The notes under the pieces: generated by a model | Seen by the model: the letters and a program-made list of their open reading frames with translations, nothing else | Databases searched by the model: none | Told to the model about the DNA's origin: nothing | In this document: positions 1-64,000 of the stretch, one piece after another | Layout: the number at the start of each line of letters is the position of its first letter | Position numbering within the stretch: position 1 is the first letter of the stretch | From: Pontibacter fetidus | Lineage (GTDB): Bacteria > Bacteroidota > Bacteroidia > Cytophagales > Hymenobacteraceae | Direction of reading: 5' to 3' | NCBI RefSeq assembly: GCF_010119545.1 | Contig: NZ_JAAEAA010000004.1 | Span: 1-64,000 of the forward strand | DNA: 64,000 nucleotides | Position numbers and translations under genes: made by a program

Positions 1-1
1 T

Positions 2-106
2 ATAGCCTTGAACATCGCCAGAAAATGTAGCTTCCACTCTATGAAGGATGCGATCACAGCTTTTGCCAACAAAATAACACTGATGGCTAAATACATTAGA
101 ACTTAA
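2..106 (+). CDS. C-terminal end of an unidentified protein (5' part outside the window)
   Basis: An open frame enters from the left edge and gives 34 codons before TAA at 104-106. The tail is helical and basic (IALNIARK...ANKITLMAKYIRT). No start is visible. The segment is too short to assign to a family; the wording around LNIARK faintly recalls transposase C-termini, but this is only an impression. It is followed by a repeat-filled spacer. It could also be a chance open frame. Confidence 0.3.
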   Translation: MALNIARKCSFHSMKDAITAFANKITLMAKYIRT

Positions 107-114
107 CGACCCTG

Positions 115-138
115 CCTTCAAAGGGGGTAGGGGGATGA
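115..138 (+). repeat. REP-like unit of the GGGGGTAGGGGGATGA family
   Basis: The core TTCAAAGGGGGTAGGGGGAT matches units at 3338-3365, 3413-3440 and (diverged) 29509-29536. All copies are intergenic. Confidence 0.6.
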
Positions 139-216
139 CAATCAGCAACTATAAGACCATACCTCCAACTTTAGCAATAACAGCAGCTAAAAAAATCCCT
201 CTCCTGTTTTGGGGTA

Positions 217-257
217 AACTCCCTCTCCTTTTAGGAGAGGGCCGGGGTGAGGTAAAA
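217..257 (+). repeat. CCCTCTCC / GGAGAGGG hairpin repeat
   Basis: A hairpin of CCCTCTCC and GGAGAGGG with a short T-rich loop is followed by GCCGGGGTGAGGTAAAA. A partial second unit precedes it at about 196-210. The same unit occurs at 29755-29796 and, inverted, at 44318-44363. The rest of the spacer 107-452 contains no gene that I can support. Confidence 0.6.
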
Positions 258-452
258 CAGCACCTATGAAACTACAGCTTCAACTATAGCAATGGAAGAA
301 AATTCCTCTCTTGATAGGGCATGGTGGTTTATCACTGTCAAACTTACAGCAGTGAACCTTAACTATAAGTAATCATCTACTTAGAAACTTTTAGCAATAT
401 AACGTCTATCTTTAGCCGAAATAACATTCAGCAACTAACAATCAGCAATCAA

Positions 453-905
453 ATGCGCGTAGTTATACAGCGGGTAACGCAGGCATCGGTAACTATAAAT
501 AAAGTAGTAAAAGGCGAGATCGGGTTAGGCTTGCTGGTACTGGCCGGCTTCACACCCACTGACACTGACGATGACCTGAAATGGACGGCCTCTAAAATAG
601 CCCAGCTCCGAATCTTTAGCGATGCCGACGACAAAATGAACCTGAGCGTGCAGGATGTGCAGGGCGACATTCTGGTGATCAGCCAGTTTACTTTGTTTGC
701 CAACACCAAAAAAGGAAACCGCCCGTCTTACATCAATGCTGCGCCGCCAACTATAGCCATTCCGCTTTATGAGCAGTTTATAGGTTACCTGGAGGCCGCT
801 TTAGGCAAAAAAATTCAGACCGGCGAGTTTGGTGCCGACATGAAAGTGGCTTTACTGAACGATGGCCCGGTAACAATAACAATAAATTCTCAGAACAAAG
901 AATAA
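453..905 (+). CDS. dtd: D-aminoacyl-tRNA deacylase
   Basis: Hydrolyses D-amino acids (and glycine mischarged on tRNA-Ala) from tRNA, a cytosolic proofreading step before the ribosome. The 150-residue length is normal for the family. The two signature motifs are present: SQFTL at residues 77-81 and NDGPVT at 136-141 (the GPVT cis-Pro motif of the active site). The ATG start gives the usual N-terminus MRVVIQRV. It is followed after 77 bp by an outer-membrane protein and then a MazG-like gene; all three point the same way and may share transcripts. The upstream sequence has TATCTTTA about 40 bp before the start, one base off the Bacteroidota -7 box. Confidence 0.95.
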   Translation: MRVVIQRVTQASVTINKVVKGEIGLGLLVLAGFTPTDTDDDLKWTASKIAQLRIFSDADDKMNLSVQDVQGDILVISQFTLFANTKKGNRPSYINAAPPTIAIPLYEQFIGYLEAALGKKIQTGEFGADMKVALLNDGPVTITINSQNKE

Positions 906-982
906 AATAAACCAGAGCGGCATTATCTAACTTTCTGAAATACGTATATTCAACTATAGTTATACTTTAAGTTAGATATGTT

Positions 983-1897
983 ATGGTTGTGCCTGCTTTT
1001 AGTACTCGTCTCTTATCAGTTTGCTGCTGGTTTTTGCTTGCAACTATAGTTTGCTCGCCAGCATTTGCTCAAACCGACACCACTACTACCCAAACCACTG
1101 CCCCGCAGCGCTGGATGATAGAAACAAAAGATGGGTCGGTATACCAGGGTATTTACCTGGGTAAAGATGAAAATGGCATACGACTGCAAACCGAAAGTGC
1201 CGGTATCATCACTATCCCCAACGACCAGGTTAAGAGCTACCGCATATTAGACGAACGCAACTATAAAAACGGGCAATACTGGTATGAGAACCCAAACTCC
1301 AGCCGTTACCTGTTTGGCCCGTCGGCGTTTAGTTTACGGAAAGGCGAAGCTTATTACCAAAACACTTACCTCGTTTTAAACTCCTTTAACTATGGCCTTA
1401 CCGATAACTTTACCATTGGCGGAGGTTTTGAACTGATCTCCACTTTTTCCGGGGAACCTACCTTTTTTATAACTCCTAAGTATACTTTTCCGGTTGCAGA
1501 AAAATGGCGGGCAGGTGCAGGCGTGTTATACTTGACCTCTACGCTGGCTGACGATGGCTTTTCGGGATTAGGGGTGGGCTATGGTATTGTAACTTATGGC
1601 AACACCGATAACAATGCGACCTTAGGCCTTGGTTATGGCTACGTAGACGGCGAATTTGCCAGCAGGCCAATTGTTACCCTGAGCGGCATGAAGCGGGTAA
1701 GCCGCAAACTTGGCCTGGTTTCAGAGAACTGGTTTGTGCCAAGCGAGGATATAAGTGGTGGTATTTATTCGTATGGCTTACGATTTATGGGCGAGCGCAT
1801 AACAGTTGACCTGGCCTTCCTGAATAACAAAGACATTATGGAAACTATAGTTATTGGTGTGCCTTATGTTGATTTTGTGGTTAAATTCGGGAAATAA
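983..1897 (+). CDS. Exported beta-barrel-like protein, function unknown
   Basis: The 304-residue protein has a signal peptide (hydrophobic residues 10-25, cleavage after AFA-Q near 30) and a Thr/Gln-rich linker. A small beta domain at about 44-85 (DGSVYQGIYLGKDENGIRL...) has the look of an Sm-like fold. The rest is long alternating aromatic/glycine strands (YGLTDNFTIGGGFEL, LGVGYGIVTYGNTDNN) ending in FVVKFGK, as in outer-membrane barrels with a terminal aromatic strand. I do not recognise a named family. Barrel and outer-membrane location are inferred from pattern only. It contains three exact AACTATAGTT copies in or just before the gene (952, 1042, 1843). Confidence 0.75.
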   Translation: MVVPAFSTRLLSVCCWFLLATIVCSPAFAQTDTTTTQTTAPQRWMIETKDGSVYQGIYLGKDENGIRLQTESAGIITIPNDQVKSYRILDERNYKNGQYWYENPNSSRYLFGPSAFSLRKGEAYYQNTYLVLNSFNYGLTDNFTIGGGFELISTFSGEPTFFITPKYTFPVAEKWRAGAGVLYLTSTLADDGFSGLGVGYGIVTYGNTDNNATLGLGYGYVDGEFASRPIVTLSGMKRVSRKLGLVSENWFVPSEDISGGIYSYGLRFMGERITVDLAFLNNKDIMETIVIGVPYVDFVVKFGK

Positions 1898-1907
1898 AAC
1901 CTGACCA

Positions 1908-2234
1908 ATGACCATACAAGACGCCCAGCAGCTGGTAGATAACTGGATTAAAGAAAACGGTGTGCGCTATTTCAGCGAGCTCACCAACATGGCAATCCTT
2001 ACCGAAGAGGTGGGTGAAGTGGCCCGCATCATCTCCAGGCAATACGGGGAGCAATCGTTTAAGCAAAGTGATACCGGAAAAAACCTTGGCGACGAGCTGG
2101 CCGATGTGCTGTTTGTACTCATTTGCCTGGCTAACCAAACCGGCATAAACCTGACCGACGCTTTAGAAAAAAATCTGGCCAAGAAAACCCAACGCGACAG
2201 CCAACGCCACAAGCAAAACCCAAAGCTGAAGTAA
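1908..2234 (+). CDS. MazG-like nucleotide pyrophosphohydrolase
   Basis: A 108-residue all-alpha NTP pyrophosphatase. It carries the metal-binding signature EEVGE at residues 33-37 and ELADV at 63-67 (the ExxD pair). Members of this small MazG/YpjD group hydrolyse non-canonical or excess (d)NTPs to NMP and pyrophosphate in a Mg-dependent reaction. The exact substrate cannot be read from sequence. The gene starts 10 bp after the preceding stop, so co-transcription is likely. Its 3' side runs directly into a large nested inverted repeat. Confidence 0.85.
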   Translation: MTIQDAQQLVDNWIKENGVRYFSELTNMAILTEEVGEVARIISRQYGEQSFKQSDTGKNLGDELADVLFVLICLANQTGINLTDALEKNLAKKTQRDSQRHKQNPKLK

Positions 2235-2238
2235 GTTG

Positions 2239-2546
2239 AGGAGTTAGTGAGTTTGGGAGTTAAAGAGTTAAGAAGTTTGTAACCCCCTCGCTCGCGTCCC
2301 GCGAGTGTGCGCTACAAGTGGTGTCCCGCCACGTTATCACTCAGATTTAAACCATAGCACTATTAATAACTATATCTGTAACTATAGATTATATATCAGC
2401 TCGGCCAGAGTCCGCTAGTAGCGCACACTCGCGGGACGCGAGCGAGGGCTAAGATTTTATCTAAACCCAGAAACAAAAAAGGGAAACACAGACCACATCC
2501 GTACTTCCCTTTCTAACTCTTAAACTCCCAAACTCTCTAACTCTTT
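2239..2546. repeat. Nested inverted repeat between MazG-like gene and comB
   Basis: Outer imperfect arms (about 2239-2274 and 2512-2546, based on GAGTTTGGGAGTT) enclose perfect 31-bp inner arms at 2285-2315 and 2418-2448 (core CGCTCGCGTCCCGCGAGTGT). The intervening 102 bp includes AT-rich sequence. The outer right arm runs into the last codons of comB on the opposite strand. No gene is seen inside. It can act as a terminator for both convergent genes, but it is far larger than a terminator needs to be. Confidence 0.8.
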
Positions 2547-3262
2547 AGCTCCTTAACTGCCAGGTCTACCAGTTTATCGTTTTTCCAAACCGGTAACACA
2601 TCATAGGTATCATGTTGCAGGCAAAATTCGATGTCTTTGTGTATCTCCAGGTTTTCGAGGCGGCGAACGTGCGAGGATTGTCTCAGGAAAGAAACTAAGT
2701 CATTTTTAGCCGTTTGGTAAAGATGCAGAGAGGCAAGGGTAGCATCATTTTCAAATGCAAAGTCATCCTGAAGTCTTTCCGCCAAAGCGCCGGCATATAA
2801 AGTATCTTCCAGGTTGAATTTGCCTTTCCAGCCGGCACATACTACCAGTACATCCAGTTGCAGTTCTTTCAGGTGCTCAACTACAGCTTGTAAGTTCAGG
2901 AAAGCGCCAACTATAATTTCGTCGGCTTCCATAGATAGATGGATAGCGCGCGTACCGTTGGTGGTAGTAATAGCTATCGTTCTGCCCTTTACGTTACCAT
3001 CCATGTAAGCAAATGGCGAATTGCCCAGGTCAAAACCTTCGGCTTTTATGCCGTCGCGTTCTGCGGCTATCAGGCATCCTTTTTCGGCGTAGGCCTGGCA
3101 TTCTTCCAGCTTCATTACCGGAATAATATCGGTAGCGCCATGTGCAAACGCCGTAACCATTGTGGAGGTAGCACGAAGTATATCCACAGCCACTACGGCC
3201 TTTCCCTTCAAATCATACAAGTGCAACAGCTCCGGGCTGAAACACACATCTATACTTGGCAT
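2537..3262 (-). CDS. comB: 2-phosphosulfolactate phosphatase family protein (ComB-like)
   Basis: The 241-residue protein matches the ComB family: VVAVDILRATSTMVTAFAHG near residues 23-42 and TTTNGTRAI near 100-108 form the usual acidic Mg-binding and catalytic region. In methanogens ComB dephosphorylates 2-phosphosulfolactate on the way to coenzyme M. Bacteroidota lack coenzyme M, so here it probably serves sulfonate metabolism or another phosphate ester; that is inference. The final residues (ELKS and stop) are encoded by the arm of the neighbouring inverted repeat, so the C-terminus may have been reshaped by the repeat. Confidence 0.85.
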   Translation of the reverse strand: MPSIDVCFSPELLHLYDLKGKAVVAVDILRATSTMVTAFAHGATDIIPVMKLEECQAYAEKGCLIAAERDGIKAEGFDLGNSPFAYMDGNVKGRTIAITTTNGTRAIHLSMEADEIIVGAFLNLQAVVEHLKELQLDVLVVCAGWKGKFNLEDTLYAGALAERLQDDFAFENDATLASLHLYQTAKNDLVSFLRQSSHVRRLENLEIHKDIEFCLQHDTYDVLPVWKNDKLVDLAVKELKS

Positions 3263-3337
3263 TTTGAATTGCTAAATTGTTGGATTGTTGATTGTTGATC
3301 AGCTATTAACCCTGCTTATGATAGGGCACTGGTTGGT

Positions 3338-3440
3338 CATCCCCCTACCCCCTTCAAAGGGGGACACTCACCTTGTGTAATTCTAAACTATAGTTTTACG
3401 ATAGAAGAAAAAGTCCCCCTTTGAAGGGGGTAGGGGGATG
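3338..3440. repeat. Perfect 28-bp inverted repeat (REP-like doublet)
   Basis: Arms at 3338-3365 and 3413-3440 are exact reverse complements (core CCCCCTTTGAAGGGGG flanked by TAGGGGGATG). The 47-bp loop holds one AACTATAG copy. Each arm is itself a small hairpin. It lies between comB and gcvT, both on the - strand. Confidence 0.85.
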
Positions 3441-3467
3441 ATTTTACCAGGAGATCAACAATTAAAA

Positions 3468-4556
3468 TTACTTCTTAAGGATAGGCAGTTTTACGATCTG
3501 GCCTTTCATGTCTTTGTTACGCACGCGCACAAATATCTCGGTGCCTGGCTTGCTATACTCGGTTGTAACATAGCCCATACCAATGCCTTTGCCCATAGAT
3601 GGCGACATAGTACCAGATGTAACTTCACCAATCTGCTCGCCTGCTTCATTCATAATCTCGTAATGTGCTCTCGGGATAGCTTTTTCCAGCATCTCGAAAC
3701 CAACCAGTTTGCGCTTTACGCCAGCTTCTTTCTGTGCTTTCAGGTTGTCAGAGTTCACAAATTCTTTATCGAACTTCGTGATCCATCCAAGACCAGCTTC
3801 CAGGGGCGAAGTAGTGTCGTTAATGTCGTTACCGTACAGGCAGAAACCCATTTCCAGGCGCAATGTATCGCGGGCACCTAAACCGATCGGCTTAATACCG
3901 TGGGCCTTGCCTGCTTCCATAATGGCATCAAAAACGCGCCTGGCATCTTCGTTCTTCACATAGATCTCAAAACCACCTGAACCAGTATAACCTGTAGCAG
4001 AAACGATCACATCTTTAACACCGGCAAACTCACCTTTATCAAACGTATAGTATACCATGTTAGCCAGGTCCAGCTTTGTAAGTGGCTGTAACGCATCTAC
4101 CGTTTTAGGACCCTGCACCGCAAACAGCGACATCTCATCTGAAATGTTCGTCAGTTTTACGCCGCCGGTGTTATATTTGCTTACCCACTCCCAGTCTTTG
4201 TCGATGTTAGAGGCATTTACTACCAGCATGTAATCTTCTTCGCCCATACAGTAAACGAGCAGGTCATCCACGATACCGCCCTGCTCGTTCGGGAAGCAGG
4301 AGTACTGTACTTTACCTGGCGTAAGTTTAGAAGCGTCGTTAGAGGTAATGCGCTGGATCAGATCCAGAGCGCCCGGGCCCTGCACCAAAAACTCGCCCAT
4401 ATGCGACACATCAAAAATACCTACGGCATTACGCACGGTGTTATGCTCTTCCAGGTCTGATGAGTAGCGAACTGGCATATTATATCCGGCAAAAGGCACC
4501 ATTTTAGCGCCCAGTGCTTCGTGTACATCATTTAAAGCTATTTTCTTTAATTCCAT
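3468..4556 (-). CDS. gcvT: Glycine cleavage system aminomethyltransferase (T protein)
   Basis: Transfers the aminomethyl carbon from the lipoyl H protein to tetrahydrofolate, releasing ammonia and giving 5,10-methylene-THF. The 362 residues span the full folate-binding fold. Visible family motifs are [10 protein letters not shown]-like ([10 protein letters not shown], 47-56), QGP at 59-61, [13 protein letters not shown] near 225-237 and the C-terminal [11 protein letters not shown] region. No gcvH or gcvP is adjacent, as is common in Bacteroidota. The gene stands alone on the - strand behind a REP-like doublet. Confidence 0.95.
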
Positions 4557-4648
4557 GATCTTAATTTCTCAAGGGGTTGTAAGGCAAAAGTAAGTAAACT
4601 TTTTAATCTCTGATGGCTGAATGGGTAAATTGTTAGCAGGCTACTGTG

Positions 4649-6367
4649 CTATACTTTCACCAACTCTTTTTCATTTTTCCCGATCAGCGTTTGTAATATA
4701 AACCCGAACACAATGACAGCAACACAACCAATCACGTTAAACCACAGAAAGGCTATTTCGGTGAAATAAAAACAGTAAAGTACCACTACCTCGGCAAGTA
4801 TAGCGGCAAAGAAAACCGCGTTGCCTTTAATGCGCTTAAAGTAAAAGGCCACCAGGAAAATACCCAGTATAGTTCCGTAAAAAATAGAACCGATAATGTT
4901 AACCGCCTGGATCAGGTTATCGAGCATAGAGGCAAAAGTGGCGAAAAGTATAGCGATAATACCCCAGGCTATAGTTAGCACTTTAGATGCATTAACATAG
5001 TGCATCGGGCTGCCATTTGGGTTAATGGAGCGCTTATAAATATCTACTACCGTAGTAGAGGCCAGTGCATTCATTTCAGAAGCTACCGACGACATAGCCG
5101 CCGCAAATATCACAGCCAGCAGCAAACCTACCAACCCGGCAGGCAGGTATTTCATGACAAACGAGATAAAAACGTAATCGGTGTCTTTGGTTTCGGCGTT
5201 GGGTACAGCTTTTGTAATGAGGGCTTTTACTTCTTCGCGCACTTCTTTTCCGGCTGCGTTCAGATTCTCTACTTTGGTTTCGGCGATGGCAATGGCAGCT
5301 TCGTCTTCGGTTTTTAAGGCAGATACCAAGCTCTGCATTGCCTGTTTTTTTTCTTCAAAAATAGAGCTATAGTTTGCTTCAAGAGTGCGCAGTTCGGTGG
5401 CGTGTTCGGTGGCGTATAGTTTGCTTTTGGTGCCTTCGTTAAAAAACACCGGCGGCTCGTTAAACTGGTAAAAAACAAACACCATTACCCCGATAAACAG
5501 GATCATAAACTGCATTGGTATCTTCAGCAGGCCATTAAACAGAAGGCCCAAACGGCTCTCCCCTATCGATTTACCACCTAAGTAACGCGCCACCTGGCTC
5601 TGGTCTGTTCCGAAGTAAGACAGTGCCAGAAACAAACCACCTGTAATCCCCGACCAGAAATTATAACGGTCGTCCCAACTGGTTTTCCAGTCCCAGTTAA
5701 AGTCTACTACGTTCATTTTGCCCAGCTTTCCGGCTACCGCCACGGCATCACCAAAACCCACGTTATCAGGCAAATAGCTCACTACCATTATGCCAGCGAT
5801 GATCATTCCGCCCATCATCACGGCCATTTGCTGTTTCTGGGTTACGCTCACCGCTTTGGAGCCGCCCGACATGGTATAAATAATAACCACCACGCCAATC
5901 ACCAAGTTAGTAATCGTTAAGCTCCAGCCCAGCATCGTAGAAAGAATAATAGCAGGCGCATAAATAGTGATACCCGCGGCCAGGCCTCGCTGAACAAGGA
6001 ATAATAAAGCAGCTAATGACCTTGTTTTAAGGTCGAAACGGTTCTCCAGAAACTCGTAGGCCGTGTAAACATTAAGCTTATAAAAAATGGGGATAACCGT
6101 AACAGAAATGATGACCATAGCGATGGGCAAGCCGAAATAAAACTGCACAAAGCGCATCCCGTCTTCGTAGGCCTGGCCCGGCGTAGACAAAAAGGTAATA
6201 GCACTGGCCTGCGTCGCCATAATTGATAAGCCGATGGTCCACCATTTCATGGAGTTGTCGCCTTTCAGGTAGCCTTCAATGTCCTGGCTGCCTCGGGTTT
6301 TCCAGATGCCGTAAATAACTATGAAGCCGATGGTGCCCAGTAGTACGATCCAATCTAACGGTCTCAT
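4649..6367 (-). CDS. Sodium:solute symporter (SSS family)
   Basis: The 572-residue inner-membrane protein has about 13 hydrophobic segments and the SSS layout (SIMATQASAITFLSTPGQAYEDG near residues 49-71, then a GG-SKAV stretch). It should co-import an organic solute with Na+; the solute cannot be told from sequence. A charged, helical insertion at roughly 310-395 (LRTLEANYSSIFEEKKQAM ... KAVPNAETKD) sits in a loop between membrane segments and looks like a coiled coil. Its ATG overlaps the stop of a 48-residue membrane protein (ATGA). The PIG-L deacetylase lies further upstream. Confidence 0.9.
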   Translation of the reverse strand: MRPLDWIVLLGTIGFIVIYGIWKTRGSQDIEGYLKGDNSMKWWTIGLSIMATQASAITFLSTPGQAYEDGMRFVQFYFGLPIAMVIISVTVIPIFYKLNVYTAYEFLENRFDLKTRSLAALLFLVQRGLAAGITIYAPAIILSTMLGWSLTITNLVIGVVVIIYTMSGGSKAVSVTQKQQMAVMMGGMIIAGIMVVSYLPDNVGFGDAVAVAGKLGKMNVVDFNWDWKTSWDDRYNFWSGITGGLFLALSYFGTDQSQVARYLGGKSIGESRLGLLFNGLLKIPMQFMILFIGVMVFVFYQFNEPPVFFNEGTKSKLYATEHATELRTLEANYSSIFEEKKQAMQSLVSALKTEDEAAIAIAETKVENLNAAGKEVREEVKALITKAVPNAETKDTDYVFISFVMKYLPAGLVGLLLAVIFAAAMSSVASEMNALASTTVVDIYKRSINPNGSPMHYVNASKVLTIAWGIIAILFATFASMLDNLIQAVNIIGSIFYGTILGIFLVAFYFKRIKGNAVFFAAILAEVVVLYCFYFTEIAFLWFNVIGCVAVIVFGFILQTLIGKNEKELVKV

Positions 6368-6510
6368 TCGTAAATTTTAGTAATGATGTAGAACAGAGCG
6401 ATCATAAAAGCCAGGTTGCCCAGCACAAGCCAGTACATGCCTTTCCAGGAATTAAAAAAAGGCGGCTTTTCAATGGGTGGTTCTTCGTCTACAGGGTGAT
6501 TGTTTTTCAT
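6364..6510 (-). CDS. 48-residue single-pass membrane protein coupled to the symporter
   Basis: A short ORF (MKNNHPVDEEPP start, ITKIYE end) encodes an acidic/proline N-tail and one membrane helix (about residues 27-44, MYWLVLGNLAFMIALFYI). Its TGA overlaps the symporter ATG by four bases (ATGA at 6364-6367), so translation is almost certainly coupled. Small helical partners encoded just before SSS or related transporters are known in other families, so an accessory subunit role is a reasonable inference. It is too short for many gene callers. Confidence 0.8.
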   Translation of the reverse strand: MKNNHPVDEEPPIEKPPFFNSWKGMYWLVLGNLAFMIALFYIITKIYE

Positions 6511-6543
6511 GTTTTCTTATTTGACAAAGGACTATTCGACAAA

Positions 6544-6586
6544 AGACAAAGGATTCATCTATAGTTTAGTCTTTTGTCCTTTGTCT
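6544..6586. repeat. Small inverted repeat of AGACAAAGGA words
   Basis: AGACAAAGGA (6544-6553) is mirrored by TCCTTTGTCT (6577-6586). Further copies of the word GACAAAGGA occur just upstream and downstream. It separates the PIG-L gene from the symporter pair and could act as an attenuator or terminator on the - strand. Confidence 0.5.
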
Positions 6587-6604
6587 AAAAGTCTTTTGTG
6601 TAAC

Positions 6605-9145
6605 CTACTTCATACTTGACTTAGATGCATTGCCCGAACCGTCGTGTTTGCCCAGCGAGATCAGGTTTACGAACAGGCGGTAAGCACCCGGCACACCGGC
6701 TGGCAACTCTCTGAACCACGAATAACCGGTATAGATATAGTTGCCTTTGCCATACTTGGCTACCAGCAAACCACCGTTGCGGGCAGGCTCACCAGGGTCG
6801 TTTGATGAAAGAATAGCTTCGTATTCCGGGCTCCATTCGTTCGGGAAGTACAGGCCGCGCTCCTGCACCCAACCTTCAAAATCTTTTTGGGTGATCTTGT
6901 TTGGCTCGTTCAGCACAGGGTGGTTTGGCTTCAGGAAACGTACTTCAGCATCTTCCACAGTTACTCTGTCGCGGCTTAGTTTCAGCGGGTATGGACCTAC
7001 GTTTGGCATTACCAGCGCATGATTGGTATTATACTGAACAATCAGGTTACCTCCGTCCTTTACATATTCCAGTAAAGTTGACTGATGATGTTTTAAACGA
7101 TCCACGGTATTGTAAGCACGAACACCCAGGATAATGGCATCGAACTGCTGCAGGTAACTCAGACGCATGTCGCTGTCGCGTAGCAAGGTTACATCATAGC
7201 CGATCTGCCGTAAGCTGGTTGGAATATCGTCGCCGGCCCCCATCAGGTAACCTATTTTCTCGCCATTCTTTTTCAGATCCAGCTTTACGATTTTAGCCGT
7301 AGCATCCGGAAAAGTAGTTTGCGCAGGTATGTGGCTATAGTTGATCTCGTTCAGGCTCTGGCTATAGTTTTTGCCATCTATAGTTGCGACGGCTTTCAGT
7401 TCGGCTTCGCTTTGGCCTTTAGGTGGCGTAACGGTAAATACAGCGTTCTGCTCCGCTCCTTTCGCCTGTAAACTGAAATCGATAGTTGCCGGCTCTGCTT
7501 TCCAGCCTTTGGGTAACTGTAATGTCACCTTGCCCGCAATGTTTGCTTTGCCGGCTTTTACGCGCACGCTTATCTGTTTTGGCTGCTGATCGGCAAACAT
7601 GTACACACCCTCCGTTATATTCACAAAAACAGGCGGCGTAACTATAAACGGGCGGTATACTTCGCCAGCTACCGGGTCGGTGCGTTTGTACACGACAGGT
7701 ACTGTTACTGCTAACGGCTCTCCGGCTATAGTTAGGTTAAAAGTTACTTTGGCAGCTGCATCGTTTTCTGGCTTCCCTATATTTTCAAAACCACTAACAG
7801 CAAACATACCCAATGTACCCGGCTTTTGCAGCCAATAAGGTTGCGAGTAAGCTATAGTTGTGGGCAGTGGTATAGTGGTGCTGTACTTTAAAAGCTCGTT
7901 AGGTGCCAGTTTACTTTGCAGGGTGGTATCTTTTTTGGCAAAACTATAGTTGATGGATTTTATAGTTACCGGCGTGGCAGAACGGTTAATGGCTTCAATG
8001 TTAAACGCAACAGGTTGCCCCGGCGTGGCGGCATAATCTGTGGCCGCTACTTCCAGGTATAAGCCCAGTGCATCCTGTATCACTTCGTTAATGGCTTCTG
8101 TTTTCAGGTTTTTCCAGTTGCTGTCGGGTAACTTTTGCAGTTCTTTTCGGGCTGCCAGTAAGGTCGGAACTATAGTTGCAGGTTCGGTAGGTTTGTAGCT
8201 GTCAATAGCTTTCTGGATGAGTTTTTCTACTTTATCGCCCCCTTTTACACGCGACCAGGTGGCATTTATACCTTCCAGCAATTCTTTATCTGCTTTGGTG
8301 CCTTTGGTGTGTTGCAGGTACTCTATACTGGTGCCGCGCGCCGCCGATGCCCCAAAGCCCTGGCTTTTATGCATGCTGCGGCTGGCTGCCGCAATTTCGC
8401 CATACGACTCACCCAATAACGGATTGTAACCACCCACATCTACTTTCAGTAGCTCATCTACATACTTATCAAACTCGGTCTGGCTGCCAAACGACCAAAC
8501 TCCGGTGTTCCATAGCAACCGCTTTGGTTGCCATACTTCCACATATTTCAGTTGCTCCGGAAAGCGTTTTGGGTCGGCGGCGGCAGTAAAAGCTTCTTCG
8601 GCCAATACAGCTGATGCGGTATGTTGCCCGTGACCAGCGCGCTCATCTGGCGGAAAACGCGTAATCATTACATCGGGTCTGAATTTGCGGATCACCCAAA
8701 CCATGTCGCCCAATACCTGTTCTTTATCCCAGATCGTAAACGTTTCTGCTGCATTTTTAGAAAAACCGAAATCATTGGCGCGGGTAAAGAACTGTACCCC
8801 ACCATCGGTGCGTCGGGCCTGCAGCAATTCCTGTGTCCGGATAATGCCTAAGTCTTTACTTATTTCGGGTCCTATCAGGTTCTGGCCACCATCGCCGCGT
8901 GTTACCGATAAATAGCCCGTGTTGTATAGTTTCTCGTTGCTCAGGTACGTTATCAGGCGGGTATTTTCATCGTCGGGGTGGGCAGCAATGTACAGTACCG
9001 ACCCCAGCACATTCAGCTTTTGTAGTTTATGCAACACATCAGCCGACGATGCCCTGGCAGGTGCCTGTGCCTGCAGGGGTGCAGCAAAACAAACTGTTAT
9101 ACTTATCCCTAACAACAGGTAAAGTAAGTAAGACCGGATTTTCAT
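6605..9145 (-). CDS. Exported PIG-L (LmbE-like) deacetylase with C-terminal extensions
   Basis: A signal peptide (residues 1-27, ending AQA) is followed by a zinc-dependent PIG-L/LmbE domain with AHPDDE at 55-60 and ERAGHGQH near 160. This family removes N-acetyl groups from sugars or thiol-sugar conjugates. The remaining 500 residues hold beta-sandwich stretches and a C-terminal glutamine-amidotransferase-like region (DAIILGVRAYNT). The ATG at 9145 is preferred; an upstream TTG would only add four residues. Together with the following small membrane protein and symporter it suggests periplasmic deacetylation coupled to uptake (inference). Confidence 0.85.
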   Translation of the reverse strand: MKIRSYLLYLLLGISITVCFAAPLQAQAPARASSADVLHKLQKLNVLGSVLYIAAHPDDENTRLITYLSNEKLYNTGYLSVTRGDGGQNLIGPEISKDLGIIRTQELLQARRTDGGVQFFTRANDFGFSKNAAETFTIWDKEQVLGDMVWVIRKFRPDVMITRFPPDERAGHGQHTASAVLAEEAFTAAADPKRFPEQLKYVEVWQPKRLLWNTGVWSFGSQTEFDKYVDELLKVDVGGYNPLLGESYGEIAAASRSMHKSQGFGASAARGTSIEYLQHTKGTKADKELLEGINATWSRVKGGDKVEKLIQKAIDSYKPTEPATIVPTLLAARKELQKLPDSNWKNLKTEAINEVIQDALGLYLEVAATDYAATPGQPVAFNIEAINRSATPVTIKSINYSFAKKDTTLQSKLAPNELLKYSTTIPLPTTIAYSQPYWLQKPGTLGMFAVSGFENIGKPENDAAAKVTFNLTIAGEPLAVTVPVVYKRTDPVAGEVYRPFIVTPPVFVNITEGVYMFADQQPKQISVRVKAGKANIAGKVTLQLPKGWKAEPATIDFSLQAKGAEQNAVFTVTPPKGQSEAELKAVATIDGKNYSQSLNEINYSHIPAQTTFPDATAKIVKLDLKKNGEKIGYLMGAGDDIPTSLRQIGYDVTLLRDSDMRLSYLQQFDAIILGVRAYNTVDRLKHHQSTLLEYVKDGGNLIVQYNTNHALVMPNVGPYPLKLSRDRVTVEDAEVRFLKPNHPVLNEPNKITQKDFEGWVQERGLYFPNEWSPEYEAILSSNDPGEPARNGGLLVAKYGKGNYIYTGYSWFRELPAGVPGAYRLFVNLISLGKHDGSGNASKSSMK

Positions 9146-9435
9146 AGTTGTGATCAATGCAGTGTAATAAATAAGGTAACCCCAGAATTTTCTTTAAAGT
9201 AAAGCTAAACAATTTGGGCAACTATTTAGTAAATGGCTTTATTCTATCAGATAAAAGGCATTTCTTAGCAGATAAACAACACTATAAATAATACATAATC
9301 AGTTTAGGGCATAATCATATTTTACCATATTCATCTGCTAAAAATCCATAAACCCCTGTATATAAAACGGATTAAGTTTAACTATAACTACTTATATTGG
9401 AAGGGTTTAATCAAAAAATAAAAAAATACAGATTG

Positions 9436-9466
9436 TTGTATCTATATATTTCATATGCTATGTTTG
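9436..9466 (+). promoter_or_regulatory. Candidate Bacteroidota promoter in the 9146-9618 spacer
   Basis: TTG at 9436-9438 and TATGTTTG at 9459-9466 fit the TTTG / TAnnTTTG pattern with about 20 bp between them. It faces the gene at 9619, with a leader of roughly 145 bases. The rest of this 470-bp AT-rich spacer shows no gene. Confidence 0.4.
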
Positions 9467-9618
9467 TAGTACACAAAGAACTTTTTGATTTTTTCTGTTA
9501 AATACTTTTTTAAACACCACGAACTAAACTAGCCTTAGCAGCGTTCTCAGCAGGAATTTAATCGGCTTTATTCCACTGATATGCCACTGGCCCTGGTTCC
9601 TGGTTTTAGCAGACGAGC

Positions 9619-10314
9619 ATGGCAAACCAACAAGACAGTAAGATAGAAAACTTTGCTTTCGACTATCTGAAAAACTATTATACCCAACAGCACACAGTTG
9701 CCAACATACTGATCGGACAAGGGGAGAAAACCAAACGTGGCAGTGTTGCGGATGGCATGCTTGCCTTTAAGAAAGCTACCGGCGAAATATTTGTTGCCAA
9801 CATCAGCATGGAGCAATCGCAGCGCTTAACCGGTTTGCTTGTAAACTATAAAAAGAACGGCTTAAGTAAACTACGCCTGCTTACCCCGCTTTTGCTTGCT
9901 GCGCTCTGTTTTGCACTGGGCAAATCTATGGATAACATTCTTGTTATGTTAATTGCCCCAGTGGTTGTTGCACCCATAGGGTTTCTGCTTCATACACACT
10001 TTCTTAAAAAATACCTTAACCACCAGGTCGAAACGCTGCTCAACAATGTAAAACAAGTGCCTGCTGACGAGCAATGGATCGGTTTATCTATCAGTAGCCT
10101 GGTTTTCAGAAACAACCCGTTAGCTAAAATTGTATTGGATATGTGTCGCGACAAAGGCATCGGATTGATTACAGTTGGCCAGCGCAGTAAGGTGGTGCTG
10201 ATGCAACGCCCGCAAAACAAACCAAGCCGCCACAGCGATTACCTGAGATACTACGATTCGGAAGCAAATATCCGCCGCGCGATAGACGAAAACCACGTAC
10301 TGCGGGTAGCGTAA
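9619..10314 (+). CDS. Membrane-anchored protein of unknown function, possible nuclease-like N-domain
   Basis: The 231-residue protein has an N-terminal soluble part, two adjacent membrane helices (about 95-130, LLTPLLLAALCFALG and MLIAPVVVAPIGFLL) and a basic C-terminal domain. The N-terminal pattern GSVADGMLAF...GEIFVANISMEQS resembles the D...ExK layout of restriction-endonuclease-like folds, though the usual Glu/Lys pair is not clear. No named family is recognised. A strong terminator follows directly. Confidence 0.6.
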   Translation: MANQQDSKIENFAFDYLKNYYTQQHTVANILIGQGEKTKRGSVADGMLAFKKATGEIFVANISMEQSQRLTGLLVNYKKNGLSKLRLLTPLLLAALCFALGKSMDNILVMLIAPVVVAPIGFLLHTHFLKKYLNHQVETLLNNVKQVPADEQWIGLSISSLVFRNNPLAKIVLDMCRDKGIGLITVGQRSKVVLMQRPQNKPSRHSDYLRYYDSEANIRRAIDENHVLRVA

Positions 10315-10333
10315 AACACATGCCAATAGCAGT

Positions 10334-10376
10334 AAAAAGCTCCATGTTTCCTGAGAAGTGAAACATGGAGCTTTTT
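10334..10376 (+). terminator. Rho-independent terminator
   Basis: A 16-bp stem (AAAAAGCTCCATGTTT and its complement) with an 11-base loop ends in a T-run, just after the gene ending at 10314. Confidence 0.85.
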
Positions 10377-10469
10377 ATTTAGTACAATAACTAATTATTA
10401 CCCAGGCTTTAGCTATCTGAAAAGCTGGCAAAGCCTGGGTAATATGGTATTACTTTATACAAAGGTACT

Positions 10470-10847
10470 GTGGATATACTGCTTAAAATACTGGCTTATA
10501 GTTTGGGGTTGCTGTTGTTGGTTGCCTGCCGCGGCCAGGAACTAAAGCGTATGCCTGATACCCTGCCAGATATAAACGGGAAGATAAGCAGCCTTACCCA
10601 AACAGCCACTACACAAAATAACACGCATTTACAGTTGCTGGTAGAGGCCCCTCAGAATACCGAATCGGCTTACGCGCAAGCAAGTGTTAAAGTAGATGAT
10701 GATACCCTGATAGAGGACAAGGACGGGAAACGCTTAAAAGCCGGGCAGTTAAAAGAGGGCCAGCACGTAGAAGTATGGTTTAACGGTGCTGTAAGGGAGT
10801 CGATGCCGGTGCAGGCTACAGCTGTTGCCATCCGGGTAGGCAATTAG
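10470..10847 (+). CDS. Small lipoprotein with DUF3221-like domain
   Basis: A GTG start gives a 125-residue protein with a lipoprotein signal (LLLLVACRG, Cys20 as lipidation site). The C-terminal part follows the DUF3221/YobA pattern: a beta domain with DTLIEDKDGKRLKAGQLKEG then VEVWFNGAVRESMPVQATA. Function of the domain is unknown. Location at the cell envelope follows from the lipobox. Confidence 0.7.
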   Translation: MDILLKILAYSLGLLLLVACRGQELKRMPDTLPDINGKISSLTQTATTQNNTHLQLLVEAPQNTESAYAQASVKVDDDTLIEDKDGKRLKAGQLKEGQHVEVWFNGAVRESMPVQATAVAIRVGN

Positions 10848-11035
10848 CTATATGTTTAACTTAATAAAATCATTACAACAGGGTAGTAATAACTTGCTTG
10901 TATCCGTATAAAAATCTGGTAAAGTACCCAGACAGTATAGTTTAAAGGAACTTGCCTTGTCATTGTACTACTATAAACCTGTTGGCCGGTTAATATCCCT
11001 CTCATTCGTTAACCTTTCAGGACTAATTGCACCGT

Positions 11036-11479
11036 ATGAAACAAGCCCAATTAAATGAGATAAAGGTTGCGAACGCACAAGGCGAACATTATTTAACTAT
11101 AACCCAGCGGCCCTTGTATGTTTATGCCAAATGGAGCGGCCATATAACCAGCGACGATGTGATTAAAGCCGCTAACTTGTACCTGGAGTACGTTCAGGAA
11201 CACCCCTGCAACAAACTGCTTAACGATAAGTCTGATGTTACCGGCGACTGGGAAGACGCCAACGACTGGCTTGAGTTCGACTGGTTGCCTGCTGTGTATA
11301 AAGCAGGTTTAAGGTGTCTGGCTCATGTGTATTCCCTTAGCATGTTCAGTCAGCTGTCTGCCCGCGACCTGCGCGATCGGGTAATGCCCCCGCTGCTAAT
11401 GAAAAACTTTATGGATTTTGAGGCTGCAGAAAAATGGCTACTGGCCTGCAAACCCAATAACTATAGTATGCCCGCCTAA
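11036..11479 (+). CDS. STAS/SpoIIAA-like small protein, paralogue of 41717-42142
   Basis: About 147 residues using the ATG at 11036 (an in-frame TTG lies nine bases upstream). A soluble alpha/beta protein with a core LLNDKSDVTGDWEDANDWLE, then WLPAVYKAGLRCLAHVYS. The protein at 41717-42142 shares the same skeleton (LNDNRNLVGRWDQSLNWIKE, WLPYAVKSGLKRFAHV). Such proteins in Bacteroidota are usually called STAS/SpoIIAA-like. No enzymatic motif is seen. Role unknown. Confidence 0.7.
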   Translation: MKQAQLNEIKVANAQGEHYLTITQRPLYVYAKWSGHITSDDVIKAANLYLEYVQEHPCNKLLNDKSDVTGDWEDANDWLEFDWLPAVYKAGLRCLAHVYSLSMFSQLSARDLRDRVMPPLLMKNFMDFEAAEKWLLACKPNNYSMPA

Positions 11480-11496
11480 CCAACCTGAACAATAGC

Positions 11497-11694
11497 TTAC
11501 AGCGCGTTGTCTGCCAGGGCAGCCGGAGCTTCATATACTACTTCAACAGTATCCAAAACTATAGTTGCTACCGGCTCTTCGTAAGCAACAGGTTTCGCTA
11601 CTATAGTAGCACCAGATTTTTCTACGCTTGTAGCTTCCTGACATACAAGACCAAAACCGAATAAAGAGGCAGATAAAAGAACTAGGATTTTCAT
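11497..11694 (-). CDS. Small exported protein, unknown
   Basis: Using ATG at 11694 (MKILVLLSASLFGFGLVC) gives 65 residues: a signal peptide with a Cys at 18 that could serve as a lipobox, then a Val/Ala/Glu-rich tail with two ATIV words encoded by ACTATAGT-type DNA. The longer open frame upstream adds an improbable hydrophobic leader and is not used. No family recognised. Confidence 0.5.
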   Translation of the reverse strand: MKILVLLSASLFGFGLVCQEATSVEKSGATIVAKPVAYEEPVATIVLDTVEVVYEAPAALADNAL

Positions 11695-11963
11695 AATTGT
11701 AAGTATTAATAGTGTAAAACATGTAATTGATGTAGCAAAGATATTATACAGTACTATGTAATGCAAGCTACTGTTTCATGTATTACTACTAACTTATACC
11801 AACAACCTGTTTTTCTCCGTGAACGGGCTGTTTAAGCAGATTAAAATTTCCAACAAAAAAGCGGTTTCCTATCGTTTACCCACCTCCGGGCGGAAGCTTA
11901 TTTTTAGCCTGGTCCCGCAAATCCCCGCTTATTCAGCTATATTTACTTGGTATTTTAAAATCT

Positions 11964-13451
11964 ATGGATCAAAACCTAACACAACAACCACCTGAAACGC
12001 AGGAGAAGCATACCGGCTTTAAGCGCGAAATAACCTTATTTGATGCCATCATGATCGTGACAGGCGGCATGATTGGCTCAGGCATTTTTATAGTTACCGC
12101 TGATATTTCCAGAACGGTAGTTACACCTGCTAACATGCTGCTTGTCTGGGTTGTATCCGGTTTCCTGACTATAGTTGGGGCTATCAGTTATGGCGAACTA
12201 TCAGCTATGTTCCCGAAAGTAGGCGGGCAATATGTTTACCTAAAGGAGGCTTACAACAAACTGGTAGCTTTCCTGTATGGCTGGACGCTGTTCCTGGTAA
12301 TACAGACCGGGGTGATAGCAGCAGTGGGCGTGGCCTTTGCAAAATTTACCGGAGTTATCTTTCCGTGGTTCTCCGAAAAAAATGTGCTGCTTAGCATAGG
12401 CGGGTTTACCTTTACTACTGTGCAGTTGCTGGCTATCGTCAGTATCATTTATTTAACTTACATCAACTCAAGGGGTGTAAAAAGTGGCAAACTGATACAG
12501 AACATTTTTGGCAGCACCAAGCTCATTGCCTTGTTCGGGCTTATCCTGATGGGCTTCCTTTTTGGCGTTAACGATACTGCTATACAGGCCAACTTCTCTG
12601 ATTTCTGGGGAGCACAAACAGCTACCGATGGCACAGCACTTTTACCCCCAACAGGTATTGCACTGGTTACAGCTATAGGTATGGCTATGGTGGGCGCGCT
12701 TTTCTCTTCTGATTCCTGGAACAACATTGGCTTTTCGGGAGATGAGATCGTGAACCCGAAACGAACTATCGTTTTAAGTATGGTGATCGGGTCTGCACTG
12801 GTAACCGGCATTTACCTGCTTATTAACCTGGTTTACCTGCTGGTGTTGCCAATGCACGGCAGCGCCACCGCAACCGACGTGCTAGGTCAGGGCATTACAT
12901 TCGCCAACAACGACCGCGTGGCCACAGCAGTAGCCGAAATAATAGGCGGATACAAAGCAACTATAGCTATTGCCGTATTAATTATGGTATCTACGTTTGG
13001 CTGCAACAATGGCGCTATTCTTTCGGGGGCGCGGGTGTATTATGCCATTGCCCGCGATGGGTTATTTTTCGCGAAAATGGGCCAGCTAAATAAAAACGGC
13101 GTACCTGCCGCTGCCCTTTGGTTACAGTGCATCTGGGCCTGCCTCCTTTGCCTGTCCGGCTCTTACAACGACCTCCTGGACTATGTGATTTTTGCTGTGA
13201 TGCTGTTTTATATATTAACCATAATTGGCGTGTTTGTACTTCGGGTAAAACGCCCGGACTTACCACGACCTTACAAGGCATTTGGTTACCCGGTATTGCC
13301 TGCTATGTACATCCTGCTGGCATCAGCTATCTGTGTTATCCTGCTTATCTATAAACCAGACTTTACCTGGCCAGGGCTGATTATTGTAAGCTTAGGCATC
13401 CCGGTTTATTATCTTTTCGGAAGCAAATTCTCGAAACAGCAAGCAGGTTAA
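11964..13451 (+). CDS. APC-family amino acid permease
   Basis: The 495-residue inner-membrane protein has about 12 helices. Helix 1 carries the substrate-binding GMIGSGIF (residues 36-43), the hallmark of amino acid/polyamine/cation permeases. The rest follows the LAT-like branch (SDSWNNIGFSGDEIVNPKRT near 253-272 and PYKAFGYPVLP near 430-440). It probably exchanges or imports neutral amino acids; substrate is not predictable. It is monocistronic, with a strong terminator just after it. Confidence 0.92.
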   Translation: MDQNLTQQPPETQEKHTGFKREITLFDAIMIVTGGMIGSGIFIVTADISRTVVTPANMLLVWVVSGFLTIVGAISYGELSAMFPKVGGQYVYLKEAYNKLVAFLYGWTLFLVIQTGVIAAVGVAFAKFTGVIFPWFSEKNVLLSIGGFTFTTVQLLAIVSIIYLTYINSRGVKSGKLIQNIFGSTKLIALFGLILMGFLFGVNDTAIQANFSDFWGAQTATDGTALLPPTGIALVTAIGMAMVGALFSSDSWNNIGFSGDEIVNPKRTIVLSMVIGSALVTGIYLLINLVYLLVLPMHGSATATDVLGQGITFANNDRVATAVAEIIGGYKATIAIAVLIMVSTFGCNNGAILSGARVYYAIARDGLFFAKMGQLNKNGVPAAALWLQCIWACLLCLSGSYNDLLDYVIFAVMLFYILTIIGVFVLRVKRPDLPRPYKAFGYPVLPAMYILLASAICVILLIYKPDFTWPGLIIVSLGIPVYYLFGSKFSKQQAG

Positions 13452-13473
13452 TAAAAGTAACCAACATTTTTGT

Positions 13474-13503
13474 AAGCGCCTGCTTTGTACAAAGCAGGCG
13501 CTT
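13474..13503 (+). terminator. Rho-independent terminator
   Basis: Perfect 14-bp arms (AAGCGCCTGCTTTG) with a 2-base gap, followed by T-rich sequence, 22 bp after the permease stop. Confidence 0.9.
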
Positions 13504-13808
13504 TTGTTTTTAAGCATTTACATGTAGCTATAGTTTGGATGCAAAGCTTTAAGCGTTATCTGCTAAGATGCATCCTATAAACTTATAGCTAATAGGGCCT
13601 GGCCGGTTCAATTATATCAGAACAAGAAAAAATTTAATGCAAACTGAGGCGGATATTGCTATCAATCACTTTCCTGATTACAAGTTTTAACAGCACGCAT
13701 TACCACAAATAGTGCAAATAAAAAAAGAAACTTTTATAGTTTACCTTCGTTACTTTATTTAATATCCCCCTTATAAAATACAATCCGGTTATATTAAATA
13801 ATGTACTT
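13504..13808. other. AT-rich spacer without a gene
   Basis: Contains a CTATAGTTTGG copy near 13529 and AT-rich sequence upstream of the next gene; no ORF or clear promoter is seen. Confidence 0.5.
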
Positions 13809-14474
13809 ATGAGGCTATACAATACTATCTTATCTCAAAAGAGCTCAATAATCACTGCATCTGTTCTATATTTTTTAGCTATAGTTTTGCTAGCTTTTAT
13901 TGGGCTACAGCCTTTTGTAAAGGTCTCGGACCTGACCCGTGATGTGTCAACTATAAACGGCGGGAAATTTTATTATGGCTTTCTGTCAAGTATAGGTATC
14001 CTTCTATGGTGCAGCACAGCTACCATCTGCCTTGCCTTTACTTATCTATTATTTAAAATGAACATAAAGATCAATGCCTTCGTTTTTTGTGCCGGTCTTT
14101 TAACTACCATGTTACTTTTTGATGACCTCTTCCTGATACACGAATATGTGGCGCCTAAACGTTTAGGGATTAGCGAAGAAATCGTTAAAGCAATTTACCC
14201 CTCCGCTATTCTGCTTTTCCTCATTTTCTTCCGCGAACAGATCTTTAGTTCTTCTTATTTTGTGTTTTTGTCGTCTTTAGGTTTTCTGGCTTTATCAATA
14301 GTAATTGATTCGTTTATACCCCAAAACATGCCCCACCAGTACTTATTTGAGGATGGCTTTAAGTTTATGGGTATTGTGGGCTGGTTTTATTACCTGAGCA
14401 GCACGTGCTACACGCTTTCTAAAAATACCCTTGTAAAACAGAATCAAGAAGAACATATGGTCATTAATCAGTAA
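13809..14474 (+). CDS. Polytopic membrane protein of unknown function
   Basis: The 221-residue protein has about seven hydrophobic segments. It includes an acidic/aromatic stretch DDLFLIHEYVAPKRLGI near 103-119, which may be functionally important because it holds D, D, H and E close to a membrane face. No family is recognised. Codon use is AT-richer than its neighbours, but it still holds ACTATAGT-type words, so it appears resident. Confidence 0.65.
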   Translation: MRLYNTILSQKSSIITASVLYFLAIVLLAFIGLQPFVKVSDLTRDVSTINGGKFYYGFLSSIGILLWCSTATICLAFTYLLFKMNIKINAFVFCAGLLTTMLLFDDLFLIHEYVAPKRLGISEEIVKAIYPSAILLFLIFFREQIFSSSYFVFLSSLGFLALSIVIDSFIPQNMPHQYLFEDGFKFMGIVGWFYYLSSTCYTLSKNTLVKQNQEEHMVINQ

Positions 14475-14605
14475 TAGTTTACCCAGCACACAGCATTTAT
14501 ACCTATAATTTTAAGACACCCTGATACTACCACATCCACTGCACAACTATAGTTTGGCTGCCTTATTTGCGGCATGCGTATAGGTAACCTATACAATCCA
14601 ACTAT

Positions 14606-15259
14606 ATGAGTACCGTATACTTTATAAGTGGCCTGGGCGCAGACGAGCGCATGTTTCATAACCTGAAGCTGAAGTGCAAACACATTGCGTATGTGCATTG
14701 GATAGAACCCGAAACTGACGAGAGCCTGCACGAATACGCCAAACGCCTCCTGCCCCAGATCCATCACCCCAACCCCATTCTGGTAGGCATGTCGTTTGGC
14801 GGTGTGGTAGCTATTGAACTGGCCAAGATCATCGACCCTAAATTAACGATACTTATCTCGAGTATGGCCAGTAGCAGATCGTTGCCGTGGTACTATAATT
14901 TTATGGGCTGGCTCCGGCTACACAAGATTGTTCCGGTACCCCTCATGAAGCGTTTTCACTTTTTAGCGCCCATGCTTTTTGGTGCAGCCACTTACGAAGA
15001 AAAAGCGACCCTGAAACAGGTAATACTCGAAACCGACCCTCATTTTCTGCGCTGGGCGCTGGGGCAGTTGTTAACCTGGCACCAACCCGACCATTACGAG
15101 CACGTGACCATGATCCACGGCACCGCCGACCGCATCCTGCCCATACGCTATCACCACAACATCATCCGTATAAAAAATGCCGGACACCTGATGGTTTTGA
15201 GCCATGCTAAAGAGATAAGTGCTATCTTAGACGATTTAATCGGAGATTGTACCCCATGA
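14606..15259 (+). CDS. Alpha/beta hydrolase
   Basis: The 217-residue protein has a full catalytic set: nucleophile elbow GMSFGG (61-66, Ser63), Asp in HGTADRILP (near 175) and His in NAGHLMVL (near 193). This is an esterase/lipase-like fold; the substrate is unknown. Its TGA overlaps the ATG of the next small gene (ATGA at 15256-15259), so the two are translationally coupled, and an FAD oxidoreductase follows immediately. The three genes form one operon. Confidence 0.85.
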   Translation: MSTVYFISGLGADERMFHNLKLKCKHIAYVHWIEPETDESLHEYAKRLLPQIHHPNPILVGMSFGGVVAIELAKIIDPKLTILISSMASSRSLPWYYNFMGWLRLHKIVPVPLMKRFHFLAPMLFGAATYEEKATLKQVILETDPHFLRWALGQLLTWHQPDHYEHVTMIHGTADRILPIRYHHNIIRIKNAGHLMVLSHAKEISAILDDLIGDCTP

Positions 15260-15507
15260 CAGACAAGAACAGATACATTGCCAGAACTATAAACGGCCCC
15301 GAAGTGGAGCTGACCCAGGCCACTATTATCCGGAGCAACAACCTTTACCCTTTCGGGAAGCACAACTACGCCATTTACGAAACACCAAACGGGCAATTTG
15401 TGAAAGGCATGAACAATGGCGAGCGCGAAATTATGCTTACCTCTTATGAGCTGATCGAAGAAAGCGAAGCCCGCAACTATAGCCACCCCTATTACCGCGA
15501 AGACTAA
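15256..15507 (+). CDS. Small conserved-looking protein in hydrolase/oxidoreductase operon
   Basis: The ATG at 15256 overlaps the stop of the hydrolase, giving 83 residues (MTDKNRYIARTING start). The protein is soluble and mixed alpha/beta with aromatic residues (YPFGKHNYAIYETPNG). An in-frame TTG upstream is rejected because the ATGA overlap is more convincing. The FAD oxidoreductase starts only 2 bp after its stop. No family recognised; position suggests a partner of one of the two enzymes. Confidence 0.7.
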   Translation: MTDKNRYIARTINGPEVELTQATIIRSNNLYPFGKHNYAIYETPNGQFVKGMNNGEREIMLTSYELIEESEARNYSHPYYRED

Positions 15508-15509
15508 CT

Positions 15510-16649
15510 ATGCAATTCAGTTTCTGGGAGCAGCAAACGTATTTCAGTAACATTGATGTGCTGGTGGTGGGCAGCGGTATAGTTGGCCTGAATGCCGCTT
15601 TGCACCTGAAAACTACGCAGCCTGCGCTTAAAGTTGTAGTTGTAGAAAGAGGTTTGTTACCAACCGGAGCCAGTTCTAAAAATGCCGGCTTCGCCTGTTT
15701 CGGCAGCCCCACCGAGTTGCTGGACGACCTGACCCACCATACCGAAGACGAAGTTTTCAGTTTGGTAGAGCGCCGCTGGAAAGGCCTGCAACGCCTGCGA
15801 AAGAATTTAGGCGATGTAACTATAGATTACCATAACTGGGGTGGGTACGAGCTGTTTGAACCGGCACAGGAGCAACTTTACCAGCAAAGTATAACCCAAC
15901 TCGCTTACCTTAACAAGCACCTGCAACCTATAGTTGGCGAACCGGAAGTATACCGCGTAGCCGATGAAAAAATTAGCACCTTCGGATTTAAAGGCATCAG
16001 TCACCTGTTGGAAAGTACCGCCGAAGGCCAGATTGATACCGGTAAAATGATTCTGGCGCTCACCCAAAAAGTGCAGGCCCTGGGCGTTATTATTCTTAAT
16101 AACCTGGAAGTAAAGCAGCTGCACGACCAGGGCACAACTATAGTTGCCACCACCAATAACGATATAGATTTGAAAGCCCGTGCCGCCCTGGTTGCTACCA
16201 ATGGTTTTGCCCGTCAGCTTTTGCCAGAGCTACAGGTGGTGCCTGCCCGCGCACAGGTATTGATAACCAAACCAATTTCTGGGTTAAAGCTAAAGGGTAC
16301 GTTCCATTACGATAAAGGCTATTACTACTTCCGTAACATCGGTAACCGGGTATTATTTGGTGGCGCCCGCAACCTCGATTTTAAAACCGAAGAAACTATG
16401 GAGCCAGGCCTCACCGACCTGGTACAAAACAGACTGGAAGAGCTTTTAAAACAGGTAATACTGCCTGCCACCAATTTTGAGATAGAACAACGCTGGAGCG
16501 GTATTATGGGCATGGGGCCGGCTAAAACAACTATAGTTCAACCAGTTTCGGAGCGGGTAAGTTGTGCCGTACGTATGGGCGGTATGGGCGTAGCCATCGG
16601 CTCGTTGGTAGGCGAAGAAGGCGCTGAACTTATATTACAGCAACTATAG
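15510..16649 (+). CDS. FAD-dependent oxidoreductase (DadA/glycine oxidase-like)
   Basis: The 379-residue protein begins with a Rossmann dinucleotide fold (VDVLVVGSGIVGLNAALHL, GxGxxG near residues 22-27) and an acidic VVERG strand end for ribose binding. The DAO-type middle and C-terminal region includes FRNIGNRVLFGGAR and a closing MGGMGVAIGSLVGE. It probably oxidises an amine or amino acid with FAD. Third gene of a tightly packed operon; a terminator follows. Confidence 0.87.
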   Translation: MQFSFWEQQTYFSNIDVLVVGSGIVGLNAALHLKTTQPALKVVVVERGLLPTGASSKNAGFACFGSPTELLDDLTHHTEDEVFSLVERRWKGLQRLRKNLGDVTIDYHNWGGYELFEPAQEQLYQQSITQLAYLNKHLQPIVGEPEVYRVADEKISTFGFKGISHLLESTAEGQIDTGKMILALTQKVQALGVIILNNLEVKQLHDQGTTIVATTNNDIDLKARAALVATNGFARQLLPELQVVPARAQVLITKPISGLKLKGTFHYDKGYYYFRNIGNRVLFGGARNLDFKTEETMEPGLTDLVQNRLEELLKQVILPATNFEIEQRWSGIMGMGPAKTTIVQPVSERVSCAVRMGGMGVAIGSLVGEEGAELILQQL

Positions 16650-16672
16650 TCAGCAAAAATAAAGGGCATTAA

Positions 16673-16705
16673 AAAAGGGAAGTTGCATAGCGTAACTTCC
16701 CTTTT
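16673..16705. terminator. Bidirectional terminator
   Basis: Arms AAAAGGGAAGTT / AACTTCCCTTTT with a 9-base loop lie between the converging genes ending at 16649 (+) and 16728 (-). Confidence 0.85.
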
Positions 16706-16727
16706 CAGTGGTAACTGATCTTGTAAT

Positions 16728-16937
16728 TTAAGCCGATATCCATTTGTGTGTTGGGTTTTGGGTCTGGTGCATTTGTCTCTGAGAAATCTCTTTCTCCGCT
16801 TTGTAGAATTGCTGATACTCGTCTTCGCTCAACTCCTCCCGAAGGGCAATATGGAAGCTGGCAAGCTGTGGGTAGAGTTTGTTCCGCTCCTGGCGTTCCT
16901 GTGGGCTGTCGGTGTTAAAGTCATAAAAGCTTTTCAT
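16728..16937 (-). CDS. Small helical cytosolic protein, unknown
   Basis: Encodes 69 highly charged residues (MKSFYDFNTDSPQERQERNK...), predicted helical, with no signal or membrane segment. It is bordered by a terminator on its 3' side and an AT-rich spacer on its 5' side, as a real gene would be. No family recognised. Confidence 0.6.
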   Translation of the reverse strand: MKSFYDFNTDSPQERQERNKLYPQLASFHIALREELSEDEYQQFYKAEKEISQRQMHQTQNPTHKWISA

Positions 16938-17075
16938 TGTTTGTTTTAGGTTTAATTAACTGATTTATAATTGATTGAAAGCATTAATACTACCTCTTTC
17001 AAAAATTTGTTTTCTATATAGCTGTCAAAAAGTAAACAGTTACCATCTGCCTTTTCAGAGCACTTAAAAATAAAA

Positions 17076-17104
17076 ACCGGCCATACTTTGTACGTATAGC
17101 CGGT
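17076..17104. terminator. Terminator-like hairpin
   Basis: ACCGGCCATAC pairs with GTATAGCCGGT (one mismatch) with a 7-base loop, downstream of the small gene at 17157-17312 on the - strand and flanked by A- and T-rich DNA. Confidence 0.7.
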
Positions 17105-17156
17105 CTGTTATTCTTATAGTTATCCTTGTTTATAACTGCCTTTTACCTACGGTTTA

Positions 17157-17312
17157 TCAGTTATTTGGTAACTGAATCAGTTGCGCTGCGCCTGTAACTA
17201 TAGCTGTAGTTCTGTTTACCGGGTTTTCGGGTACAGCCCTAGCACTGGCAGCAATAGAACCCAACAAGAAAACAGCCACTAACAAATAAGCAATAATCGT
17301 TTTTATATTCTT
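17157..17312 (-). CDS. Small exported protein, unknown
   Basis: ATG at 17312 gives 51 residues: a clear signal peptide (MKNIKTIIAYLLVAVFLLGS, cleavage near ASA-R) and a short tail of about 25 residues (VPENPVNRTTAIVTGAAQ). The longer upstream start adds an unlikely leader. It resembles the small exported protein at 11497-11694 in layout but not clearly in sequence. Confidence 0.55.
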   Translation of the reverse strand, partial: KNIKTIIAYLLVAVFLLGSIAASARAVPENPVNRTTAIVTGAAQLIQLPNN

Positions 17313-17504
17313 CATACTCTCAATTTTTTCAGGGAGCAATTGTATCACTACTACAATGCATGTGCCTGTTCAATTTCAAGTGTTGTGCCAATTTTGCAAA
17401 AATCTACATTTTAAATAAATTATATTATTGATAATCAGTAAAATATAATTAAAAATCATCAATAACGCATCAACCTGCATCGTAAAACTATGGTTACCAA
17501 ACAC

Positions 17505-17532
17505 AAAAGCCCGGCTACTGTACCGGGCTTTT
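17505..17532. terminator. Rho-independent terminator
   Basis: AAAAGCCCGG / CCGGGCTTTT with an 8-base loop, just past the - strand gene ending at 17553. Confidence 0.85.
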
Positions 17533-17552
17533 GTGCTATAGTTGCAAAAGGG

Positions 17553-18065
17553 CTAGTCAAACATCCGCATCAGTATCGGGAAAAAGATGACCACCATAAT
17601 AGCCACTTTGCTTTCCATCATTATTTTCAGGTACAAGCCGGCACTGGTCAGCATTTCCGAAGTTAGCTCAGGCAGGTCGCTGTTTATCAATAAAATGCCT
17701 TTACCAAAACTAAAGGTAGCCTGCTTAAACATAACACAGGTATTGCCCGCCATATCCTTTATGGTAACATCCCGCGACAACGTTTTAGAGGTTAGCATGT
17801 AGTTCTCACCGTTGCTGAGCTGTATCCGTGTATTACCAAAAACAGAAGTATGAGCAACAGCTACTTGCTCGCCGTTATACAGGATTTCTACATCCTGGTC
17901 AAACCAGCCTTGCTGTTTAAAGACAAATGTGCCCTTTGCCGAAGTATAGGCCGCGTCATAACTAAACCAGCTCCCAAAGGCAAGATTACCCACATGCAAA
18001 CCATCGGCAAATGTGTCATACGCGCGGCTGCCCCAGCTTTTCTGTTTCCAGTACAGTGTTTTCAT
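17553..18065 (-). CDS. Beta-rich protein with C-terminal membrane helix, unknown
   Basis: The ATG at 18065 (MKTLYWKQKSWGS) gives 170 residues; an adjacent upstream TTG is ignored. The body is beta-strand rich with repeated short strands (GTFVFKQQGWFDQDVEILYNG, NTCVMFKQATFSFGKG), similar in feel to LURP/tubby-like folds, and ends in one membrane helix (VAIMVVIFFPILMRMF). It lies 12 bp after the metallopeptidase gene on the same strand and is probably co-transcribed with it. No family assigned. Confidence 0.65.
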   Translation of the reverse strand: MKTLYWKQKSWGSRAYDTFADGLHVGNLAFGSWFSYDAAYTSAKGTFVFKQQGWFDQDVEILYNGEQVAVAHTSVFGNTRIQLSNGENYMLTSKTLSRDVTIKDMAGNTCVMFKQATFSFGKGILLINSDLPELTSEMLTSAGLYLKIMMESKVAIMVVIFFPILMRMFD

Positions 18066-18077
18066 CAACTATAGTTT

Positions 18078-19751
18078 CTATTTCAGGCCAAGCACTTCCA
18101 CGCCCTGCTCAAACACTACGTCCACAGGTATATTGGCTTTGCTCAATCGATCGAGGTCGGCTTGCAGGTTAGCGTCTACCAGGCCTTGCTCATCTAACAT
18201 TTTACCAACTCCTGCATAATCGCCATTGCCCTGCAGGGTCAGTATTTTTTCGGATAGCTTGTTCATGGCTTCGCGCATTTTGGTATAGTTTACGCGGTAT
18301 TTGCCCGTTGCTGCGTCGCGCTCAAAAGCACCGTTCTCTTTAAAGAAGTTGAAGCGAACCATGTTTGCCTTGCCATGTGCGCTGGATGCACCAAAACGCA
18401 CCGACCTGAAAATACCAGCCAGAAACGTGGTATAATAATCTTCGAGGCTGCCTTCTACCTGGCCTTTTTCGTGCAGCTGCGTGATCATGTACAAGCCAAG
18501 AATATCGGCTTTACCTTCTTCCAGGGCAGATGCATGCTCTTTCAGGGCTTCGCGTACCGTACCTTTTCCGTTAACAGTGTTTTTAATACCTAAGCCGTGC
18601 GCCACCTCATGGAACATGGTGTTGGCAAAAAATGCATCAAAAGTTATGTGTTTCTGCTGATCATCAGCAATCAGCTCATCGGCAATTGGTACCAGTATTT
18701 TATCAAATTTCGCGCGCATGGCATTCTTTAACTGTAGGCGGCGCGTTCCGCGTTTCAGCTGTACTTGTTCGTCGTTTGGCAGGTTGATGGCTATCGTTTT
18801 GCTACCTGCATTGCTGTCGCCTCCATAAAATACCACATCGTAAGCATTCAGGTCTGAGTCGGTGCCCGGCGTTTCTTTTTTATAGGTTGCCGCTACAGGC
18901 AGGCCGCGCTGTAGTTCCGGTAAAAAGGCTGCATACTTGGCCAGTCGCTTGCTCCAGTCCTGGTCTTTTATTAACACATAGGCTTCGTGTGCTGCTTTAT
19001 AACCAAACAAGGCATCCTCATACGTCTCTATCGGCCCGATTACCACATCAATGGTGTTGTTTTTCATGTCCATCCAGGCCAGGTCGCTTGGCTGGTAATT
19101 ATCTGTTAAAAGGGCGTCGGCACGCAGGGTAAGGTATTTTTTAAGTCCGGCATCATCGGCCAGGGCAGCCGCCTGCTTCAGCAAATCCGATGCTCGTTTT
19201 ACATCATCTTTAAACTGCACATGGTAAGGCACGGTAATCAGTTTGCCGCTCGCATCACGACGCACAAACGTATACAAGCTGGTTTTATCTTTCAGGTTGG
19301 CCTTTTCAAACTCTTCCTTGGTCATGTTGGTTGGGTAAAAGTTTGAGCCGGCAGGTTTTGGCCCTACACCTGGTATGAAAGGTGCGTTATTGTTAAGTCT
19401 GTCCCAGGGGCCATAGTTTATTTTTACAAATTGTATGGCAGCGTCGTTATCCAGCGCGGTCAGCAACGAGTCGCCTTTGCCGTAAGCTTCGTACCAAAAC
19501 AGTTTGTCCATAATTTTGCCCGCCTCAATCAGCAACGGAATCATTTGCCGTTCTTTGGCTGTCAGTTTGCTCATATCGGCCGTAAGCTTAAAGCTGGTAT
19601 ACATGTCCAGTTTTTGCTGCAGGCTGTCGGTAGCTGGTGTGGCAGTAGTAGTGGTTTCGGTAGTTGTGCTGGTATCTTCGGTGGTTTTGTTGTTGCAGCC
19701 AACCGAAGCAACCGCTATAGCCGATGCAAATAATAAATGGCGTAGTTTCAT
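18078..19751 (-). CDS. M49 (dipeptidyl-peptidase III-like) zinc metallopeptidase lipoprotein
   Basis: The 557-residue protein has a lipoprotein signal (AVASVGC, Cys19) and a Thr-rich linker. The zinc site is HEVAH near residue 385, followed by LEEGKADILGLY, matching the M49 second motif EExKAD. Classical DPP III has a six-residue HExxGH; here it reads as HExxH, as in a Bacteroidota branch related to M49. It should cleave short peptides at the envelope. Sequence is full length with no break. Confidence 0.75.
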   Translation of the reverse strand: MKLRHLLFASAIAVASVGCNNKTTEDTSTTTETTTTATPATDSLQQKLDMYTSFKLTADMSKLTAKERQMIPLLIEAGKIMDKLFWYEAYGKGDSLLTALDNDAAIQFVKINYGPWDRLNNNAPFIPGVGPKPAGSNFYPTNMTKEEFEKANLKDKTSLYTFVRRDASGKLITVPYHVQFKDDVKRASDLLKQAAALADDAGLKKYLTLRADALLTDNYQPSDLAWMDMKNNTIDVVIGPIETYEDALFGYKAAHEAYVLIKDQDWSKRLAKYAAFLPELQRGLPVAATYKKETPGTDSDLNAYDVVFYGGDSNAGSKTIAINLPNDEQVQLKRGTRRLQLKNAMRAKFDKILVPIADELIADDQQKHITFDAFFANTMFHEVAHGLGIKNTVNGKGTVREALKEHASALEEGKADILGLYMITQLHEKGQVEGSLEDYYTTFLAGIFRSVRFGASSAHGKANMVRFNFFKENGAFERDAATGKYRVNYTKMREAMNKLSEKILTLQGNGDYAGVGKMLDEQGLVDANLQADLDRLSKANIPVDVVFEQGVEVLGLK

Positions 19752-19855
19752 TCTAGTTTTATCTGTTTAGATTTAGGTTCAGGTATCAAGTTACGGAAAT
19801 AAACCGAGCCGGTAAACAGTAGCGCTTTGCTATACCTGCAACTATAAACTAAAAA

Positions 19856-19885
19856 CCGCTGCTCTCTGGTGTCAGAAAGCAGCGG
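19856..19885. terminator. Terminator-like hairpin
   Basis: CCGCTGCT (19856-19863) pairs with AGCAGCGG (19878-19885), downstream of the deoxynucleoside kinase on the - strand. Confidence 0.65.
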
Positions 19886-19912
19886 CGCTATAGTTGGGTG
19901 TATAGTTTATAG

Positions 19913-20527
19913 TTAAAACAGACCGAATAGTTCTACCTGTATCTTCTCTATTATTCCGCCCAGGTCTTCAGGGTTGGCCACAAAGTCGAGGTTGTTTACA
20001 TCTATTACCAGCAGTTTGCCCTGTTTATAGTTTGCCATCCACTCGTTGTAATGGTCGTTCAGGTTGCGCAGGTAGTTTATGCTGATGCTGCTTTCGTAGT
20101 CGCGGTTACGCTTTTCTATCTGGCCAATTAACTTAGGCAGGTCGGCTTTCAGGTAAATCATCAGGTCAGGAGCCTTTACCATGCTGATCATCGACTGAAA
20201 AAGGGCAAAGTAATTCTCGTAATCGCGGGTACTCATCAGCCCGGACTGGTGCAGGTTTTTAGCAAAGATGTGGGCATCCTCGTAAATGGTACGGTCCTGT
20301 ATTACGCTGCGATCTGTTTTTTGTATTTCCTGCACCTGGCCAAAGCGGCTGTTCAGGAAAAACACCTGCAAATGGAAGGCCCAACGCTCCATGTCCTCAT
20401 AAAAATCCTTCAGGTAAGGGTTGTTCTCAACTGCCTCCAGGTACAGATCCCACTTAAAATGCTGGGATAGTTTAGTGGCCAGGGTAGTTTTGCCGGCGCC
20501 AATATTACCGACGATCGCAATGTGCAT
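19913..20527 (-). CDS. Deoxynucleoside kinase
   Basis: The 204-residue cytosolic enzyme phosphorylates deoxynucleosides for salvage. The P-loop GNIGAGKTT is at 7-15. The DRS-type motif is present as QDRTIYEDAH near 97-106, and a LID-type arginine pair KRNRDYE is near 148-154. Full family length. It stands alone on the - strand. Substrate choice (dA/dG versus dC) cannot be told from the sequence. Confidence 0.9.
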   Translation of the reverse strand: MHIAIVGNIGAGKTTLATKLSQHFKWDLYLEAVENNPYLKDFYEDMERWAFHLQVFFLNSRFGQVQEIQKTDRSVIQDRTIYEDAHIFAKNLHQSGLMSTRDYENYFALFQSMISMVKAPDLMIYLKADLPKLIGQIEKRNRDYESSISINYLRNLNDHYNEWMANYKQGKLLVIDVNNLDFVANPEDLGGIIEKIQVELFGLF

Positions 20528-20709
20528 ATAAAACTAAAATTTTGGTAAAAGCTGAAGACAAAAGTAAGTGTTTTTAGCCATATCCAAGTTGCATAATATA
20601 GTTGTTTTATTGTATAATAAACACAATATTATAGCTACCTAATAACGCATTAATTTAGCTGCAATCACACTGCTCACGTACACATTAATGTACCAATTTA
20701 TAGTAAGCT

Positions 20710-20886
20710 ATGACGAAGGGACACAACCAGAGCCACCACAAACAAAGTGGGCAAACACCGTCAGGGTCAGTTAGCAAGGGGGAGAGCCGCCACCTGAAAG
20801 ACCAGCCAAAAGACAAAAGTCCGGACCAGGGTCGCAACCAATACAAAGAGCAGTCTGGTAACACAAAAGGCCGAAACGCTATTTAA
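20710..20886 (+). CDS. Possible 58-residue disordered hydrophilic protein
   Basis: An ATG-initiated frame (MTKGHNQSHHKQSGQTPSGS start, GNTKGRNAI end) encodes a Lys/Gln/Ser/Gly-rich, hydrophobic-poor chain. Stop TAA lies 5 bp before a good hairpin terminator. Low complexity resembles small stress-related disordered proteins, but no family is recognised. It is below the usual ORF size cutoff and may be missed by callers. Confidence 0.45.
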   Translation: MTKGHNQSHHKQSGQTPSGSVSKGESRHLKDQPKDKSPDQGRNQYKEQSGNTKGRNAI

Positions 20887-20891
20887 AACAA

Positions 20892-20926
20892 AATGCCCCA
20901 GCAGCTATAGTTGCTGCAGGGGCATT
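20892..20926. terminator. Bidirectional terminator
   Basis: AATGCCCC / GGGGCATT with inner GCAGC / GCTGC pairs and a TATAGTT-containing loop. It sits between the small + strand ORF and the - strand gene ending at 20950. Confidence 0.8.
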
Positions 20927-20949
20927 AAACAAGTAATGCCAAGTATAGT

Positions 20950-21582
20950 TTATCGTTTTTCGCGCATTTCGTTATAAGCTTCCTGGGCTTCGCGGCTTTT
21001 TTTAAGCGTGGCAAATTCTACCTGCAGGGCTGCTATTTTTATTTTATCACTGTTGTTCAGGTTTTCCAGCACTTCCGCTTTGCGGGTATTCAGTTCGCCA
21101 AATACAAACTCGGCATAATCCCAGTCGCGCAGGTTCCAGCGGCGGCGGTTAGCACGGGTATAATCTGTTAGGCGTATATAGGCGTCGCGCAGGGCGGCAG
21201 GTTTTATGGCGGCAATGCGGGTTGTTCCGGTCATCAGGTTTTCCCAGCGTTCCAGTTCGCTGCCATCCAGGTTAACAGACTGGCGTAGTTCGTTGCGCTC
21301 CTCCCACTCGCTGTAGCGGCTTTTATACTGGTTATACTCTGTTTTCGACTCCTGCGACAGTTTTTCGGTGTTCTTATCAAGCCCTGATGTTAGCGCTTTA
21401 AATTCCTGTTTTACGGCAGGCCATTCAGCACGTGTTACGCTATCGGCCTGTGCCGATTTTTTACGCATCCAGGTGCGCAGGTTTGTCAGGTCCTGCTCCA
21501 GTTGCGATTTGGTTTGCGCCTGTGCGCCAACTATAGTTCCGGTAAACAAAAGGGCCAGTACGTATTTTTTCACGGTTCTCAT
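20950..21582 (-). CDS. Exported helical protein, unknown
   Basis: The 210-residue protein has a signal peptide (cleavage near AQA-Q, residues 21-23) and then is almost wholly charged helix (KSQLEQDLTNLRTWMRKKSA, KSRYSEWEERNELRQ, YNEMREKR). It likely forms a periplasmic helical bundle. No domain is recognised. It carries an AACTATAGTT copy within the signal-peptide coding sequence. Confidence 0.65.
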   Translation of the reverse strand: MRTVKKYVLALLFTGTIVGAQAQTKSQLEQDLTNLRTWMRKKSAQADSVTRAEWPAVKQEFKALTSGLDKNTEKLSQESKTEYNQYKSRYSEWEERNELRQSVNLDGSELERWENLMTGTTRIAAIKPAALRDAYIRLTDYTRANRRRWNLRDWDYAEFVFGELNTRKAEVLENLNNSDKIKIAALQVEFATLKKSREAQEAYNEMREKR

Positions 21583-21816
21583 TTTGTAAAAGTATAAACT
21601 GATTTAATAACACCAGCTATCCAGTAAATATTATGCCAGAACTATACTTACACTTAAATTTTGAAACAATATTTAAGCTCCCGGCAACCCTTACACCTAT
21701 ATAAAATTGTACTATCCTTTAGCTATAGTTTACGTTTAATGAGTTAAAACTATAGTTGCCTATACTTCAATGGCCTGCCAAACAAGCTGCCAGCATCTCA
21801 AAATCAAAACCATACC

Positions 21817-24255
21817 ATGAGCAACCCAAGAAGCAGCTTTCACGAAACCGTTGTTTCTATAACCAATAAAGATGAGATTATTCTGAGTGCGGACAAGTTC
21901 CCGTTCAGAACCACCCTTAGTTTGTCTCCACTCATCTCTTATTGGGAAAAAAAAGCTATCACAGACTCTAGTTGTAACATTGCCCGCGTGCGCGAACTGG
22001 CCGAACTGCTGCGCCAGACACCGGCCTTGCTGCAACCCATCGAACACGTAGACCTGATCGAAGAACACATCCGGACAGTTGATATACTGATGGAAGATAT
22101 TTTCCCGAGCGCCCTCTGGGAAAACGACTTGCGTGCCGTGGTGCTGCCTTTCCATTTCGATAGTTTTTATGCCACGCCCCGCCTGGAAGAACTACGCCTG
22201 CTGAATGGAGAAAACTATACCGAAAAACTTAACCTGGACCTGAAAACCCTGTTGTTCCGGCTTACGCTTTCGGCCTACACCATTGTACTCGAGAAGTTTT
22301 ACAAAGCTAATTTCAGGGTAGACCAGCCGCTTATTTTTACCATAAAAGATAAGTTTACCCAACTGGAGCGCCACTATAAACTGAGCATAGACCTTAAGTT
22401 TATGGATGTGAAGGTAAATGGCGAACTGAAAAAACTAAAGCCGCAGGAAATTAACTTCCTGATAAACCGCTACAACAACCTGGACCTTTGGATGCAGAAA
22501 CTGCCTCCGGAAGACTTTGAATTTACAGGCTTTGCCATCTACGATTTTACAGACGTAACAATGGAAGAAACCATCTCCTCGTTACGCTACGACCTGCTGG
22601 AGAAAAACGCCGTTACCGCCGAAGATAGTTTTAAAAACCTGCAACAAAAACTGCGGATACTTTTCGGGCTGCCGGGTATAAAGTTTGGGTTGGCCTCTTG
22701 CCCTGCCATGCAGGAGTTTGACACTACCTATGCCCGCAAGATCTGGAACGGACTGGTGCTGACCCAGCAATGCGACCTGCGCCTGGAAAACTTGCGCGGC
22801 TCAATTTATGAACCAGTAATAAAGCACGGCCATACTATAATTGTAGAAGACCTTAAACTGTTTGACAATCCGACCCGCATTGAACAATCGCTGCTGGAAG
22901 ATGGCCTGCGCAACCTGATTATAGCACCACTGCAGTATGAAGGCCGCATAATTGGATTGCTGGAGGTCGCTTCACCGATACCTGGCGAGCTGAATGCCCT
23001 TTCTATGATCCGGCTGAAGGAAATATTGCCGCTTTTTGCTCTGGCCATGCACCGCGGCCTGGAAGAACTACGCAGCAGCATCCAAAACGTCATCAAGGAG
23101 AAATACACTGCTATACACCCGGTTGTAGAGTGGCGCTTTACGCAGGCTGCTATCAATTTCCTGGATAAAATGGAACGCAACGCAACTGCCGAAATTGAGC
23201 CTATCGTGTTCCGGGATATTTACCCGTTATATGGTGTGTCGGATGTGCGCAACTCTGCTACGGAGCGTAACAAAGCTATACAAGGCGACCTGCTGGACCA
23301 ACTGGTGCTTGCCAAAGAAGTGCTGCTGGCCGCAAAAGACCACCTGCCACTGCCTATACTGGATGAGCTTACCTTTAAGATAGACAAGTATTCGCATAAC
23401 ATTATGTCGGAGCTTGGCTCTGACGATGAAGCGCAGGTGCTGGATTTTTTGAGAAATGAAGTAGAGACCCTCTTTAACCACTTCCTGAAAACCAACCCGC
23501 AAACCGAACAGGCTATTAAAGTATACAAAGCGGCTACTACCAACCCCTATAATGTGGTGTATAACAAGCGCCGCGCCTACGAAGAAAGCCTGTACATGAT
23601 AAACGAAACCATTTCGTCGTTCCTGGACCGGGAAGAAGAGAAAGCGCAGGAGATATTCCCGCATTATTTCGAGAAGTATAAAACCGACGGATTAGAGTAT
23701 AACATTTACATAGGGGCATCGCTGCTGAATGGGGGCAACTTTGAGCGCATTTACCTCAAAAACATGCGGTTATGGCAACTAATGCTTACCTGCGAAATTG
23801 CCCGCCGCATACAAAACCTGCGTGCTACCTTAAAACTGCCTTTAGAGATAGCGCAGCTTATACTGGTGCACAGTGATCCTATTTCGATCCGGTTCAGGCT
23901 GGATGAGAAGAAGTTTGATGTGGAAGGTGCCAGCAACATTCGGTACGAGATCATTAAAAAACGCCTCGACAAAGCTGTTATCCGCGACACCGAAGAGCGC
24001 CTGACACAGCCCGGCAAAATTGCTATCGTGTATACCCAGCAAAAAGAGGCCACCGAATACTTGCGCTACATCGAGTTTCTGCAGTCGGAAGGATATATTG
24101 AGAAGAACGTGGAAATGCTGGAAATAGAAGAGATGCAGGGCGTGCAAGGCTTACGTGCTTTGCGCGTATCAGTCAGCTTTAAAGAGCAGCTTCGCCACGA
24201 TATTGACTCCGGCGATGAATTGCTAACTATAGCCCAAAGTGCAAGTTTGAATTAA
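21817..24255 (+). CDS. Large GAF-domain protein, unknown role
   Basis: The 812-residue cytosolic protein has a helical N-terminal third and a GAF-like domain around 305-415 (ARKIWNGLVLTQQCDLRLEN..., NLIIAPLQYEGRIIGLLEVA). A long helical C-terminal half follows (REEEKAQEIFPHYFEKYK, KKRLDKAVIRDTEERLTQPG). No kinase, cyclase or phosphodiesterase domain is visible, so it may be a ligand-binding scaffold. Monocistronic. Confidence 0.75.
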   Translation: MSNPRSSFHETVVSITNKDEIILSADKFPFRTTLSLSPLISYWEKKAITDSSCNIARVRELAELLRQTPALLQPIEHVDLIEEHIRTVDILMEDIFPSALWENDLRAVVLPFHFDSFYATPRLEELRLLNGENYTEKLNLDLKTLLFRLTLSAYTIVLEKFYKANFRVDQPLIFTIKDKFTQLERHYKLSIDLKFMDVKVNGELKKLKPQEINFLINRYNNLDLWMQKLPPEDFEFTGFAIYDFTDVTMEETISSLRYDLLEKNAVTAEDSFKNLQQKLRILFGLPGIKFGLASCPAMQEFDTTYARKIWNGLVLTQQCDLRLENLRGSIYEPVIKHGHTIIVEDLKLFDNPTRIEQSLLEDGLRNLIIAPLQYEGRIIGLLEVASPIPGELNALSMIRLKEILPLFALAMHRGLEELRSSIQNVIKEKYTAIHPVVEWRFTQAAINFLDKMERNATAEIEPIVFRDIYPLYGVSDVRNSATERNKAIQGDLLDQLVLAKEVLLAAKDHLPLPILDELTFKIDKYSHNIMSELGSDDEAQVLDFLRNEVETLFNHFLKTNPQTEQAIKVYKAATTNPYNVVYNKRRAYEESLYMINETISSFLDREEEKAQEIFPHYFEKYKTDGLEYNIYIGASLLNGGNFERIYLKNMRLWQLMLTCEIARRIQNLRATLKLPLEIAQLILVHSDPISIRFRLDEKKFDVEGASNIRYEIIKKRLDKAVIRDTEERLTQPGKIAIVYTQQKEATEYLRYIEFLQSEGYIEKNVEMLEIEEMQGVQGLRALRVSVSFKEQLRHDIDSGDELLTIAQSASLN

Positions 24256-24369
24256 ATAAACCAAAGACACAAATATAGGAAAAGTTACATACTTGGCAAT
24301 TTGTTAAATTTTTTAACATGGCCTTAGGTGCGTTTAAACCAATATTCAAGACATTAATTATCAAGTATT

Positions 24370-24377
24370 TAACTTTG
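24370..24377 (+). promoter_or_regulatory. Candidate -7 box TAACTTTG
   Basis: Matches the TAnnTTTG pattern in the 274-bp AT-rich spacer before the lipoprotein at 24530. No convincing upstream TTG element is seen. Confidence 0.3.
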
Positions 24378-24529
24378 CATTTTAGCGCACCCATAATCTG
24401 CGACAAAAATATTTTTTATTATTTTTTATAACCAAGTGCAATTATTTTTCGTAATCCGCCGTTCTTAACCCAACACCAGCTTAGGTAACTGGTGATTTCA
24501 TAGTTTTCACGTTTTCAACTTTTAGCCAA

Positions 24530-25333
24530 ATGAAATTGAAAAACAGAATTTTACCTGCCATGCTATTTTTCGGCGTGGTAGCCTTCTCATCTTGTGATGA
24601 CAAGGAAAAAGATGCACTTGCACCATCTATTGAACAAGGCGCAATTTCTCATGTAATGGCCGACTCTTCTGAGGTTACTTCTTATACCTATGCTGGTAAA
24701 GAACTTTCGCAGATAAACTATTACGACAAAGAGACTGGTGAACTGGAGTCTTTCGAAAAATTCGTTCGCGATTCTAAAGGTAACGTCATCAAATCATCAA
24801 CACATGCCGGCACTAACCACACAGTGCTTTCGGAGCAGGACTACAAGTACAACGACAAAAACCAGCTCACCCAAACTACTGCCTCGTATTACAACGGCAG
24901 TAACCTGGAGTACAGCGCTGTTACCACCTTCGATTACAACGCTCAGAAAGAGCTGAAGAAGAAAACAGTTTACGAAGGTAAAGATGTAGCATCAGCCAAA
25001 CTAAAGTCATACACTACTTACGAGGTACTTCCAAACGGCAACTATGGCCAGGAAAAGCAGTTTGTTGTTGATGGCAAAGGCAAAGGTAAGTTGTTCTCTA
25101 CTACCACGTATTCTTACGACAGCAACCACAACCCATTCTTCCTGCACGGCGAGCCGGGCGCTTCGGCAAGCCCGAACAACATAACAGTAGCTTCTACACT
25201 GGTGCATGCCAGCAAAAAATCGTACCGCTACACGTATACTTATAAGTACGATGAGCGCGGTTACCCAACCAGCCAAACTGTTACCTCGCCTTCTGGCAAG
25301 GCAGAGACTTTTACTTACTTGTACAGCAACTAA
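24530..25333 (+). CDS. YD-repeat-like lipoprotein
   Basis: The 267-residue protein has a lipoprotein signal (FSSCDD, Cys near 23). The body consists of repeated beta hairpins with Tyr-Asp words (YKYNDKNQLTQ, FDYNAQKELKK, YSYDSNHNPFF, YKYDERGYPTSQ), like short RHS/YD or DUF4595 repeats. No toxin domain or RHS core boundary is present, so it is better read as a surface lipoprotein. A strong terminator follows. Confidence 0.7.
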   Translation: MKLKNRILPAMLFFGVVAFSSCDDKEKDALAPSIEQGAISHVMADSSEVTSYTYAGKELSQINYYDKETGELESFEKFVRDSKGNVIKSSTHAGTNHTVLSEQDYKYNDKNQLTQTTASYYNGSNLEYSAVTTFDYNAQKELKKKTVYEGKDVASAKLKSYTTYEVLPNGNYGQEKQFVVDGKGKGKLFSTTTYSYDSNHNPFFLHGEPGASASPNNITVASTLVHASKKSYRYTYTYKYDERGYPTSQTVTSPSGKAETFTYLYSN

Positions 25334-25356
25334 GTATCAGAGCACATTAGTTTAAA

Positions 25357-25394
25357 CAATAGCGGCTACAGGGCAATTCCTGTAGCCGCTATTG
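25357..25394 (+). terminator. Rho-independent terminator
   Basis: Perfect 14-bp arms (CAATAGCGGCTACA and complement) with a 10-base loop, then a T-run. Confidence 0.9.
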
Positions 25395-25438
25395 TTTTTA
25401 TGCCCCCTATAGTTATGCTATATCACCATTTAAATCGC

Positions 25439-25446
25439 TATATTTG
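25439..25446 (+). promoter_or_regulatory. Candidate -7 box TATATTTG
   Basis: Matches TAnnTTTG and lies 25 bp before the CDGSH gene start, giving a short leader. Confidence 0.4.
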
Positions 25447-25470
25447 CTTTATACCTCATAACTAACATAC

Positions 25471-25692
25471 ATGTCAAAAACCAGAATAACGGTAAACAAC
25501 AATGGCTCGCTGCGCATAGAAGGTGAGTTTGAAATAGTGGATAAAGATGGAAATGCTTACGGTTTAGGCGGTCGTACACTGGTGTCAGTTTGCCGTTGCG
25601 GTCTTTCTAAAAACAAACCGTTTTGCGATGGTTCGCACAAAGGCCATTTTGAGCACGATGCCCAGGCTTTCGACCTTCCTGAAAAGAAATAA
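25471..25692 (+). CDS. CDGSH iron-sulfur domain protein
   Basis: The 73-residue protein has the full CDGSH motif: Cys41, Cys43, Cys52 and His56 (CRCGLSKNKPFCDGSHKGHF), which binds a [2Fe-2S] cluster with three cysteines and one histidine. Such small proteins are redox or cluster carriers in the cytosol. The next gene (DUF2007) starts 27 bp downstream on the same strand and may be co-transcribed. Confidence 0.92.
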   Translation: MSKTRITVNNNGSLRIEGEFEIVDKDGNAYGLGGRTLVSVCRCGLSKNKPFCDGSHKGHFEHDAQAFDLPEKK

Positions 25693-25719
25693 CACAAACA
25701 CTGTACGCTATAGTTTGCC

Positions 25720-26163
25720 ATGCCAGAACGTTTAGTAACTATTGCCGCCTTTAACGAACCCACCGAAGCCCATATTATGAAAGGCCGGCTGGAAGCGGAA
25801 GGTATACTTTGCTTTCTGAGCGATGAGCATATAGTTGGGGCACAGCCCTTTTACTCGGTGGCTGTGGGTGGCGTAAAGCTAAAAGTAACTGAGCAGGACG
25901 AAGAAGATGCCCGCGCCGTAATGGCCCGCATACAAAGCGGCAACAGCGAATTTTTGCTGGATGATAACATAGAGTTGGCTCCTCCTATGCAGGAACACGT
26001 AATTGCCACTACCTGCCCCAAATGCAACTCCGACCACATTGCCGAAGAGAAGTATAATAAAACTGTATTTTCGCTGAGCTACCTGTTGTTTGGGTTTCCG
26101 TTACCTTTCCTGAGCCACAAATACAGGTGCTACAACTGCGGCCATACCTGGAAAATTAAATAA
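25720..26163 (+). CDS. DUF2007 protein with C-terminal zinc ribbon
   Basis: The 147-residue protein has an N-terminal DUF2007-like domain (AFNEPTEAHIMKGRLEAEGI, then VGGVKLKVTEQDEEDAR), a small ACT-like fold found in putative signalling proteins. The C-terminus has two Cys pairs, CPKCNSDH and YNCGHTWKIK, forming a zinc ribbon. Cytosolic. Its exact role is unknown. Confidence 0.8.
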   Translation: MPERLVTIAAFNEPTEAHIMKGRLEAEGILCFLSDEHIVGAQPFYSVAVGGVKLKVTEQDEEDARAVMARIQSGNSEFLLDDNIELAPPMQEHVIATTCPKCNSDHIAEEKYNKTVFSLSYLLFGFPLPFLSHKYRCYNCGHTWKIK

Positions 26164-26189
26164 AAAAGGAGCCCGAGCGGCTCCTTTTT
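26163..26189. terminator. Bidirectional terminator
   Basis: AAAAAGGAGCC / GGCTCCTTTTT with a 5-base loop begins at the last stop base of the DUF2007 gene and faces the - strand gene at 26261. Confidence 0.85.
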
Positions 26190-26260
26190 CTATTGTAAGC
26201 ACTGCCTATAGTTACCTTTTGGCCAAACCTGAAAGGCTGCAAACAAAAAGTAAGTGAATA

Positions 26261-26521
26261 CTATTTAGTGCCTGTTAATTCATTTACAAACTGCACATAT
26301 TCGGCACGGGCTTCATCCTGGCTTTTGCCTTGCAGCTTTTTCCAGGCATCCCATTTGGCAATGTTCTTAAAATCGAAACCGCCCGGGCGCTCGGTATTCA
26401 CATCCCCTTCAGAGCTTTGCTTGTAAAGTGCATATAGTTTAAGAAGCACATCGTTAGATGGGCGTTCGGTTAGTGCTTTAGAGCGCTCTGCTGCGCTTTC
26501 AAATTCCTGTTGTGTAGCCAT
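26261..26521 (-). CDS. Acyl-CoA-binding protein
   Basis: The 86-residue four-helix protein matches ACBP: VLLKLYALYKQSSEGD near 25-40, PGGFDF and KWDAWKKLQGKSQDEA near 56-71, the positions that contact the CoA and acyl chain. It buffers long-chain acyl-CoA in the cytosol. ACBPs are mainly eukaryotic but occur in several bacterial groups. Monocistronic. Confidence 0.92.
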   Translation of the reverse strand: MATQQEFESAAERSKALTERPSNDVLLKLYALYKQSSEGDVNTERPGGFDFKNIAKWDAWKKLQGKSQDEARAEYVQFVNELTGTK

Positions 26522-26673
26522 CGTTTAAAGTTATAGTTTGAGGATGCTCTAAAATAGCCAAAAGTATTATGCAAGCATAACTTTCCGGTGTTTTATTTTT
26601 TCCCTTAATCTACGTACATTTAGTTGCCGCCACGCAGGCTGCAGCTTATCACTTTAAATCACAGACACACACT

Positions 26674-28872
26674 ATGAAAAACCTGAAACCTGCAGCCGCC
26701 TATGTAGGCACGCTGCTCTCTGCTTCGTTGGTGGTTGCTACAGGCTGCTCGCCCGGAAACACTACTACGGCTACCAATACCACCACCACCGAGCAAACTG
26801 CAACAGCTACCACTACAGTTGCAGAACCACAGCCACCGGTTGCCAAAAAGGTACCAAAGCAGCTTACCCAGCACGGCCACACCCGCACTGACAATTACTA
26901 TTGGCTAAACCAACCGGAAGACCCGGAAGTAATTGCCTACCTGAATGCTGAAAATGCCTACACAAAGCAGATGATGGCACATACCGAAGCCCTGCAGGAG
27001 AAACTTTACAACGAAATAGTGGGCCGCATCAAACAGAAAGACGAATCAGTGCCATTTAAGGAGGACGGTTACTGGTACTATACTCGTTTTGAGGAAGGCA
27101 AAGAATACCCGATCTATGCCCGTAAAAAAGGCACCCTGACCGCGCCGGAAGAGATTATGGTAAATGCCAACGAACGCGCCGAAGGCCTTAGCTATTATGC
27201 TGCCTCTGGCATGAACGTGAGCCCGAATAACCAGCTGCTGGCTTTTGGCGAAGACACCGTGAGCCGCCGCAAATACACTATCCGTTTTAAAGACCTGAAA
27301 ACCGGAAAATTATTACCAGACCATATACCGAACACAACGGGCGGTGCCGTATGGGCCAATGATAACAAAACCGTATACTATACCATGAAGGACCCGGCCT
27401 TGCGTTCCTTCAAAATCTTTAAACACACCTTAGGCACACCAGCCACGCAAGACAAGGAAGTATACCACGAAGCCGACGAAACCTTCAGCACGTTTGTGTA
27501 CAAGACCAAGTCAGATAAGTATATTATAGTTGGCAGCTCCAGCACGATGGCCAACGAGTATCGTTACCTGGATGCCAGCAACCCGAATGGCACTTTTAAA
27601 GTGATTCAGCCTCGCGAGCGCGGGTTAGAGTATAGTGTTGACCACTTTGGCGACAAGTTTTACATTGTAACCAACAAAGATGGGGCTACCAACTTTAAAC
27701 TAATGCAAACGCCTGTTACCAAGCCCGGAAAAGCCAATTGGAAAGATGTAATTGCGCACCGCGAAGATGTGTTGTTAGAAGGTATCGAGATATTTAAGGA
27801 TTACCTGGCCTTGCAGGAACGCAAAAACGGTCTTACCCAGATCAGAATAAAAAAATGGAACGATCCGAAAGTAGATTACCATATTGATTTCGGGGAAGAG
27901 ACTTATGCTGCCAACATCGGCATGAACCCTGACTTTGACAGCAAAGAACTACGCTACGAGTATAGCTCACTTACCACGCCTAATTCTACCTACGATTTTA
28001 ACATGCAGACAAAAGAGAAGCAGCTGCTGAAACGACAGGAAGTGGTAGGTGATTTTGACCCGGAACGCTACGAAGCCAAGCGCATTTATGCTACCGCCGA
28101 CGATGGCACCAAAATTCCGATATCGCTGGTGTACCGCAAAGGCCTGAAACTGGATGGCAATAACCCTACTCTGCTGTATGCTTATGGCTCGTATGGTAAC
28201 AGTACCAATGCCGGCTTTAGCTCTGTACGTTTAAGCTTGCTTGATCGTGGTTTCGTGTATGCTATTGCCCACATTCGGGGTGGCCAGGAGATGGGCCGTA
28301 AGTGGTACGAAGAAGGTAAAATGCTGAAAAAGAAAAATACCTTTACCGACTTTATTGATGCATCAGAATACCTGATAGCGCAAAAGTATACTAACCCGGA
28401 TAAACTGTTTGCACAAGGCGGTAGTGCTGGCGGGTTGCTGATGGGTGCCGTGGTAAACATGCGACCTGACCTGTATAAAGGCGTACTGGCTGCTGTACCA
28501 TTTGTAGATGTGGTTACTACTATGCTGGACACAAGTATACCACTTACCACAGGTGAGTTTGATGAATGGGGCAACCCGGCCGAAAAACAGTATTACGATT
28601 ATATGCTGTCGTACTCGCCATATGATAACGTAGAAGCCAAAGATTACCCGAACATGCTCGTAACCACCGGCCTGCACGACTCTCAGGTACAATACTGGGA
28701 ACCAGCCAAATGGGTAGCCAAGCTCCGCGACATGAAAACCGATGATAACATGCTGTTGCTGCACACCAACATGGAGGCCGGTCATGGCGGCGCTTCAGGC
28801 CGTTTCCAGCGTTACAAAGAAACTGCCCTGCAATATGCGTTCATACTTAACCTGGTCAATCAGAATAAGTAA
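26674..28872 (+). CDS. S9A prolyl oligopeptidase lipoprotein (protease II-like)
   Basis: The 732-residue protein has a lipoprotein signal (VVATGC, Cys25), a Thr-rich linker, a seven-blade-type propeller and an alpha/beta hydrolase domain. The catalytic Ser lies in GGSAGG (about 587-592), Asp in TGLHDSQVQYWEP and His in EAGHGGASGRFQRYKE. The final motif is typical of the PtrB/oligopeptidase B branch. It should cleave short peptides after Pro or basic residues at the envelope. A terminator follows. Confidence 0.9.
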   Translation: MKNLKPAAAYVGTLLSASLVVATGCSPGNTTTATNTTTTEQTATATTTVAEPQPPVAKKVPKQLTQHGHTRTDNYYWLNQPEDPEVIAYLNAENAYTKQMMAHTEALQEKLYNEIVGRIKQKDESVPFKEDGYWYYTRFEEGKEYPIYARKKGTLTAPEEIMVNANERAEGLSYYAASGMNVSPNNQLLAFGEDTVSRRKYTIRFKDLKTGKLLPDHIPNTTGGAVWANDNKTVYYTMKDPALRSFKIFKHTLGTPATQDKEVYHEADETFSTFVYKTKSDKYIIVGSSSTMANEYRYLDASNPNGTFKVIQPRERGLEYSVDHFGDKFYIVTNKDGATNFKLMQTPVTKPGKANWKDVIAHREDVLLEGIEIFKDYLALQERKNGLTQIRIKKWNDPKVDYHIDFGEETYAANIGMNPDFDSKELRYEYSSLTTPNSTYDFNMQTKEKQLLKRQEVVGDFDPERYEAKRIYATADDGTKIPISLVYRKGLKLDGNNPTLLYAYGSYGNSTNAGFSSVRLSLLDRGFVYAIAHIRGGQEMGRKWYEEGKMLKKKNTFTDFIDASEYLIAQKYTNPDKLFAQGGSAGGLLMGAVVNMRPDLYKGVLAAVPFVDVVTTMLDTSIPLTTGEFDEWGNPAEKQYYDYMLSYSPYDNVEAKDYPNMLVTTGLHDSQVQYWEPAKWVAKLRDMKTDDNMLLLHTNMEAGHGGASGRFQRYKETALQYAFILNLVNQNK

Positions 28873-28887
28873 TTTTAGGTTATAGAT

Positions 28888-28926
28888 AAAAAAGGCCGCT
28901 GCTATACTTTAGCAGTGGCCTTTTTT
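28888..28926 (+). terminator. Rho-independent terminator
   Basis: AAAAAAGGCCGCTGCTA pairs with TAGCAGTGGCCTTTTTT (one mismatch), 15 bp after the peptidase stop. Confidence 0.85.
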
Positions 28927-29130
28927 GTAATGTCATTTCAAACTATGTGAAAAATCTGTTTGCAACTATAGTTGGTGAAGACCTAGCAGCGTGCGCAGCT
29001 CCTGCTAGCGTCTAATACGGTTACTTCTTCGTCATCCCAAGCATTCTTGAGACGCGAGTCGAAAAGAGCCAGCGTAGCTGTGAGGGATCTTATATGGCCT
29101 ATAGTTTTGCATTTGTTATTTCGACGAAAG

Positions 29131-29402
29131 GAGAAATCTGTTTCGGTTATAGTTTCTGATTGATTCAACTTTAACCAAGCTATCCTTTCAAACTTCTTGA
29201 ATTCCTGGGAGCTTTACTTACCTATCGTTTCATCTCAAGCTTTGGTGCCCTCACGGCCGGGAGGCCCCGTCTTAGGGCATCGCGCTGCTGCCTTCTTGCT
29301 ATCCTCGTACCTCGGATTGGCTCATGCCACCGCAACAAGTCAAAGGCGCTCAACCCAAAGACTGCGATACTTCTACTATTGGCCGCTATCTATAGTTTGA
29401 AC
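29131..29402 (+). repeat. Dispersed structured element, copy A
   Basis: The conserved core 29204-29402 (CCTGGGAGCTTTACTTACCT start, CTATAGTTTGAAC end) matches 44473-44670 on the other strand with few changes. Weaker similarity extends back to GAGAAATCT at 29131. GC-rich hairpins are visible (GGCCGGGAGGCC). A 67-codon frame across it is not considered a gene. Confidence 0.8.
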
Positions 29403-29441
29403 CAGTAAGCTTCGAGATTGATCATGGCTATAGTTTCGTAG

Positions 29442-29461
29442 GGACAGGTCGCGACCTGTCC
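29442..29461. repeat. Perfect 20-bp palindrome, copy A
   Basis: GGACAGGTCGCGACCTGTCC; identical copy at 44414-44433. Confidence 0.9.
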
Positions 29462-29508
29462 GCTCACAGGCTTTAACTATAGAACTATAAAGTCAGCTAT
29501 AGCAGAAA

Positions 29509-29536
29509 GTCCCCCTTTGAAGGGGCAAGGGGATGA
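29509..29536 (+). repeat. REP-like CCCCCTTTGAAGGGG unit
   Basis: A diverged unit of the family at 3338-3440 (CAAGGGGATG instead of TAGGGGGATG). Confidence 0.6.
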
Positions 29537-29582
29537 CAACGGGAACTATAGAAATATACTGTTAACTATAGCAGTCCCAAAA

Positions 29583-29617
29583 AACTCCCCTCCTTAGACA
29601 AGGAGGGGCTGGGGTGA
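29583..29617 (+). repeat. CTCCCCTCC hairpin repeat
   Basis: CCCCTCCTT / AAGGAGGGG hairpin followed by CTGGGGTGA, related to the unit at 29755-29796. Confidence 0.6.
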
Positions 29618-29710
29618 TTCGATAAACGAACTATAGAATCATAGCCAGCGTCCTTGCCGTAGTTGTCCCTGCCGGGCCAGTTGCATCTGGAGATACAACA
29701 TCATAGTTAG

Positions 29711-29734
29711 TCACGAGTCTGGAGACTCGCGCCA
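29711..29734 (+). repeat. TCACGAG...CTCGCGCCA repeat
   Basis: A short hairpin unit sharing both ends with 46142-46165; the arms differ but stay complementary (GAGTC/GACTC here, GAGCG/CGCTC there). Confidence 0.6.
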
Positions 29735-29754
29735 GCGTATGAATAGCTAAAAAA

Positions 29755-29796
29755 ACCCTCTCCTGTTTTTAGGAGAGGGCTGGGGTGAGGTAAAAT
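29755..29796 (+). repeat. CCCTCTCC / GGAGAGGG hairpin repeat
   Basis: CCCTCTCCTGTTTTTAGGAG hairpin plus GCTGGGGTGAGGTAAAA tail; also at 217-257 and inverted at 44318-44363. Confidence 0.7.
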
Positions 29797-29836
29797 GCCA
29801 GCGATGGAACTACGTACGCTACCAGTTCTAAAAAAC

Positions 29837-30835
29837 TTAACTAACTGAAACTACAATTTTACCGAATTGCTTACCAGCTTCCATGTAACGCATGGCTTCT
29901 TCGGTTTGCTCCAGTTTAAAGATACTGTCAACTATAGGAATTATTTTTTTATCGCGCACAAACGCTACCATTTCGGCAAAATCCTGGTTGGTGCCCATGG
30001 TGCTGCCATGTATCGCCAGTTGCTTCCAGAATATTTCCGCTGGGTTTATCTGCCCGATCATACCGGTAGTACCACCATAAATGCCGATGCGCCCGCCCGG
30101 CTTCGCCAGCTTTACTAACTGCACAAACCCTTCGCCAGCAGCGCCATCTATACTTACATCAAAGCCACCAACTATAGCTTTCAGCTCTTTGCCCCAGTTC
30201 TCTTTTTTATAATTGATACCACCTGTGGCACCCAGTTTTTTGGCCGCTTCGATCTTCTCGTCAGAGCCGGACGTTACCCATACTTCGGCACCAGCGGCAA
30301 TGGCAAATTGCAGGGCAAATAAGGCAACTCCACCACCTGCACCGGTAATCAGCACTTTCTCGCCAGCCTTTAAACCGCATTTAGTAAACATGGCACGGTA
30401 AGCAGTAACACCAGCCAATGGCAGGGAGGCGGCTTCTTCAAAACTTAAATGCGCTGGCTTCTCATGCAGGTTGGCAGCTCGTACTTTTACGAACTCGGCA
30501 AAAGCACCATCTTCGGGCATGCCCAGCACTTTATAGTTATGGCTATGCGCGTGTGGGTTGTCGCCCCAGTCTGACGACGGATCTATAATAACTTCTTTCC
30601 CAATCCAGCTTTCAGCTACACCTTCGCCTACTTCGGTAACTATACCAGCGCCATCCGAGCCAAGTATAGTTGGATACTCTTTCGTGAAGTAACGCCCATA
30701 CTGAATATACACGTCGCGGTGATTGAGTGCGGCAGCTTTTACCTGTACGATGGCTTCGCCGGGGCCGGCAACTGGCTTTTCTTTCTCTATCAGTACAAAC
30801 GGGGAATTTATGGCTTCCAGGTATATCGCTTTCAT
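29837..30835 (-). CDS. Zinc-type alcohol dehydrogenase-like / quinone oxidoreductase (MDR family)
   Basis: ATG at 30835 (MKAIYLEAINSPFVLIEKEK) gives 332 residues; the longer upstream frame adds 25 unlikely residues. The GroES-like N-domain (AAALNHRDVYIQYGRY, GSDGAGIV) and the NAD(P)-binding domain with GAGGGVALFALQFA are typical of the medium-chain dehydrogenase/reductase superfamily. It likely reduces a carbonyl or quinone with NADPH. A divergent GNAT gene lies upstream. Confidence 0.88.
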   Translation of the reverse strand: MKAIYLEAINSPFVLIEKEKPVAGPGEAIVQVKAAALNHRDVYIQYGRYFTKEYPTILGSDGAGIVTEVGEGVAESWIGKEVIIDPSSDWGDNPHAHSHNYKVLGMPEDGAFAEFVKVRAANLHEKPAHLSFEEAASLPLAGVTAYRAMFTKCGLKAGEKVLITGAGGGVALFALQFAIAAGAEVWVTSGSDEKIEAAKKLGATGGINYKKENWGKELKAIVGGFDVSIDGAAGEGFVQLVKLAKPGGRIGIYGGTTGMIGQINPAEIFWKQLAIHGSTMGTNQDFAEMVAFVRDKKIIPIVDSIFKLEQTEEAMRYMEAGKQFGKIVVSVS

Positions 30836-30952
30836 AATCAAACTATAGGTTATTGCTAGTACAAAGGTATCATTTCCGGCTAAAGCACAAAGCTGTAATA
30901 GGGTTGGCATTTATTACTGCAGCGTTTAACTTGCACCTATAGCTACAATTTT

Positions 30953-31450
30953 ATGAACAACTATAGCATCAGAACTGCCACTATTGCCGACATCCCAACT
31001 ATAAAAAAGCTGGCCGAAGCTACCTGGGAACCAACTTATAAAACCATACTTACCAAAGAACAGATTGACTATATGTTTGAGGTAATCTATACTTCTAAAG
31101 CTTTGGAGAACCAAATGCAGGATGGGCAAACATTTTTATTGCTGTTTGAGGAGGAAATTCCGCTCGGTTTTGCCAGCTATAGCTTAAAAGATGCCGATGC
31201 TAATGTGTACAAACTGAACAAAATATACCTGTTACCCGGGCGCCAGGGCAAGGGGTTAGGCAAATTGCTTTTAACCTATGCCGAAAATGAAGTACGGCAA
31301 CTGGGCGGGACTATACTTGACCTGAACGTAAACAAATTTAATAAGGCAAAACAGTTTTATGAGACCTGCGGCTACCATGTGCACCACGAAGAAGATATTC
31401 CGATCGGCTCCTATTGGATGAACGACTATGTAATGCGGAAGGAACTATAA
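30953..31450 (+). CDS. GNAT family N-acetyltransferase
   Basis: The 165-residue protein carries the acetyl-CoA-binding motif A (LNKIYLLPGRQGKGLGKLLL near 88-107, with R/QxxGxG/A) and a closing NKFNKAKQFYETCGYHVHHE. It transfers an acetyl group to an amine; the acceptor cannot be predicted. A terminator begins at its stop codon. Confidence 0.88.
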   Translation: MNNYSIRTATIADIPTIKKLAEATWEPTYKTILTKEQIDYMFEVIYTSKALENQMQDGQTFLLLFEEEIPLGFASYSLKDADANVYKLNKIYLLPGRQGKGLGKLLLTYAENEVRQLGGTILDLNVNKFNKAKQFYETCGYHVHHEEDIPIGSYWMNDYVMRKEL

Positions 31451-31479
31451 AAAAGGGCAGCCACACGGCTGCCCTTTTT
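31450..31479. terminator. Bidirectional terminator
   Basis: AAAAAGGGCAGCC / GGCTGCCCTTTTT with a 4-base loop between converging genes. Confidence 0.88.
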
Positions 31480-31514
31480 AGCTACTTTAAACTTAAGCAA
31501 ACAAAATTCTGGTG

Positions 31515-32735
31515 TTAGTTATGAGCTATCGGATCTGCATTACCATCCGGGTCTCCGGTTACATAACCATCTGTGCTAATATTCCCTAGCAACAACAGAC
31601 CTGCCACGTGCGGCGACGCCATAGATGTACCACTGATCGTGTTATATGCACCACCTTTCCAGGTTGACTTGATGCTTACACCAGGGGCACAGTAATCTAC
31701 AGGCGGGTTGCCATAGTTAGAGAACGATGCAAACTTATTATTGATATCCATCGCAGACACAGTATACACGTTAGCGTGGTTCACGCGTGCAGGCGATGAT
31801 GTATTGGCATGTGCACTTTCGTTACCAGCCGCAATAGCAAATTTAATGCCCTTGCCCGCAGCATTTAATACCGCCTGGTCTAACGCGTCAGAAGTAGGTC
31901 CACCTAAGCTCATGTTAGCAGCGTCACCAGATTTACCATTGGCAGCTACATAGTCTACACCAGCAATTACACCAGAGTAAGAACCGCTTCCACGGCTGTC
32001 AAGCACTTTAACGGCAACTACAGTTGCATCGTAAGCCACACCTACCACACCAATGCCATTACCTTTTTTAGCGCCTATCGTTCCGGCTACGTGCGTTCCG
32101 TGTCCGTTGCCATCGTCGGCGCTACCTGCATCTCTGCCACTTGTAAACATGGTCACGCTGCGGGCTACATCTACGTTCAGGTCTGGGTGGTCAAGGTCTA
32201 TACCTGTGTCAATTACCCAGGCAGTTTTACCAGCACCGCTGGCCGAGCCAACACGCGTAACACCGTAAGGTACTTCTTCGCCGGTAGAGCCGCCGCCACC
32301 AGTACCTGGTTTGGCAAGCATTACTATTCTATCTGGCTCTATGTAGGCTACACGGTCATCGTTGCGTAGTTTTTCAACATCTGCAGGTGTAAGATTTGCA
32401 ACCACACCAACCAGCGCTTTGCCGTAAGCCCTCTCTATAGCAAAGTCCTTAACGTTGTTAGCTTTAAAAACATCCACACCCATTTGGCGTGCTCTTTCCA
32501 TACTCTGCGCATGTGTAACAGCATCACTCATACGCTCATTTCCTTGCTTAAATACAATTATGTATTTACCAGGAATAACAGCTCCGTTTTGGCTGTTTTG
32601 CTGTAAAGCATCTTCCGTAGCTACTGCATCAACTGTTTCGGTATCGCAGGATGTAAAGGTGAACGAGGCTGCAACAATAGCAGTACCAAACAGGACTGAC
32701 CGCATGGTATTGCGAATTTGTAAGGTGTTTTTCAT
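31515..32735 (-). CDS. S8 subtilisin-like serine peptidase lipoprotein
   Basis: The 406-residue protein has a lipoprotein signal (TFTSCDT, Cys30), an I9-type propeptide (about 50-130: YIIVFKQGNERMSDAV...DDRVAYIEPDRIV) and a full subtilase domain. The triad is Asp in VIDTGIDLDHPDL, His in GNGHGTHVAGT and Ser in GTSMASPHVAG. It is thus an autoprocessed, envelope-attached endopeptidase. The short C-terminus has no sorting domain. Confidence 0.93.
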   Translation of the reverse strand: MKNTLQIRNTMRSVLFGTAIVAASFTFTSCDTETVDAVATEDALQQNSQNGAVIPGKYIIVFKQGNERMSDAVTHAQSMERARQMGVDVFKANNVKDFAIERAYGKALVGVVANLTPADVEKLRNDDRVAYIEPDRIVMLAKPGTGGGGSTGEEVPYGVTRVGSASGAGKTAWVIDTGIDLDHPDLNVDVARSVTMFTSGRDAGSADDGNGHGTHVAGTIGAKKGNGIGVVGVAYDATVVAVKVLDSRGSGSYSGVIAGVDYVAANGKSGDAANMSLGGPTSDALDQAVLNAAGKGIKFAIAAGNESAHANTSSPARVNHANVYTVSAMDINNKFASFSNYGNPPVDYCAPGVSIKSTWKGGAYNTISGTSMASPHVAGLLLLGNISTDGYVTGDPDGNADPIAHN

Positions 32736-33129
32736 TTGTTTTTAAGGTGTTAAAGTGAAAAATAGGTAAGCAATTTTAATCCGGATTTATTGTAATATAT
32801 TGAATATGCGACACATAGGCAAATCATTATATAGTTAACGTACCATTTTCTTGCTAAATCACTATACAGGTACCTTCTTTACTTGTAATTTGTAACACAG
32901 GCTATAGTGCTTATCCTTACAACCCCGCATAAACGTGCAGTAACAACCTGGCTAACCGGCAAATGCTACTTTACAGAGGTAGCAACGTATACCTTGTTTA
33001 CTATGGTTGTAGTTACATACAAAACAAACATTATAAATATAATTCAATTAACGTAATAAACTACAGAAACGGACATTGGCATAAATGAACTGAATTTTGT
33101 AGCTTGAACCTGAACAAAACCTGAAAAAC
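32736..33129. other. AT-rich divergent spacer
   Basis: A 394-bp spacer between the divergent S8 peptidase and cyclophilin genes. It should hold both promoters, but I see no exact TAnnTTTG box. No ORF or repeat unit is supported. Confidence 0.5.
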
Positions 33130-33891
33130 GTGAGAAGCCTGCTCCTGAAATTTTCTTTAAATAATATATTCCTGATTGTCAGTGCACTGACGCTGTTAGC
33201 CTGCGGTCAAAACTCGGGAGACACAACAACAGATGCGCCAGCCGCCAAAACAGAAATTAACCCGGATACGATAGCGATCACTCCGGAAAATGTAAAACAG
33301 GTTTTGACCGATTATGCTGCACGTCACCCTGATAGTATAGCTGTAATTACCACCCGCCATGGCACTATTAAAGTGAGATTATACAAAGAAACTCCCATGC
33401 ACCGCGCCAACTTTGTACGCCTGGCCAAATCCGGGTTTTACGATCAGGGGGAGTTTTACAGGGTTGTAAAGGGATTTGCTATACAAGGCGGCGACTCAGA
33501 TAACCGCACCATGCGCCAGACTGCTTATAAAATACCACAGGAATTTAACCGGAAGTACATACACAAGAAAGGCGCCCTGGCCATGGCCCGCTACGGCGAT
33601 GACCGTAACCCCGACAAAGAATCATCATCGCATAATTTTTACATAGTGCAGGGCGAGCCAGTAGAACTATACGAACTACGCGAGTGGGAAAGAAAGCATA
33701 ATATTACCTATACCCCCGAGGAACTTAAACTATACCAGACGCTGGGCGGCGAACCATCGCTTGACACGGAATATACTGTGTTTGGTGAAGTAATAGAAGG
33801 CCTGGATGTAGTGGATAAGATTGCAGAAGAGCGTGTAGGTGCCAGCAGTTGGCCAGTGCAGATAGTGCCGCATACTATAAAAGTGCAGTAA
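33130..33891 (+). CDS. Cyclophilin-type peptidylprolyl isomerase lipoprotein
   Basis: A GTG start gives 253 residues with a lipoprotein signal (TLLACGQ, Cys25) and a cyclophilin domain: TRHGTIKVRLYKETPMHRAN, FYRVVKGFAIQGGDSD and ARYGDDRNPDKESSSHNFYI. It should catalyse proline isomerisation during folding of exported proteins. The domain contains an extra helical insertion (LREWERKHNITYTPEELKLY) typical of Bacteroidota versions. Confidence 0.9.
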   Translation: MRSLLLKFSLNNIFLIVSALTLLACGQNSGDTTTDAPAAKTEINPDTIAITPENVKQVLTDYAARHPDSIAVITTRHGTIKVRLYKETPMHRANFVRLAKSGFYDQGEFYRVVKGFAIQGGDSDNRTMRQTAYKIPQEFNRKYIHKKGALAMARYGDDRNPDKESSSHNFYIVQGEPVELYELREWERKHNITYTPEELKLYQTLGGEPSLDTEYTVFGEVIEGLDVVDKIAEERVGASSWPVQIVPHTIKVQ

Positions 33892-33920
33892 GAGTCGGTT
33901 TTATAGTTTTAGCGGCCAGG

Positions 33921-34889
33921 TTACGTATTGTTACTTCCCTGGTTAGCTGTTTTTTGCTCGTCTACTACATACAGGGGCCTGCCTTGCACGTTGTTAAACA
34001 CGCGGGCCAGGTACTCTCCTGCTATGCCTATACAAATAAGCTGCACACCTCCCAAAAACAGTACGCTCAGAATAATAGATGCCCACCCTTCGACATAATC
34101 TTTAAAAACCAGCCGCGCCAGCAACGTATAAATCATCAACAGGAAGGCAATACCGGAAACTATAAAACCCAGCATCGAAGCCATTTTAAGCGGAAAATCA
34201 GAGAAGGAAGTAATGCCGTCGAAAGCAAACCGGAGCATTTTGCGGTAAGTATAGCCGGAGGCACCATCAAAACGCTCCTCGCGGGTGTAGTTTAACCAGG
34301 TTTGCCTGAAGCCAACCCAGGCCACCTGGCCACGCAGAAACTTATTACGCTCAGGCATCTGTCTTAACACATTCACTACTTTAGCATCCATTATCCTGAA
34401 ATCGCCGGTATCTAACGGAATGTTTACATGCGTGATACGGGAAAGCAATCGGTAAAAGAATTTGGCAGTCACTTTTTTCAGATAGCTTTCGCCCTTTCGG
34501 TAAACTCTGCGGCCATACACCACTTCAAAACCTTCCTGCATTTTAGCATATAGCTCAGAAACTACCTCTGGAGGGTCCTGCAGGTCGGCATCCATTATCA
34601 CTACTGCTTTTCCGTTTGCCACATCCAGGCCGGCCGAAACAGCTACCTGGTGCCCAAAATTCCGGCTCAGACTTACATAACTGACCGCCGGATTAACAGC
34701 CGCCAACTGCTTTATTACCTGCAGAGAATTATCTATACTTCCGTCGTTTACAAACACCAACTCATACGTAACCTGCATCCGGTGCACTACTGCAAGCAGC
34801 CTTTCGAGCAGCAGCGGCAGGTTTTTTGCCTCGTTGTAAACAGGTATAACTATAGACAGGTCTGGGTAGTTTGCTGCAATCTGGGTCAT
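33921..34889 (-). CDS. Family 2 glycosyltransferase (DPM1/GtrB-like)
   Basis: The 322-residue protein starts with LSIVIPVYNEAKNLPLLLER and has the DxD-type metal site VIMDADLQDPPE near 95-106, then two C-terminal membrane helices (about 235-255 and 270-295). This layout fits polyprenyl-phosphate glycosyltransferases that load undecaprenyl phosphate with a sugar for later transfer outside the membrane. No glycan cluster is adjacent. Confidence 0.88.
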   Translation of the reverse strand: MTQIAANYPDLSIVIPVYNEAKNLPLLLERLLAVVHRMQVTYELVFVNDGSIDNSLQVIKQLAAVNPAVSYVSLSRNFGHQVAVSAGLDVANGKAVVIMDADLQDPPEVVSELYAKMQEGFEVVYGRRVYRKGESYLKKVTAKFFYRLLSRITHVNIPLDTGDFRIMDAKVVNVLRQMPERNKFLRGQVAWVGFRQTWLNYTREERFDGASGYTYRKMLRFAFDGITSFSDFPLKMASMLGFIVSGIAFLLMIYTLLARLVFKDYVEGWASIILSVLFLGGVQLICIGIAGEYLARVFNNVQGRPLYVVDEQKTANQGSNNT

Positions 34890-34977
34890 AGGGTTAACAG
34901 TGGCTTAATTACAAATATAGTAGTAAACCTAGGTTTATAGGTTGCTATATCCGTGTTTTATAGTTACCCCAAAAAAT

Positions 34978-35005
34978 AAAGGCGCTGCAACGTTGCAGCG
35001 CCTTT
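34978..35005. terminator. Perfect 28-bp palindromic terminator
   Basis: AAAGGCGCTGCAAC and its exact complement meet without a spacer, downstream of the M13 gene on the - strand. Confidence 0.85.
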
Positions 35006-35027
35006 ATGCCATAGTTTATAGTTGTAT

Positions 35028-37121
35028 TTACCAGATCTTTACACGGCTGTCCTGTGCCTTGAACATCTTATCACCCTGGTCGCAATCAAAAGCTTCGTAA
35101 AACTGCGGCATGTTAGATACGGGCCCGTTTGTTCTGAAACGGCCGGGTGCGTGCGGGTCGGTTAATATCTGCTGGTTCTGGGCTTCGTCGCGCATATTTA
35201 CGCGCCATATCTGGGCCCAGGCCAGGAAGAAACGTTGCTCCGGTGTAAAGCCTGCAATCAAACCAGGGTTCTTATCTTTCAGCGCTTTTTGCAGGGCTGT
35301 ATAGGCAATGTTAAGTCCACCTATATCGGCAATGTTTTCGCCCATAGTTAATTTGCCATTTACGTGTAGGTTATCTAAAACAGTATAGCCGCTATACTGC
35401 TGGTCAACCATGCTGGCGCGGGCATTAAATTTTTCTAAATCTTCTTTGGTCCACCAGTCTTTCAGGTTTCCGGCAAAGTCATACTTGGCGCCCTGGTCAT
35501 CGAAGCCGTGGGTAAGCTCGTGCCCGATAACAGCGCCCATACCGCCATAGTTTACCGCATCATCTGCATTTGGGTCGAAGAACGGCGGCTGCAGTATACC
35601 GGCCGGGAACACAATCTCGTTCATGCTTGGATTATAGTAAGCATTTACGGTTGGTGGCGACATAAACCACTCGGTGCGGTCTATGGGCTGGCCTATTTTA
35701 CCGATGTTCTTTTTAAAAGCAAACTGGCTGGCGCGCATCACATTGGCTGCATAAGCATTACGGTCTACCTGCAGATCTTTGTACTGTTCCCACTTATCAG
35801 GGTAGCCAATTTTTACGGCAAAGGCATCTAGTTTTTCGAGGGCGCGTTTTTTTGTTTCATCACTCATCCAGTCAAGTTCGGCCACGTGCTCTTTAAAGGC
35901 TTCCTGCAGGTTGTTTACCATTTCAAGTGCTTTTTGCTTAGCCTGCGGCGAGAAGGTTTTCTGTACATATAGCTGGCCTAAGGCCTCTCCTATGGCATCG
36001 TCTGTAGTGCGAAGCACCCGTTTCCAGCGTGGCTGCATCTCTTTGGCACCATTCAGCACTTTGCCATAAAAGTTAAAATTCTCCTGCACGAACTCCTGGC
36101 TCAGGTAAGGCGCCGAAGTGCGGGCAAGGTGCCATTGGGTATAGGTTTTCCAGTCAGTTACAGGTATACTTTTAAGCATATTGCTTAACTCTTTAAAAAA
36201 AGCCGGCTGCCCAACTATAATCTCTTTAGACGACTGTGCACCCATGCCCGTCAGGAGCTGTGTTATTTTCAGGTTCGGATTCTGTTTGGCAAATTCCTGA
36301 ACGGTAGTTTTGTTATAGTTGGCGTACGGGTCGCGGAGTTCGACGCGGGTTCTGGATGCTTTTGCCAGCCTGGTCTCAATATCCATCACCGTTTTCGCTT
36401 TTTTTTGTGCAGTAGCGGCATCATCTCCCAGCAGCTTAAACATGTTCTGCAGGTGGGTCAGGTATTCGGTTCTTATAGTTTTAGAGCGTGCATCATCTTT
36501 CAGGTAATAGTCGCGGTCAGGCAACCCTAAGCCGCCCTGTGTGGCCCACAAAGCATACTGTGTACTTATTTTATCGTCCTGGGTAACATACATGCTAAAG
36601 TATCCGCTCACACCTTTTGTTTTCAGGTCGGCCACTGTCTTCACTAAATCGTCAGCGTTTTTGATGGCAGCAATGCGGTCAAGTTCTGGTTTTATAGGCG
36701 TTATGCCTGCTTTATTCACAGCTACCGAGTCCATGCCTGCCGCATAAAAATCGCCTACCAGCTGGGCCGGAGAACCTTTGGTGGAAGTGGTGTTAGATGC
36801 TGCTTCGGTCAGTAGTTCGCGCAGGACGGCGTTGTTCTTTTCTGCCAGTTCGTTAAAAGAGCCCCAGCGACTTTCTGAAGCCGGTATTGGGTTGTTTTTT
36901 ACCCAACCACCGTTAGCATACTGGTAAAAGTCTTCGCAGGGGTTTACTGTAGTGTCCAGGTTGGCCAGGTCCAGGCCGCGGCCCATATTGGTTTCTGCGG
37001 TTCCTGTAGTAGTGGTTGCAGCACTGGTTTCATCGGTAGTGGTGGTGGTTGATGAACTGCAGCCCGCCAGCAGCATACCGGCCAGCGCGGCAGGATAAAG
37101 TAACAGTTGTCTATTTTTCAT
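35028..37121 (-). CDS. M13 family zinc metallopeptidase lipoprotein (PepO/neprilysin-like)
   Basis: The 697-residue protein has a lipoprotein signal (LLAGCSSS, Cys21), a Thr-rich linker and the M13 pattern DTTVNPCEDFYQYANGGW near 54-71. The zinc site is HELTHGFDD (near 536) with ENIADIGG (near 594). It cleaves peptides of limited size, usually on the amino side of hydrophobic residues, at the envelope. Full length and intact. Confidence 0.95.
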   Translation of the reverse strand: MKNRQLLLYPAALAGMLLAGCSSSTTTTTDETSAATTTTGTAETNMGRGLDLANLDTTVNPCEDFYQYANGGWVKNNPIPASESRWGSFNELAEKNNAVLRELLTEAASNTTSTKGSPAQLVGDFYAAGMDSVAVNKAGITPIKPELDRIAAIKNADDLVKTVADLKTKGVSGYFSMYVTQDDKISTQYALWATQGGLGLPDRDYYLKDDARSKTIRTEYLTHLQNMFKLLGDDAATAQKKAKTVMDIETRLAKASRTRVELRDPYANYNKTTVQEFAKQNPNLKITQLLTGMGAQSSKEIIVGQPAFFKELSNMLKSIPVTDWKTYTQWHLARTSAPYLSQEFVQENFNFYGKVLNGAKEMQPRWKRVLRTTDDAIGEALGQLYVQKTFSPQAKQKALEMVNNLQEAFKEHVAELDWMSDETKKRALEKLDAFAVKIGYPDKWEQYKDLQVDRNAYAANVMRASQFAFKKNIGKIGQPIDRTEWFMSPPTVNAYYNPSMNEIVFPAGILQPPFFDPNADDAVNYGGMGAVIGHELTHGFDDQGAKYDFAGNLKDWWTKEDLEKFNARASMVDQQYSGYTVLDNLHVNGKLTMGENIADIGGLNIAYTALQKALKDKNPGLIAGFTPEQRFFLAWAQIWRVNMRDEAQNQQILTDPHAPGRFRTNGPVSNMPQFYEAFDCDQGDKMFKAQDSRVKIW

Positions 37122-37266
37122 AAGCCTATAGTTTAATTCCGATTTCTGATCACAAGTATAGTTAACGCACGATACAATAGAATTAATACTGGATTTATAG
37201 TTTATAGTTGCTTTAGGGAGCTATCAGAGAAACTGGTGATGAAGGCTTTATACTTACAAACAAAAA

Positions 37267-37300
37267 AAACGTCCCGGCCAAAAGGATAGCCGGGACGTTT
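37267..37300. terminator. Rho-independent terminator
   Basis: AAACGTCCCGGC / GCCGGGACGTTT with a 10-base loop, just past the S9D gene on the - strand. Confidence 0.88.
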
Positions 37301-37320
37301 CAGAAGGGTAACGTTTATAG

Positions 37321-39777
37321 TTATTGTACCTGTCGGTTTTTAACGTAGGTATTCAGCCAGGTATCCATTTCCCAAAGCATGTGCAGGATAGATTCTTTAG
37401 CGGCATAGCCGTGGCTCTCGTGTGGCAGAAACACCAGTCGCGCAGTTGCTCCGTGGCCTTTCAGGGCATTGTAAAAACGCTCGCTTTGTATCGGGAAAGT
37501 ACCCGAGTTGTTATCGGCCTCACCGTGGATCAACAGAATTGGTGTTTTAATTTTATCGGCAAACGAGAACGGCGACATTTTGTGGTACACGTCCGGAGCC
37601 TCCCAGTAAGAGCGCTCTTCCTGCTGGAAGCCAAATGGCGTAAGTGTACGGTTGTAAGCACCACTGCGCGCAATACCAGCCGCGAACAGGTTAGAATGCG
37701 CCAACAGGTTAGCCGTCATAAACGCACCATACGAGTGGCCGCCAACGGCAACACGCTTCGGATCAACTACACCCATGCTCACTACTTTATCGATAGCAGC
37801 TTTTGCGCTGGCTACTAACTGCTCGTTATAAGTATCGTTTGGTTGAGCATCGCCTTCTCCAACTATAGGCATATCTGTTCTGTCAAGTACGGCATAGCCT
37901 TGCGTAACCCAGAACAAAGGTGAACCGGAACTGATGCGTGTAAACTCGTAAGGTGAGCTTTTTACCTGACCGGCTGTGGCTGCATTTTTAAACTCGCGTG
38001 GGTAAGCCCACATCAGCATTGGTAACGGGGCGTCGCCTTTCTTATAGTCTTTCGGCAAGTATAAAACAGCGTTCAGCTTCACACCATCGTTACGCTCGTA
38101 TTGCAGCATTTCTTTTTGTACGCCTTCCAGTTCAGGGGTTGGGTGCGGGAAGGTAGTTATCTGCGTCAGTTGCTTTTTGCCAAGGTGGCGTACAAAGTAG
38201 TTAGGTGCATCTTTCTCAGATTCTCTTCTGGTGATGATCTGTTTTTTATCCAAGTCAATGATATCAACCGGACGCTCGTAATAAGGCGCTTCAGAACGGA
38301 ACAGGATGTTTGCTTTTTTAGACTTCAGGTTAAACTCACTCAGGAACGGACGGTTACCTTCCGGCGATCCACCTTCCGAGATCATGTAAATGTTTTGACC
38401 TTTTTTATCAGTTAGCAGTACACCACGGCCATACTTGTTTTTAGTATAAACAGGCGAGCCTGGGTCGTTGTAGCCATCTTCGTAAGAACGCTCGATTAGT
38501 ATAGTTGCTTTGCCTGGTTTAGCTGTGTTGATCATACTGATACGCTCGGCACGGGTCTTCCACCAACGTTCGTTTACCAGCGCCATGTTTTCGCCCCATT
38601 GCATGCCACGGTATCTATAGTTTGTAGATGCCAGTTGGGTAGGCTTTGCAACAAAAGGAGCATCAAGGGTATAAACTATATCACGTATGGCAACTTCTTT
38701 GTTCGCATCGCCACCGTCTTGTGCTTCGGCCCAGTACAGGCTTGCAGCTTTATCTGGGCGCCAGCTATAGTTGCGAGGGCCTTTTGCCACGGCATCAAAT
38801 GCAATCGGAATATCTTCGGCCAGCGGCAGTTGGGCCAGTTGCTTTACCACTTTGCCATCGCGGCTCCAAACCTCAACTGTGTACGGAAAGTTATAATGCG
38901 GCACTAAATAAGAGTAAGGCTTCTGAAGTGTTTCTACCAACAGGTATTGTCCGTCTGGCGATGTCTCCATGCTTTTAATAATACCCGGCTTGCCAATAGG
39001 TTGCTGTGCGCCATCTATAGTTACCAGCTTTAGTTGCGACTGCATGTAGTAGTCAAACAGCTTTTCGTCGTAGCGGTTCTTTAACAGATCCTGGTAGGTG
39101 CGCGATGGCTTTGCTTTGCCCAGGTTTTGCTGTATAGTTGGTCCGGCTGGTGCCAGTGGGCGAGCCGGCATTTCGCCACGCTTTTCATCTATAAACTTAA
39201 CCACCAGCGTCTTGCTATCCGAAAGCCACTCGAAAGCATTGCCACTATAGGCATCGTTTATAGTTGCTGTGGTCAGTTTCTTGGCCTGTTTGGTAGTTAT
39301 ATCAGCAATCCAGAGTTCTATGCCATTGGCTACGGTGTTGGTAAAAGCAATATACTTTTCATCCGGAGACCAGGTAATACCTGCCAGGTTTGCATTTTCC
39401 GGGAGCCCTGTAATCTGGCTTTCCTGGCCACCTTTCACCTGCTTCAGTTTTATGTTGCTGATAAACGACCCGCGGCTCTGCCCGTTGGTTGCCGGGTTGA
39501 TGCGCAAACCAGCCAGGCGGCTTTCGGGTTGTGCCAGCTCTCCTATACTTGGGTAGCCTGGTCGCTCCAACAATAGCATCAGGTCGCCTTTGGCGCTTAT
39601 ACTTACGGTTGGTGTTGCCGGCGCATCAATAATGCTGGCTATAGCCTGTGGCGGACGCTGGTAGCTCAAGTTCAGGTCTTGCGGGCTTTGTGCGAGTACA
39701 ACAGGCGGCTGCGCGTTGCCCAGCAGTAGCAAGCCCAGCAGGGCTATACCTGCGGTTTTTGTTTTGTAGAGGTACAT
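37321..39777 (-). CDS. S9D prolyl-oligopeptidase family (glutamyl endopeptidase-like)
   Basis: The 818-residue exported protein has a signal peptide (cleavage near VLA-Q), a beta-propeller with strands such as GITWSPDEKYIAFTNT, and a C-terminal alpha/beta hydrolase. The nucleophile is GGHSYGAFM (near 670), Asp lies in HGEADNNSGTFP and His in LPHESHGYAAKE. Length and the FGFQQEERSYWEAPDVY stretch fit the chloroplast-type glutamyl endopeptidase branch. Probably periplasmic. Confidence 0.9.
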   Translation of the reverse strand: MYLYKTKTAGIALLGLLLLGNAQPPVVLAQSPQDLNLSYQRPPQAIASIIDAPATPTVSISAKGDLMLLLERPGYPSIGELAQPESRLAGLRINPATNGQSRGSFISNIKLKQVKGGQESQITGLPENANLAGITWSPDEKYIAFTNTVANGIELWIADITTKQAKKLTTATINDAYSGNAFEWLSDSKTLVVKFIDEKRGEMPARPLAPAGPTIQQNLGKAKPSRTYQDLLKNRYDEKLFDYYMQSQLKLVTIDGAQQPIGKPGIIKSMETSPDGQYLLVETLQKPYSYLVPHYNFPYTVEVWSRDGKVVKQLAQLPLAEDIPIAFDAVAKGPRNYSWRPDKAASLYWAEAQDGGDANKEVAIRDIVYTLDAPFVAKPTQLASTNYRYRGMQWGENMALVNERWWKTRAERISMINTAKPGKATILIERSYEDGYNDPGSPVYTKNKYGRGVLLTDKKGQNIYMISEGGSPEGNRPFLSEFNLKSKKANILFRSEAPYYERPVDIIDLDKKQIITRRESEKDAPNYFVRHLGKKQLTQITTFPHPTPELEGVQKEMLQYERNDGVKLNAVLYLPKDYKKGDAPLPMLMWAYPREFKNAATAGQVKSSPYEFTRISSGSPLFWVTQGYAVLDRTDMPIVGEGDAQPNDTYNEQLVASAKAAIDKVVSMGVVDPKRVAVGGHSYGAFMTANLLAHSNLFAAGIARSGAYNRTLTPFGFQQEERSYWEAPDVYHKMSPFSFADKIKTPILLIHGEADNNSGTFPIQSERFYNALKGHGATARLVFLPHESHGYAAKESILHMLWEMDTWLNTYVKNRQVQ

Positions 39778-40052
39778 GTCAGTAATTAGGTTAGTTAGTG
39801 GTGCTTAGATGTAATTTAAGCAGAATAGTTTAATTACAGGCATGCTACTATCTTAAACTAAAAATGGCCTACCCAGCAAAGGCGAAATTAAAAACAACAG
39901 CAAATCTACCCCATATAAAAATCTAAGCGGCGAGATATGGTCGAATTGAACTGATAAACGCAAACTATAAGTAAGTACAGGAATATGTTAAAGGGCCTGC
40001 TTTTGTATTAGACTTTCTGTATATTAAAGCTTTAAACCCAAACTAACCTAAC

Positions 40053-41597
40053 ATGAAAAAAACATTACTGACTACTTTACTGGTGCAATGCGCTTTTGTG
40101 GCCTTCGCCCAGCAGGAACCTGTAGACCTGGACATGGTGCACCGCATCAAACAGGAAGGCCTGAAGAACTCCAAAGTAATGGAGACGGCTTTTTACCTGA
40201 CTGATGTAAGCGGCTCACGCTTATCAGGATCTACCGGTTTGCAGCGTGCCAACGAGTGGTCTAAAAGCAAACTAAGCGAGTGGGGCTTAAAGAACGCGCA
40301 CCTGGAAGAATGGGGAACGTTTGGCCGTGGCTGGGAATTCCAGAAATCGTATGTGGCCATGACGGCGCCTTATTACCAGCACCTTATTGCTACCCCAAAA
40401 GCATGGACACCGGGCACAAATGGCGAACTAAAAGGCCAGGCAATGCTGATTAAAGTTGAGAAAGAAGAAGACCTGGCACAATACAAAGGCAAACTGAAAG
40501 GTAAAATTATACTTACCCCTCCTACCCGCGAAGCCATCACCTCTTTTGAGCCGGATGCCAAACGCCATACTGAAGAAGATCTGAAAAAACTGGCGGCCAA
40601 CCCAGATGCAGAAAACAACCAGCGCAACAACCGCAACATGACCGACTGGCGCGCCATGATGCAACTGCGCACCAAAGTAAACGAGTTTGTAATGGCCGAA
40701 GGCGCTGCAGCTATACTTAGCACGCGTGGCGGTACGCATGGTACGCACTTTACTACTAACGGTGCCCCGTATGCTGCTGATGCCAAGCCGGTATTGCCAG
40801 AAATGGAAATGGGTCTGGAGGATTATGGCAGACTAGTGCGTTTGCTGGAAGCCGGACAGAAGGTAGAACTGGAAATGGAAACTGAAACCAGGTTCCTGAC
40901 TGATGACCTGAAAGGCTATAACGTAATTGCTGAAATACCTGGCACCGACAAAAAACTGAAAGACGAAGTAGTCATGCTGGGGGGCCACATCGACTCGTGG
41001 CATGCTTCTACCGGCGCTACCGACAATGCAGCCGGCGTGGCCGTAATGATGGAAGCCGTGCGTATACTTAAAGCCCTGAACATACAACCCAAAAGAACAA
41101 TACGGATTGCCCTTTGGGGCGGCGAAGAGCAGGGCTTACATGGCTCGCGCGGCTATGCCAAACAACACTTCGGCGACCCGGCAACGATGGCTTTAAAAAA
41201 GGAGCACGAAAAACTATCGGCCTACTATAACCTGGATAACGGCACCGGTAAAATTCGAGGTATTTACCTACAGGGCAACGACATGGTACGCCCGATTTTT
41301 GAAGAATGGTTCAAGCCTTTCCATGACCTGGATGCCAATACCATTACGATCCGTAATACGGGCGGCACCGACCACTTAGCATTTGATGCACTTGGCCTGC
41401 CAGGTTTCCAGTTTATACAGGATGAGATTGAATACGACACCCGCACACACCACACTAATCAGGACAACTATGAGCGCCTGCAGCCAGAAGACCTGAAGCA
41501 GGCATCTGTTATAGTTGCATCCATAGTTTACCACACGGCCATGCGCGATAAAAAAATGCCGCGTAAGCCGCTGCCAAAACCTAGACCTACTACGTAA
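40053..41597 (+). CDS. M28 family zinc aminopeptidase/carboxypeptidase
   Basis: The 514-residue protein has a signal peptide (cleavage near AFA-Q, residue 19), a PA-type insert and an M28 domain. Co-catalytic zinc ligands are visible: GGHIDSWH (310s), TGATDNAAGVA, WGGEEQGLHGS and the C-terminal THHTNQDNYERL. It removes amino acids from exported peptides. It completes a run of secreted peptidases in this part of the chromosome. A terminator follows. Confidence 0.92.
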   Translation: MKKTLLTTLLVQCAFVAFAQQEPVDLDMVHRIKQEGLKNSKVMETAFYLTDVSGSRLSGSTGLQRANEWSKSKLSEWGLKNAHLEEWGTFGRGWEFQKSYVAMTAPYYQHLIATPKAWTPGTNGELKGQAMLIKVEKEEDLAQYKGKLKGKIILTPPTREAITSFEPDAKRHTEEDLKKLAANPDAENNQRNNRNMTDWRAMMQLRTKVNEFVMAEGAAAILSTRGGTHGTHFTTNGAPYAADAKPVLPEMEMGLEDYGRLVRLLEAGQKVELEMETETRFLTDDLKGYNVIAEIPGTDKKLKDEVVMLGGHIDSWHASTGATDNAAGVAVMMEAVRILKALNIQPKRTIRIALWGGEEQGLHGSRGYAKQHFGDPATMALKKEHEKLSAYYNLDNGTGKIRGIYLQGNDMVRPIFEEWFKPFHDLDANTITIRNTGGTDHLAFDALGLPGFQFIQDEIEYDTRTHHTNQDNYERLQPEDLKQASVIVASIVYHTAMRDKKMPRKPLPKPRPTT

Positions 41598-41610
41598 TTC
41601 AGCAACTATA

Positions 41611-41645
41611 AAAAAAGCCCGGAACCTATGGTTTCGGGCTTTTTT
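41611..41645 (+). terminator. Rho-independent terminator
   Basis: AAAAAAGCCCGGAACC pairs with GGTTTCGGGCTTTTTT (one G-U) across a 3-base loop. Confidence 0.88.
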
Positions 41646-41716
41646 GTGCAACTTTAACTATAAGCTTTATGTTGTAAATACACTGCACAAGAGCTGGTGC
41701 AGCTACTTTTAGCTAC

Positions 41717-42142
41717 ATGTTACAAATGATAAAAACCGAGGAACTTAAATCTTCTACCGGTAAAATATATTTAAAAATAAAAGCTGATCTGGCTGAAAAA
41801 TGGATCTACAGTGACTGGATCGGATACCCAATGCCTGAGTATGTGGCTGAAGGCGCAATTGCTTACCTGGACGTTTTGAAAGCCCATAATTTTAGCAAAA
41901 TCCTGAATGATAACCGTAACCTGGTTGGGCGCTGGGACCAGTCGCTGAACTGGATTAAAGAAGTATGGTTACCGTATGCTGTAAAATCCGGGTTAAAGAG
42001 ATTTGCCCATGTTACACATGCCGATGCACTTGCCACCGGAGCTGCTACTATTATGCAGCAACTTGTAAAAGGCCACCTGGAGATGCAGGTTTTCAGTGAC
42101 CTGGAAACGGCTAAAAACTGGTTACGAGAAATTAATCATTAA
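41717..42142 (+). CDS. STAS/SpoIIAA-like small protein, paralogue of 11036-11479
   Basis: Encodes 141 soluble residues with the skeleton LNDNRNLVGRWDQSLNWIKE and WLPYAVKSGLKRFAHVTHAD, matching its paralogue 30 kb away. The N-terminal strand pattern (GKIYLKIKADLAEKWIYSDW) is also parallel. No catalytic motif. A role as a binding or regulatory module is likely but unproven. Confidence 0.72.
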   Translation: MLQMIKTEELKSSTGKIYLKIKADLAEKWIYSDWIGYPMPEYVAEGAIAYLDVLKAHNFSKILNDNRNLVGRWDQSLNWIKEVWLPYAVKSGLKRFAHVTHADALATGAATIMQQLVKGHLEMQVFSDLETAKNWLREINH

Positions 42143-42223
42143 GCATTTCCTATAGGAATACAGCCAGTCTTATCTTTTTAAGGCAGATAGCTGTATAAGT
42201 ACTTCAAGCAGTTCGTTATATTC

Positions 42224-42514
42224 ATGAGCAAGAACCTCAACTTCCAGACACCCGATAAAGTAATTTATGTATGCACCGGCAGCAAATGCAAAAAAAAGGG
42301 TGGCAAAGAAAACGGCAAAGCATTGCGCGAAATGATTAAAAGTATGGGATTAAAAGGCCGCGTGGAAGTTGTAAAAACCGAATGCACCGACCGTTGCGAC
42401 TTTGCGCCTGTTATGTGCTTTCAGCCGGATAATTATTGGATGCACCACGTAACAGAGCAACAGGCAAAACAGGCTTTTAACGATCATGTTCTGGGTAAAC
42501 CAGACCAACTATAA
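42224..42514 (+). CDS. Thioredoxin-like [2Fe-2S] ferredoxin
   Basis: The 96-residue protein has four Cys in the thioredoxin-like ferredoxin spacing: CTGSKCKKKGG near 17-27 and ECTDRCDFAPVMCFQPDN near 53-70. Such proteins carry a [2Fe-2S] cluster in electron transfer or as part of larger dehydrogenases. Here it stands alone before a terminator, so its partner is unknown. Confidence 0.85.
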   Translation: MSKNLNFQTPDKVIYVCTGSKCKKKGGKENGKALREMIKSMGLKGRVEVVKTECTDRCDFAPVMCFQPDNYWMHHVTEQQAKQAFNDHVLGKPDQL

Positions 42515-42530
42515 GCATAACCAATAAAAC

Positions 42531-42565
42531 AGAAATGCCTTTGATTTAAGATCAAAGGCATTTCT
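42531..42565. terminator. Bidirectional terminator
   Basis: AGAAATGCCTTTGAT and its complement with a 5-base loop, between the ferredoxin (+) and ferritin (-) genes. Confidence 0.9.
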
Positions 42566-42586
42566 GTTTTAAACTATAGTTATTAT

Positions 42587-43117
42587 CTAGTAGGTATCTT
42601 CGTATTTGATTTTTGGTACGCGCTTGTCTATTTCGTACTGGCCGGTACCTTCTTCGCCAATAACATCGAACAGCTCCAGGGCGCGGCGGGCCACATATTC
42701 CTCTTCAATCTGCTCTTTCAGAAACCACTGCAGAAACGTAAATGTCACATAATCTTTCGATTTCTGGCAACGGTCGGCAATGCGGTTGAAGGACTGGGTT
42801 ACGGCTATCTCCTGCTGCAACGCCTGCTCAAACACACTCCTGAACGATTCGAACTCGACCTGCACATTGGTAACGTCCGGCGAAACGGCGCGGCCACCCA
42901 TATCAGACACATATTTAAAAAGCCGCAGCATGTGCTCGCGCTCCTCATCAGACTGTTCTTTAAAATAACCGGCACTGCAATCAAAGCCATTACGGTCGCA
43001 CCAGGCACTCATGGCCAGGTACATAGCAGATGCATCAGCCTCCATTTTGATCTGCTCGTTCAGTACTCTTTCAATTTCCTCAGTAAGCGATGTTCTTAAT
43101 CTCAGTAAATCCTTCAT
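42587..43117 (-). CDS. ftnA: Ferritin (non-heme)
   Basis: The 176-residue four-helix protein stores iron as ferric oxide. The ferroxidase ligands are visible: Glu in RVLNEQIKMEADASAMYLAM, the EEREHM pair near 57-62 (Glu/His), and Glu in EQALQQEIAVTQSF plus LKEQIEEEY. Full family length with no haem-binding Met position obvious. Monocistronic. Confidence 0.92.
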   Translation of the reverse strand: MKDLLRLRTSLTEEIERVLNEQIKMEADASAMYLAMSAWCDRNGFDCSAGYFKEQSDEEREHMLRLFKYVSDMGGRAVSPDVTNVQVEFESFRSVFEQALQQEIAVTQSFNRIADRCQKSKDYVTFTFLQWFLKEQIEEEYVARRALELFDVIGEEGTGQYEIDKRVPKIKYEDTY

Positions 43118-43250
43118 AAAAGTATGGTGCTTTTTCTGGTGATGACTGATGCCTTACAGGTATAAAGCATCTTTTATTCATACTTAAGTTAAAGGATTAT
43201 GTTCTGATTAGGAAGGTGTAGCAGCAAATATGGAAGTAGTCTAAATAAAA

Positions 43251-43272
43251 AAGCACAGGTAAACCTGTGCTT
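43251..43272. terminator. Small terminator hairpin
   Basis: AAGCACAGGT / ACCTGTGCTT with a 2-base loop, preceded by an A-run, downstream of the - strand gene at 43298. Confidence 0.75.
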
Positions 43273-43297
43273 CACTGTTATATAGGTATAGCTTATG

Positions 43298-43681
43298 TTA
43301 TGCTACCTGTGTATGCAGACACTCGTGCAACATGCTATTTAGTTCCAGGGCAAATTTAGCGCCGCCCAAAAGCTCTTTAAAACTATAGATCTCGGGTAAG
43401 GTAAGTACATACAATTTTTCGCAGCCGCAAACGGTCAGCAGTTCGTAGTCAGAGCAGCGTTGTGTATTTACTGCCATGTCGCGCAGGTCAATGCTGTCCA
43501 CCGCTTTTTTTAGTCGCAGAAAGGCATCTACTTTTAAAACGATCTGTGCATTGGCAAAGTCTACTACCAGCCTGTTACGTTTATTACATTGGTAAACGGC
43601 ACCAACCTCTGTTGCAAAAACTTCCTGCATTACGGTGGTAATCTGCGCTTTCTCTCCTAACTTCACTTGTAACTGCTCCAT
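43298..43681 (-). CDS. Unknown protein with Cys-containing core
   Basis: Encodes 127 soluble residues with CNKRNRLVVDFANAQIVLKV, then CSDYELLTVCGCEKLYVLTL. The closely spaced Cys (CGC) and C-terminal HECLHTQ could bind a metal, but no family is recognised. It is divergently placed from a cupin gene 68 bp away. Confidence 0.6.
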   Translation of the reverse strand: MEQLQVKLGEKAQITTVMQEVFATEVGAVYQCNKRNRLVVDFANAQIVLKVDAFLRLKKAVDSIDLRDMAVNTQRCSDYELLTVCGCEKLYVLTLPEIYSFKELLGGAKFALELNSMLHECLHTQVA

Positions 43682-43749
43682 GATGTTACAAATGTAGAGC
43701 CTATTTAGAATAAGTCCAAATAAATTTAGATGATCTTTATCACCAACCT

Positions 43750-44121
43750 ATGAAAGAAGTTAATAAGATAAACCTGGCCGATAAACTAAAGCAGATACCT
43801 GATTTCTGGAACCCACGCATTGTTAGCGAACTAAACGGGCAACAGGTAAAACTGGCAAAGTTTAAAGGCAAATTCGACTGGCACCACCACGACCACGAAG
43901 ACGAGTTCTTTTTGGTGATAAGTGGCAGTTTTGAAATGCATCTCCAGGACAAAGTAATCACGTTAAATCCAGGAGAATGTATTTCAATACCACGCGGCGT
44001 AGTACATAAACCTGTTGCCCCTGTAGAGGCGGAGGTTTTGCTTTTTGAGCCGGCATCAACTATAAATACCGGTAATTTAGAGAACAGCGAACGCACCAGA
44101 ACTGATCTGGAGAGGTTGTAA
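43750..44121 (+). CDS. Cupin-domain protein
   Basis: The 123-residue single-domain cupin has motif 1 FDWHHHDHEDEFFLVISGSF (H, H, E and G) and motif 2 NPGECISIPRGVVHKP (His), giving a likely metal site. Mannose-6-phosphate isomerase-like cupins of this size bind sugars or small acids; the ligand is unknown. It ends at the border of repeat island B. Confidence 0.85.
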   Translation: MKEVNKINLADKLKQIPDFWNPRIVSELNGQQVKLAKFKGKFDWHHHDHEDEFFLVISGSFEMHLQDKVITLNPGECISIPRGVVHKPVAPVEAEVLLFEPASTINTGNLENSERTRTDLERL

Positions 44122-44317
44122 TAACATTTCCGTATTGCCTGATGACGTACCAGATGTTGTAGCGTGCGCACTTGGTTGCTGGTATAAGACGCTCCGAGGT
44201 GACAAGCACGCTCGGAGGTCGTTGGGCACGGCTATAGTTTTTAACACACCCCTACCCCTCTCAAGAGGGAAATTTTGGCTATAGCTATAGTTGTGGGCTC
44301 TAGTTTTATAGTTGGTG

Positions 44318-44363
44318 TTTTCACCTCACCCCAGCCCTCTCCTAAAAACAGGAGAGGGAGTTT
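44318..44363 (-). repeat. CCCTCTCC / GGAGAGGG hairpin repeat, inverted
   Basis: The same unit as 29755-29796 in reverse orientation. Confidence 0.7.
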
Positions 44364-44413
44364 CTGCCTTTGCTATAGCTGATTTTATAGTTCTATAGGT
44401 ACAGACCAAGACC

Positions 44414-44433
44414 GGACAGGTCGCGACCTGTCC
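44414..44433. repeat. Perfect 20-bp palindrome, copy B
   Basis: Identical to 29442-29461; the flanking TCCCTACG.AACTATAG is also shared, in reverse. Confidence 0.9.
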
Positions 44434-44472
44434 CTACGGAACTATAGCTATGATAAAAGTCGAGGCGAACAA

Positions 44473-44745
44473 GTTCAAACTATAGATAGCGGTTAATAGT
44501 AGAAAGATATCAGTCTTTGGGTTGAGCGCCTTTGACTTGTTGCGGTGGCGTGAGCCAATCCGAGGCACGAGGATAGCAAGAAGGCAGCAGCGCGATGCCC
44601 GAAGACGGGGCCTCCCGGCCGTGAGGGCACCAAAGTGAATTTGAAACGATAGGTAAGTAAAGCTCCCAGGATTAAAAGTAATGTGAAAGAAAAGGCTTGG
44701 TTCGGATATTAAAGACTATAACTATAGGCTGCGATAGATTTCTCA
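44473..44745 (-). repeat. Dispersed structured element, copy B
   Basis: Core 44473-44670 is the reverse complement of 29204-29402 with scattered substitutions; weaker similarity continues to about 44745. Confidence 0.8.
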
Positions 44746-44922
44746 ACTACGCTCGAAATGACAAAGTAAGAATTACAGGACACATAAGATTCCTCGGCTG
44801 ACGCTCGGAATGACAAAAGAGAAGCTATAGCCCAGACACTAGCAGAAGTTGCTCGCGCTGCCAGGTCTTGCAACTATAAGCTAAACAGATTTCTCGCTAC
44901 ACTCGGAATGAGAATAGAGAGA

Positions 44923-45969
44923 CTATACTTTACCAGCAAGATTCGGGGTTTTTACCAATATAGTTTTTAGGTTTAGCCTTACTAAATCTCCCATACACTT
45001 ACACTTCATAAACTCGTCTGATTGATGATGCTCTGCCAGCTCCTTCCTAAGCTGTGCTATTTTTTCAGGAGTAGAAATGGTGTCTTTGCGCATACAGTCA
45101 ATCAAATCTTTGAGGCGGTAACGAGCCGATTTCAGGCGACGGAACATGAGGGTGCGCTCTTCGTTCTGATACTGTTTTACAGTTTCGGGCTTTAGTAACT
45201 TTAAAACCAGGTCTACAATTACGTTATTGTCTTTAAAGAACTGCGGCAGGTACATCGTCTTTTTGCCTTCGTAGCTTTGCTGGTCAAAATCTATCGGGCG
45301 TACGCGGTACTGTTCGTCTTCAAAATCGGGGGTAATATCTACCACATAGTTATAAGAGCGCATGTCGCCGAGCAAACGCACAAAACAACGTTCGTTAAAC
45401 TTCACAAACTCTTTGGCAATGCGCACTTTGTTGGTACCAGGCCTGCTTACAAATTCTTTTATAAAAATATCTCCCGGTATACCGGCAATGTGTTCTTCTA
45501 TCAGTGTATCACCATCTACGAGGTAACTTAAGCGGCCCGGCGACAAAATATGCTCCAGCTCCAGGCCATAAATACGCGAGGCATCGGCACGCTTCACATA
45601 AAAATAATCGTAGTTGTCGTTTAGCTGGTTCATGATCTGCACCCGGAAAGGGTTGGAATTGCCAAACGTACAGTAATCTATCCGCGACACATACAAATGC
45701 TCCATCACCGACATATCGCCATCCGTTTTTAACAAGGCATAGATCATAGTCAGGCCATGGTTCAGTTCCTCCTGCGTTTGCTGTTCATACATTACGGTTT
45801 CCCAAAGTGTGTCTACCCCCTTTTTATCGAAGTATGGGAAAGAGTCGGAGTAATGCAGCAACTCTTCATACTTAACAGGCAGTTTGGTGTCGCGGCCATA
45901 GGTGTGCAGGTACTTGCGCAGCCCTTCGGTAACCGGGTAAAACAGTTTCTTTTTTGAGATGGAGTTCAC
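44923..45969 (-). CDS. Unknown conserved-looking soluble protein
   Basis: Using GTG at 45969 (VNSISKKKLFYPV) gives about 348 residues; an upstream TTG at 46020 would add 17. The protein is soluble with mixed folds. Segments such as FVRLLGDMRSYNYVVDITPD and VRPIDFDQQSYEGKK carry acidic patches reminiscent of kinase-like metal sites, but the canonical motifs are not there. Close to the LytTR/LytS genes on the same strand but separated by repeats. No family assigned. Confidence 0.65.
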   Translation of the reverse strand: MNSISKKKLFYPVTEGLRKYLHTYGRDTKLPVKYEELLHYSDSFPYFDKKGVDTLWETVMYEQQTQEELNHGLTMIYALLKTDGDMSVMEHLYVSRIDYCTFGNSNPFRVQIMNQLNDNYDYFYVKRADASRIYGLELEHILSPGRLSYLVDGDTLIEEHIAGIPGDIFIKEFVSRPGTNKVRIAKEFVKFNERCFVRLLGDMRSYNYVVDITPDFEDEQYRVRPIDFDQQSYEGKKTMYLPQFFKDNNVIVDLVLKLLKPETVKQYQNEERTLMFRRLKSARYRLKDLIDCMRKDTISTPEKIAQLRKELAEHHQSDEFMKCKCMGDLVRLNLKTILVKTPNLAGKV

Positions 45970-46115
45970 GGGTGAATTAAGAATGAGTAATGGCGTATGA
46001 ATAATGATATTGCTGTGCAAAAAGCTATACTTTGGAATGTGAACTATAGTTTGACTTCTACTTCATAAGTTAAGCAAACTATAGTTAATACTTTTAAATC
46101 AGATGCAATAAAAAA

Positions 46116-46165
46116 GGGGCCAGAGGCCCCGCTATAGTTCGTCACGAGCGTAGACGCTCGCGCCA
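46116..46165. repeat. Terminator hairpin plus TCACGAG...CTCGCGCCA repeat
   Basis: GGGGCC / GGCCCC (46116-46130) after an A-run is a terminator for the LytTR operon on the - strand. The unit at 46142-46165 is the partner of 29711-29734. Confidence 0.7.
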
Positions 46166-46213
46166 TTTCAATAATTATTAATTCATCATTATTAATTACT
46201 CATTAACCAGAAG

Positions 46214-46939
46214 CTACGCTTCTAACAAGTTGTTCTTACCTAAAATCTGCAGCACTTCGTTTTTGTAGAGGCGGCCAATTGGTATTTCGGTTTTGCCAAG
46301 GTCTACGGCTGTAGCGGAGAAGGCCTGTACTTTATCCAAAGCGATGATGAAGGAACGGTGAATGCGCAGGAATTTATCGGCGGGCAACTTCTCTTCTAAA
46401 AAGCTGATCTTTTGGTACGAGATGATCTCTTTGGTTTCGGTTTTTACCCGGATGTAGTCTTTCAGGCTCTCGATGTACAGGATATTGGCCAGCATTACCT
46501 TTACCATCTTTTTGTCGGCTTTCAGGTAAATAAAGGCTTCTTTATAATCTGGTTCGGTTGTAGCTATAGTTGCAGCCGGTTTGGTTTCCTGGGGCGTAAC
46601 TTTGGCAATGGCTTTCAGGAAACGGTCGAACGATATGGGTTTGAGCAGGTAATCAATGGCGTTCAGTTCGTAGCCTTCCACGGCATAATCGCGGTAGGCA
46701 GTGGTGAAAATAACCTTCGGCGGGTTGGGCAGCGACTTCAAAAAATCGATACCGGTAAGTTTGGGCATCTGTATATCCAGGAACATCAGATCAACCTGTT
46801 CGGTTTGCAGGCAGTTGTAGGCTTCTACGGCATTGTTGCAGCGGCATACCAGTTCCAGGTTATCCAGGCGGCTGATGTAAGTTTCCAGTACATCCAGGGC
46901 CAGGGGCTCATCGTCAACTATAAGGCATCTAATCTTCAT
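46214..46939 (-). CDS. LytTR-family response regulator
   Basis: The 241-residue DNA-binding regulator has a receiver domain with phospho-acceptor Asp55 (LMFLDIQMPKLTG) preceded by DDEP at 9-12, and a LytTR DNA-binding domain (IYLKADKKMVKVMLANILYI to the C-terminus). Its start lies 11 bp inside the 3' end of the sensor kinase gene, so the pair is one operon and one two-component system. Targets are unknown. Confidence 0.95.
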   Translation of the reverse strand: MKIRCLIVDDEPLALDVLETYISRLDNLELVCRCNNAVEAYNCLQTEQVDLMFLDIQMPKLTGIDFLKSLPNPPKVIFTTAYRDYAVEGYELNAIDYLLKPISFDRFLKAIAKVTPQETKPAATIATTEPDYKEAFIYLKADKKMVKVMLANILYIESLKDYIRVKTETKEIISYQKISFLEEKLPADKFLRIHRSFIIALDKVQAFSATAVDLGKTEIPIGRLYKNEVLQILGKNNLLEA

Positions 46940-48050
46940 TAGTTCTATCGCTAAGGTCTAATTCCAGGTGCACGGCGTATACGTCCGGCTCATCTTCAAT
47001 CTCCAAACTATAGGTATCCTTGTAAAGCAGTTCCAGGCGGCGCTGCACGTTTTTCAAGCCAATTCCGGAGGCCATTTCTTTTGCGGTTCGCTCAGCTTTT
47101 TCGCCTTGTTTGCAGTTCTCTACACGCAGGCTTAGTTTGCCGTTCTGCACTTTTACGTCAATGCGCACCCAGGCATTTTCGGTTTCGGTACTTACGCCGT
47201 GTTTAAAAGCATTCTCTACGAAAGGTAACAGCATCATGGGTGCAATGTTTGCCCCAAGTATACTCCCCGATTCGGTAAAGCTGATGTCTACTCGGTCGCC
47301 GTAACGCATGCGCTCCAGGTCTATGTAGTTGCGGATATAGTTCAGTTCTTTCTCCAGCGGCACTTTGGCTGCATTGGCATCATACAGCATATAATCCATC
47401 AAACCCGATAACTTCAGCACCATTTCCGGGGCGTTATCAGATTTTTTAAGCGTAAGTGAATACAGGCTGTTGAGTGTGTTGAACAAAAAGTGCGGGTGTA
47501 TCTGCCCTTTCAGAAATTTAAGCTCAGCCTCCAGTTTATCCTGCGACAGCGTGCGTGCCGATTGCTGGTGCTGGTACCAGTTGCGCAACAAAACCACCGT
47601 AGCCGAAATAGCCACCAGGTAATTTATGTTTACAATGTTCTTGATAAAACGGTAAAGTGTCAGGTTGTCCTGGGAGCAGGTGGTGGGGCAGAAAAACGGG
47701 TGAATCAGGAAAGGCAGCAACACATATTGCATCAGCGCAGCAATAGCACCTGTTATCATCAGGACGTATACAAAAAACTCCAGGTAGCGCTTACGGAGCA
47801 GGAATTTGGGCATCAGGTAATACATATTAAAGTATACCAGCGCCATTTTAAACGGAAGCTCCACCAACTCCACCATAAAGGCATTGTAGTAGTCATCGAT
47901 ATAACTACCGTACAGCAACCCGAAAAACACCACGTAAATTACCCAGAACGCGGCGTGTTGCAGCATCCTGTTCTTAATTATACTTCGTGGGTCGGGCAGG
48001 CTCCAGGTTCTGGCTTCAATAACGGTTTCCGGACTCAACTTTACTTCCAT
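46929..48050 (-). CDS. LytS-like sensor histidine kinase
   Basis: ATG at 48050 (MEVKLSPETV) gives 373 residues; an upstream GTG is less likely. Four membrane helices (about 30-160) are followed by a His-kinase domain with GQIHPHFLFNTLNS (phospho-His) and an ATPase domain with PFVENAFKHG and GIGLKNVQRRLELLY. Periplasmic sensing loops are short, so it may sense a membrane-embedded cue. Overlaps the LytTR regulator. Confidence 0.93.
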   Translation of the reverse strand: MEVKLSPETVIEARTWSLPDPRSIIKNRMLQHAAFWVIYVVFFGLLYGSYIDDYYNAFMVELVELPFKMALVYFNMYYLMPKFLLRKRYLEFFVYVLMITGAIAALMQYVLLPFLIHPFFCPTTCSQDNLTLYRFIKNIVNINYLVAISATVVLLRNWYQHQQSARTLSQDKLEAELKFLKGQIHPHFLFNTLNSLYSLTLKKSDNAPEMVLKLSGLMDYMLYDANAAKVPLEKELNYIRNYIDLERMRYGDRVDISFTESGSILGANIAPMMLLPFVENAFKHGVSTETENAWVRIDVKVQNGKLSLRVENCKQGEKAERTAKEMASGIGLKNVQRRLELLYKDTYSLEIEDEPDVYAVHLELDLSDRTNED

Positions 48051-48244
48051 GTTACAAAGGTAAACTTTATCGCGCACGTCTGTACCTGGCACTCAGGGCT
48101 TTTAGACGACCGGCTAAACTATAAACATCAGCAGCAAACTATACCAGCCCAACAGCTTTTCAGGCAAAAAGATTTAAACGCACCTTATCAACTATAGCTC
48201 CGTACTACAACACAACCTGTTATACAACCTAAACTATAACAACT

Positions 48245-48694
48245 ATGGAAAAAGGAAACTATAGTAAATTTCTGTTGATGCTGCTGGTATCGTTCGTGAT
48301 CATGTATAGCGTAATGTTTATGAATGTAGCCAGCACCGACCACATTTACCTGAGTTTAAACCGCTTATATATGGCCCTGCTGATGGTGGCACCTATGGCA
48401 CTTATTATGCTGGGTTTTATGCCGATGATGTACAAAAACAAAAAGTTAAATACACTGATTATAGTGGCAAGCTTAACTGTTATAGGTGGAGTTTTTCTGT
48501 TGCTGCGAAACCAGGCAGCCGTTGGCGATAAACAGTTTATGAAATCCATGATACCGCATCATTCCTCAGCTATATTGGTAAGCCGCCAGGCAAACCTTTC
48601 CGACCCGGAAGTTAAAAAGCTGGCGCAGCAAATAATCGAATCGCAGGAAAAAGAAATTGCTGAAATGAAGAAGATACTCCAGCGCATGGAGTAA
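48245..48694 (+). CDS. Membrane protein with DUF305 domain
   Basis: The 149-residue protein has three membrane helices (about 8-30, 38-60, 68-86), followed by a DUF305 ferritin-like helical pair containing FMKSMIPHHSSAILVSRQA and LAQQIIESQEKEIAEMKKIL. DUF305 proteins are often metal-linked and envelope-located. No partner gene is adjacent. Confidence 0.82.
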   Translation: MEKGNYSKFLLMLLVSFVIMYSVMFMNVASTDHIYLSLNRLYMALLMVAPMALIMLGFMPMMYKNKKLNTLIIVASLTVIGGVFLLLRNQAAVGDKQFMKSMIPHHSSAILVSRQANLSDPEVKKLAQQIIESQEKEIAEMKKILQRME

Positions 48695-48757
48695 TCCGAA
48701 TCAGATACGTCTTGTTAATTGCAGCACCTGTACCCGCAGCCAGGCAAACGAAGAAGT

Positions 48758-49231
48758 TTACTCGTTGTGGTATTTTTCGCCACGCAGAATAGTAAAGCCG
48801 CGGTATAGTTGCTCGGTAAAAAACATGCGGATCATCTGGTGCGTGAACGTCATTTTAGAGAGTGCCATTTTATCATTGGCACGACTATAAACAGCCCCCG
48901 AAAAACCGAAAGCTCCGCCAATTACAAATATCAAGTTGGTAGTTACGGTGTTCAGTTTCTTCTGCAGAAAAGTGGCAAACTCACCGGAAGTAAACATCTT
49001 TCCTTTTTCATCCAGCAAAATAAGAAAATCACCTTCCTGCACCTTCTGTAATATAAGTTTGCCTTCTTCTTCCTTCAGTTTATCGGGGCTATACTTGCCG
49101 CCTTGTTTTATATCGGGTATAACTATAAACTCGAACGGGTGGTAATGCTTCAGGCGCTTCAGGTACTTGTCTATCCCCTCCTCTATAAACTTCTCGTCGG
49201 TTTTGCCTATCGCTATCAGTTTTATCTTCAT
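48758..49231 (-). CDS. rlmH: 23S rRNA pseudouridine-1915 N3-methyltransferase
   Basis: ATG at 49231 (MKIKLIAIGKTDEKFIEEGI) gives 157 residues, the family length; an upstream start would add 16. The SPOUT knot motif FVIGGAFGFSGAVY (near 100-113) and the C-terminal RGEKYHNE are characteristic. It methylates pseudouridine 1915 in helix 69 of 23S rRNA. It is the last resident gene before the cassette array, on the opposite strand, and shows no sign of an adjacent integrase. Confidence 0.95.
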   Translation of the reverse strand: MKIKLIAIGKTDEKFIEEGIDKYLKRLKHYHPFEFIVIPDIKQGGKYSPDKLKEEEGKLILQKVQEGDFLILLDEKGKMFTSGEFATFLQKKLNTVTTNLIFVIGGAFGFSGAVYSRANDKMALSKMTFTHQMIRMFFTEQLYRGFTILRGEKYHNE

Positions 49232-49396
49232 CGGTTTGCCGGTTTCCACGAAGGTCGGAGGATTGGCGGGATTTTGCAATTCAGCTTCTTTTTATTAAGC
49301 TATAATCACACTAATTTAAACTTTCTAAAATTATATAGTATGGGCAATATATAGTATATTCGTTAATCCGATTCCGTTTAGCCGCCGTATTTGGGT

Positions 49397-49436
49397 GTAT
49401 AAACGGAATAAACTCCGTTTATACATAAGTTAGCAG
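49397..49436 (+). other. Left-end attC/attI-like half-site (site 0)
   Basis: Perfect arms GTATAAACGGA (49397-49407) and TCCGTTTATAC (49414-49424), then ATAA and the R'-like box GTTAGCAG (49429-49436). No matching AAC box is found on its left, so it may be a degraded attC or an attI remnant. It defines the start of cassette 1. Confidence 0.5.
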
Positions 49437-49464
49437 TAAGCTAAATTATGAAGCATTCTCATAA

Positions 49465-49833
49465 ATGGATGAAAAATTAAATTCTCTTGAACACGCTATT
49501 CTGTCTGAGATTGAGAAGTCTCATAGAGAAACACACCCATTTTTGAAAGAGCATATGCTGGATTTGAAAGTCAGTTCACGTGAATTTACTGGCGTTGGTG
49601 TTTATGTTCACTTTGATGCAAAGGGACAAAAGCGGCAGAAGAATAAAATTTCAAAAGAAAAAACTTATTTAGGGGTTAATAAAAGCTTCTACATTGACAC
49701 ACTTGAATTCCCAATTTCTTTTGAATTGAATTTAAGTGAAGAAGGGGTTTTGGAGTTTTTAGAAATAGTTTCTAATGATGATAAAACTTGGAATGGTGAG
49801 TTTAACAAATTCACTATTGAAGAAGAAGATTAA
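49465..49833 (+). CDS. Cassette 1 protein, unknown
   Basis: A 122-residue soluble acidic protein (MDEKLNSLEHAILSEIEKSH start, FTIEEED end) with a mixed alpha/beta core including FTGVGVYVHFDAKG and LEFLEIVSNDDKTWNG. No signal or membrane segment. No family is recognised; the last part faintly recalls small immunity-type proteins but this is not supported. It starts 28 bp after the G^TT boundary of site 0 and ends 9 bp before its attC. AT-rich codon use relative to rlmH. Confidence 0.75.
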   Translation: MDEKLNSLEHAILSEIEKSHRETHPFLKEHMLDLKVSSREFTGVGVYVHFDAKGQKRQKNKISKEKTYLGVNKSFYIDTLEFPISFELNLSEEGVLEFLEIVSNDDKTWNGEFNKFTIEEED

Positions 49834-49842
49834 GAAATCCTT

Positions 49843-49908
49843 CTGCCAACAAGGCACAGGCTCCATACTCGGCTACGCCTCGTTCGTAGCCTGTCCTAAA
49901 CGTTATGC
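49843..49908 (+). other. attC-like site 1
   Basis: R'' CTGCCAAC (49843-49850), inner pair ACAGGCT (49856-49862) with AGCCTGT (49888-49894), R' GTTATGC (49902-49908). The inner region is almost the same as in site 3. R'' pairs with GTTAGCAG of site 0 apart from one mismatch. Confidence 0.75.
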
Positions 49909-49951
49909 GGCAGCTTAAAAGACAACAACCAACGACATTGACAGTAAGAAA

Positions 49952-50551
49952 ATGAAATCAGATAATAAACTTGCAGGACTTGGACTTTTGACAGCAATTT
50001 CGGCATCACTATGCTGCATTACACCTGTTTTGGCTCTGTTGGCTGGAACAAGTGGACTTGCTTCTACTTTCTCTTGGCTTGACCCATTCAGACCATATTT
50101 AATTGGCTTGACAGTTTTGGTTCTTGCGTTTGCTTGGTATCAAAAACTGAAACCTCAAAAACAAATTGACTGCTGCGACACAACTGAAAAAACACCCTTT
50201 ATTCAGACAAAAAAGTTTTTGGGTTTCGTAACAGTTTTTGCAGGACTGATGCTTGCGTTTCCAAGTTATGTCCACATATTCTTTCCAAAGACAGAAAGTC
50301 AAACAATCATAACCGACCAATCAAACATTAAAACAGCAGAATTTACAATTAACGGAATGACTTGTGCAGGTTGTGAAGAAAACGTAAATCACGAAGTAAA
50401 TAAACTGACAGGAATAATTAAGACGAATGTTTCTTACGACAACGGCAACGCAATCATAGAATTTGATAGAACTCAAACCGACATTCAAGAGATAGAAAAA
50501 GCCATAACTAAAACAGGCTATTCCGTAACCGACAAAAAAGAAATAAAATGA
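49952..50551 (+). CDS. MerT-MerP fusion: mercuric/metal transport protein
   Basis: The 199-residue protein joins a MerT-like membrane part (three helices; LCCITPVLALLAGTSGLAST near 21-40 with the vicinal CysCys) to a MerP-like HMA domain at 130-195 with GMTCAGCEENVNHEVNK. MerTP-type proteins bring Hg(II) across the inner membrane for reduction by MerA. No merA or merR is in this window, so the substrate may be another thiophilic metal. It overlaps the next gene by ATGA; both lie in cassette 2. Confidence 0.88.
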   Translation: MKSDNKLAGLGLLTAISASLCCITPVLALLAGTSGLASTFSWLDPFRPYLIGLTVLVLAFAWYQKLKPQKQIDCCDTTEKTPFIQTKKFLGFVTVFAGLMLAFPSYVHIFFPKTESQTIITDQSNIKTAEFTINGMTCAGCEENVNHEVNKLTGIIKTNVSYDNGNAIIEFDRTQTDIQEIEKAITKTGYSVTDKKEIK

Positions 50552-50754
50552 ACATAATCCTGCAATCAACTATCACTTGCCCTGAATGTGGACATAAGAA
50601 AGAAGAAACTATGCCGACAGACGCTTGCCAATATTTTTACGAGTGCGAAAGCTGCAAAAAGGTATTAAAGCCAAAACAGGGCGACTGTTGTGTATTTTGT
50701 AGCTATGGAACAGTGAAATGTCCATCCATTCAAGCCGGGACAAATTGCTGTTAA
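50548..50754 (+). CDS. GDCCVxC-domain small Cys-rich protein
   Basis: The 68-residue protein has a CPECGHKKEE zinc-ribbon-like start and the signature GDCCVFCSYGTVKCP near 45-59, plus a terminal CC. GDCCVxC proteins are commonly encoded beside MerT-like transporters, and a metal-handling role is inferred. Translation is coupled to the MerTP gene (ATGA at 50548-50551). It is the second gene of the only two-gene cassette. Confidence 0.85.
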   Translation: MNIILQSTITCPECGHKKEETMPTDACQYFYECESCKKVLKPKQGDCCVFCSYGTVKCPSIQAGTNCC

Positions 50755-50789
50755 AGACAATGATAAAACTGACTGAAATCGAAAGCCGA

Positions 50790-50923
50790 CCGCATAACAT
50801 CGGTTTTGCAATATGGCGGGTGAAGTGCTACTATGAAACATTTGTGCAAGATTCAACATCAGTAATTCTATTGAACTTTTGTGCTAAAATGCCGCCACAT
50901 CGCAAAGCCGTAAACCGTTAGCC
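50790..50923 (+). other. attC-like site 2 (long form)
   Basis: R'' CCGCATAAC (50790-50798) and R' GTTAGCC (50917-50923). Inner pairs CGGTTTTGC with GCAAAGCCG and ATATGGCGG with CCGCCACAT. The site is about 130 bp, similar in size to long VCR-type attCs. R'' exactly complements GTTATGCGG at the cassette's left boundary. Confidence 0.75.
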
Positions 50924-50949
50924 TGAATTTAATAAAGAATATTATTGAT

Positions 50950-51606
50950 GTGGAGTATAATATAAAATTTATAAACGGGGATAGGCTCTTAGCAATCGGA
51001 CTAGCAGGCATGATTCTTTCAATGTCCCTCCCAATCTACCTTAAAATTAATTTTAATATTAAAGAAGCATTGATGATTGGGCTCATCCCATCGATGTTGG
51101 TCATATCGTGCATTACAGCCTACTTCGCCTCGAAAAGGAATGAATATTTTCTGGTAAACGAGGACGGTTTGCACACAAGTAAGCATGGTCTAGTAAAATG
51201 GAGTGAAGTTCATAGTCTGGACCTCGAAGATAGACTAGAAGCTGAGGTGTTGACAATCAGGTTAAGACATAACGAGAAGATAGTTATCCCTAGTAGAAAA
51301 GAGGAAAGCCCTAATAGACAAACTTTTGTTGCGTTTAGAGAGGATATAGAGAAACGTTTCTCTGAAGAACCTAATACAGAAGTCGGAGCAATTCAAGAAT
51401 CCTATGCCTATGGAGGGAAGGGATATAGAATGCTTGGGTATACACTTTTACTTACACTCTGTTTGCTTACTCCTTATGTGCTCTATGTACTGGTTATTGG
51501 AGATATGACAGCTAAAAAGTTTGTGTCTGTGATTGTCGTCTATTCTGTGACTCTACCTATGCTTGGCAGGATATTCAGAGAAGAAATATTTGGGAAAACA
51601 AAATAG
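50950..51606 (+). CDS. Cassette 3 membrane protein, unknown
   Basis: The 218-residue protein has two N-terminal membrane helices (about 12-30 and 38-60), a cytosolic beta domain (YFLVNEDGLHTSKHGLVKW, EVLTIRLRHNEKIVIPSR) resembling PH-like DUFs, and two C-terminal helices (about 160-180, 188-205). Function unknown. The stop codon TAG lies inside the R'' box of attC site 3, so the cassette is very tight. AT-rich and without AACTATAG words. Confidence 0.78.
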   Translation: MEYNIKFINGDRLLAIGLAGMILSMSLPIYLKINFNIKEALMIGLIPSMLVISCITAYFASKRNEYFLVNEDGLHTSKHGLVKWSEVHSLDLEDRLEAEVLTIRLRHNEKIVIPSRKEESPNRQTFVAFREDIEKRFSEEPNTEVGAIQESYAYGGKGYRMLGYTLLLTLCLLTPYVLYVLVIGDMTAKKFVSVIVVYSVTLPMLGRIFREEIFGKTK

Positions 51607-51671
51607 GCTAACCCTGCACAGGCCCCATACTCGGCTCCGCCTCGTCCACAGCCTGTACCAATCCGTTAGCT
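51605..51671 (+). other. attC-like site 3
   Basis: R'' AGGCTAAC (51605-51612), inner pair ACAGGC (51618-51623) with GCCTGT (51651-51656), R' GTTAGCT (51665-51671). R'' exactly complements the cassette's left boundary GTTAGCCT. Confidence 0.8.
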
Positions 51672-51683
51672 GTAATTAAAATC

Positions 51684-52232
51684 ATGAAAAAACAACTTTG
51701 GTTTGCTGTACTACTTATCGCTTTAGGCTGCGGAAGTAAGAATAACTCCGAAGTAGAAAAAGCTCCAGTTGGGGAAATATCAGCAGAGGTAGAAAAAGAA
51801 AAGCCAAGCAAAAGCATACAAAATTGTACCTCAAGATTAGATGGTGCGATTTATGAATTTCAATCAGATCCGAATTATCCTGAAGAGAAATTCACTTTAA
51901 GATTCACTTGTTCTGAAGACACGCTTAAAGGAGAAATTATTGGTCCCGCTCCAGCTGGAGAGCATGGACTTTTTTACTTCTACGCCAACTTAGATAGCCT
52001 GCGAACTGATGGTAAAAATAGCCTAGAATTTCAGTTTGCTCAAGGAAAACTTTATCAAGGGCAAATTACCTTAGATAACTATGAGAAGTTGAAAGAAGAG
52101 GACGCCTCAGGTATCTCGAAAGGAAAAATATACTTTAAAGGAGCTATCGCAGGTGACTCTCTGATATTCAAATGCACATCTCAGTATTACGACTGCTATG
52201 TGGATGAAATGGTTTTCAGACTAAAGAAATAA
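51684..52232 (+). CDS. Cassette 4 lipoprotein, unknown
   Basis: The 182-residue protein has a lipoprotein signal (LLIALGCGS, Cys16) and a Glu/Lys-rich linker, followed by a beta-rich domain with three Cys (NCTSRLDGAIYEF, FTCSEDTLKGEIIG, FKCTSQYYDCYVDE). It is exported to the envelope. No family recognised. Starts 12 bp after R' of site 3. Confidence 0.78.
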   Translation: MKKQLWFAVLLIALGCGSKNNSEVEKAPVGEISAEVEKEKPSKSIQNCTSRLDGAIYEFQSDPNYPEEKFTLRFTCSEDTLKGEIIGPAPAGEHGLFYFYANLDSLRTDGKNSLEFQFAQGKLYQGQITLDNYEKLKEEDASGISKGKIYFKGAIAGDSLIFKCTSQYYDCYVDEMVFRLKK

Positions 52233-52237
52233 CTGTG

Positions 52238-52290
52238 GCTAAACATACCTATAAGCCAGCTGGGCCGCCTTATGGCCAAGACCGTTAGCT
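52238..52290 (+). other. attC-like site 4 (short)
   Basis: AAC box within GCTAAAC (52238-52244); CCTATAAG (52248-52255) pairs with CTTATGG (52269-52275) leaving one extrahelical T, as in attC sites; R' GTTAGCT (52284-52290). Its R'' is an imperfect match to the left boundary of the cassette. Confidence 0.6.
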
Positions 52291-52321
52291 GGTATACCAT
52301 TACAGATCAACCAAAAACTAA

Positions 52322-52927
52322 ATGAAATACTTATACTCTTTACTTCTTCTTACTACCCTTTCTTGTAGTTCATCTGATTCTGTTGAAGAAAAAAACAGAA
52401 TTAATGAATCAGCCTTAAAGATCCGTTTATTTGACGTTTCAGCAGATCAGATTTACCAACAAAATATTAAGCTGATTAAGCAAAATAATGTTCCTGAACT
52501 GGAGAAATCCATCATCGTGTTCAAGCAGTTTGATGACAGTTTGCAATTAATACGAGATGAGTTGATCTCTGCCGCAGGGGGATATACAACTGAAGGGCTA
52601 TACTTTAATGCCCCTGCTTTCAACTATGTGCAGGATTACTTTTATGGCGAAACAGCTTTCAGAAATAATAGTCACCAATTCTTCTTCAGCACATTAGACG
52701 GTCTTAGTCAAAACCTAAACCAGCTTTCACCAGCCACTAAGCCTACTAAGGAAATTGAAAACAAATTTGATATTCTTCAAAAACACTATGGTATAAACAA
52801 CCGCAATGAGCTGTTTAAAAGTTTATCTATCAATGAAGCCGTAGAACTTATTGAGGCCTTAAGGCGACAGGTGGCAATAAATCACCAAGAATACGTGATA
52901 AATGAACTTAGAAAGTTCGGCAGCTAA
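52322..52927 (+). CDS. Cassette 5 lipoprotein, unknown
   Basis: The 201-residue protein has a lipoprotein signal (TTLSCSSS, Cys15) and a mostly helical body (NVPELEKSIIVFKQFDDSLQ, EAVELIEALRRQVAINHQEY). It is exported and membrane attached. No family is recognised. Its TAA overlaps the R'' box of site 5. AT-rich and without AACTATAG words. Confidence 0.78.
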   Translation: MKYLYSLLLLTTLSCSSSDSVEEKNRINESALKIRLFDVSADQIYQQNIKLIKQNNVPELEKSIIVFKQFDDSLQLIRDELISAAGGYTTEGLYFNAPAFNYVQDYFYGETAFRNNSHQFFFSTLDGLSQNLNQLSPATKPTKEIENKFDILQKHYGINNRNELFKSLSINEAVELIEALRRQVAINHQEYVINELRKFGS

Positions 52928-52974
52928 CCACACCTAAACGTAAGCTATGCCTTCGTTTAGCCAAACCGTTGGTG
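52921..52974 (+). other. attC-like site 5 (right end)
   Basis: R'' CAGCTAAC (52921-52928), inner perfect pair CTAAACG (52934-52940) with CGTTTAG (52954-52960), R' GTTGGTG (52968-52974). R'' exactly complements the cassette's left boundary GTTAGCTG. No further AAC...GTT site is found to the right. Confidence 0.8.
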
Positions 52975-53026
52975 CAAGCAATAGAATAATACTATCCGAC
53001 ACTTGTTTCAACACCACAATCTAACT

Positions 53027-53590
53027 ATGCCAGCAAAAAAAGAACTCCAACCCACACAACACCAGGAACTACTCCAGACACTAAAAGCCCGTTTCAAGAA
53101 AAACATGAACCGCCACAAAACTATAGAGTGGGCAATGGTGGAAGCAAAACTGGAAGCAAACCCGGACAAACTATGGTCTTTGAACGAGATGGAGGTAACG
53201 GGTGGCGAGCCGGATGTAGTAGGATATAATGCAGAAACAGACACCTATACTTTTTACGATTGCGCAGCCGAAAGCCCTAAAGGCCGCCGAAGCCTCTGTT
53301 ACGACCACCAGGCACTGGAAGAACGGAAAGAGCACAAACCCGAGAACAGCGCCGTAGAAATGGCCGCTGACATGGGCATACAACTGTTAACCGAAGCACA
53401 ATACCGCGAATTGCAGCAGCTTGGTAAATTCGATCTGAAAACATCGAGCTGGGTGAAAACGCCTGCCGAGATCCGGAAACTGGGTGGTGCCCTGTTCTGC
53501 GACCGCCGTTACGACACGGTTTTTCTGTACCACAACGGAGCGCAATCATACTACGCTGCACGGGCCTTCCGGGGTATGTTAGAAGTATAA
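53027..53590 (+). CDS. DUF4256 family protein
   Basis: ATG at 53027 (MPAKKELQPTQHQELLQTLK) gives 187 residues; the upstream TTG frame is not used. The protein matches DUF4256: KARFKKNMNRHKTIEW, MEVTGGEPDVVGY, AAESPKGRRSLCYDHQAL and the closing VFLYHNGAQSYYAARAFRG. Function unknown, cytosolic. It contains an AACTATAG word and normal codon use, so it marks the return to resident DNA after the array. Confidence 0.85.
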   Translation: MPAKKELQPTQHQELLQTLKARFKKNMNRHKTIEWAMVEAKLEANPDKLWSLNEMEVTGGEPDVVGYNAETDTYTFYDCAAESPKGRRSLCYDHQALEERKEHKPENSAVEMAADMGIQLLTEAQYRELQQLGKFDLKTSSWVKTPAEIRKLGGALFCDRRYDTVFLYHNGAQSYYAARAFRGMLEV

Positions 53591-53680
53591 AGAATATTTT
53601 GCCCGCAAACAGCAGCAAGTACCAAATACAACTACCTTAAACCTGACAAAGCAACTATAAACTATAGTTTAAACCCATTT

Positions 53681-54145
53681 ATGGAAATTACCCAACTAAA
53701 CCCGAGGCCGGAAATAGAGCAGAACAACAAGCTAAACAAAAAATTCATACAGTTTGAAAGTCTCCTGAACGTATTAAGAAGCCGGGAGCTACCTGCTGAG
53801 ATTACAGTTTACATCAACAATGAAATTAGCTTAATCAACTCGACTACAGCATCAGAGAAGGTATTTGAAAAACAAGTAAGTACGAGCCAGGCTGGGATTT
53901 TAAAACTACTTGAGAAAGAACTTAAGCTTGTAACAAAAAACCACTACCGTAATTTGTGGTTACCACTGGGCATGAGCACCTTTGGCTTACCACTCGGCGT
54001 GGCTTTTGGGTTAAGTTTAGGCAACATGGCTTTTTTAGGGATTGGCTTGCCTATAGGTATGGCAATTGGCGTAGCTGTAGGCACTTCCTTGGATAAGAAA
54101 GCAGAAAAGAACGAAACGCAGCTGGATATAGAGATAAAACATTAG
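53681..54145 (+). CDS. Small membrane protein, unknown
   Basis: Encodes 154 residues: a soluble helical N-domain and a C-terminal pair of glycine-rich membrane helices (about 95-135: LGMSTFGLPLGVAFGLSLGN, GIGLPIGMAIGVAVG). The Gly-zipper look suggests membrane insertion and oligomerisation. No family recognised. Followed by a convergent ATL gene. Confidence 0.65.
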   Translation: MEITQLNPRPEIEQNNKLNKKFIQFESLLNVLRSRELPAEITVYINNEISLINSTTASEKVFEKQVSTSQAGILKLLEKELKLVTKNHYRNLWLPLGMSTFGLPLGVAFGLSLGNMAFLGIGLPIGMAIGVAVGTSLDKKAEKNETQLDIEIKH

Positions 54146-54205
54146 CCCCTCCGAGCTATACTTTGCGATTACATTTATAGTAGTGTAATGTATAGCTCAT
54201 CTGTT

Positions 54206-54541
54206 CTACAAAAGCTCTTTACTCGGGTCCCAGAACAGTTTATCAAAGTCAACTACCTGGTCGTTTTCCACTTTTACACCTTCCTGCATCAGGCGCTCGG
54301 CCATGGCGTTGCTGGCCTCGAAATGCTGTTTGCCGGTAAGCATGCCTACCCGGTTTACAACACGGTGCGCCGGAATTTTGGTAAAGGGCTGCGATGCGAT
54401 TAGGGCCCACCCTACCATGCGTGCCGAGCCTTTGGCACCCAAATAAGTGGCAATGGCGCCATAAGACGTAACCCGCCCTTTAGGTATCAGTTTCACCACT
54501 TCGTAAACATTCTCAAAAAAGTTCTCTTTCTTGTCGCTCAT
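54206..54541 (-). CDS. Alkyltransferase-like protein (ATL, MGMT fold without catalytic Cys)
   Basis: The 111-residue protein has the O6-alkylguanine-DNA alkyltransferase C-domain fold: GRVTSYGAIATYLGAKGSAR near 22-41, then PAHRVV at 57-62 where MGMT has PCHRV. The reactive Cys is replaced by Ala58, so it cannot dealkylate. ATLs bind alkylated guanine and recruit nucleotide excision repair. The DNA-recognition Arg (ARMVG) is kept. Confidence 0.9.
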   Translation of the reverse strand: MSDKKENFFENVYEVVKLIPKGRVTSYGAIATYLGAKGSARMVGWALIASQPFTKIPAHRVVNRVGMLTGKQHFEASNAMAERLMQEGVKVENDQVVDFDKLFWDPSKELL

Positions 54542-54721
54542 AGTTATTTTGTTGCCGAGTACGGTTTAACCTGCTAAAACTGCTGTTTAGCTATTCATTT
54601 TATACTTACGCAGATAATAAGGCCGTCAGGTTGCAGAATTCCCCTTTAACGTTATAACTTTAAAATTCCGGACCTTAGGTAAAATTAAAAAAATGACCCC
54701 ACAGGTATAAGCCGATTAAAC

Positions 54722-54783
54722 CATTTTTATAGTTGCCAGTCCAAGAGTTCGGCTTATGCCGAAACAGCATTTTTATAGTTGCC
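54722..54783 (+). promoter_or_regulatory. Candidate operator: direct repeats around a palindrome, upstream of efflux operon
   Basis: CATTTTTATAGTTGCC occurs at 54722-54737 and again at 54768-54783. Between them lies TTCGGC-TTAT-GCCGAA (54748-54763). It is 110 bp before the RND adaptor gene. The rest of the 353-bp spacer 54542-54894 contains no gene. Confidence 0.4.
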
Positions 54784-54894
54784 GGCAAACAAGTCGCATT
54801 TAGCCCGGTTATCAATCTGCGAAAATAAAATTATACTTTTATAGCTAACAAACACCCTCTGCCCGAGGAAACCTGTAAAATCACCTCACACTAT

Positions 54895-55989
54895 ATGAAG
54901 ATCAAATACATCGTTTACACCCTACTGATACTTGGATTTGGAGCATTGGTCGCTTACCGCATTACACAAAACAAAAACGAAGGTGGCGGTGGCCCGGGTG
55001 GCGGAGGTGGCGGCAGAGGACCGGGCGGCCCCGGAGGCATGCCGGCCATGCGTGTAAATGGTATGGTAGTGCAGCCTCAGAACTTTGCAAACACCTTATC
55101 GGTTACTGGCTCTATCGAAGCAAACGAGCAGGTACAGATCCGTCCGCAGGTGTCGGGTGTGGTGCGTTCCATCTCTTTCCAGGAGGGTAGCAAGGTTAGC
55201 AAAGGCCAGGTGTTGGTTAAGATAGATGATTCGGAACTGCGTGCCCAGCTGGCCCAGGCCCAGACACGCCAGAGCCTTGCCGCCGAAAACGAGCGCCGCG
55301 CTGGTCTGCTGCTTAAAAAAGAGGCTATCAGCCGTGAAGAGTATGATGTTGCCCGCGCTGACCTTAAATCGGCACAGGCCCAGACCCAACTGATACAGGC
55401 ACAGTTAGCCAAAACAACTATACGCGCGCCATTTTCAGGCCGTATTGGTCTGCGCAACATTTCAGAAGGCAGCTTCCTGTCTCCGGAGACCGTTGTGGCT
55501 AATTTAGTAAGTATAGACCCGTTAAAGATCACCTTCTCTGTTCCGGAAAAGTACGCCACCCAGGTAAAAGAAAATACCACGTTAAACTTTACAGTAGCCG
55601 GCTCAGACAAAAAATATAAAGCTACCGTTTATGCTATAGAGCCGGGCATAGAAGCCAGCAGCCGCACACTGCAACTACGCGCCCGTGCTGCAAACGGCGA
55701 TGGTAGCCTGATGCCCGGTTCTTTCGCGAACATCGAGTTGCCCTTAACTGTTATCGAAGGTGCCCTGTTGGTACCGACCGAGGCAGTTATACCTGTGCAG
55801 AACGGTAAAAAAGTATTTGTGAGCAAAGGTGGTAAGGCTACCGAAGCCATGATAGAAACATCAACCCGCACCGAAAAAGATGTGCTGGTAACTTCTGGCC
55901 TGCAGGCCGGCGACACGGTTCTGACGACCGGCATCATGACGTTGAAAGAAGGTACCCCTGTAAAAGTAGCAGTTGGAAAGAATAAGTAA
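54895..55989 (+). CDS. RND efflux periplasmic adaptor (MexA/AcrA-like)
   Basis: The 364-residue membrane fusion protein has an N-terminal anchor (residues 4-22), then a very Gly-rich linker (about 29-48), a lipoyl/coiled-coil hairpin (LRAQLAQAQTRQSLAAENER, DLKSAQAQTQLIQAQLAKTT) and beta-barrel domains ending VPTEAVIPVQNGKKVFV. It bridges the inner-membrane pump to TolC. First gene of a three-gene operon; the pump gene begins 12 bp after its stop. Confidence 0.93.
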   Translation: MKIKYIVYTLLILGFGALVAYRITQNKNEGGGGPGGGGGGRGPGGPGGMPAMRVNGMVVQPQNFANTLSVTGSIEANEQVQIRPQVSGVVRSISFQEGSKVSKGQVLVKIDDSELRAQLAQAQTRQSLAAENERRAGLLLKKEAISREEYDVARADLKSAQAQTQLIQAQLAKTTIRAPFSGRIGLRNISEGSFLSPETVVANLVSIDPLKITFSVPEKYATQVKENTTLNFTVAGSDKKYKATVYAIEPGIEASSRTLQLRARAANGDGSLMPGSFANIELPLTVIEGALLVPTEAVIPVQNGKKVFVSKGGKATEAMIETSTRTEKDVLVTSGLQAGDTVLTTGIMTLKEGTPVKVAVGKNK

Positions 55990-56001
55990 AGCGCGAAAAG
56001 T

Positions 56002-59000
56002 ATGAGTTTATCCACCACAAGTATAAAGCGCCCCGTTTTTACGATCGTTATTAACCTGATACTGATACTGTTCGGTTTTATCGGGTATAGCTTTCTGGGG
56101 GTGCGCGAGTATCCGTCCATCGATCCGGCTATAGTTTCGGTTAGCACCAGTTACTCGGGTGCCAACGCCGACATTATTGAGTCGCAGATAACGGAACCGC
56201 TCGAAAAAGCCATTAACTCTATTGACGGTATCCGCAATATTTCCTCGTCCAGTAACCAGGGCCGTAGTAACATTAACATCGAATTTAACCTGGATAAGAA
56301 CCTGGAAGAAGCGGCCAACGACGTGCGCGACAAAGTATCGCAGGCGGTAAGAAGCTTGCCACAGGATATTGATTCGCCGCCGGTGGTATCTAAAGCCGAT
56401 GCCGACTCGGAGCCTATTATTACCATGACGGTGCAGAGTGCCAACCGTGACCAGTTAGAGCTCAGCGACTATGCCGAGAACGTGATTTCGCAGCGTTTAC
56501 AAACTATACCGGGCGTAAGCAGCGTGCAGATTTGGGGACAAAAGCGCTATGCCATGCGCCTCTGGCTAGACCCAATGAAACTGGCTTCTTATGGTTTAAC
56601 GGTGAGCGATGTGCGTACTGCCCTGAGCCGTGAGAACGTGGAATTACCATCTGGCAAAATAAGTGGCGAGAATACCGAACTGGTTGTAAAAACCCTCGGT
56701 AACATGTCCACTGCCGAGCAGTTCAACAACCTGATCGTAAAGTCAGATGGCAACAAGATCATCCGTTTCAGCGACCTGGGTACAGCAGAGCTTGGCCCGG
56801 AAAACCTGGAGACAAAGATGAGCAATTCAGGTCAGCCGATGGTAGGTCTTGCAATCATCCCGCAACCGGGTACCAACTACCTCGATATTTCAGAAAAATT
56901 CTACGAGCAGTTCGAGAAGCTGAAAAAAGACCTGCCCGAAGACATGAAACTGGATATTGCGATGGATAACACGATATTCATCAAAAAGTCCGTAACCGAG
57001 GTGGCCGAAACTATACTTATCGCGCTGGTACTGGTTATACTTATTATTTACCTGTTCTTCCGCGACTGGAGCATTGCTTTCCGTCCGCTTATCGATATCC
57101 CAGTTTCGCTTATCGCCACTTTCTTTATCATGTACCTGTGCGGTTTCTCGGTAAACGTACTAACGCTGCTGGCTATAGTTCTGGCTACAGGTCTGGTAGT
57201 GGATGATGGTATTGTGGTAACGGAGAACATCTTTAAGAAAGTAGAAGAAGGCATGTCGCCGATCGAAGCTGCTATTAAAGGTTCTAACGAGATCTTCCTG
57301 GCAGTAATTTCGATTTCGATCACGCTGGCTGCGGTGTTTCTTCCTGTTATTTTCCTGGAAGGCTTCGTCGGGCGACTGTTCCGGGAATTTGGTGTCGTGA
57401 TCGGGGCCGCTGTACTTATATCGGCTTTCGTGTCGCTGACACTTACGCCAATGCTGAACGCCTACCTGATGAAAGGCGGCCACCAGAAAAAGACCAGGTT
57501 CTACAACTTTACAGAGCCATACTTCCAGAAAATGAATGCTGGCTACGCCAGTGCGCTGAGCGGCTTTATGAAACGTAAATGGCTAAGTTTCCCGATCATT
57601 ATTTTCTGTATCGGCCTGATAGGTTTATTCTATACTATACTGCAGAAGGAAACAGCTCCTTACGACGACAGAAGTATGTTACGTGTACAGGTAAGTGCCC
57701 CCGAAGGAGCTTCTTACGAATACACCGACCGCTTTATGCAGGAGCTTACCCAATTGGTAAACGACTCTATACCTGAAAAAGCAGTAAACCTTGTGATCAC
57801 CTCGCCGGGTTGGGGTGGCGCAGGTTCTGTAAACAGCGGTATGATGCGTATCGCCCTGAAGCAGCCAGATGAACGCGAACGCTCCCAGAAGGAAGTAGCA
57901 GATTACCTTACCGGCCTGACCCGTAAATATTCTGAAGGCCGAATTATGGTAACGCAGCAGCCAACTATCTCGGTAAACCGCCGTGGTGGCCAACCGATCC
58001 AATACATCATTCAGGCACCAAACTTCCAGAAACTAGAGGAAAAGATACCGGAGTTTATGGAAGAGGCCAGTAAAGACCCTACTTTTTCGAACGTAGATGT
58101 TAACCTGAAATTCAATAAGCCGGAGATCAACATCTCAATCGACCGCGAAAAAGCACAGAGCTTAGGTGTATCGGTAATTGATGTGGCACAAACCTTACAG
58201 TTATCACTAAGCGGCCAGCGCTTCGGGTACTTCCTGATGAACGGACGCCAGTACCAGGTAATGGGCCAGTTTGACCGCCCGGACCGTAACGACCCGCTTG
58301 ACCTGACCTCGTTGTTTGTTCGCAGCAAAGATGGCAAGTTAATTCAGCTGGATAACCTGGTAACGATGTCTGAGCGCAGCAGTCCGCCACAACTATACCA
58401 CAACAACCGTTACATGTCGGCTACCGTTTCGGCTGGTCTGGCGCCGGGCAAAAGTATAGGCGATGGCATTGAGGCCATGGACCGTGTAAAGGAAAAAGTA
58501 CTTGACGAAACATTTACAACTGACCTTGGCGGCGAGTCCAGAGACTTTGTAGAAAGTGGATCGAACACGATGTTTGCTTTTGGTTTGGCCTTGCTCCTGA
58601 TCTACCTTATACTTGCCGCGCAGTTCGAGAGCTTTGTCGATCCGCTGATAATTATACTTACAGTGCCAATGGCGGTAGCCGGTGCCATGCTTTCGTTGTG
58701 GTTGTTTGGCCAGACCTGGAACATCTTCAGCCAGATAGGTACGATCATGCTGATAGGGCTCGTCACGAAGAACGGTATATTGATAGTAGAGTTTGCAAAC
58801 CAGCTCCGGGAACAGGGCAAACCGAAACACGAAGCTATACTGGAAGCTGCTGAAGCCCGTCTTCGCCCGATCCTGATGACGAGTTTGGCCATTGCGCTAG
58901 GTGCTCTGCCAATTGCCTTAGCGTTGGGAGCTGCCGCGCAAAGCCGTATGGGTATGGGTATTGTAATTGTAGGCGGTACCATGTTCTCGCTTATACTTAC

Positions 59001-59100
59001 GCTGTTCGTTATTCCGGCTATTTATGCCATGTGGTCGAGAGAGCGCAAGCACCATCCGGAATTTGATCAGATCGAAGCTTACGAAAAAGCAGCTGTTTAA
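56002..59100 (+). CDS. RND (HAE1-type) multidrug efflux pump
   Basis: The 1032-residue inner-membrane antiporter has about 12 helices and two large periplasmic loops. Helix 4 carries the proton-relay acidic pair VVDDGIVVTEN near 395-405, typical of HAE1. N-terminus SLSTTSIKRPVFTIVINLIL and the end MFSLILTLFVIPAIYAMWSR are standard. It uses the proton gradient to expel lipophilic compounds. Intact and full length. Confidence 0.95.
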   Translation: MSLSTTSIKRPVFTIVINLILILFGFIGYSFLGVREYPSIDPAIVSVSTSYSGANADIIESQITEPLEKAINSIDGIRNISSSSNQGRSNINIEFNLDKNLEEAANDVRDKVSQAVRSLPQDIDSPPVVSKADADSEPIITMTVQSANRDQLELSDYAENVISQRLQTIPGVSSVQIWGQKRYAMRLWLDPMKLASYGLTVSDVRTALSRENVELPSGKISGENTELVVKTLGNMSTAEQFNNLIVKSDGNKIIRFSDLGTAELGPENLETKMSNSGQPMVGLAIIPQPGTNYLDISEKFYEQFEKLKKDLPEDMKLDIAMDNTIFIKKSVTEVAETILIALVLVILIIYLFFRDWSIAFRPLIDIPVSLIATFFIMYLCGFSVNVLTLLAIVLATGLVVDDGIVVTENIFKKVEEGMSPIEAAIKGSNEIFLAVISISITLAAVFLPVIFLEGFVGRLFREFGVVIGAAVLISAFVSLTLTPMLNAYLMKGGHQKKTRFYNFTEPYFQKMNAGYASALSGFMKRKWLSFPIIIFCIGLIGLFYTILQKETAPYDDRSMLRVQVSAPEGASYEYTDRFMQELTQLVNDSIPEKAVNLVITSPGWGGAGSVNSGMMRIALKQPDERERSQKEVADYLTGLTRKYSEGRIMVTQQPTISVNRRGGQPIQYIIQAPNFQKLEEKIPEFMEEASKDPTFSNVDVNLKFNKPEINISIDREKAQSLGVSVIDVAQTLQLSLSGQRFGYFLMNGRQYQVMGQFDRPDRNDPLDLTSLFVRSKDGKLIQLDNLVTMSERSSPPQLYHNNRYMSATVSAGLAPGKSIGDGIEAMDRVKEKVLDETFTTDLGGESRDFVESGSNTMFAFGLALLLIYLILAAQFESFVDPLIIILTVPMAVAGAMLSLWLFGQTWNIFSQIGTIMLIGLVTKNGILIVEFANQLREQGKPKHEAILEAAEARLRPILMTSLAIALGALPIALALGAAAQSRMGMGIVIVGGTMFSLILTLFVIPAIYAMWSRERKHHPEFDQIEAYEKAAV

Positions 59101-59130
59101 ATAATCTAAAATCATACGCAGATACTCTTT

Positions 59131-60444
59131 ATGAAGTATAAAATTGCTGCCCTGTTTGCATTTGCCTTGTCTGTATTTTCAGTGGGCAAGGCAAATGCAC
59201 AGGAAGTACTCACCCTGGAAGAAGCCATCCGGATAACACTGGAGCGGAATTACGATATTCTGCTGGTAAAAAATGACCTAGAAATAAGTAAAAACAATGT
59301 GAACCGCGCTAATGCGGGTATGTTGCCTGCCGTTGAAGGTAACCTTATTCAGAACAACACCATTCAGAACAGCTCACAGACACGCGAAAGTGGACAGGTA
59401 GTTGAACGTAATGGTGCCAAAGGTTCTACCTTGAACTATGGCGTCGGTCTGAACTGGACCGTTTTTGATGGCTTTGGGATGTTTGCCCGCTACGACCAAC
59501 TGAAAGAACTACAGAAACTGGGCGAAGCCAACCTGCAGCAAACGATACTAACCCGAGTTGCCGACGTAACCAGCACCTACTATAACCTAGTGCAGCAGCA
59601 GCAGCAACTAAAAGCTTTAGATACGGCTATGGTAATCTCCAGAGAACGCGTACAGACTGCCCAGAACCGATTTGAGATCGGGAAAGCTGCACGCCTGGAG
59701 GTACTGAATGCGCAGGTAGATTTCAACACCGACACCACCAACATGCTGCGCCAGCTCGAACTATACCAGAACACCCAAACGCAACTGAACGAACTGATGG
59801 CCCGCGACGTGAACACACGCTTCAGGGTAGCAGAAAATGTAACTATTGATGATAAACTGATCTTATCGGAGTTATCAGAAAAAGCTGTACAACAAAATCC
59901 ATCGTTACAGGCAGCACTTATTAACAGACGTGTGGCCGAACTGGATCTGAAGCAGGTAAAGGCAAACAGGTTACCTACTATTTCACTGAACTCCGGCTAC
60001 AACCTGAGCCGCTCCGAATCGGCACTGGGCTTCACGACTTTATCTACAGGTAAAGGTTTTAACTATGGTGTAAGCGCATCTGTTCCTATTTTTAATGGCT
60101 TTTTGCAGCGCCGCCAAGAGCAGAATGCGAACATTAACGTGAATAACGCAGAGCTACAGTTCGAACAGATAAACCAAAGTATAAATGCCCAGCTTACCAG
60201 CGCTTACAATACTTACCAGACCAGCCTGTCGTTGGTGAAACTGGAAGAAAAGAACCAGCAGATCGCGAAACGTAACCTCGAAATAACGATGGATAAATTC
60301 CGTATCGGTAGCATTACCCCTATCGAGTTCCGTGAAGCGCAGCTGAATTATGTAAATGCCACTGTACGTTATAGCAATGCACAGTACCTGGCCAAGCTGG
60401 CCGAAGTATCGCTGAAAGAAATAGCGGGCACCATTACCTTCTAA
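59131..60444 (+). CDS. TolC-family outer-membrane efflux protein
   Basis: The 437-residue protein has a signal peptide (cleavage near ANA-Q, residue 24) and the duplicated OEP layout: LTLEEAIRITLERNYDILLV near 27-46, long helical hairpins (AQNRFEIGKAARLEVLNAQV; DKFRIGSITPIEFREAQLNY) and strand segments. It completes the tripartite pump. Ends before a very strong hairpin. Confidence 0.93.
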   Translation: MKYKIAALFAFALSVFSVGKANAQEVLTLEEAIRITLERNYDILLVKNDLEISKNNVNRANAGMLPAVEGNLIQNNTIQNSSQTRESGQVVERNGAKGSTLNYGVGLNWTVFDGFGMFARYDQLKELQKLGEANLQQTILTRVADVTSTYYNLVQQQQQLKALDTAMVISRERVQTAQNRFEIGKAARLEVLNAQVDFNTDTTNMLRQLELYQNTQTQLNELMARDVNTRFRVAENVTIDDKLILSELSEKAVQQNPSLQAALINRRVAELDLKQVKANRLPTISLNSGYNLSRSESALGFTTLSTGKGFNYGVSASVPIFNGFLQRRQEQNANINVNNAELQFEQINQSINAQLTSAYNTYQTSLSLVKLEEKNQQIAKRNLEITMDKFRIGSITPIEFREAQLNYVNATVRYSNAQYLAKLAEVSLKEIAGTITF

Positions 60445-60460
60445 GTATAACCCAGGCCTA

Positions 60461-60510
60461 GTATTCAAGTATAAAAGTATAGCTTCGGCTATACTTTTAT
60501 ACTTGAATAC
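60461..60510. terminator. Long perfect hairpin with TTCG tetraloop
   Basis: Arms of 23 bp (60461-60483 and 60488-60510, core AAGTATAAAAGTATAGC) are exact complements across TTCG (UUCG in RNA). No long T-run follows. It probably ends the efflux operon. Confidence 0.85.
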
Positions 60511-60541
60511 CTATCTTAAGCCATACTGTCCCGCATCATCT

Positions 60542-61825
60542 ATGCCCAACCTTGAGCTTTTTCAGACACTGGCCATCTCCCTTGGGCTTGGTTTGCTTGT
60601 TGGGTTACAACGCCAGCACCAGAATGCACGCATAGCCGGCATTCGTACCTTTCCAATCATTACTGTTTTTGGTACGGTTTGCGCGTGGCTGGCGCAGGAT
60701 TTTGGCGGATGGATGCTGGCTGCTGGCGCAGTAGGCACAGCGGCTATAGTTGTAGTAGCTAACCTGCTGCAGCGCACCGAAAAGCATATAGATGTTGGCC
60801 AAACAACCGAGGCTGCCCTACTGCTTATGTTTGCTGTTGGTGCCTACCTGGTAGTTGGCAACACACCGGTTGCTGTAGCCATTGGCGCCTCCATAGCCGT
60901 TTTGCTGCACCTTAAAGAGACTCTGCACAAAGCCATTGCCAAACTTGGCGAAGAAGATCTGCGTGCTATTATGCAGTTCGTGGTCATATCGCTGGTTATA
61001 CTTCCCGTTTTGCCAAACCGTACTTTCGGGCCTTATAACGTACTTAACCCGTACAATATCTGGCTGATGGTGGTGCTTATAGTTGGTATTGGCCTGGCGG
61101 GTTATTTTGCTTACAAAATTTTTGGTGGCAAAGCCGGCACATTGCTAGGTGGTGTATTGGGAGGACTAATATCGAGTACAGCTACTACGGTGAGCTATGC
61201 CAAACGCTCAAAAGATACTGACCAGCAAAAGGCCAGCAACAACTTAATAGCACTCGTTATACTTATTGCTTCGGCTGTATCGGTGCTGCGCATTGTAATT
61301 GAGGTTTCGGTGGTGGCGCCTGCTACTCTCGGTAAAGTTGCTCCTCCCCTTATCTGTTTATTGCTACTGATGGCTATACTTATCGGGCTCGGATTTTTTA
61401 TTAAGAAAGAGGGTGCCGGACAAATGCCTGAACAACAAAACCCGGCCCAGCTTAAAACTGCCTTGGTTTTCGGGGCAATTTACGCCATAGTTATACTTGC
61501 TACAGCTGCCGCCAAAGACCATTTTGGGGAAAGTGGCTTATACATTGTAGCTGTTATTTCTGGCCTAACAGATGTAGATGCCATTACGCTTTCTACTTCG
61601 CGGCTTATGAACAACAGAACTATAGACCTGGATACCGGCTGGCGCGTGATCTTAGTAGCAGCGCTTTCCAACATCGCTTTTAAAGGCGGAATGGTCGCTA
61701 TACTTGGCAGCAGGGCTTTATTTGGCAGGGTTGCTTTGTTATTCGGAGTTAGCCTTGTAGCAGGTGCGCTTATAGTTTGGCTGTGGCCGGAGGGTTTTGT
61801 GCTGGATTGGTTTGGGAAAGGCTAA
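60542..61825 (+). CDS. MgtC/SapB-type DUF4010 membrane protein
   Basis: ATG at 60542 (MPNLELFQTLAISLGLGLLV) gives 427 residues; the upstream TTG lies in the hairpin and is rejected. The N-terminal part has the MgtC/SapB pattern (GLGLLVGLQRQHQNARIAGI), followed by a DUF4010 domain; about 12 helices in all, with GLTDVDAITLSTSRL near 350-364. Ion or osmotic roles are proposed for the family, with none proven here. Confidence 0.88.
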   Translation: MPNLELFQTLAISLGLGLLVGLQRQHQNARIAGIRTFPIITVFGTVCAWLAQDFGGWMLAAGAVGTAAIVVVANLLQRTEKHIDVGQTTEAALLLMFAVGAYLVVGNTPVAVAIGASIAVLLHLKETLHKAIAKLGEEDLRAIMQFVVISLVILPVLPNRTFGPYNVLNPYNIWLMVVLIVGIGLAGYFAYKIFGGKAGTLLGGVLGGLISSTATTVSYAKRSKDTDQQKASNNLIALVILIASAVSVLRIVIEVSVVAPATLGKVAPPLICLLLLMAILIGLGFFIKKEGAGQMPEQQNPAQLKTALVFGAIYAIVILATAAAKDHFGESGLYIVAVISGLTDVDAITLSTSRLMNNRTIDLDTGWRVILVAALSNIAFKGGMVAILGSRALFGRVALLFGVSLVAGALIVWLWPEGFVLDWFGKG

Positions 61826-61890
61826 ATTTAATGTGCAACATAACATACTAAATTATCTACTTTGCCCATTCATCAAATAGTCTTTACCAG

Positions 61891-62277
61891 CTATAATAAT
61901 AAGTAGAGGTTATTAGATACTGCAAACAATATAAAAGCTCCAAATACAAAGATCCAGGATAAAAATTCAGCCTTCTTATTTCTCAAATAACCCTGCTTAT
62001 ATTCTTCGAAGATCGCCAAATACCTCTTGCCCTTCATAAACCAAAAGCAGTTGATAATAAATACTGTAAATCCATAAATAAAAAAGACGCTTTTATTTAA
62101 AGGAGGTTTACTTTCTTGGATGAGGTAGTAATATGAGACATAAAATGATGACAGGTAGAAAAAGCTTACCGCACCCATAATTACAGAGGCTGTTAGCCAC
62201 GGAACATCATTCTTATATCTCCCATTCTTATAGTATCTTTTAAAAACGTTAAAGAAAACTATATTATACCATTCCAT
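61891..62277 (-). CDS. AT-rich membrane protein, unknown (pair, gene 2)
   Basis: ATG at 62277 (MEWYNIVFFNVFKRYYKNGR) gives about 128 residues with four membrane helices and a basic loop (FMKGKRYLAIFEEYKQGYLR). The start lies 1 bp after the stop of the upstream gene (TAATATG), so the two are co-translated. AT-rich with no AACTATAG words. No family recognised. Confidence 0.6.
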   Translation of the reverse strand: MEWYNIVFFNVFKRYYKNGRYKNDVPWLTASVIMGAVSFFYLSSFYVSYYYLIQESKPPLNKSVFFIYGFTVFIINCFWFMKGKRYLAIFEEYKQGYLRNKKAEFLSWIFVFGAFILFAVSNNLYLLL

Positions 62278-62278
62278 A

Positions 62279-62674
62279 TTAAAAGCTATCAAAATACAGA
62301 CTATACCATATACCTGAGGCGATCAATGTTGCTACCCCACCAATACTAAGAAGTATAGCAAAGGCCCTACATAAAATTCGCTGTCCACCTTTAATGTGGG
62401 CATAACTGTTAACAACGCTCTCATAGTAATCTTCTCTGCCAAAATACTGTGAATGCAAGTATCCATTCAGCACAAATATTGGAAGAAAAAACAGGACAAA
62501 TAATCTTCCATCACCTGATTGAGGAATACGATTACTCAAGATTGATAAAAGGAAAGAAAGAGAAACTAAATACAGCGAAACAGTAAAACTAAGCAGGAAG
62601 CTTGCTCTATTCGGAACATTACCTCCCTCCTCATGGGTCATCGTTACAAAGCAAAAATAGATGAATCGATACAT
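62279..62674 (-). CDS. AT-rich membrane protein, unknown (pair, gene 1)
   Basis: Encodes 131 residues with about three helices (ASFLLSFTVSLYLVSLSFLL, LFVLFFLPIFVLNG, AFAILLSIGGVATLIASGIW). An internal ATG at 62641 is also possible because a TATTTTTG promoter-like box lies just before it. Sits next to tRNA-Ser. No family recognised. Confidence 0.6.
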   Translation of the reverse strand: MYRFIYFCFVTMTHEEGGNVPNRASFLLSFTVSLYLVSLSFLLSILSNRIPQSGDGRLFVLFFLPIFVLNGYLHSQYFGREDYYESVVNSYAHIKGGQRILCRAFAILLSIGGVATLIASGIWYSLYFDSF

Positions 62675-62761
62675 TTAATACTATTTACCAAACAGTTGCT
62701 AAAAAGTAAATACTAAAAACCCTATAAAACAAAAAAGCCTGAGCTGGGTAGCCAGGCTTTG

Positions 62762-62846
62762 CAGAGAGTGAGGGATTCGAACCCCCGGACCTGTTACAGT
62801 CAACGGTTTTCAAGACCGCCGCATTCGACCGCTCTGCCAACTCTCT
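62762..62846 (-). tRNA. tRNA-Ser (anticodon UGA)
   Basis: A full 85-nt type II tRNA with a 7-bp acceptor stem (AGAGAGT/ACTCTCT), D-arm GGCAGAGCGGTCGAATGC, anticodon arm CGGTCTTGAAAACCG, long variable arm, T-arm GGGGGTTCGAATCCCTC and discriminator G. The CCA is not encoded. Confidence 0.95.
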
Positions 62847-62974
62847 GTAATAATAACGAGCACAAAAGTATAGCACTGCGCTCAATTTTCAAAACTATAC
62901 GGCAATATTTTTTGCTTGTTTTGCCACCTAAAGTATAAACCCCTGATAAAGAACAAGAAAAATTTCAGACTTAC

Positions 62975-63937
62975 TTACGCGGTTTTACCTGCCAAAGCAG
63001 TTTTGCGGCGCACCAGGCGCTTCGTAACCGAATCTATACTTACATTTATCTCAAAGCCTAGTATCAGAATCATCGAAATAAAGTCGAGCCAGATCATCAG
63101 ACCAATTAAGGCCCCAATAGAGCCGTAGAATTTGTTGTAGGTATCAAACGCACTGATGTACATCGAAAAAATCATCGACACCAAAAAGATTAGCCCTGTT
63201 GCTACCACAGCCCCCGCAGAAAAGAAAGGCCACTTGTCTTCGATAGCCGGTACGTAGTAGTAGATAAGCGAAGTAGCCAGCAAAAACAGCAACACGATCG
63301 CCACATACTTCAGGATCACGATCAAAGTATAGGTATAGCTCTCTGTTACTACTTCATAAAACACCAGCGCATCCAGTATCCATTGCCCGAAAAAGATAGC
63401 TGCCACCGCCGTGAAAAGTATAAGCGATAAGGCCACCGTAAGCAAGGTTGCAATAAGGCGTTTCCGGATGTAAGTGCGTTTGTAAAAGGTATGGTATTTC
63501 TTGTCAAAAGCGTCCATCAGCGACATGATGCCATTGGTAGAGAGTACCAACGCAAACAAAAAACCGAATGATAGCAAGCCCCCGCGTGGTTTGTTCACGA
63601 TATCTTCTATAGTTCCGTACGCCACCGTGTACATTTCGGAGGGCAGGAAATCGGCAATAAAGTTGAGGATACTCTCGCTCAGGTCCAGCGACAAAACACT
63701 CGGAATATAAGGTATGAGTGTGAAGAGGAAAATAATGCTTGGAAAAATTGCCAGCGTAAAGTTAAACGCCATGTACGATGCACGTTTGGTGATGGAGTCC
63801 AGGCGCAGTTCGCCCAGCAACACATCAGCTACTTCGTACACTGACGACTGCCCGTTGTTAAATCGCCACCTTTTCAGGAAAACGATAAACTTACGGTAAG
63901 CCCGGCGGCGCTTCAGATATTGCTGGTTATACTTCAT
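62975..63937 (-). CDS. YihY/BrkB-like inner-membrane protein
   Basis: The 320-residue protein has six helices in the YihY/BrkB layout: DSITKRASYMAFNFTLAIFP near 51-70, IPYIPS, then FGFLFALVLSTNGIMSLMDA near 123-142 and a C-terminal GSIGALIGLMIWLDFISMIL. Once named ribonuclease BN by mistake; true function unknown. Its ATG overlaps the stop of an upstream gene (ATGA at 63934-63937). Confidence 0.9.
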   Translation of the reverse strand: MKYNQQYLKRRRAYRKFIVFLKRWRFNNGQSSVYEVADVLLGELRLDSITKRASYMAFNFTLAIFPSIIFLFTLIPYIPSVLSLDLSESILNFIADFLPSEMYTVAYGTIEDIVNKPRGGLLSFGFLFALVLSTNGIMSLMDAFDKKYHTFYKRTYIRKRLIATLLTVALSLILFTAVAAIFFGQWILDALVFYEVVTESYTYTLIVILKYVAIVLLFLLATSLIYYYVPAIEDKWPFFSAGAVVATGLIFLVSMIFSMYISAFDTYNKFYGSIGALIGLMIWLDFISMILILGFEINVSIDSVTKRLVRRKTALAGKTA

Positions 63938-64000
63938 TCGCTAAAATACGAATCCATTTTCTGGTGTATCAGTTCGGGCACTGCGGTTGGGCGGCCAGTC
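63934..64000 (-). CDS. C-terminal end of an unidentified protein (continues beyond the window)
   Basis: The frame gives TGRPTAVPELIHQKMDSYF-SE before TGA, which overlaps the YihY start by ATGA, a strong sign of a real, translationally coupled gene. Too short to assign. Confidence 0.6.
   Translation of the reverse strand, partial: TGRPTAVPELIHQKMDSYFSE

Follow-up and report, generated by a model that had tools for sequence, protein, structure and literature searches.

Structured RNAs with pseudoknots are usually present in few copies per genome, and dispersed repeats tend to be simple hairpins. Correia, ERIC and other MITE-like repeats are non-coding, transcribable and dispersed, and carry no transposase of their own. 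These traits are partly supported by background in the excerpted report on BOX (PMC3049150). According to the same excerpts, the BOX elements of Streptococcus pneumoniae comprise about a hundred dispersed, modular, intergenic copies built of boxA, boxB and boxC modules, are commoner between convergent genes, are predicted to fold as RNA, and are regarded as non-autonomous elements whose current insertion is slow. REP and REPIN sequences, which go with RAYT genes, are high-copy extragenic palindromes of 20-40 bp, many of them tagged GTAG or CGTC (excerpts of PMC8049555 and PMC3733652). Orphan bacterial structured RNAs include Flavo-1, Acido-Lenti-1 and GUCCY-hairpin (excerpts of PMC2864571); the last stands without an Rfam entry in the table of that source. 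The repeat described here is dispersed in high copy number, as the former elements are, and has a predicted multi-branched, pseudoknotted fold.

The repeat pair and its RNA core

The DNA analyzed was a stretch of 64,000 nucleotides of Pontibacter fetidus (contig NZ_JAAEAA010000004.1, positions 1 to 64,000), hereafter the window. A sequence-only reading of the window had singled out two highly alike stretches (29204-29402 and 44473-44670) outside any gene, with nested hairpins, outward-fading similarity and neither a clear ORF nor obvious terminal repeats, and had suggested a non-autonomous mobile element or a small RNA family. The pair was confirmed by sensitive self-comparison, in which copy 1 and copy 2 aligned over about 430 bp with 82% identity (E = 4e-117) in opposite orientation. 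By longest-ORF calling, both lie in intergenic gaps (28873-29836 for copy 1 and 44172-44922 for copy 2). The two stretches cover part of a larger unit, in which an upstream palindrome accompanies a 127-nt core. No ORF accounts for the repeat, as ORFs of at least 80 aa cross the core in just 27 of the 117 copies of the genome (24 antisense, in all three frames, and 3 sense). A terminal inverted repeat was not recognized in the copies inspected, and the ends of the unit are gradual. The features of the two copies are as follows.

Copy 2
44509..44635, plus strand: structured RNA core, 127 nt, subtype A; covariation-backed fold; 150.8 bits with covariance model R1 (this copy was in the model's training sequences)
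44513..44521, plus strand: 5' strand of P1, pairs with 44598-44606; both-side changes in 4 of 9 pairs
44598..44606, plus strand: 3' strand of P1, partner of 44513-44521
44526..44529, plus strand: 5' strand of P2, GCGC, pairs with 44590-44593; nearly invariant, both-side change in 1 of 4 pairs
44546..44557, plus strand: P4 hairpin of the three-way junction; both-side changes in 3 of 4 pairs
44558..44574, plus strand: P5 hairpin of the three-way junction, containing a triloop and a GA/GA internal loop; both-side changes in 3 of 4 pairs and in the loop-closing pair
44609..44627, plus strand: 3' H-type pseudoknot; stem 1, 44609-44612/44617-44620; stem 2, 44614-44616/44625-44627
44359..44734, plus strand: constant unit around the core, approximate ends, from the collinear coverage profile
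44414..44433, no strand: palindrome GGACAGGTCGCGACCTGTCC, 5' of the core by about 95 bp; a related palindrome lies near most copies
44335..44358, no strand: terminator-like hairpin module CCCTCTCCT..AGGAGAGGG; 5' of a core in 50 of 50 occurrences
44256..44269, no strand: hairpin module CCCTCTCAAGAGGG; all 25 occurrences of the longer motif CCCTCTCAAGAGGGG are 5' of a core
44737..44818, plus strand: two 3' modules of type GATT.CTC..CTCGRAATGACAAA; 3' of a core on the same strand in 43 of 45 occurrences
44834..44868, plus strand: 3' module of type AGACGCTAGCAGGAGCTGCGC..GCTAGGTCT; of 24 occurrences of the exact motif GCTAGCAGGAGCT, 21 are 3' of a core
Copy 1
29240..29366, minus strand: structured RNA core, 127 nt, subtype A; 144.6 bits with covariance model R1 (also in the training sequences)
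29141..29516, minus strand: constant unit around the core, approximate ends, from self-comparison and coverage profile
29442..29461, no strand: palindrome GGACAGGTCGCGACCTGTCC, from sequence and self-comparison
29587..29608, no strand: terminator-like hairpin module, read from the sequence
29756..29779, no strand: outer terminator-like hairpin module CCCTCTCCT..AGGAGAGGG, from sequence and module counts
28979..29013, minus strand: 3' module of the AGACGCTAGCAGGAGCTGCGC type, from sequence and module counts

Heavy covariation strongly supports a structured RNA of about 120 nt as the heart of the family, with a predicted long arm, three-way junction and 3' pseudoknot. In an unguided alignment (A1) of 48 copies from 17 genomes, taken out of 81 copies, RNAalifold without guidance returned a long arm with a three-way junction at its end and a hairpin after it; 13 of 27 pairs had both-side changes. 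A pseudoknot, in which the hairpin loop pairs with the GGG that comes after it, was added by hand; in the resulting structure 96.3% of cells were paired and 17 of 33 pairs had changed on both sides. The covariation score of this alignment was 0.268 versus 0.098 in shuffles, with 0 of 500 shuffles as high, and slid-partner controls reached only 36-46% pairing. Alignments fitted to the structure gave 97.1% pairing and both-side changes in 23 of 30 pairs for 83 further matches, and 98.4% pairing and both-side changes in 12 of 30 pairs for the 117 copies of P. fetidus; for the latter, 8 of 500 shuffles reached the number of further pair types, which is one of the five measures of covariation. At least 90% of the pairs are kept in 116 of these 117 copies. 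In a structure-free mutual-information scan of 247 copies and 295 columns, 13 of the 70 top column pairs were at least 80% standard, and all 13 lay inside the core, including a pseudoknot pair (103-114, standard in 95%); the sole flank pair among the 70 was 17% standard. The nested hairpins are thus real, and their stems carry compensatory changes, the lack of which would have told against the sequence-only reading.

The 30 pairs of the 117 copies (3486 cells) contained 112 G-U pairs versus 7 A-C mismatches. One pair holds 74 of the 112, and without that pair the counts were 38 and at most 7. By this asymmetry, it is the element's plus strand that folds and acts as RNA. Single-sequence folding energy lent weak support, with z scores on the plus versus the minus strand of -2.29 versus -0.69 for copy 2 and -0.85 versus -1.38 for copy 1. 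At the level of structure, covariation in three alignments, the strand asymmetry and conservation across the genus strongly support the small-RNA-family reading. None of the 4227 models of Rfam 15 reached its gathering threshold against the family, which is a new structured RNA by that measure.

A G-rich insertion of the GTGGGGGTAGGGGCCC type is found at the base of P1 in low-scoring copies at L038, L082:6061-6212, L087:6601-6734 and L186:3821-3952, which may represent a further subtype with a remodeled base. Three further features were considered and rejected. Visual inspection had suggested an outer closing stem formed by the 5' and 3' flanks, which the mutual-information scan did not support; a viral-type tRNA-like 3' end was discarded because ACCA is not conserved; and a protein-coding remnant was dropped because the 3' flanks of certain P. 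mucosus copies, which look like a short coding stretch, show changes that, judged by eye, ignore codons, and their frames break.

The composite unit and its distribution

The core lies within a composite intergenic unit of about 360-750 bp, in which terminator-like hairpins stand in fixed order. The unit was profiled in the 104 of 117 copies with 900-bp flanks on both sides, with positions counted from the core start. Collinear sequence is common to more than half of the copies from about -180 to +220 and ends by about -580 (still 0.4%) and +420, in agreement with the outward fading first noticed in the window. The RNA core is clearly bounded, but the surrounding unit has no clear limits. A palindrome stands 5' of the core (a related one lies within 250 bp of the core in 95 of 113 copies), alternative terminator-like hairpins lie farther out, and other modules lie on the 3' side.

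In 679 kb of P. fetidus DNA chosen around copies, modules keep to one side of the core (for example 104/104, 50/50 and 89/90; weakest 21/24). In the control, 399 kb of P. fetidus DNA chosen outside copies, seven of eight module patterns had no occurrence, the GGACAGGTCGCGACCTGTCC-type palindrome and the CCCTCTCCT..AGGAGAGGG module among them, and CTCGRAATGACA, for the GATT.CTC..CTCGRAATGACAAA type, had two. Thus, the modules are mainly part of the unit. Stray modules with no nearby core are present in the window near 216-319 and 3336-3441. Decayed cores were sought in the same 399 kb, where the covariance model had 0 matches even with E values as high as 10 allowed.

An octamer that resembles HIP1 of cyanobacteria, AACTATAG with the core CTATAG, is strongly over-represented in the window, with 99 occurrences versus 2.6 expected, also within genes (50 of 98 CTATAG sites are inside ORFs). 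It was rejected as a part of the element because it is genome-wide and present also without elements (589 occurrences in the 399 kb of element-free DNA). The module spacer of P. mucosus and P. flavimaris loci (L087, L090, L168 and others) has a AAGTATAAAGTATA type in place of AACTATAG, as if the linker had undergone a genome-wide rewriting.

Gene context was counted in the 104 copies with both neighbors, leaving out 13 of 117 near stretch ends, and the units were shown to be intergenic and mostly 3' of genes. A tight link to a neighboring gene family was rejected: among 613 ORFs around P. fetidus copies, the largest cluster had at most 6 members, core-crossing ORFs aside. With no gene family beside many copies, the neighborhood gives little functional clue.

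The genome-wide search with the covariance model, in which 150 candidates were scored, found 117 copies in P. fetidus at E <= 0.001, one per 35 kb. A plain DNA search listed 40 places in this genome, and the best DNA match to copy 2 had 92% identity over 305 bp. Twelve contigs of the assembly end inside a copy or at most about 600 bp from one. The assembly therefore probably breaks at the repeats, and the true copy number may exceed 117; for annotation, both these contig ends and the spurious ORFs over the core call for caution. Two relatives have 129 and 116 copies, the latter being Pontibacter sp. Tf4.

The family is present in Pontibacter, three further genera of its family and Rufibacter, with low copy numbers elsewhere in Cytophagales; Pontibacter and Rufibacter both belong to Hymenobacteraceae. 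The genome set included 36 relatives of the same genus as P. fetidus. In a pattern scan, the matches listed included true copies in many Pontibacter species and in Rufibacter latericius, and many of the rows from other groups were chance matches. Of the 150 genomes searched at family level, 69 had matches, many of them at least 23, and 4 of 6 genera were represented. At least seven Pontibacter genomes among these 150 gave no match, and the element is thus dispensable for the genus. In a sample of the phylum, 3 of 395 genomes matched, P. fetidus among them, and with a broader model at order level, 35 of 390 genomes matched, from 9 of 129 genera. The counts listed outside the family are 1 to 3 per genome, with one match each in four genomes (G046, G685, G692 and G805). 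No description of the family in Pontibacter or its relatives was found in the open PMC literature.

In one low-copy relative (G550), a hairpin and a T run come after each of the two copies (L438 and L441), no more than about 30 nt away, as read by eye. L438 and the copy of G046 (L439), which come from different families, each adjoin a gene for a GH109-type oxidoreductase domain on opposite sides of the RNA, the RNA being downstream of the gene in one and upstream in the other. At L441 (832-2725), the RNA has a LexA-like repressor gene on one side and, on the other, a SMODS nucleotidyltransferase gene of the CD-NTase type, as in CBASS defense. The GH109-type neighborhood may be due to chance, and three distant loci are too few for a link.

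Inherited slots and exchanged sequences

The positions of copies were compared with those of Tf4, using 35 of its 116 copies (34 packed into 20 stretches and one at the copy-2 site). A slot was scored as shared when the same gene lay alongside, on the same side and the same strand. By this measure 24 of the 35 Tf4 copies occupy the same slot and orientation as a P. fetidus copy, 14 of them with both flanking genes. An earlier count with other settings also gave 24/35, its 24 remaining from 27 orthologue pairs after three second hits (T2-O85, T4-O115 and T33-O74) were subtracted. In 96 element-free Tf4 gaps taken as a control, one flank lay beside a P. fetidus copy in 4 and both flanks in 0. 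Two further Tf4 copies of the 35 share a site in flipped orientation only, which fits insertion or inversion better than conversion. In small samples, slot sharing was 13/19 with P. populi, isolate 903, P. vulgaris and P. burrus; it was 5/31 with P. mucosus, P. flavimaris, P. ruber, P. litorisediminis and P. chinhatensis, and 0/4 with two loci of Rufibacter latericius and two (L224 and L226) of another genus of the family.

The sequences in shared slots were no closer than those of random pairs. Core identity between P. fetidus and Tf4 was 0.833 at shared slots versus 0.816 for random pairs (permutation p 0.30), flank identity equaled that of random pairs (p 0.25), and subtypes agreed at 12 of 24 shared slots versus 11.6 expected. 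The copy in the orthologous slot was the best match in 0 of 23 pairs, one of the 24 having no full flank. Of the 35 Tf4 copies, 34 by flank and 32 by core had their nearest neighbor within Tf4 itself, versus 8 expected. The best flank identity between P. fetidus copies was 0.87, none being near-identical, and subtypes B and C also occur in other Pontibacter genomes. Saturation could explain the random-level flank identity at shared slots but leaves the within-genome similarity and the subtype swaps unexplained. The combination of species-specific flanks with trans-species core subtypes requires exchange between slots. Collectively, for this one species pair, these data show slots that have been inherited and core subtypes and flanks that have been exchanged among the slots of one genome, and such replacement in inherited slots amounts to concerted evolution.

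The reading we prefer, with a probability of roughly 0.55, is that of a new, high-copy structured RNA in a composite unit, with inherited slots, exchanged sequences and probable maintenance by the host. The RNA, about 120 nt long, folds from the plus strand of the element, as covariation and the G-U/A-C asymmetry show. Ectopic gene conversion between copies would be the simplest and most likely route of exchange, and exchange among slots would keep the copies within one genome alike. All but one of the 117 copies have an intact fold and the 399 kb contained no decayed cores, which argues for either selection or constant refreshing. With moderate confidence, the most likely job would be that of a transcribed, protein-bound non-coding RNA maintained by the host. 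Depth in species weighs against this reading: the exchange was seen in P. fetidus versus Tf4 only, in 35 of 116 Tf4 copies, and distant Pontibacter species share 5 of 31 slots.

More tentatively, and on balance doubtfully, the family may be a dispersed set of more than 100 RNA genes that evolve in concert as rRNA genes do, with a few trans-species subtypes moving between slots. It is proposed that such a family would exist because the cell needs the RNA, or its protein complex, at many places or in high dose. If the concerted evolution is true, the family offers a bacterial model for concerted evolution of dispersed loci. It would also be an orphan RNA class with more than 100 natural variants per genome, suited to structure probing and the search for a partner.

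Mobility, strand and relation to known systems

A host-maintained RNA is favored over a purely selfish, non-autonomous element (MITE or REPIN-like) that is mobilized in trans by RAYT/Y1 proteins and whose slots are hot spots emptied and refilled, a reading we hold unlikely. The number of elements follows that of RAYT genes across 28 Pontibacter genomes (Spearman 0.74, p 6e-6), a correlation that ignores kinship and uses the best 23 matches per genome. Three genomes without the element also have no RAYT match; however, neither do 2 of the 25 element-bearing genomes. P. fetidus has four Y1_Tnp (RAYT) matches over the cut-off, but no core lies within 700 bp on either side of any of the 4 genes, the nearest being several kb off, and these flanks hold other palindromes. 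At two of the loci (L398 and L400), the flanking palindromes end in GTGACGA/TCGTCAC and are similar to the CGTC-tagged repeats of PMC3733652, which, in the excerpts of that source, are not neighbors of RAYT genes. One RAYT gene (L401) is followed by a hairpin that resembles a 3' module of the unit, the unit is a composite of palindromes, and divergent gene pairs are avoided (5 of 104 copies). REPs, however, are simple palindromes, whereas the core is a multi-branched RNA with G-U asymmetry.

Relatives also differ in the presence of the element. Among loci homologous to the copy-1 site, a core was found at 4 of 26, and among those homologous to the copy-2 site, at 3 of 23, though some of these loci do not reach across the gap; at the copy-2 site, the same matched gene ends are about 820 bp apart in P. 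fetidus versus 30 bp in one relative (G008). Presence/absence polymorphism between relatives is therefore seen at both window sites and fits a selfish element, but the 24 of 35 shared slots would demand extreme hot spots, and near-identical copies were not found. The mobile-element half of the sequence-only reading thus holds in part: the repeat is dispersed, its core is often absent from related sites, and its number tracks that of RAYT genes, whereas most tested copies were inherited in place, the best P. fetidus flank pair stands at 0.87, and no transposase family is linked. Past dispersal must have occurred, and frequent mobility is not supported. Under the preferred reading, the family would have spread by a non-autonomous, MITE-like copying step and would now be largely immobile.

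A cis-acting 3'-UTR element, which would protect the mRNA 3' end of each upstream gene or act in attenuation, is improbable. The upstream gene is on the strand of the core in 78 of 104 copies, of which 40 are convergent pairs and so neutral, and tandem gene pairs are 38 sense versus 21 antisense. Terminator-like hairpins, however, separate the gene from the core, and in 26 of 104 copies the upstream gene is on the opposite strand.

Less credible still are hairpins that act as double-stranded DNA or cruciforms, in the nucleoid, in replication or as terminators, rather than as RNA. Several modules are palindromic, the units lie between genes, for the most part on their 3' side, and copy 1 folds no better from its plus strand than from its minus strand. 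In copy 2, however, folding is better on the plus strand, and a constraint on double-stranded DNA would be symmetric, whereas G-U pairs far outnumber A-C mismatches.

An RNA that guides a transposon nuclease or serves a reverse transcriptase as template (omegaRNA, or a group II intron or retron fragment) would suit a complex, pseudoknotted fold in a repeated element but can practically be dismissed, as P. fetidus has no match to RVT_1 or to the TnpB zinc ribbon (PF07282 only), RVT_1 number does not track element number (Spearman 0.01), the TnpB domain occurs in 3 of 44 genomes only, and Rfam gave no match. Elsewhere in the set, one genome (G002) has 14 RVT_1 matches, several identical in score at many places, and another (G022) has 20 TnpB zinc-ribbon matches.

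Compared by description with Correia, ERIC and other MITE-like repeats, the family differs in having no recognized terminal inverted repeats. It resembles the orphan RNAs excerpted from PMC2864571 in that its structure comes from comparison alone and no protein partner is known; unlike them, it has more than 100 copies per genome, and no Rfam 15 model reaches threshold. Like REP and REPIN sequences, it has a high copy number in a genome with RAYT genes, with correlated numbers, but its 127-nt, multi-branched core flanks none of the four RAYT genes of P. fetidus, and the family falls outside the REP class. The closest system in layout, by description, is BOX, with which the family shares about a hundred scattered, modular copies between genes, a preference for convergent gene pairs, a predicted RNA fold, slow present-day insertion and a probable non-autonomous nature; unlike BOX, the family has one fixed core with a covariation-backed three-way junction and pseudoknot, and undergoes apparent concerted evolution at conserved slots. 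A complex fold kept in nearly every copy of a genome while the copies seem to swap sequence between fixed positions is an unusual combination among these systems.
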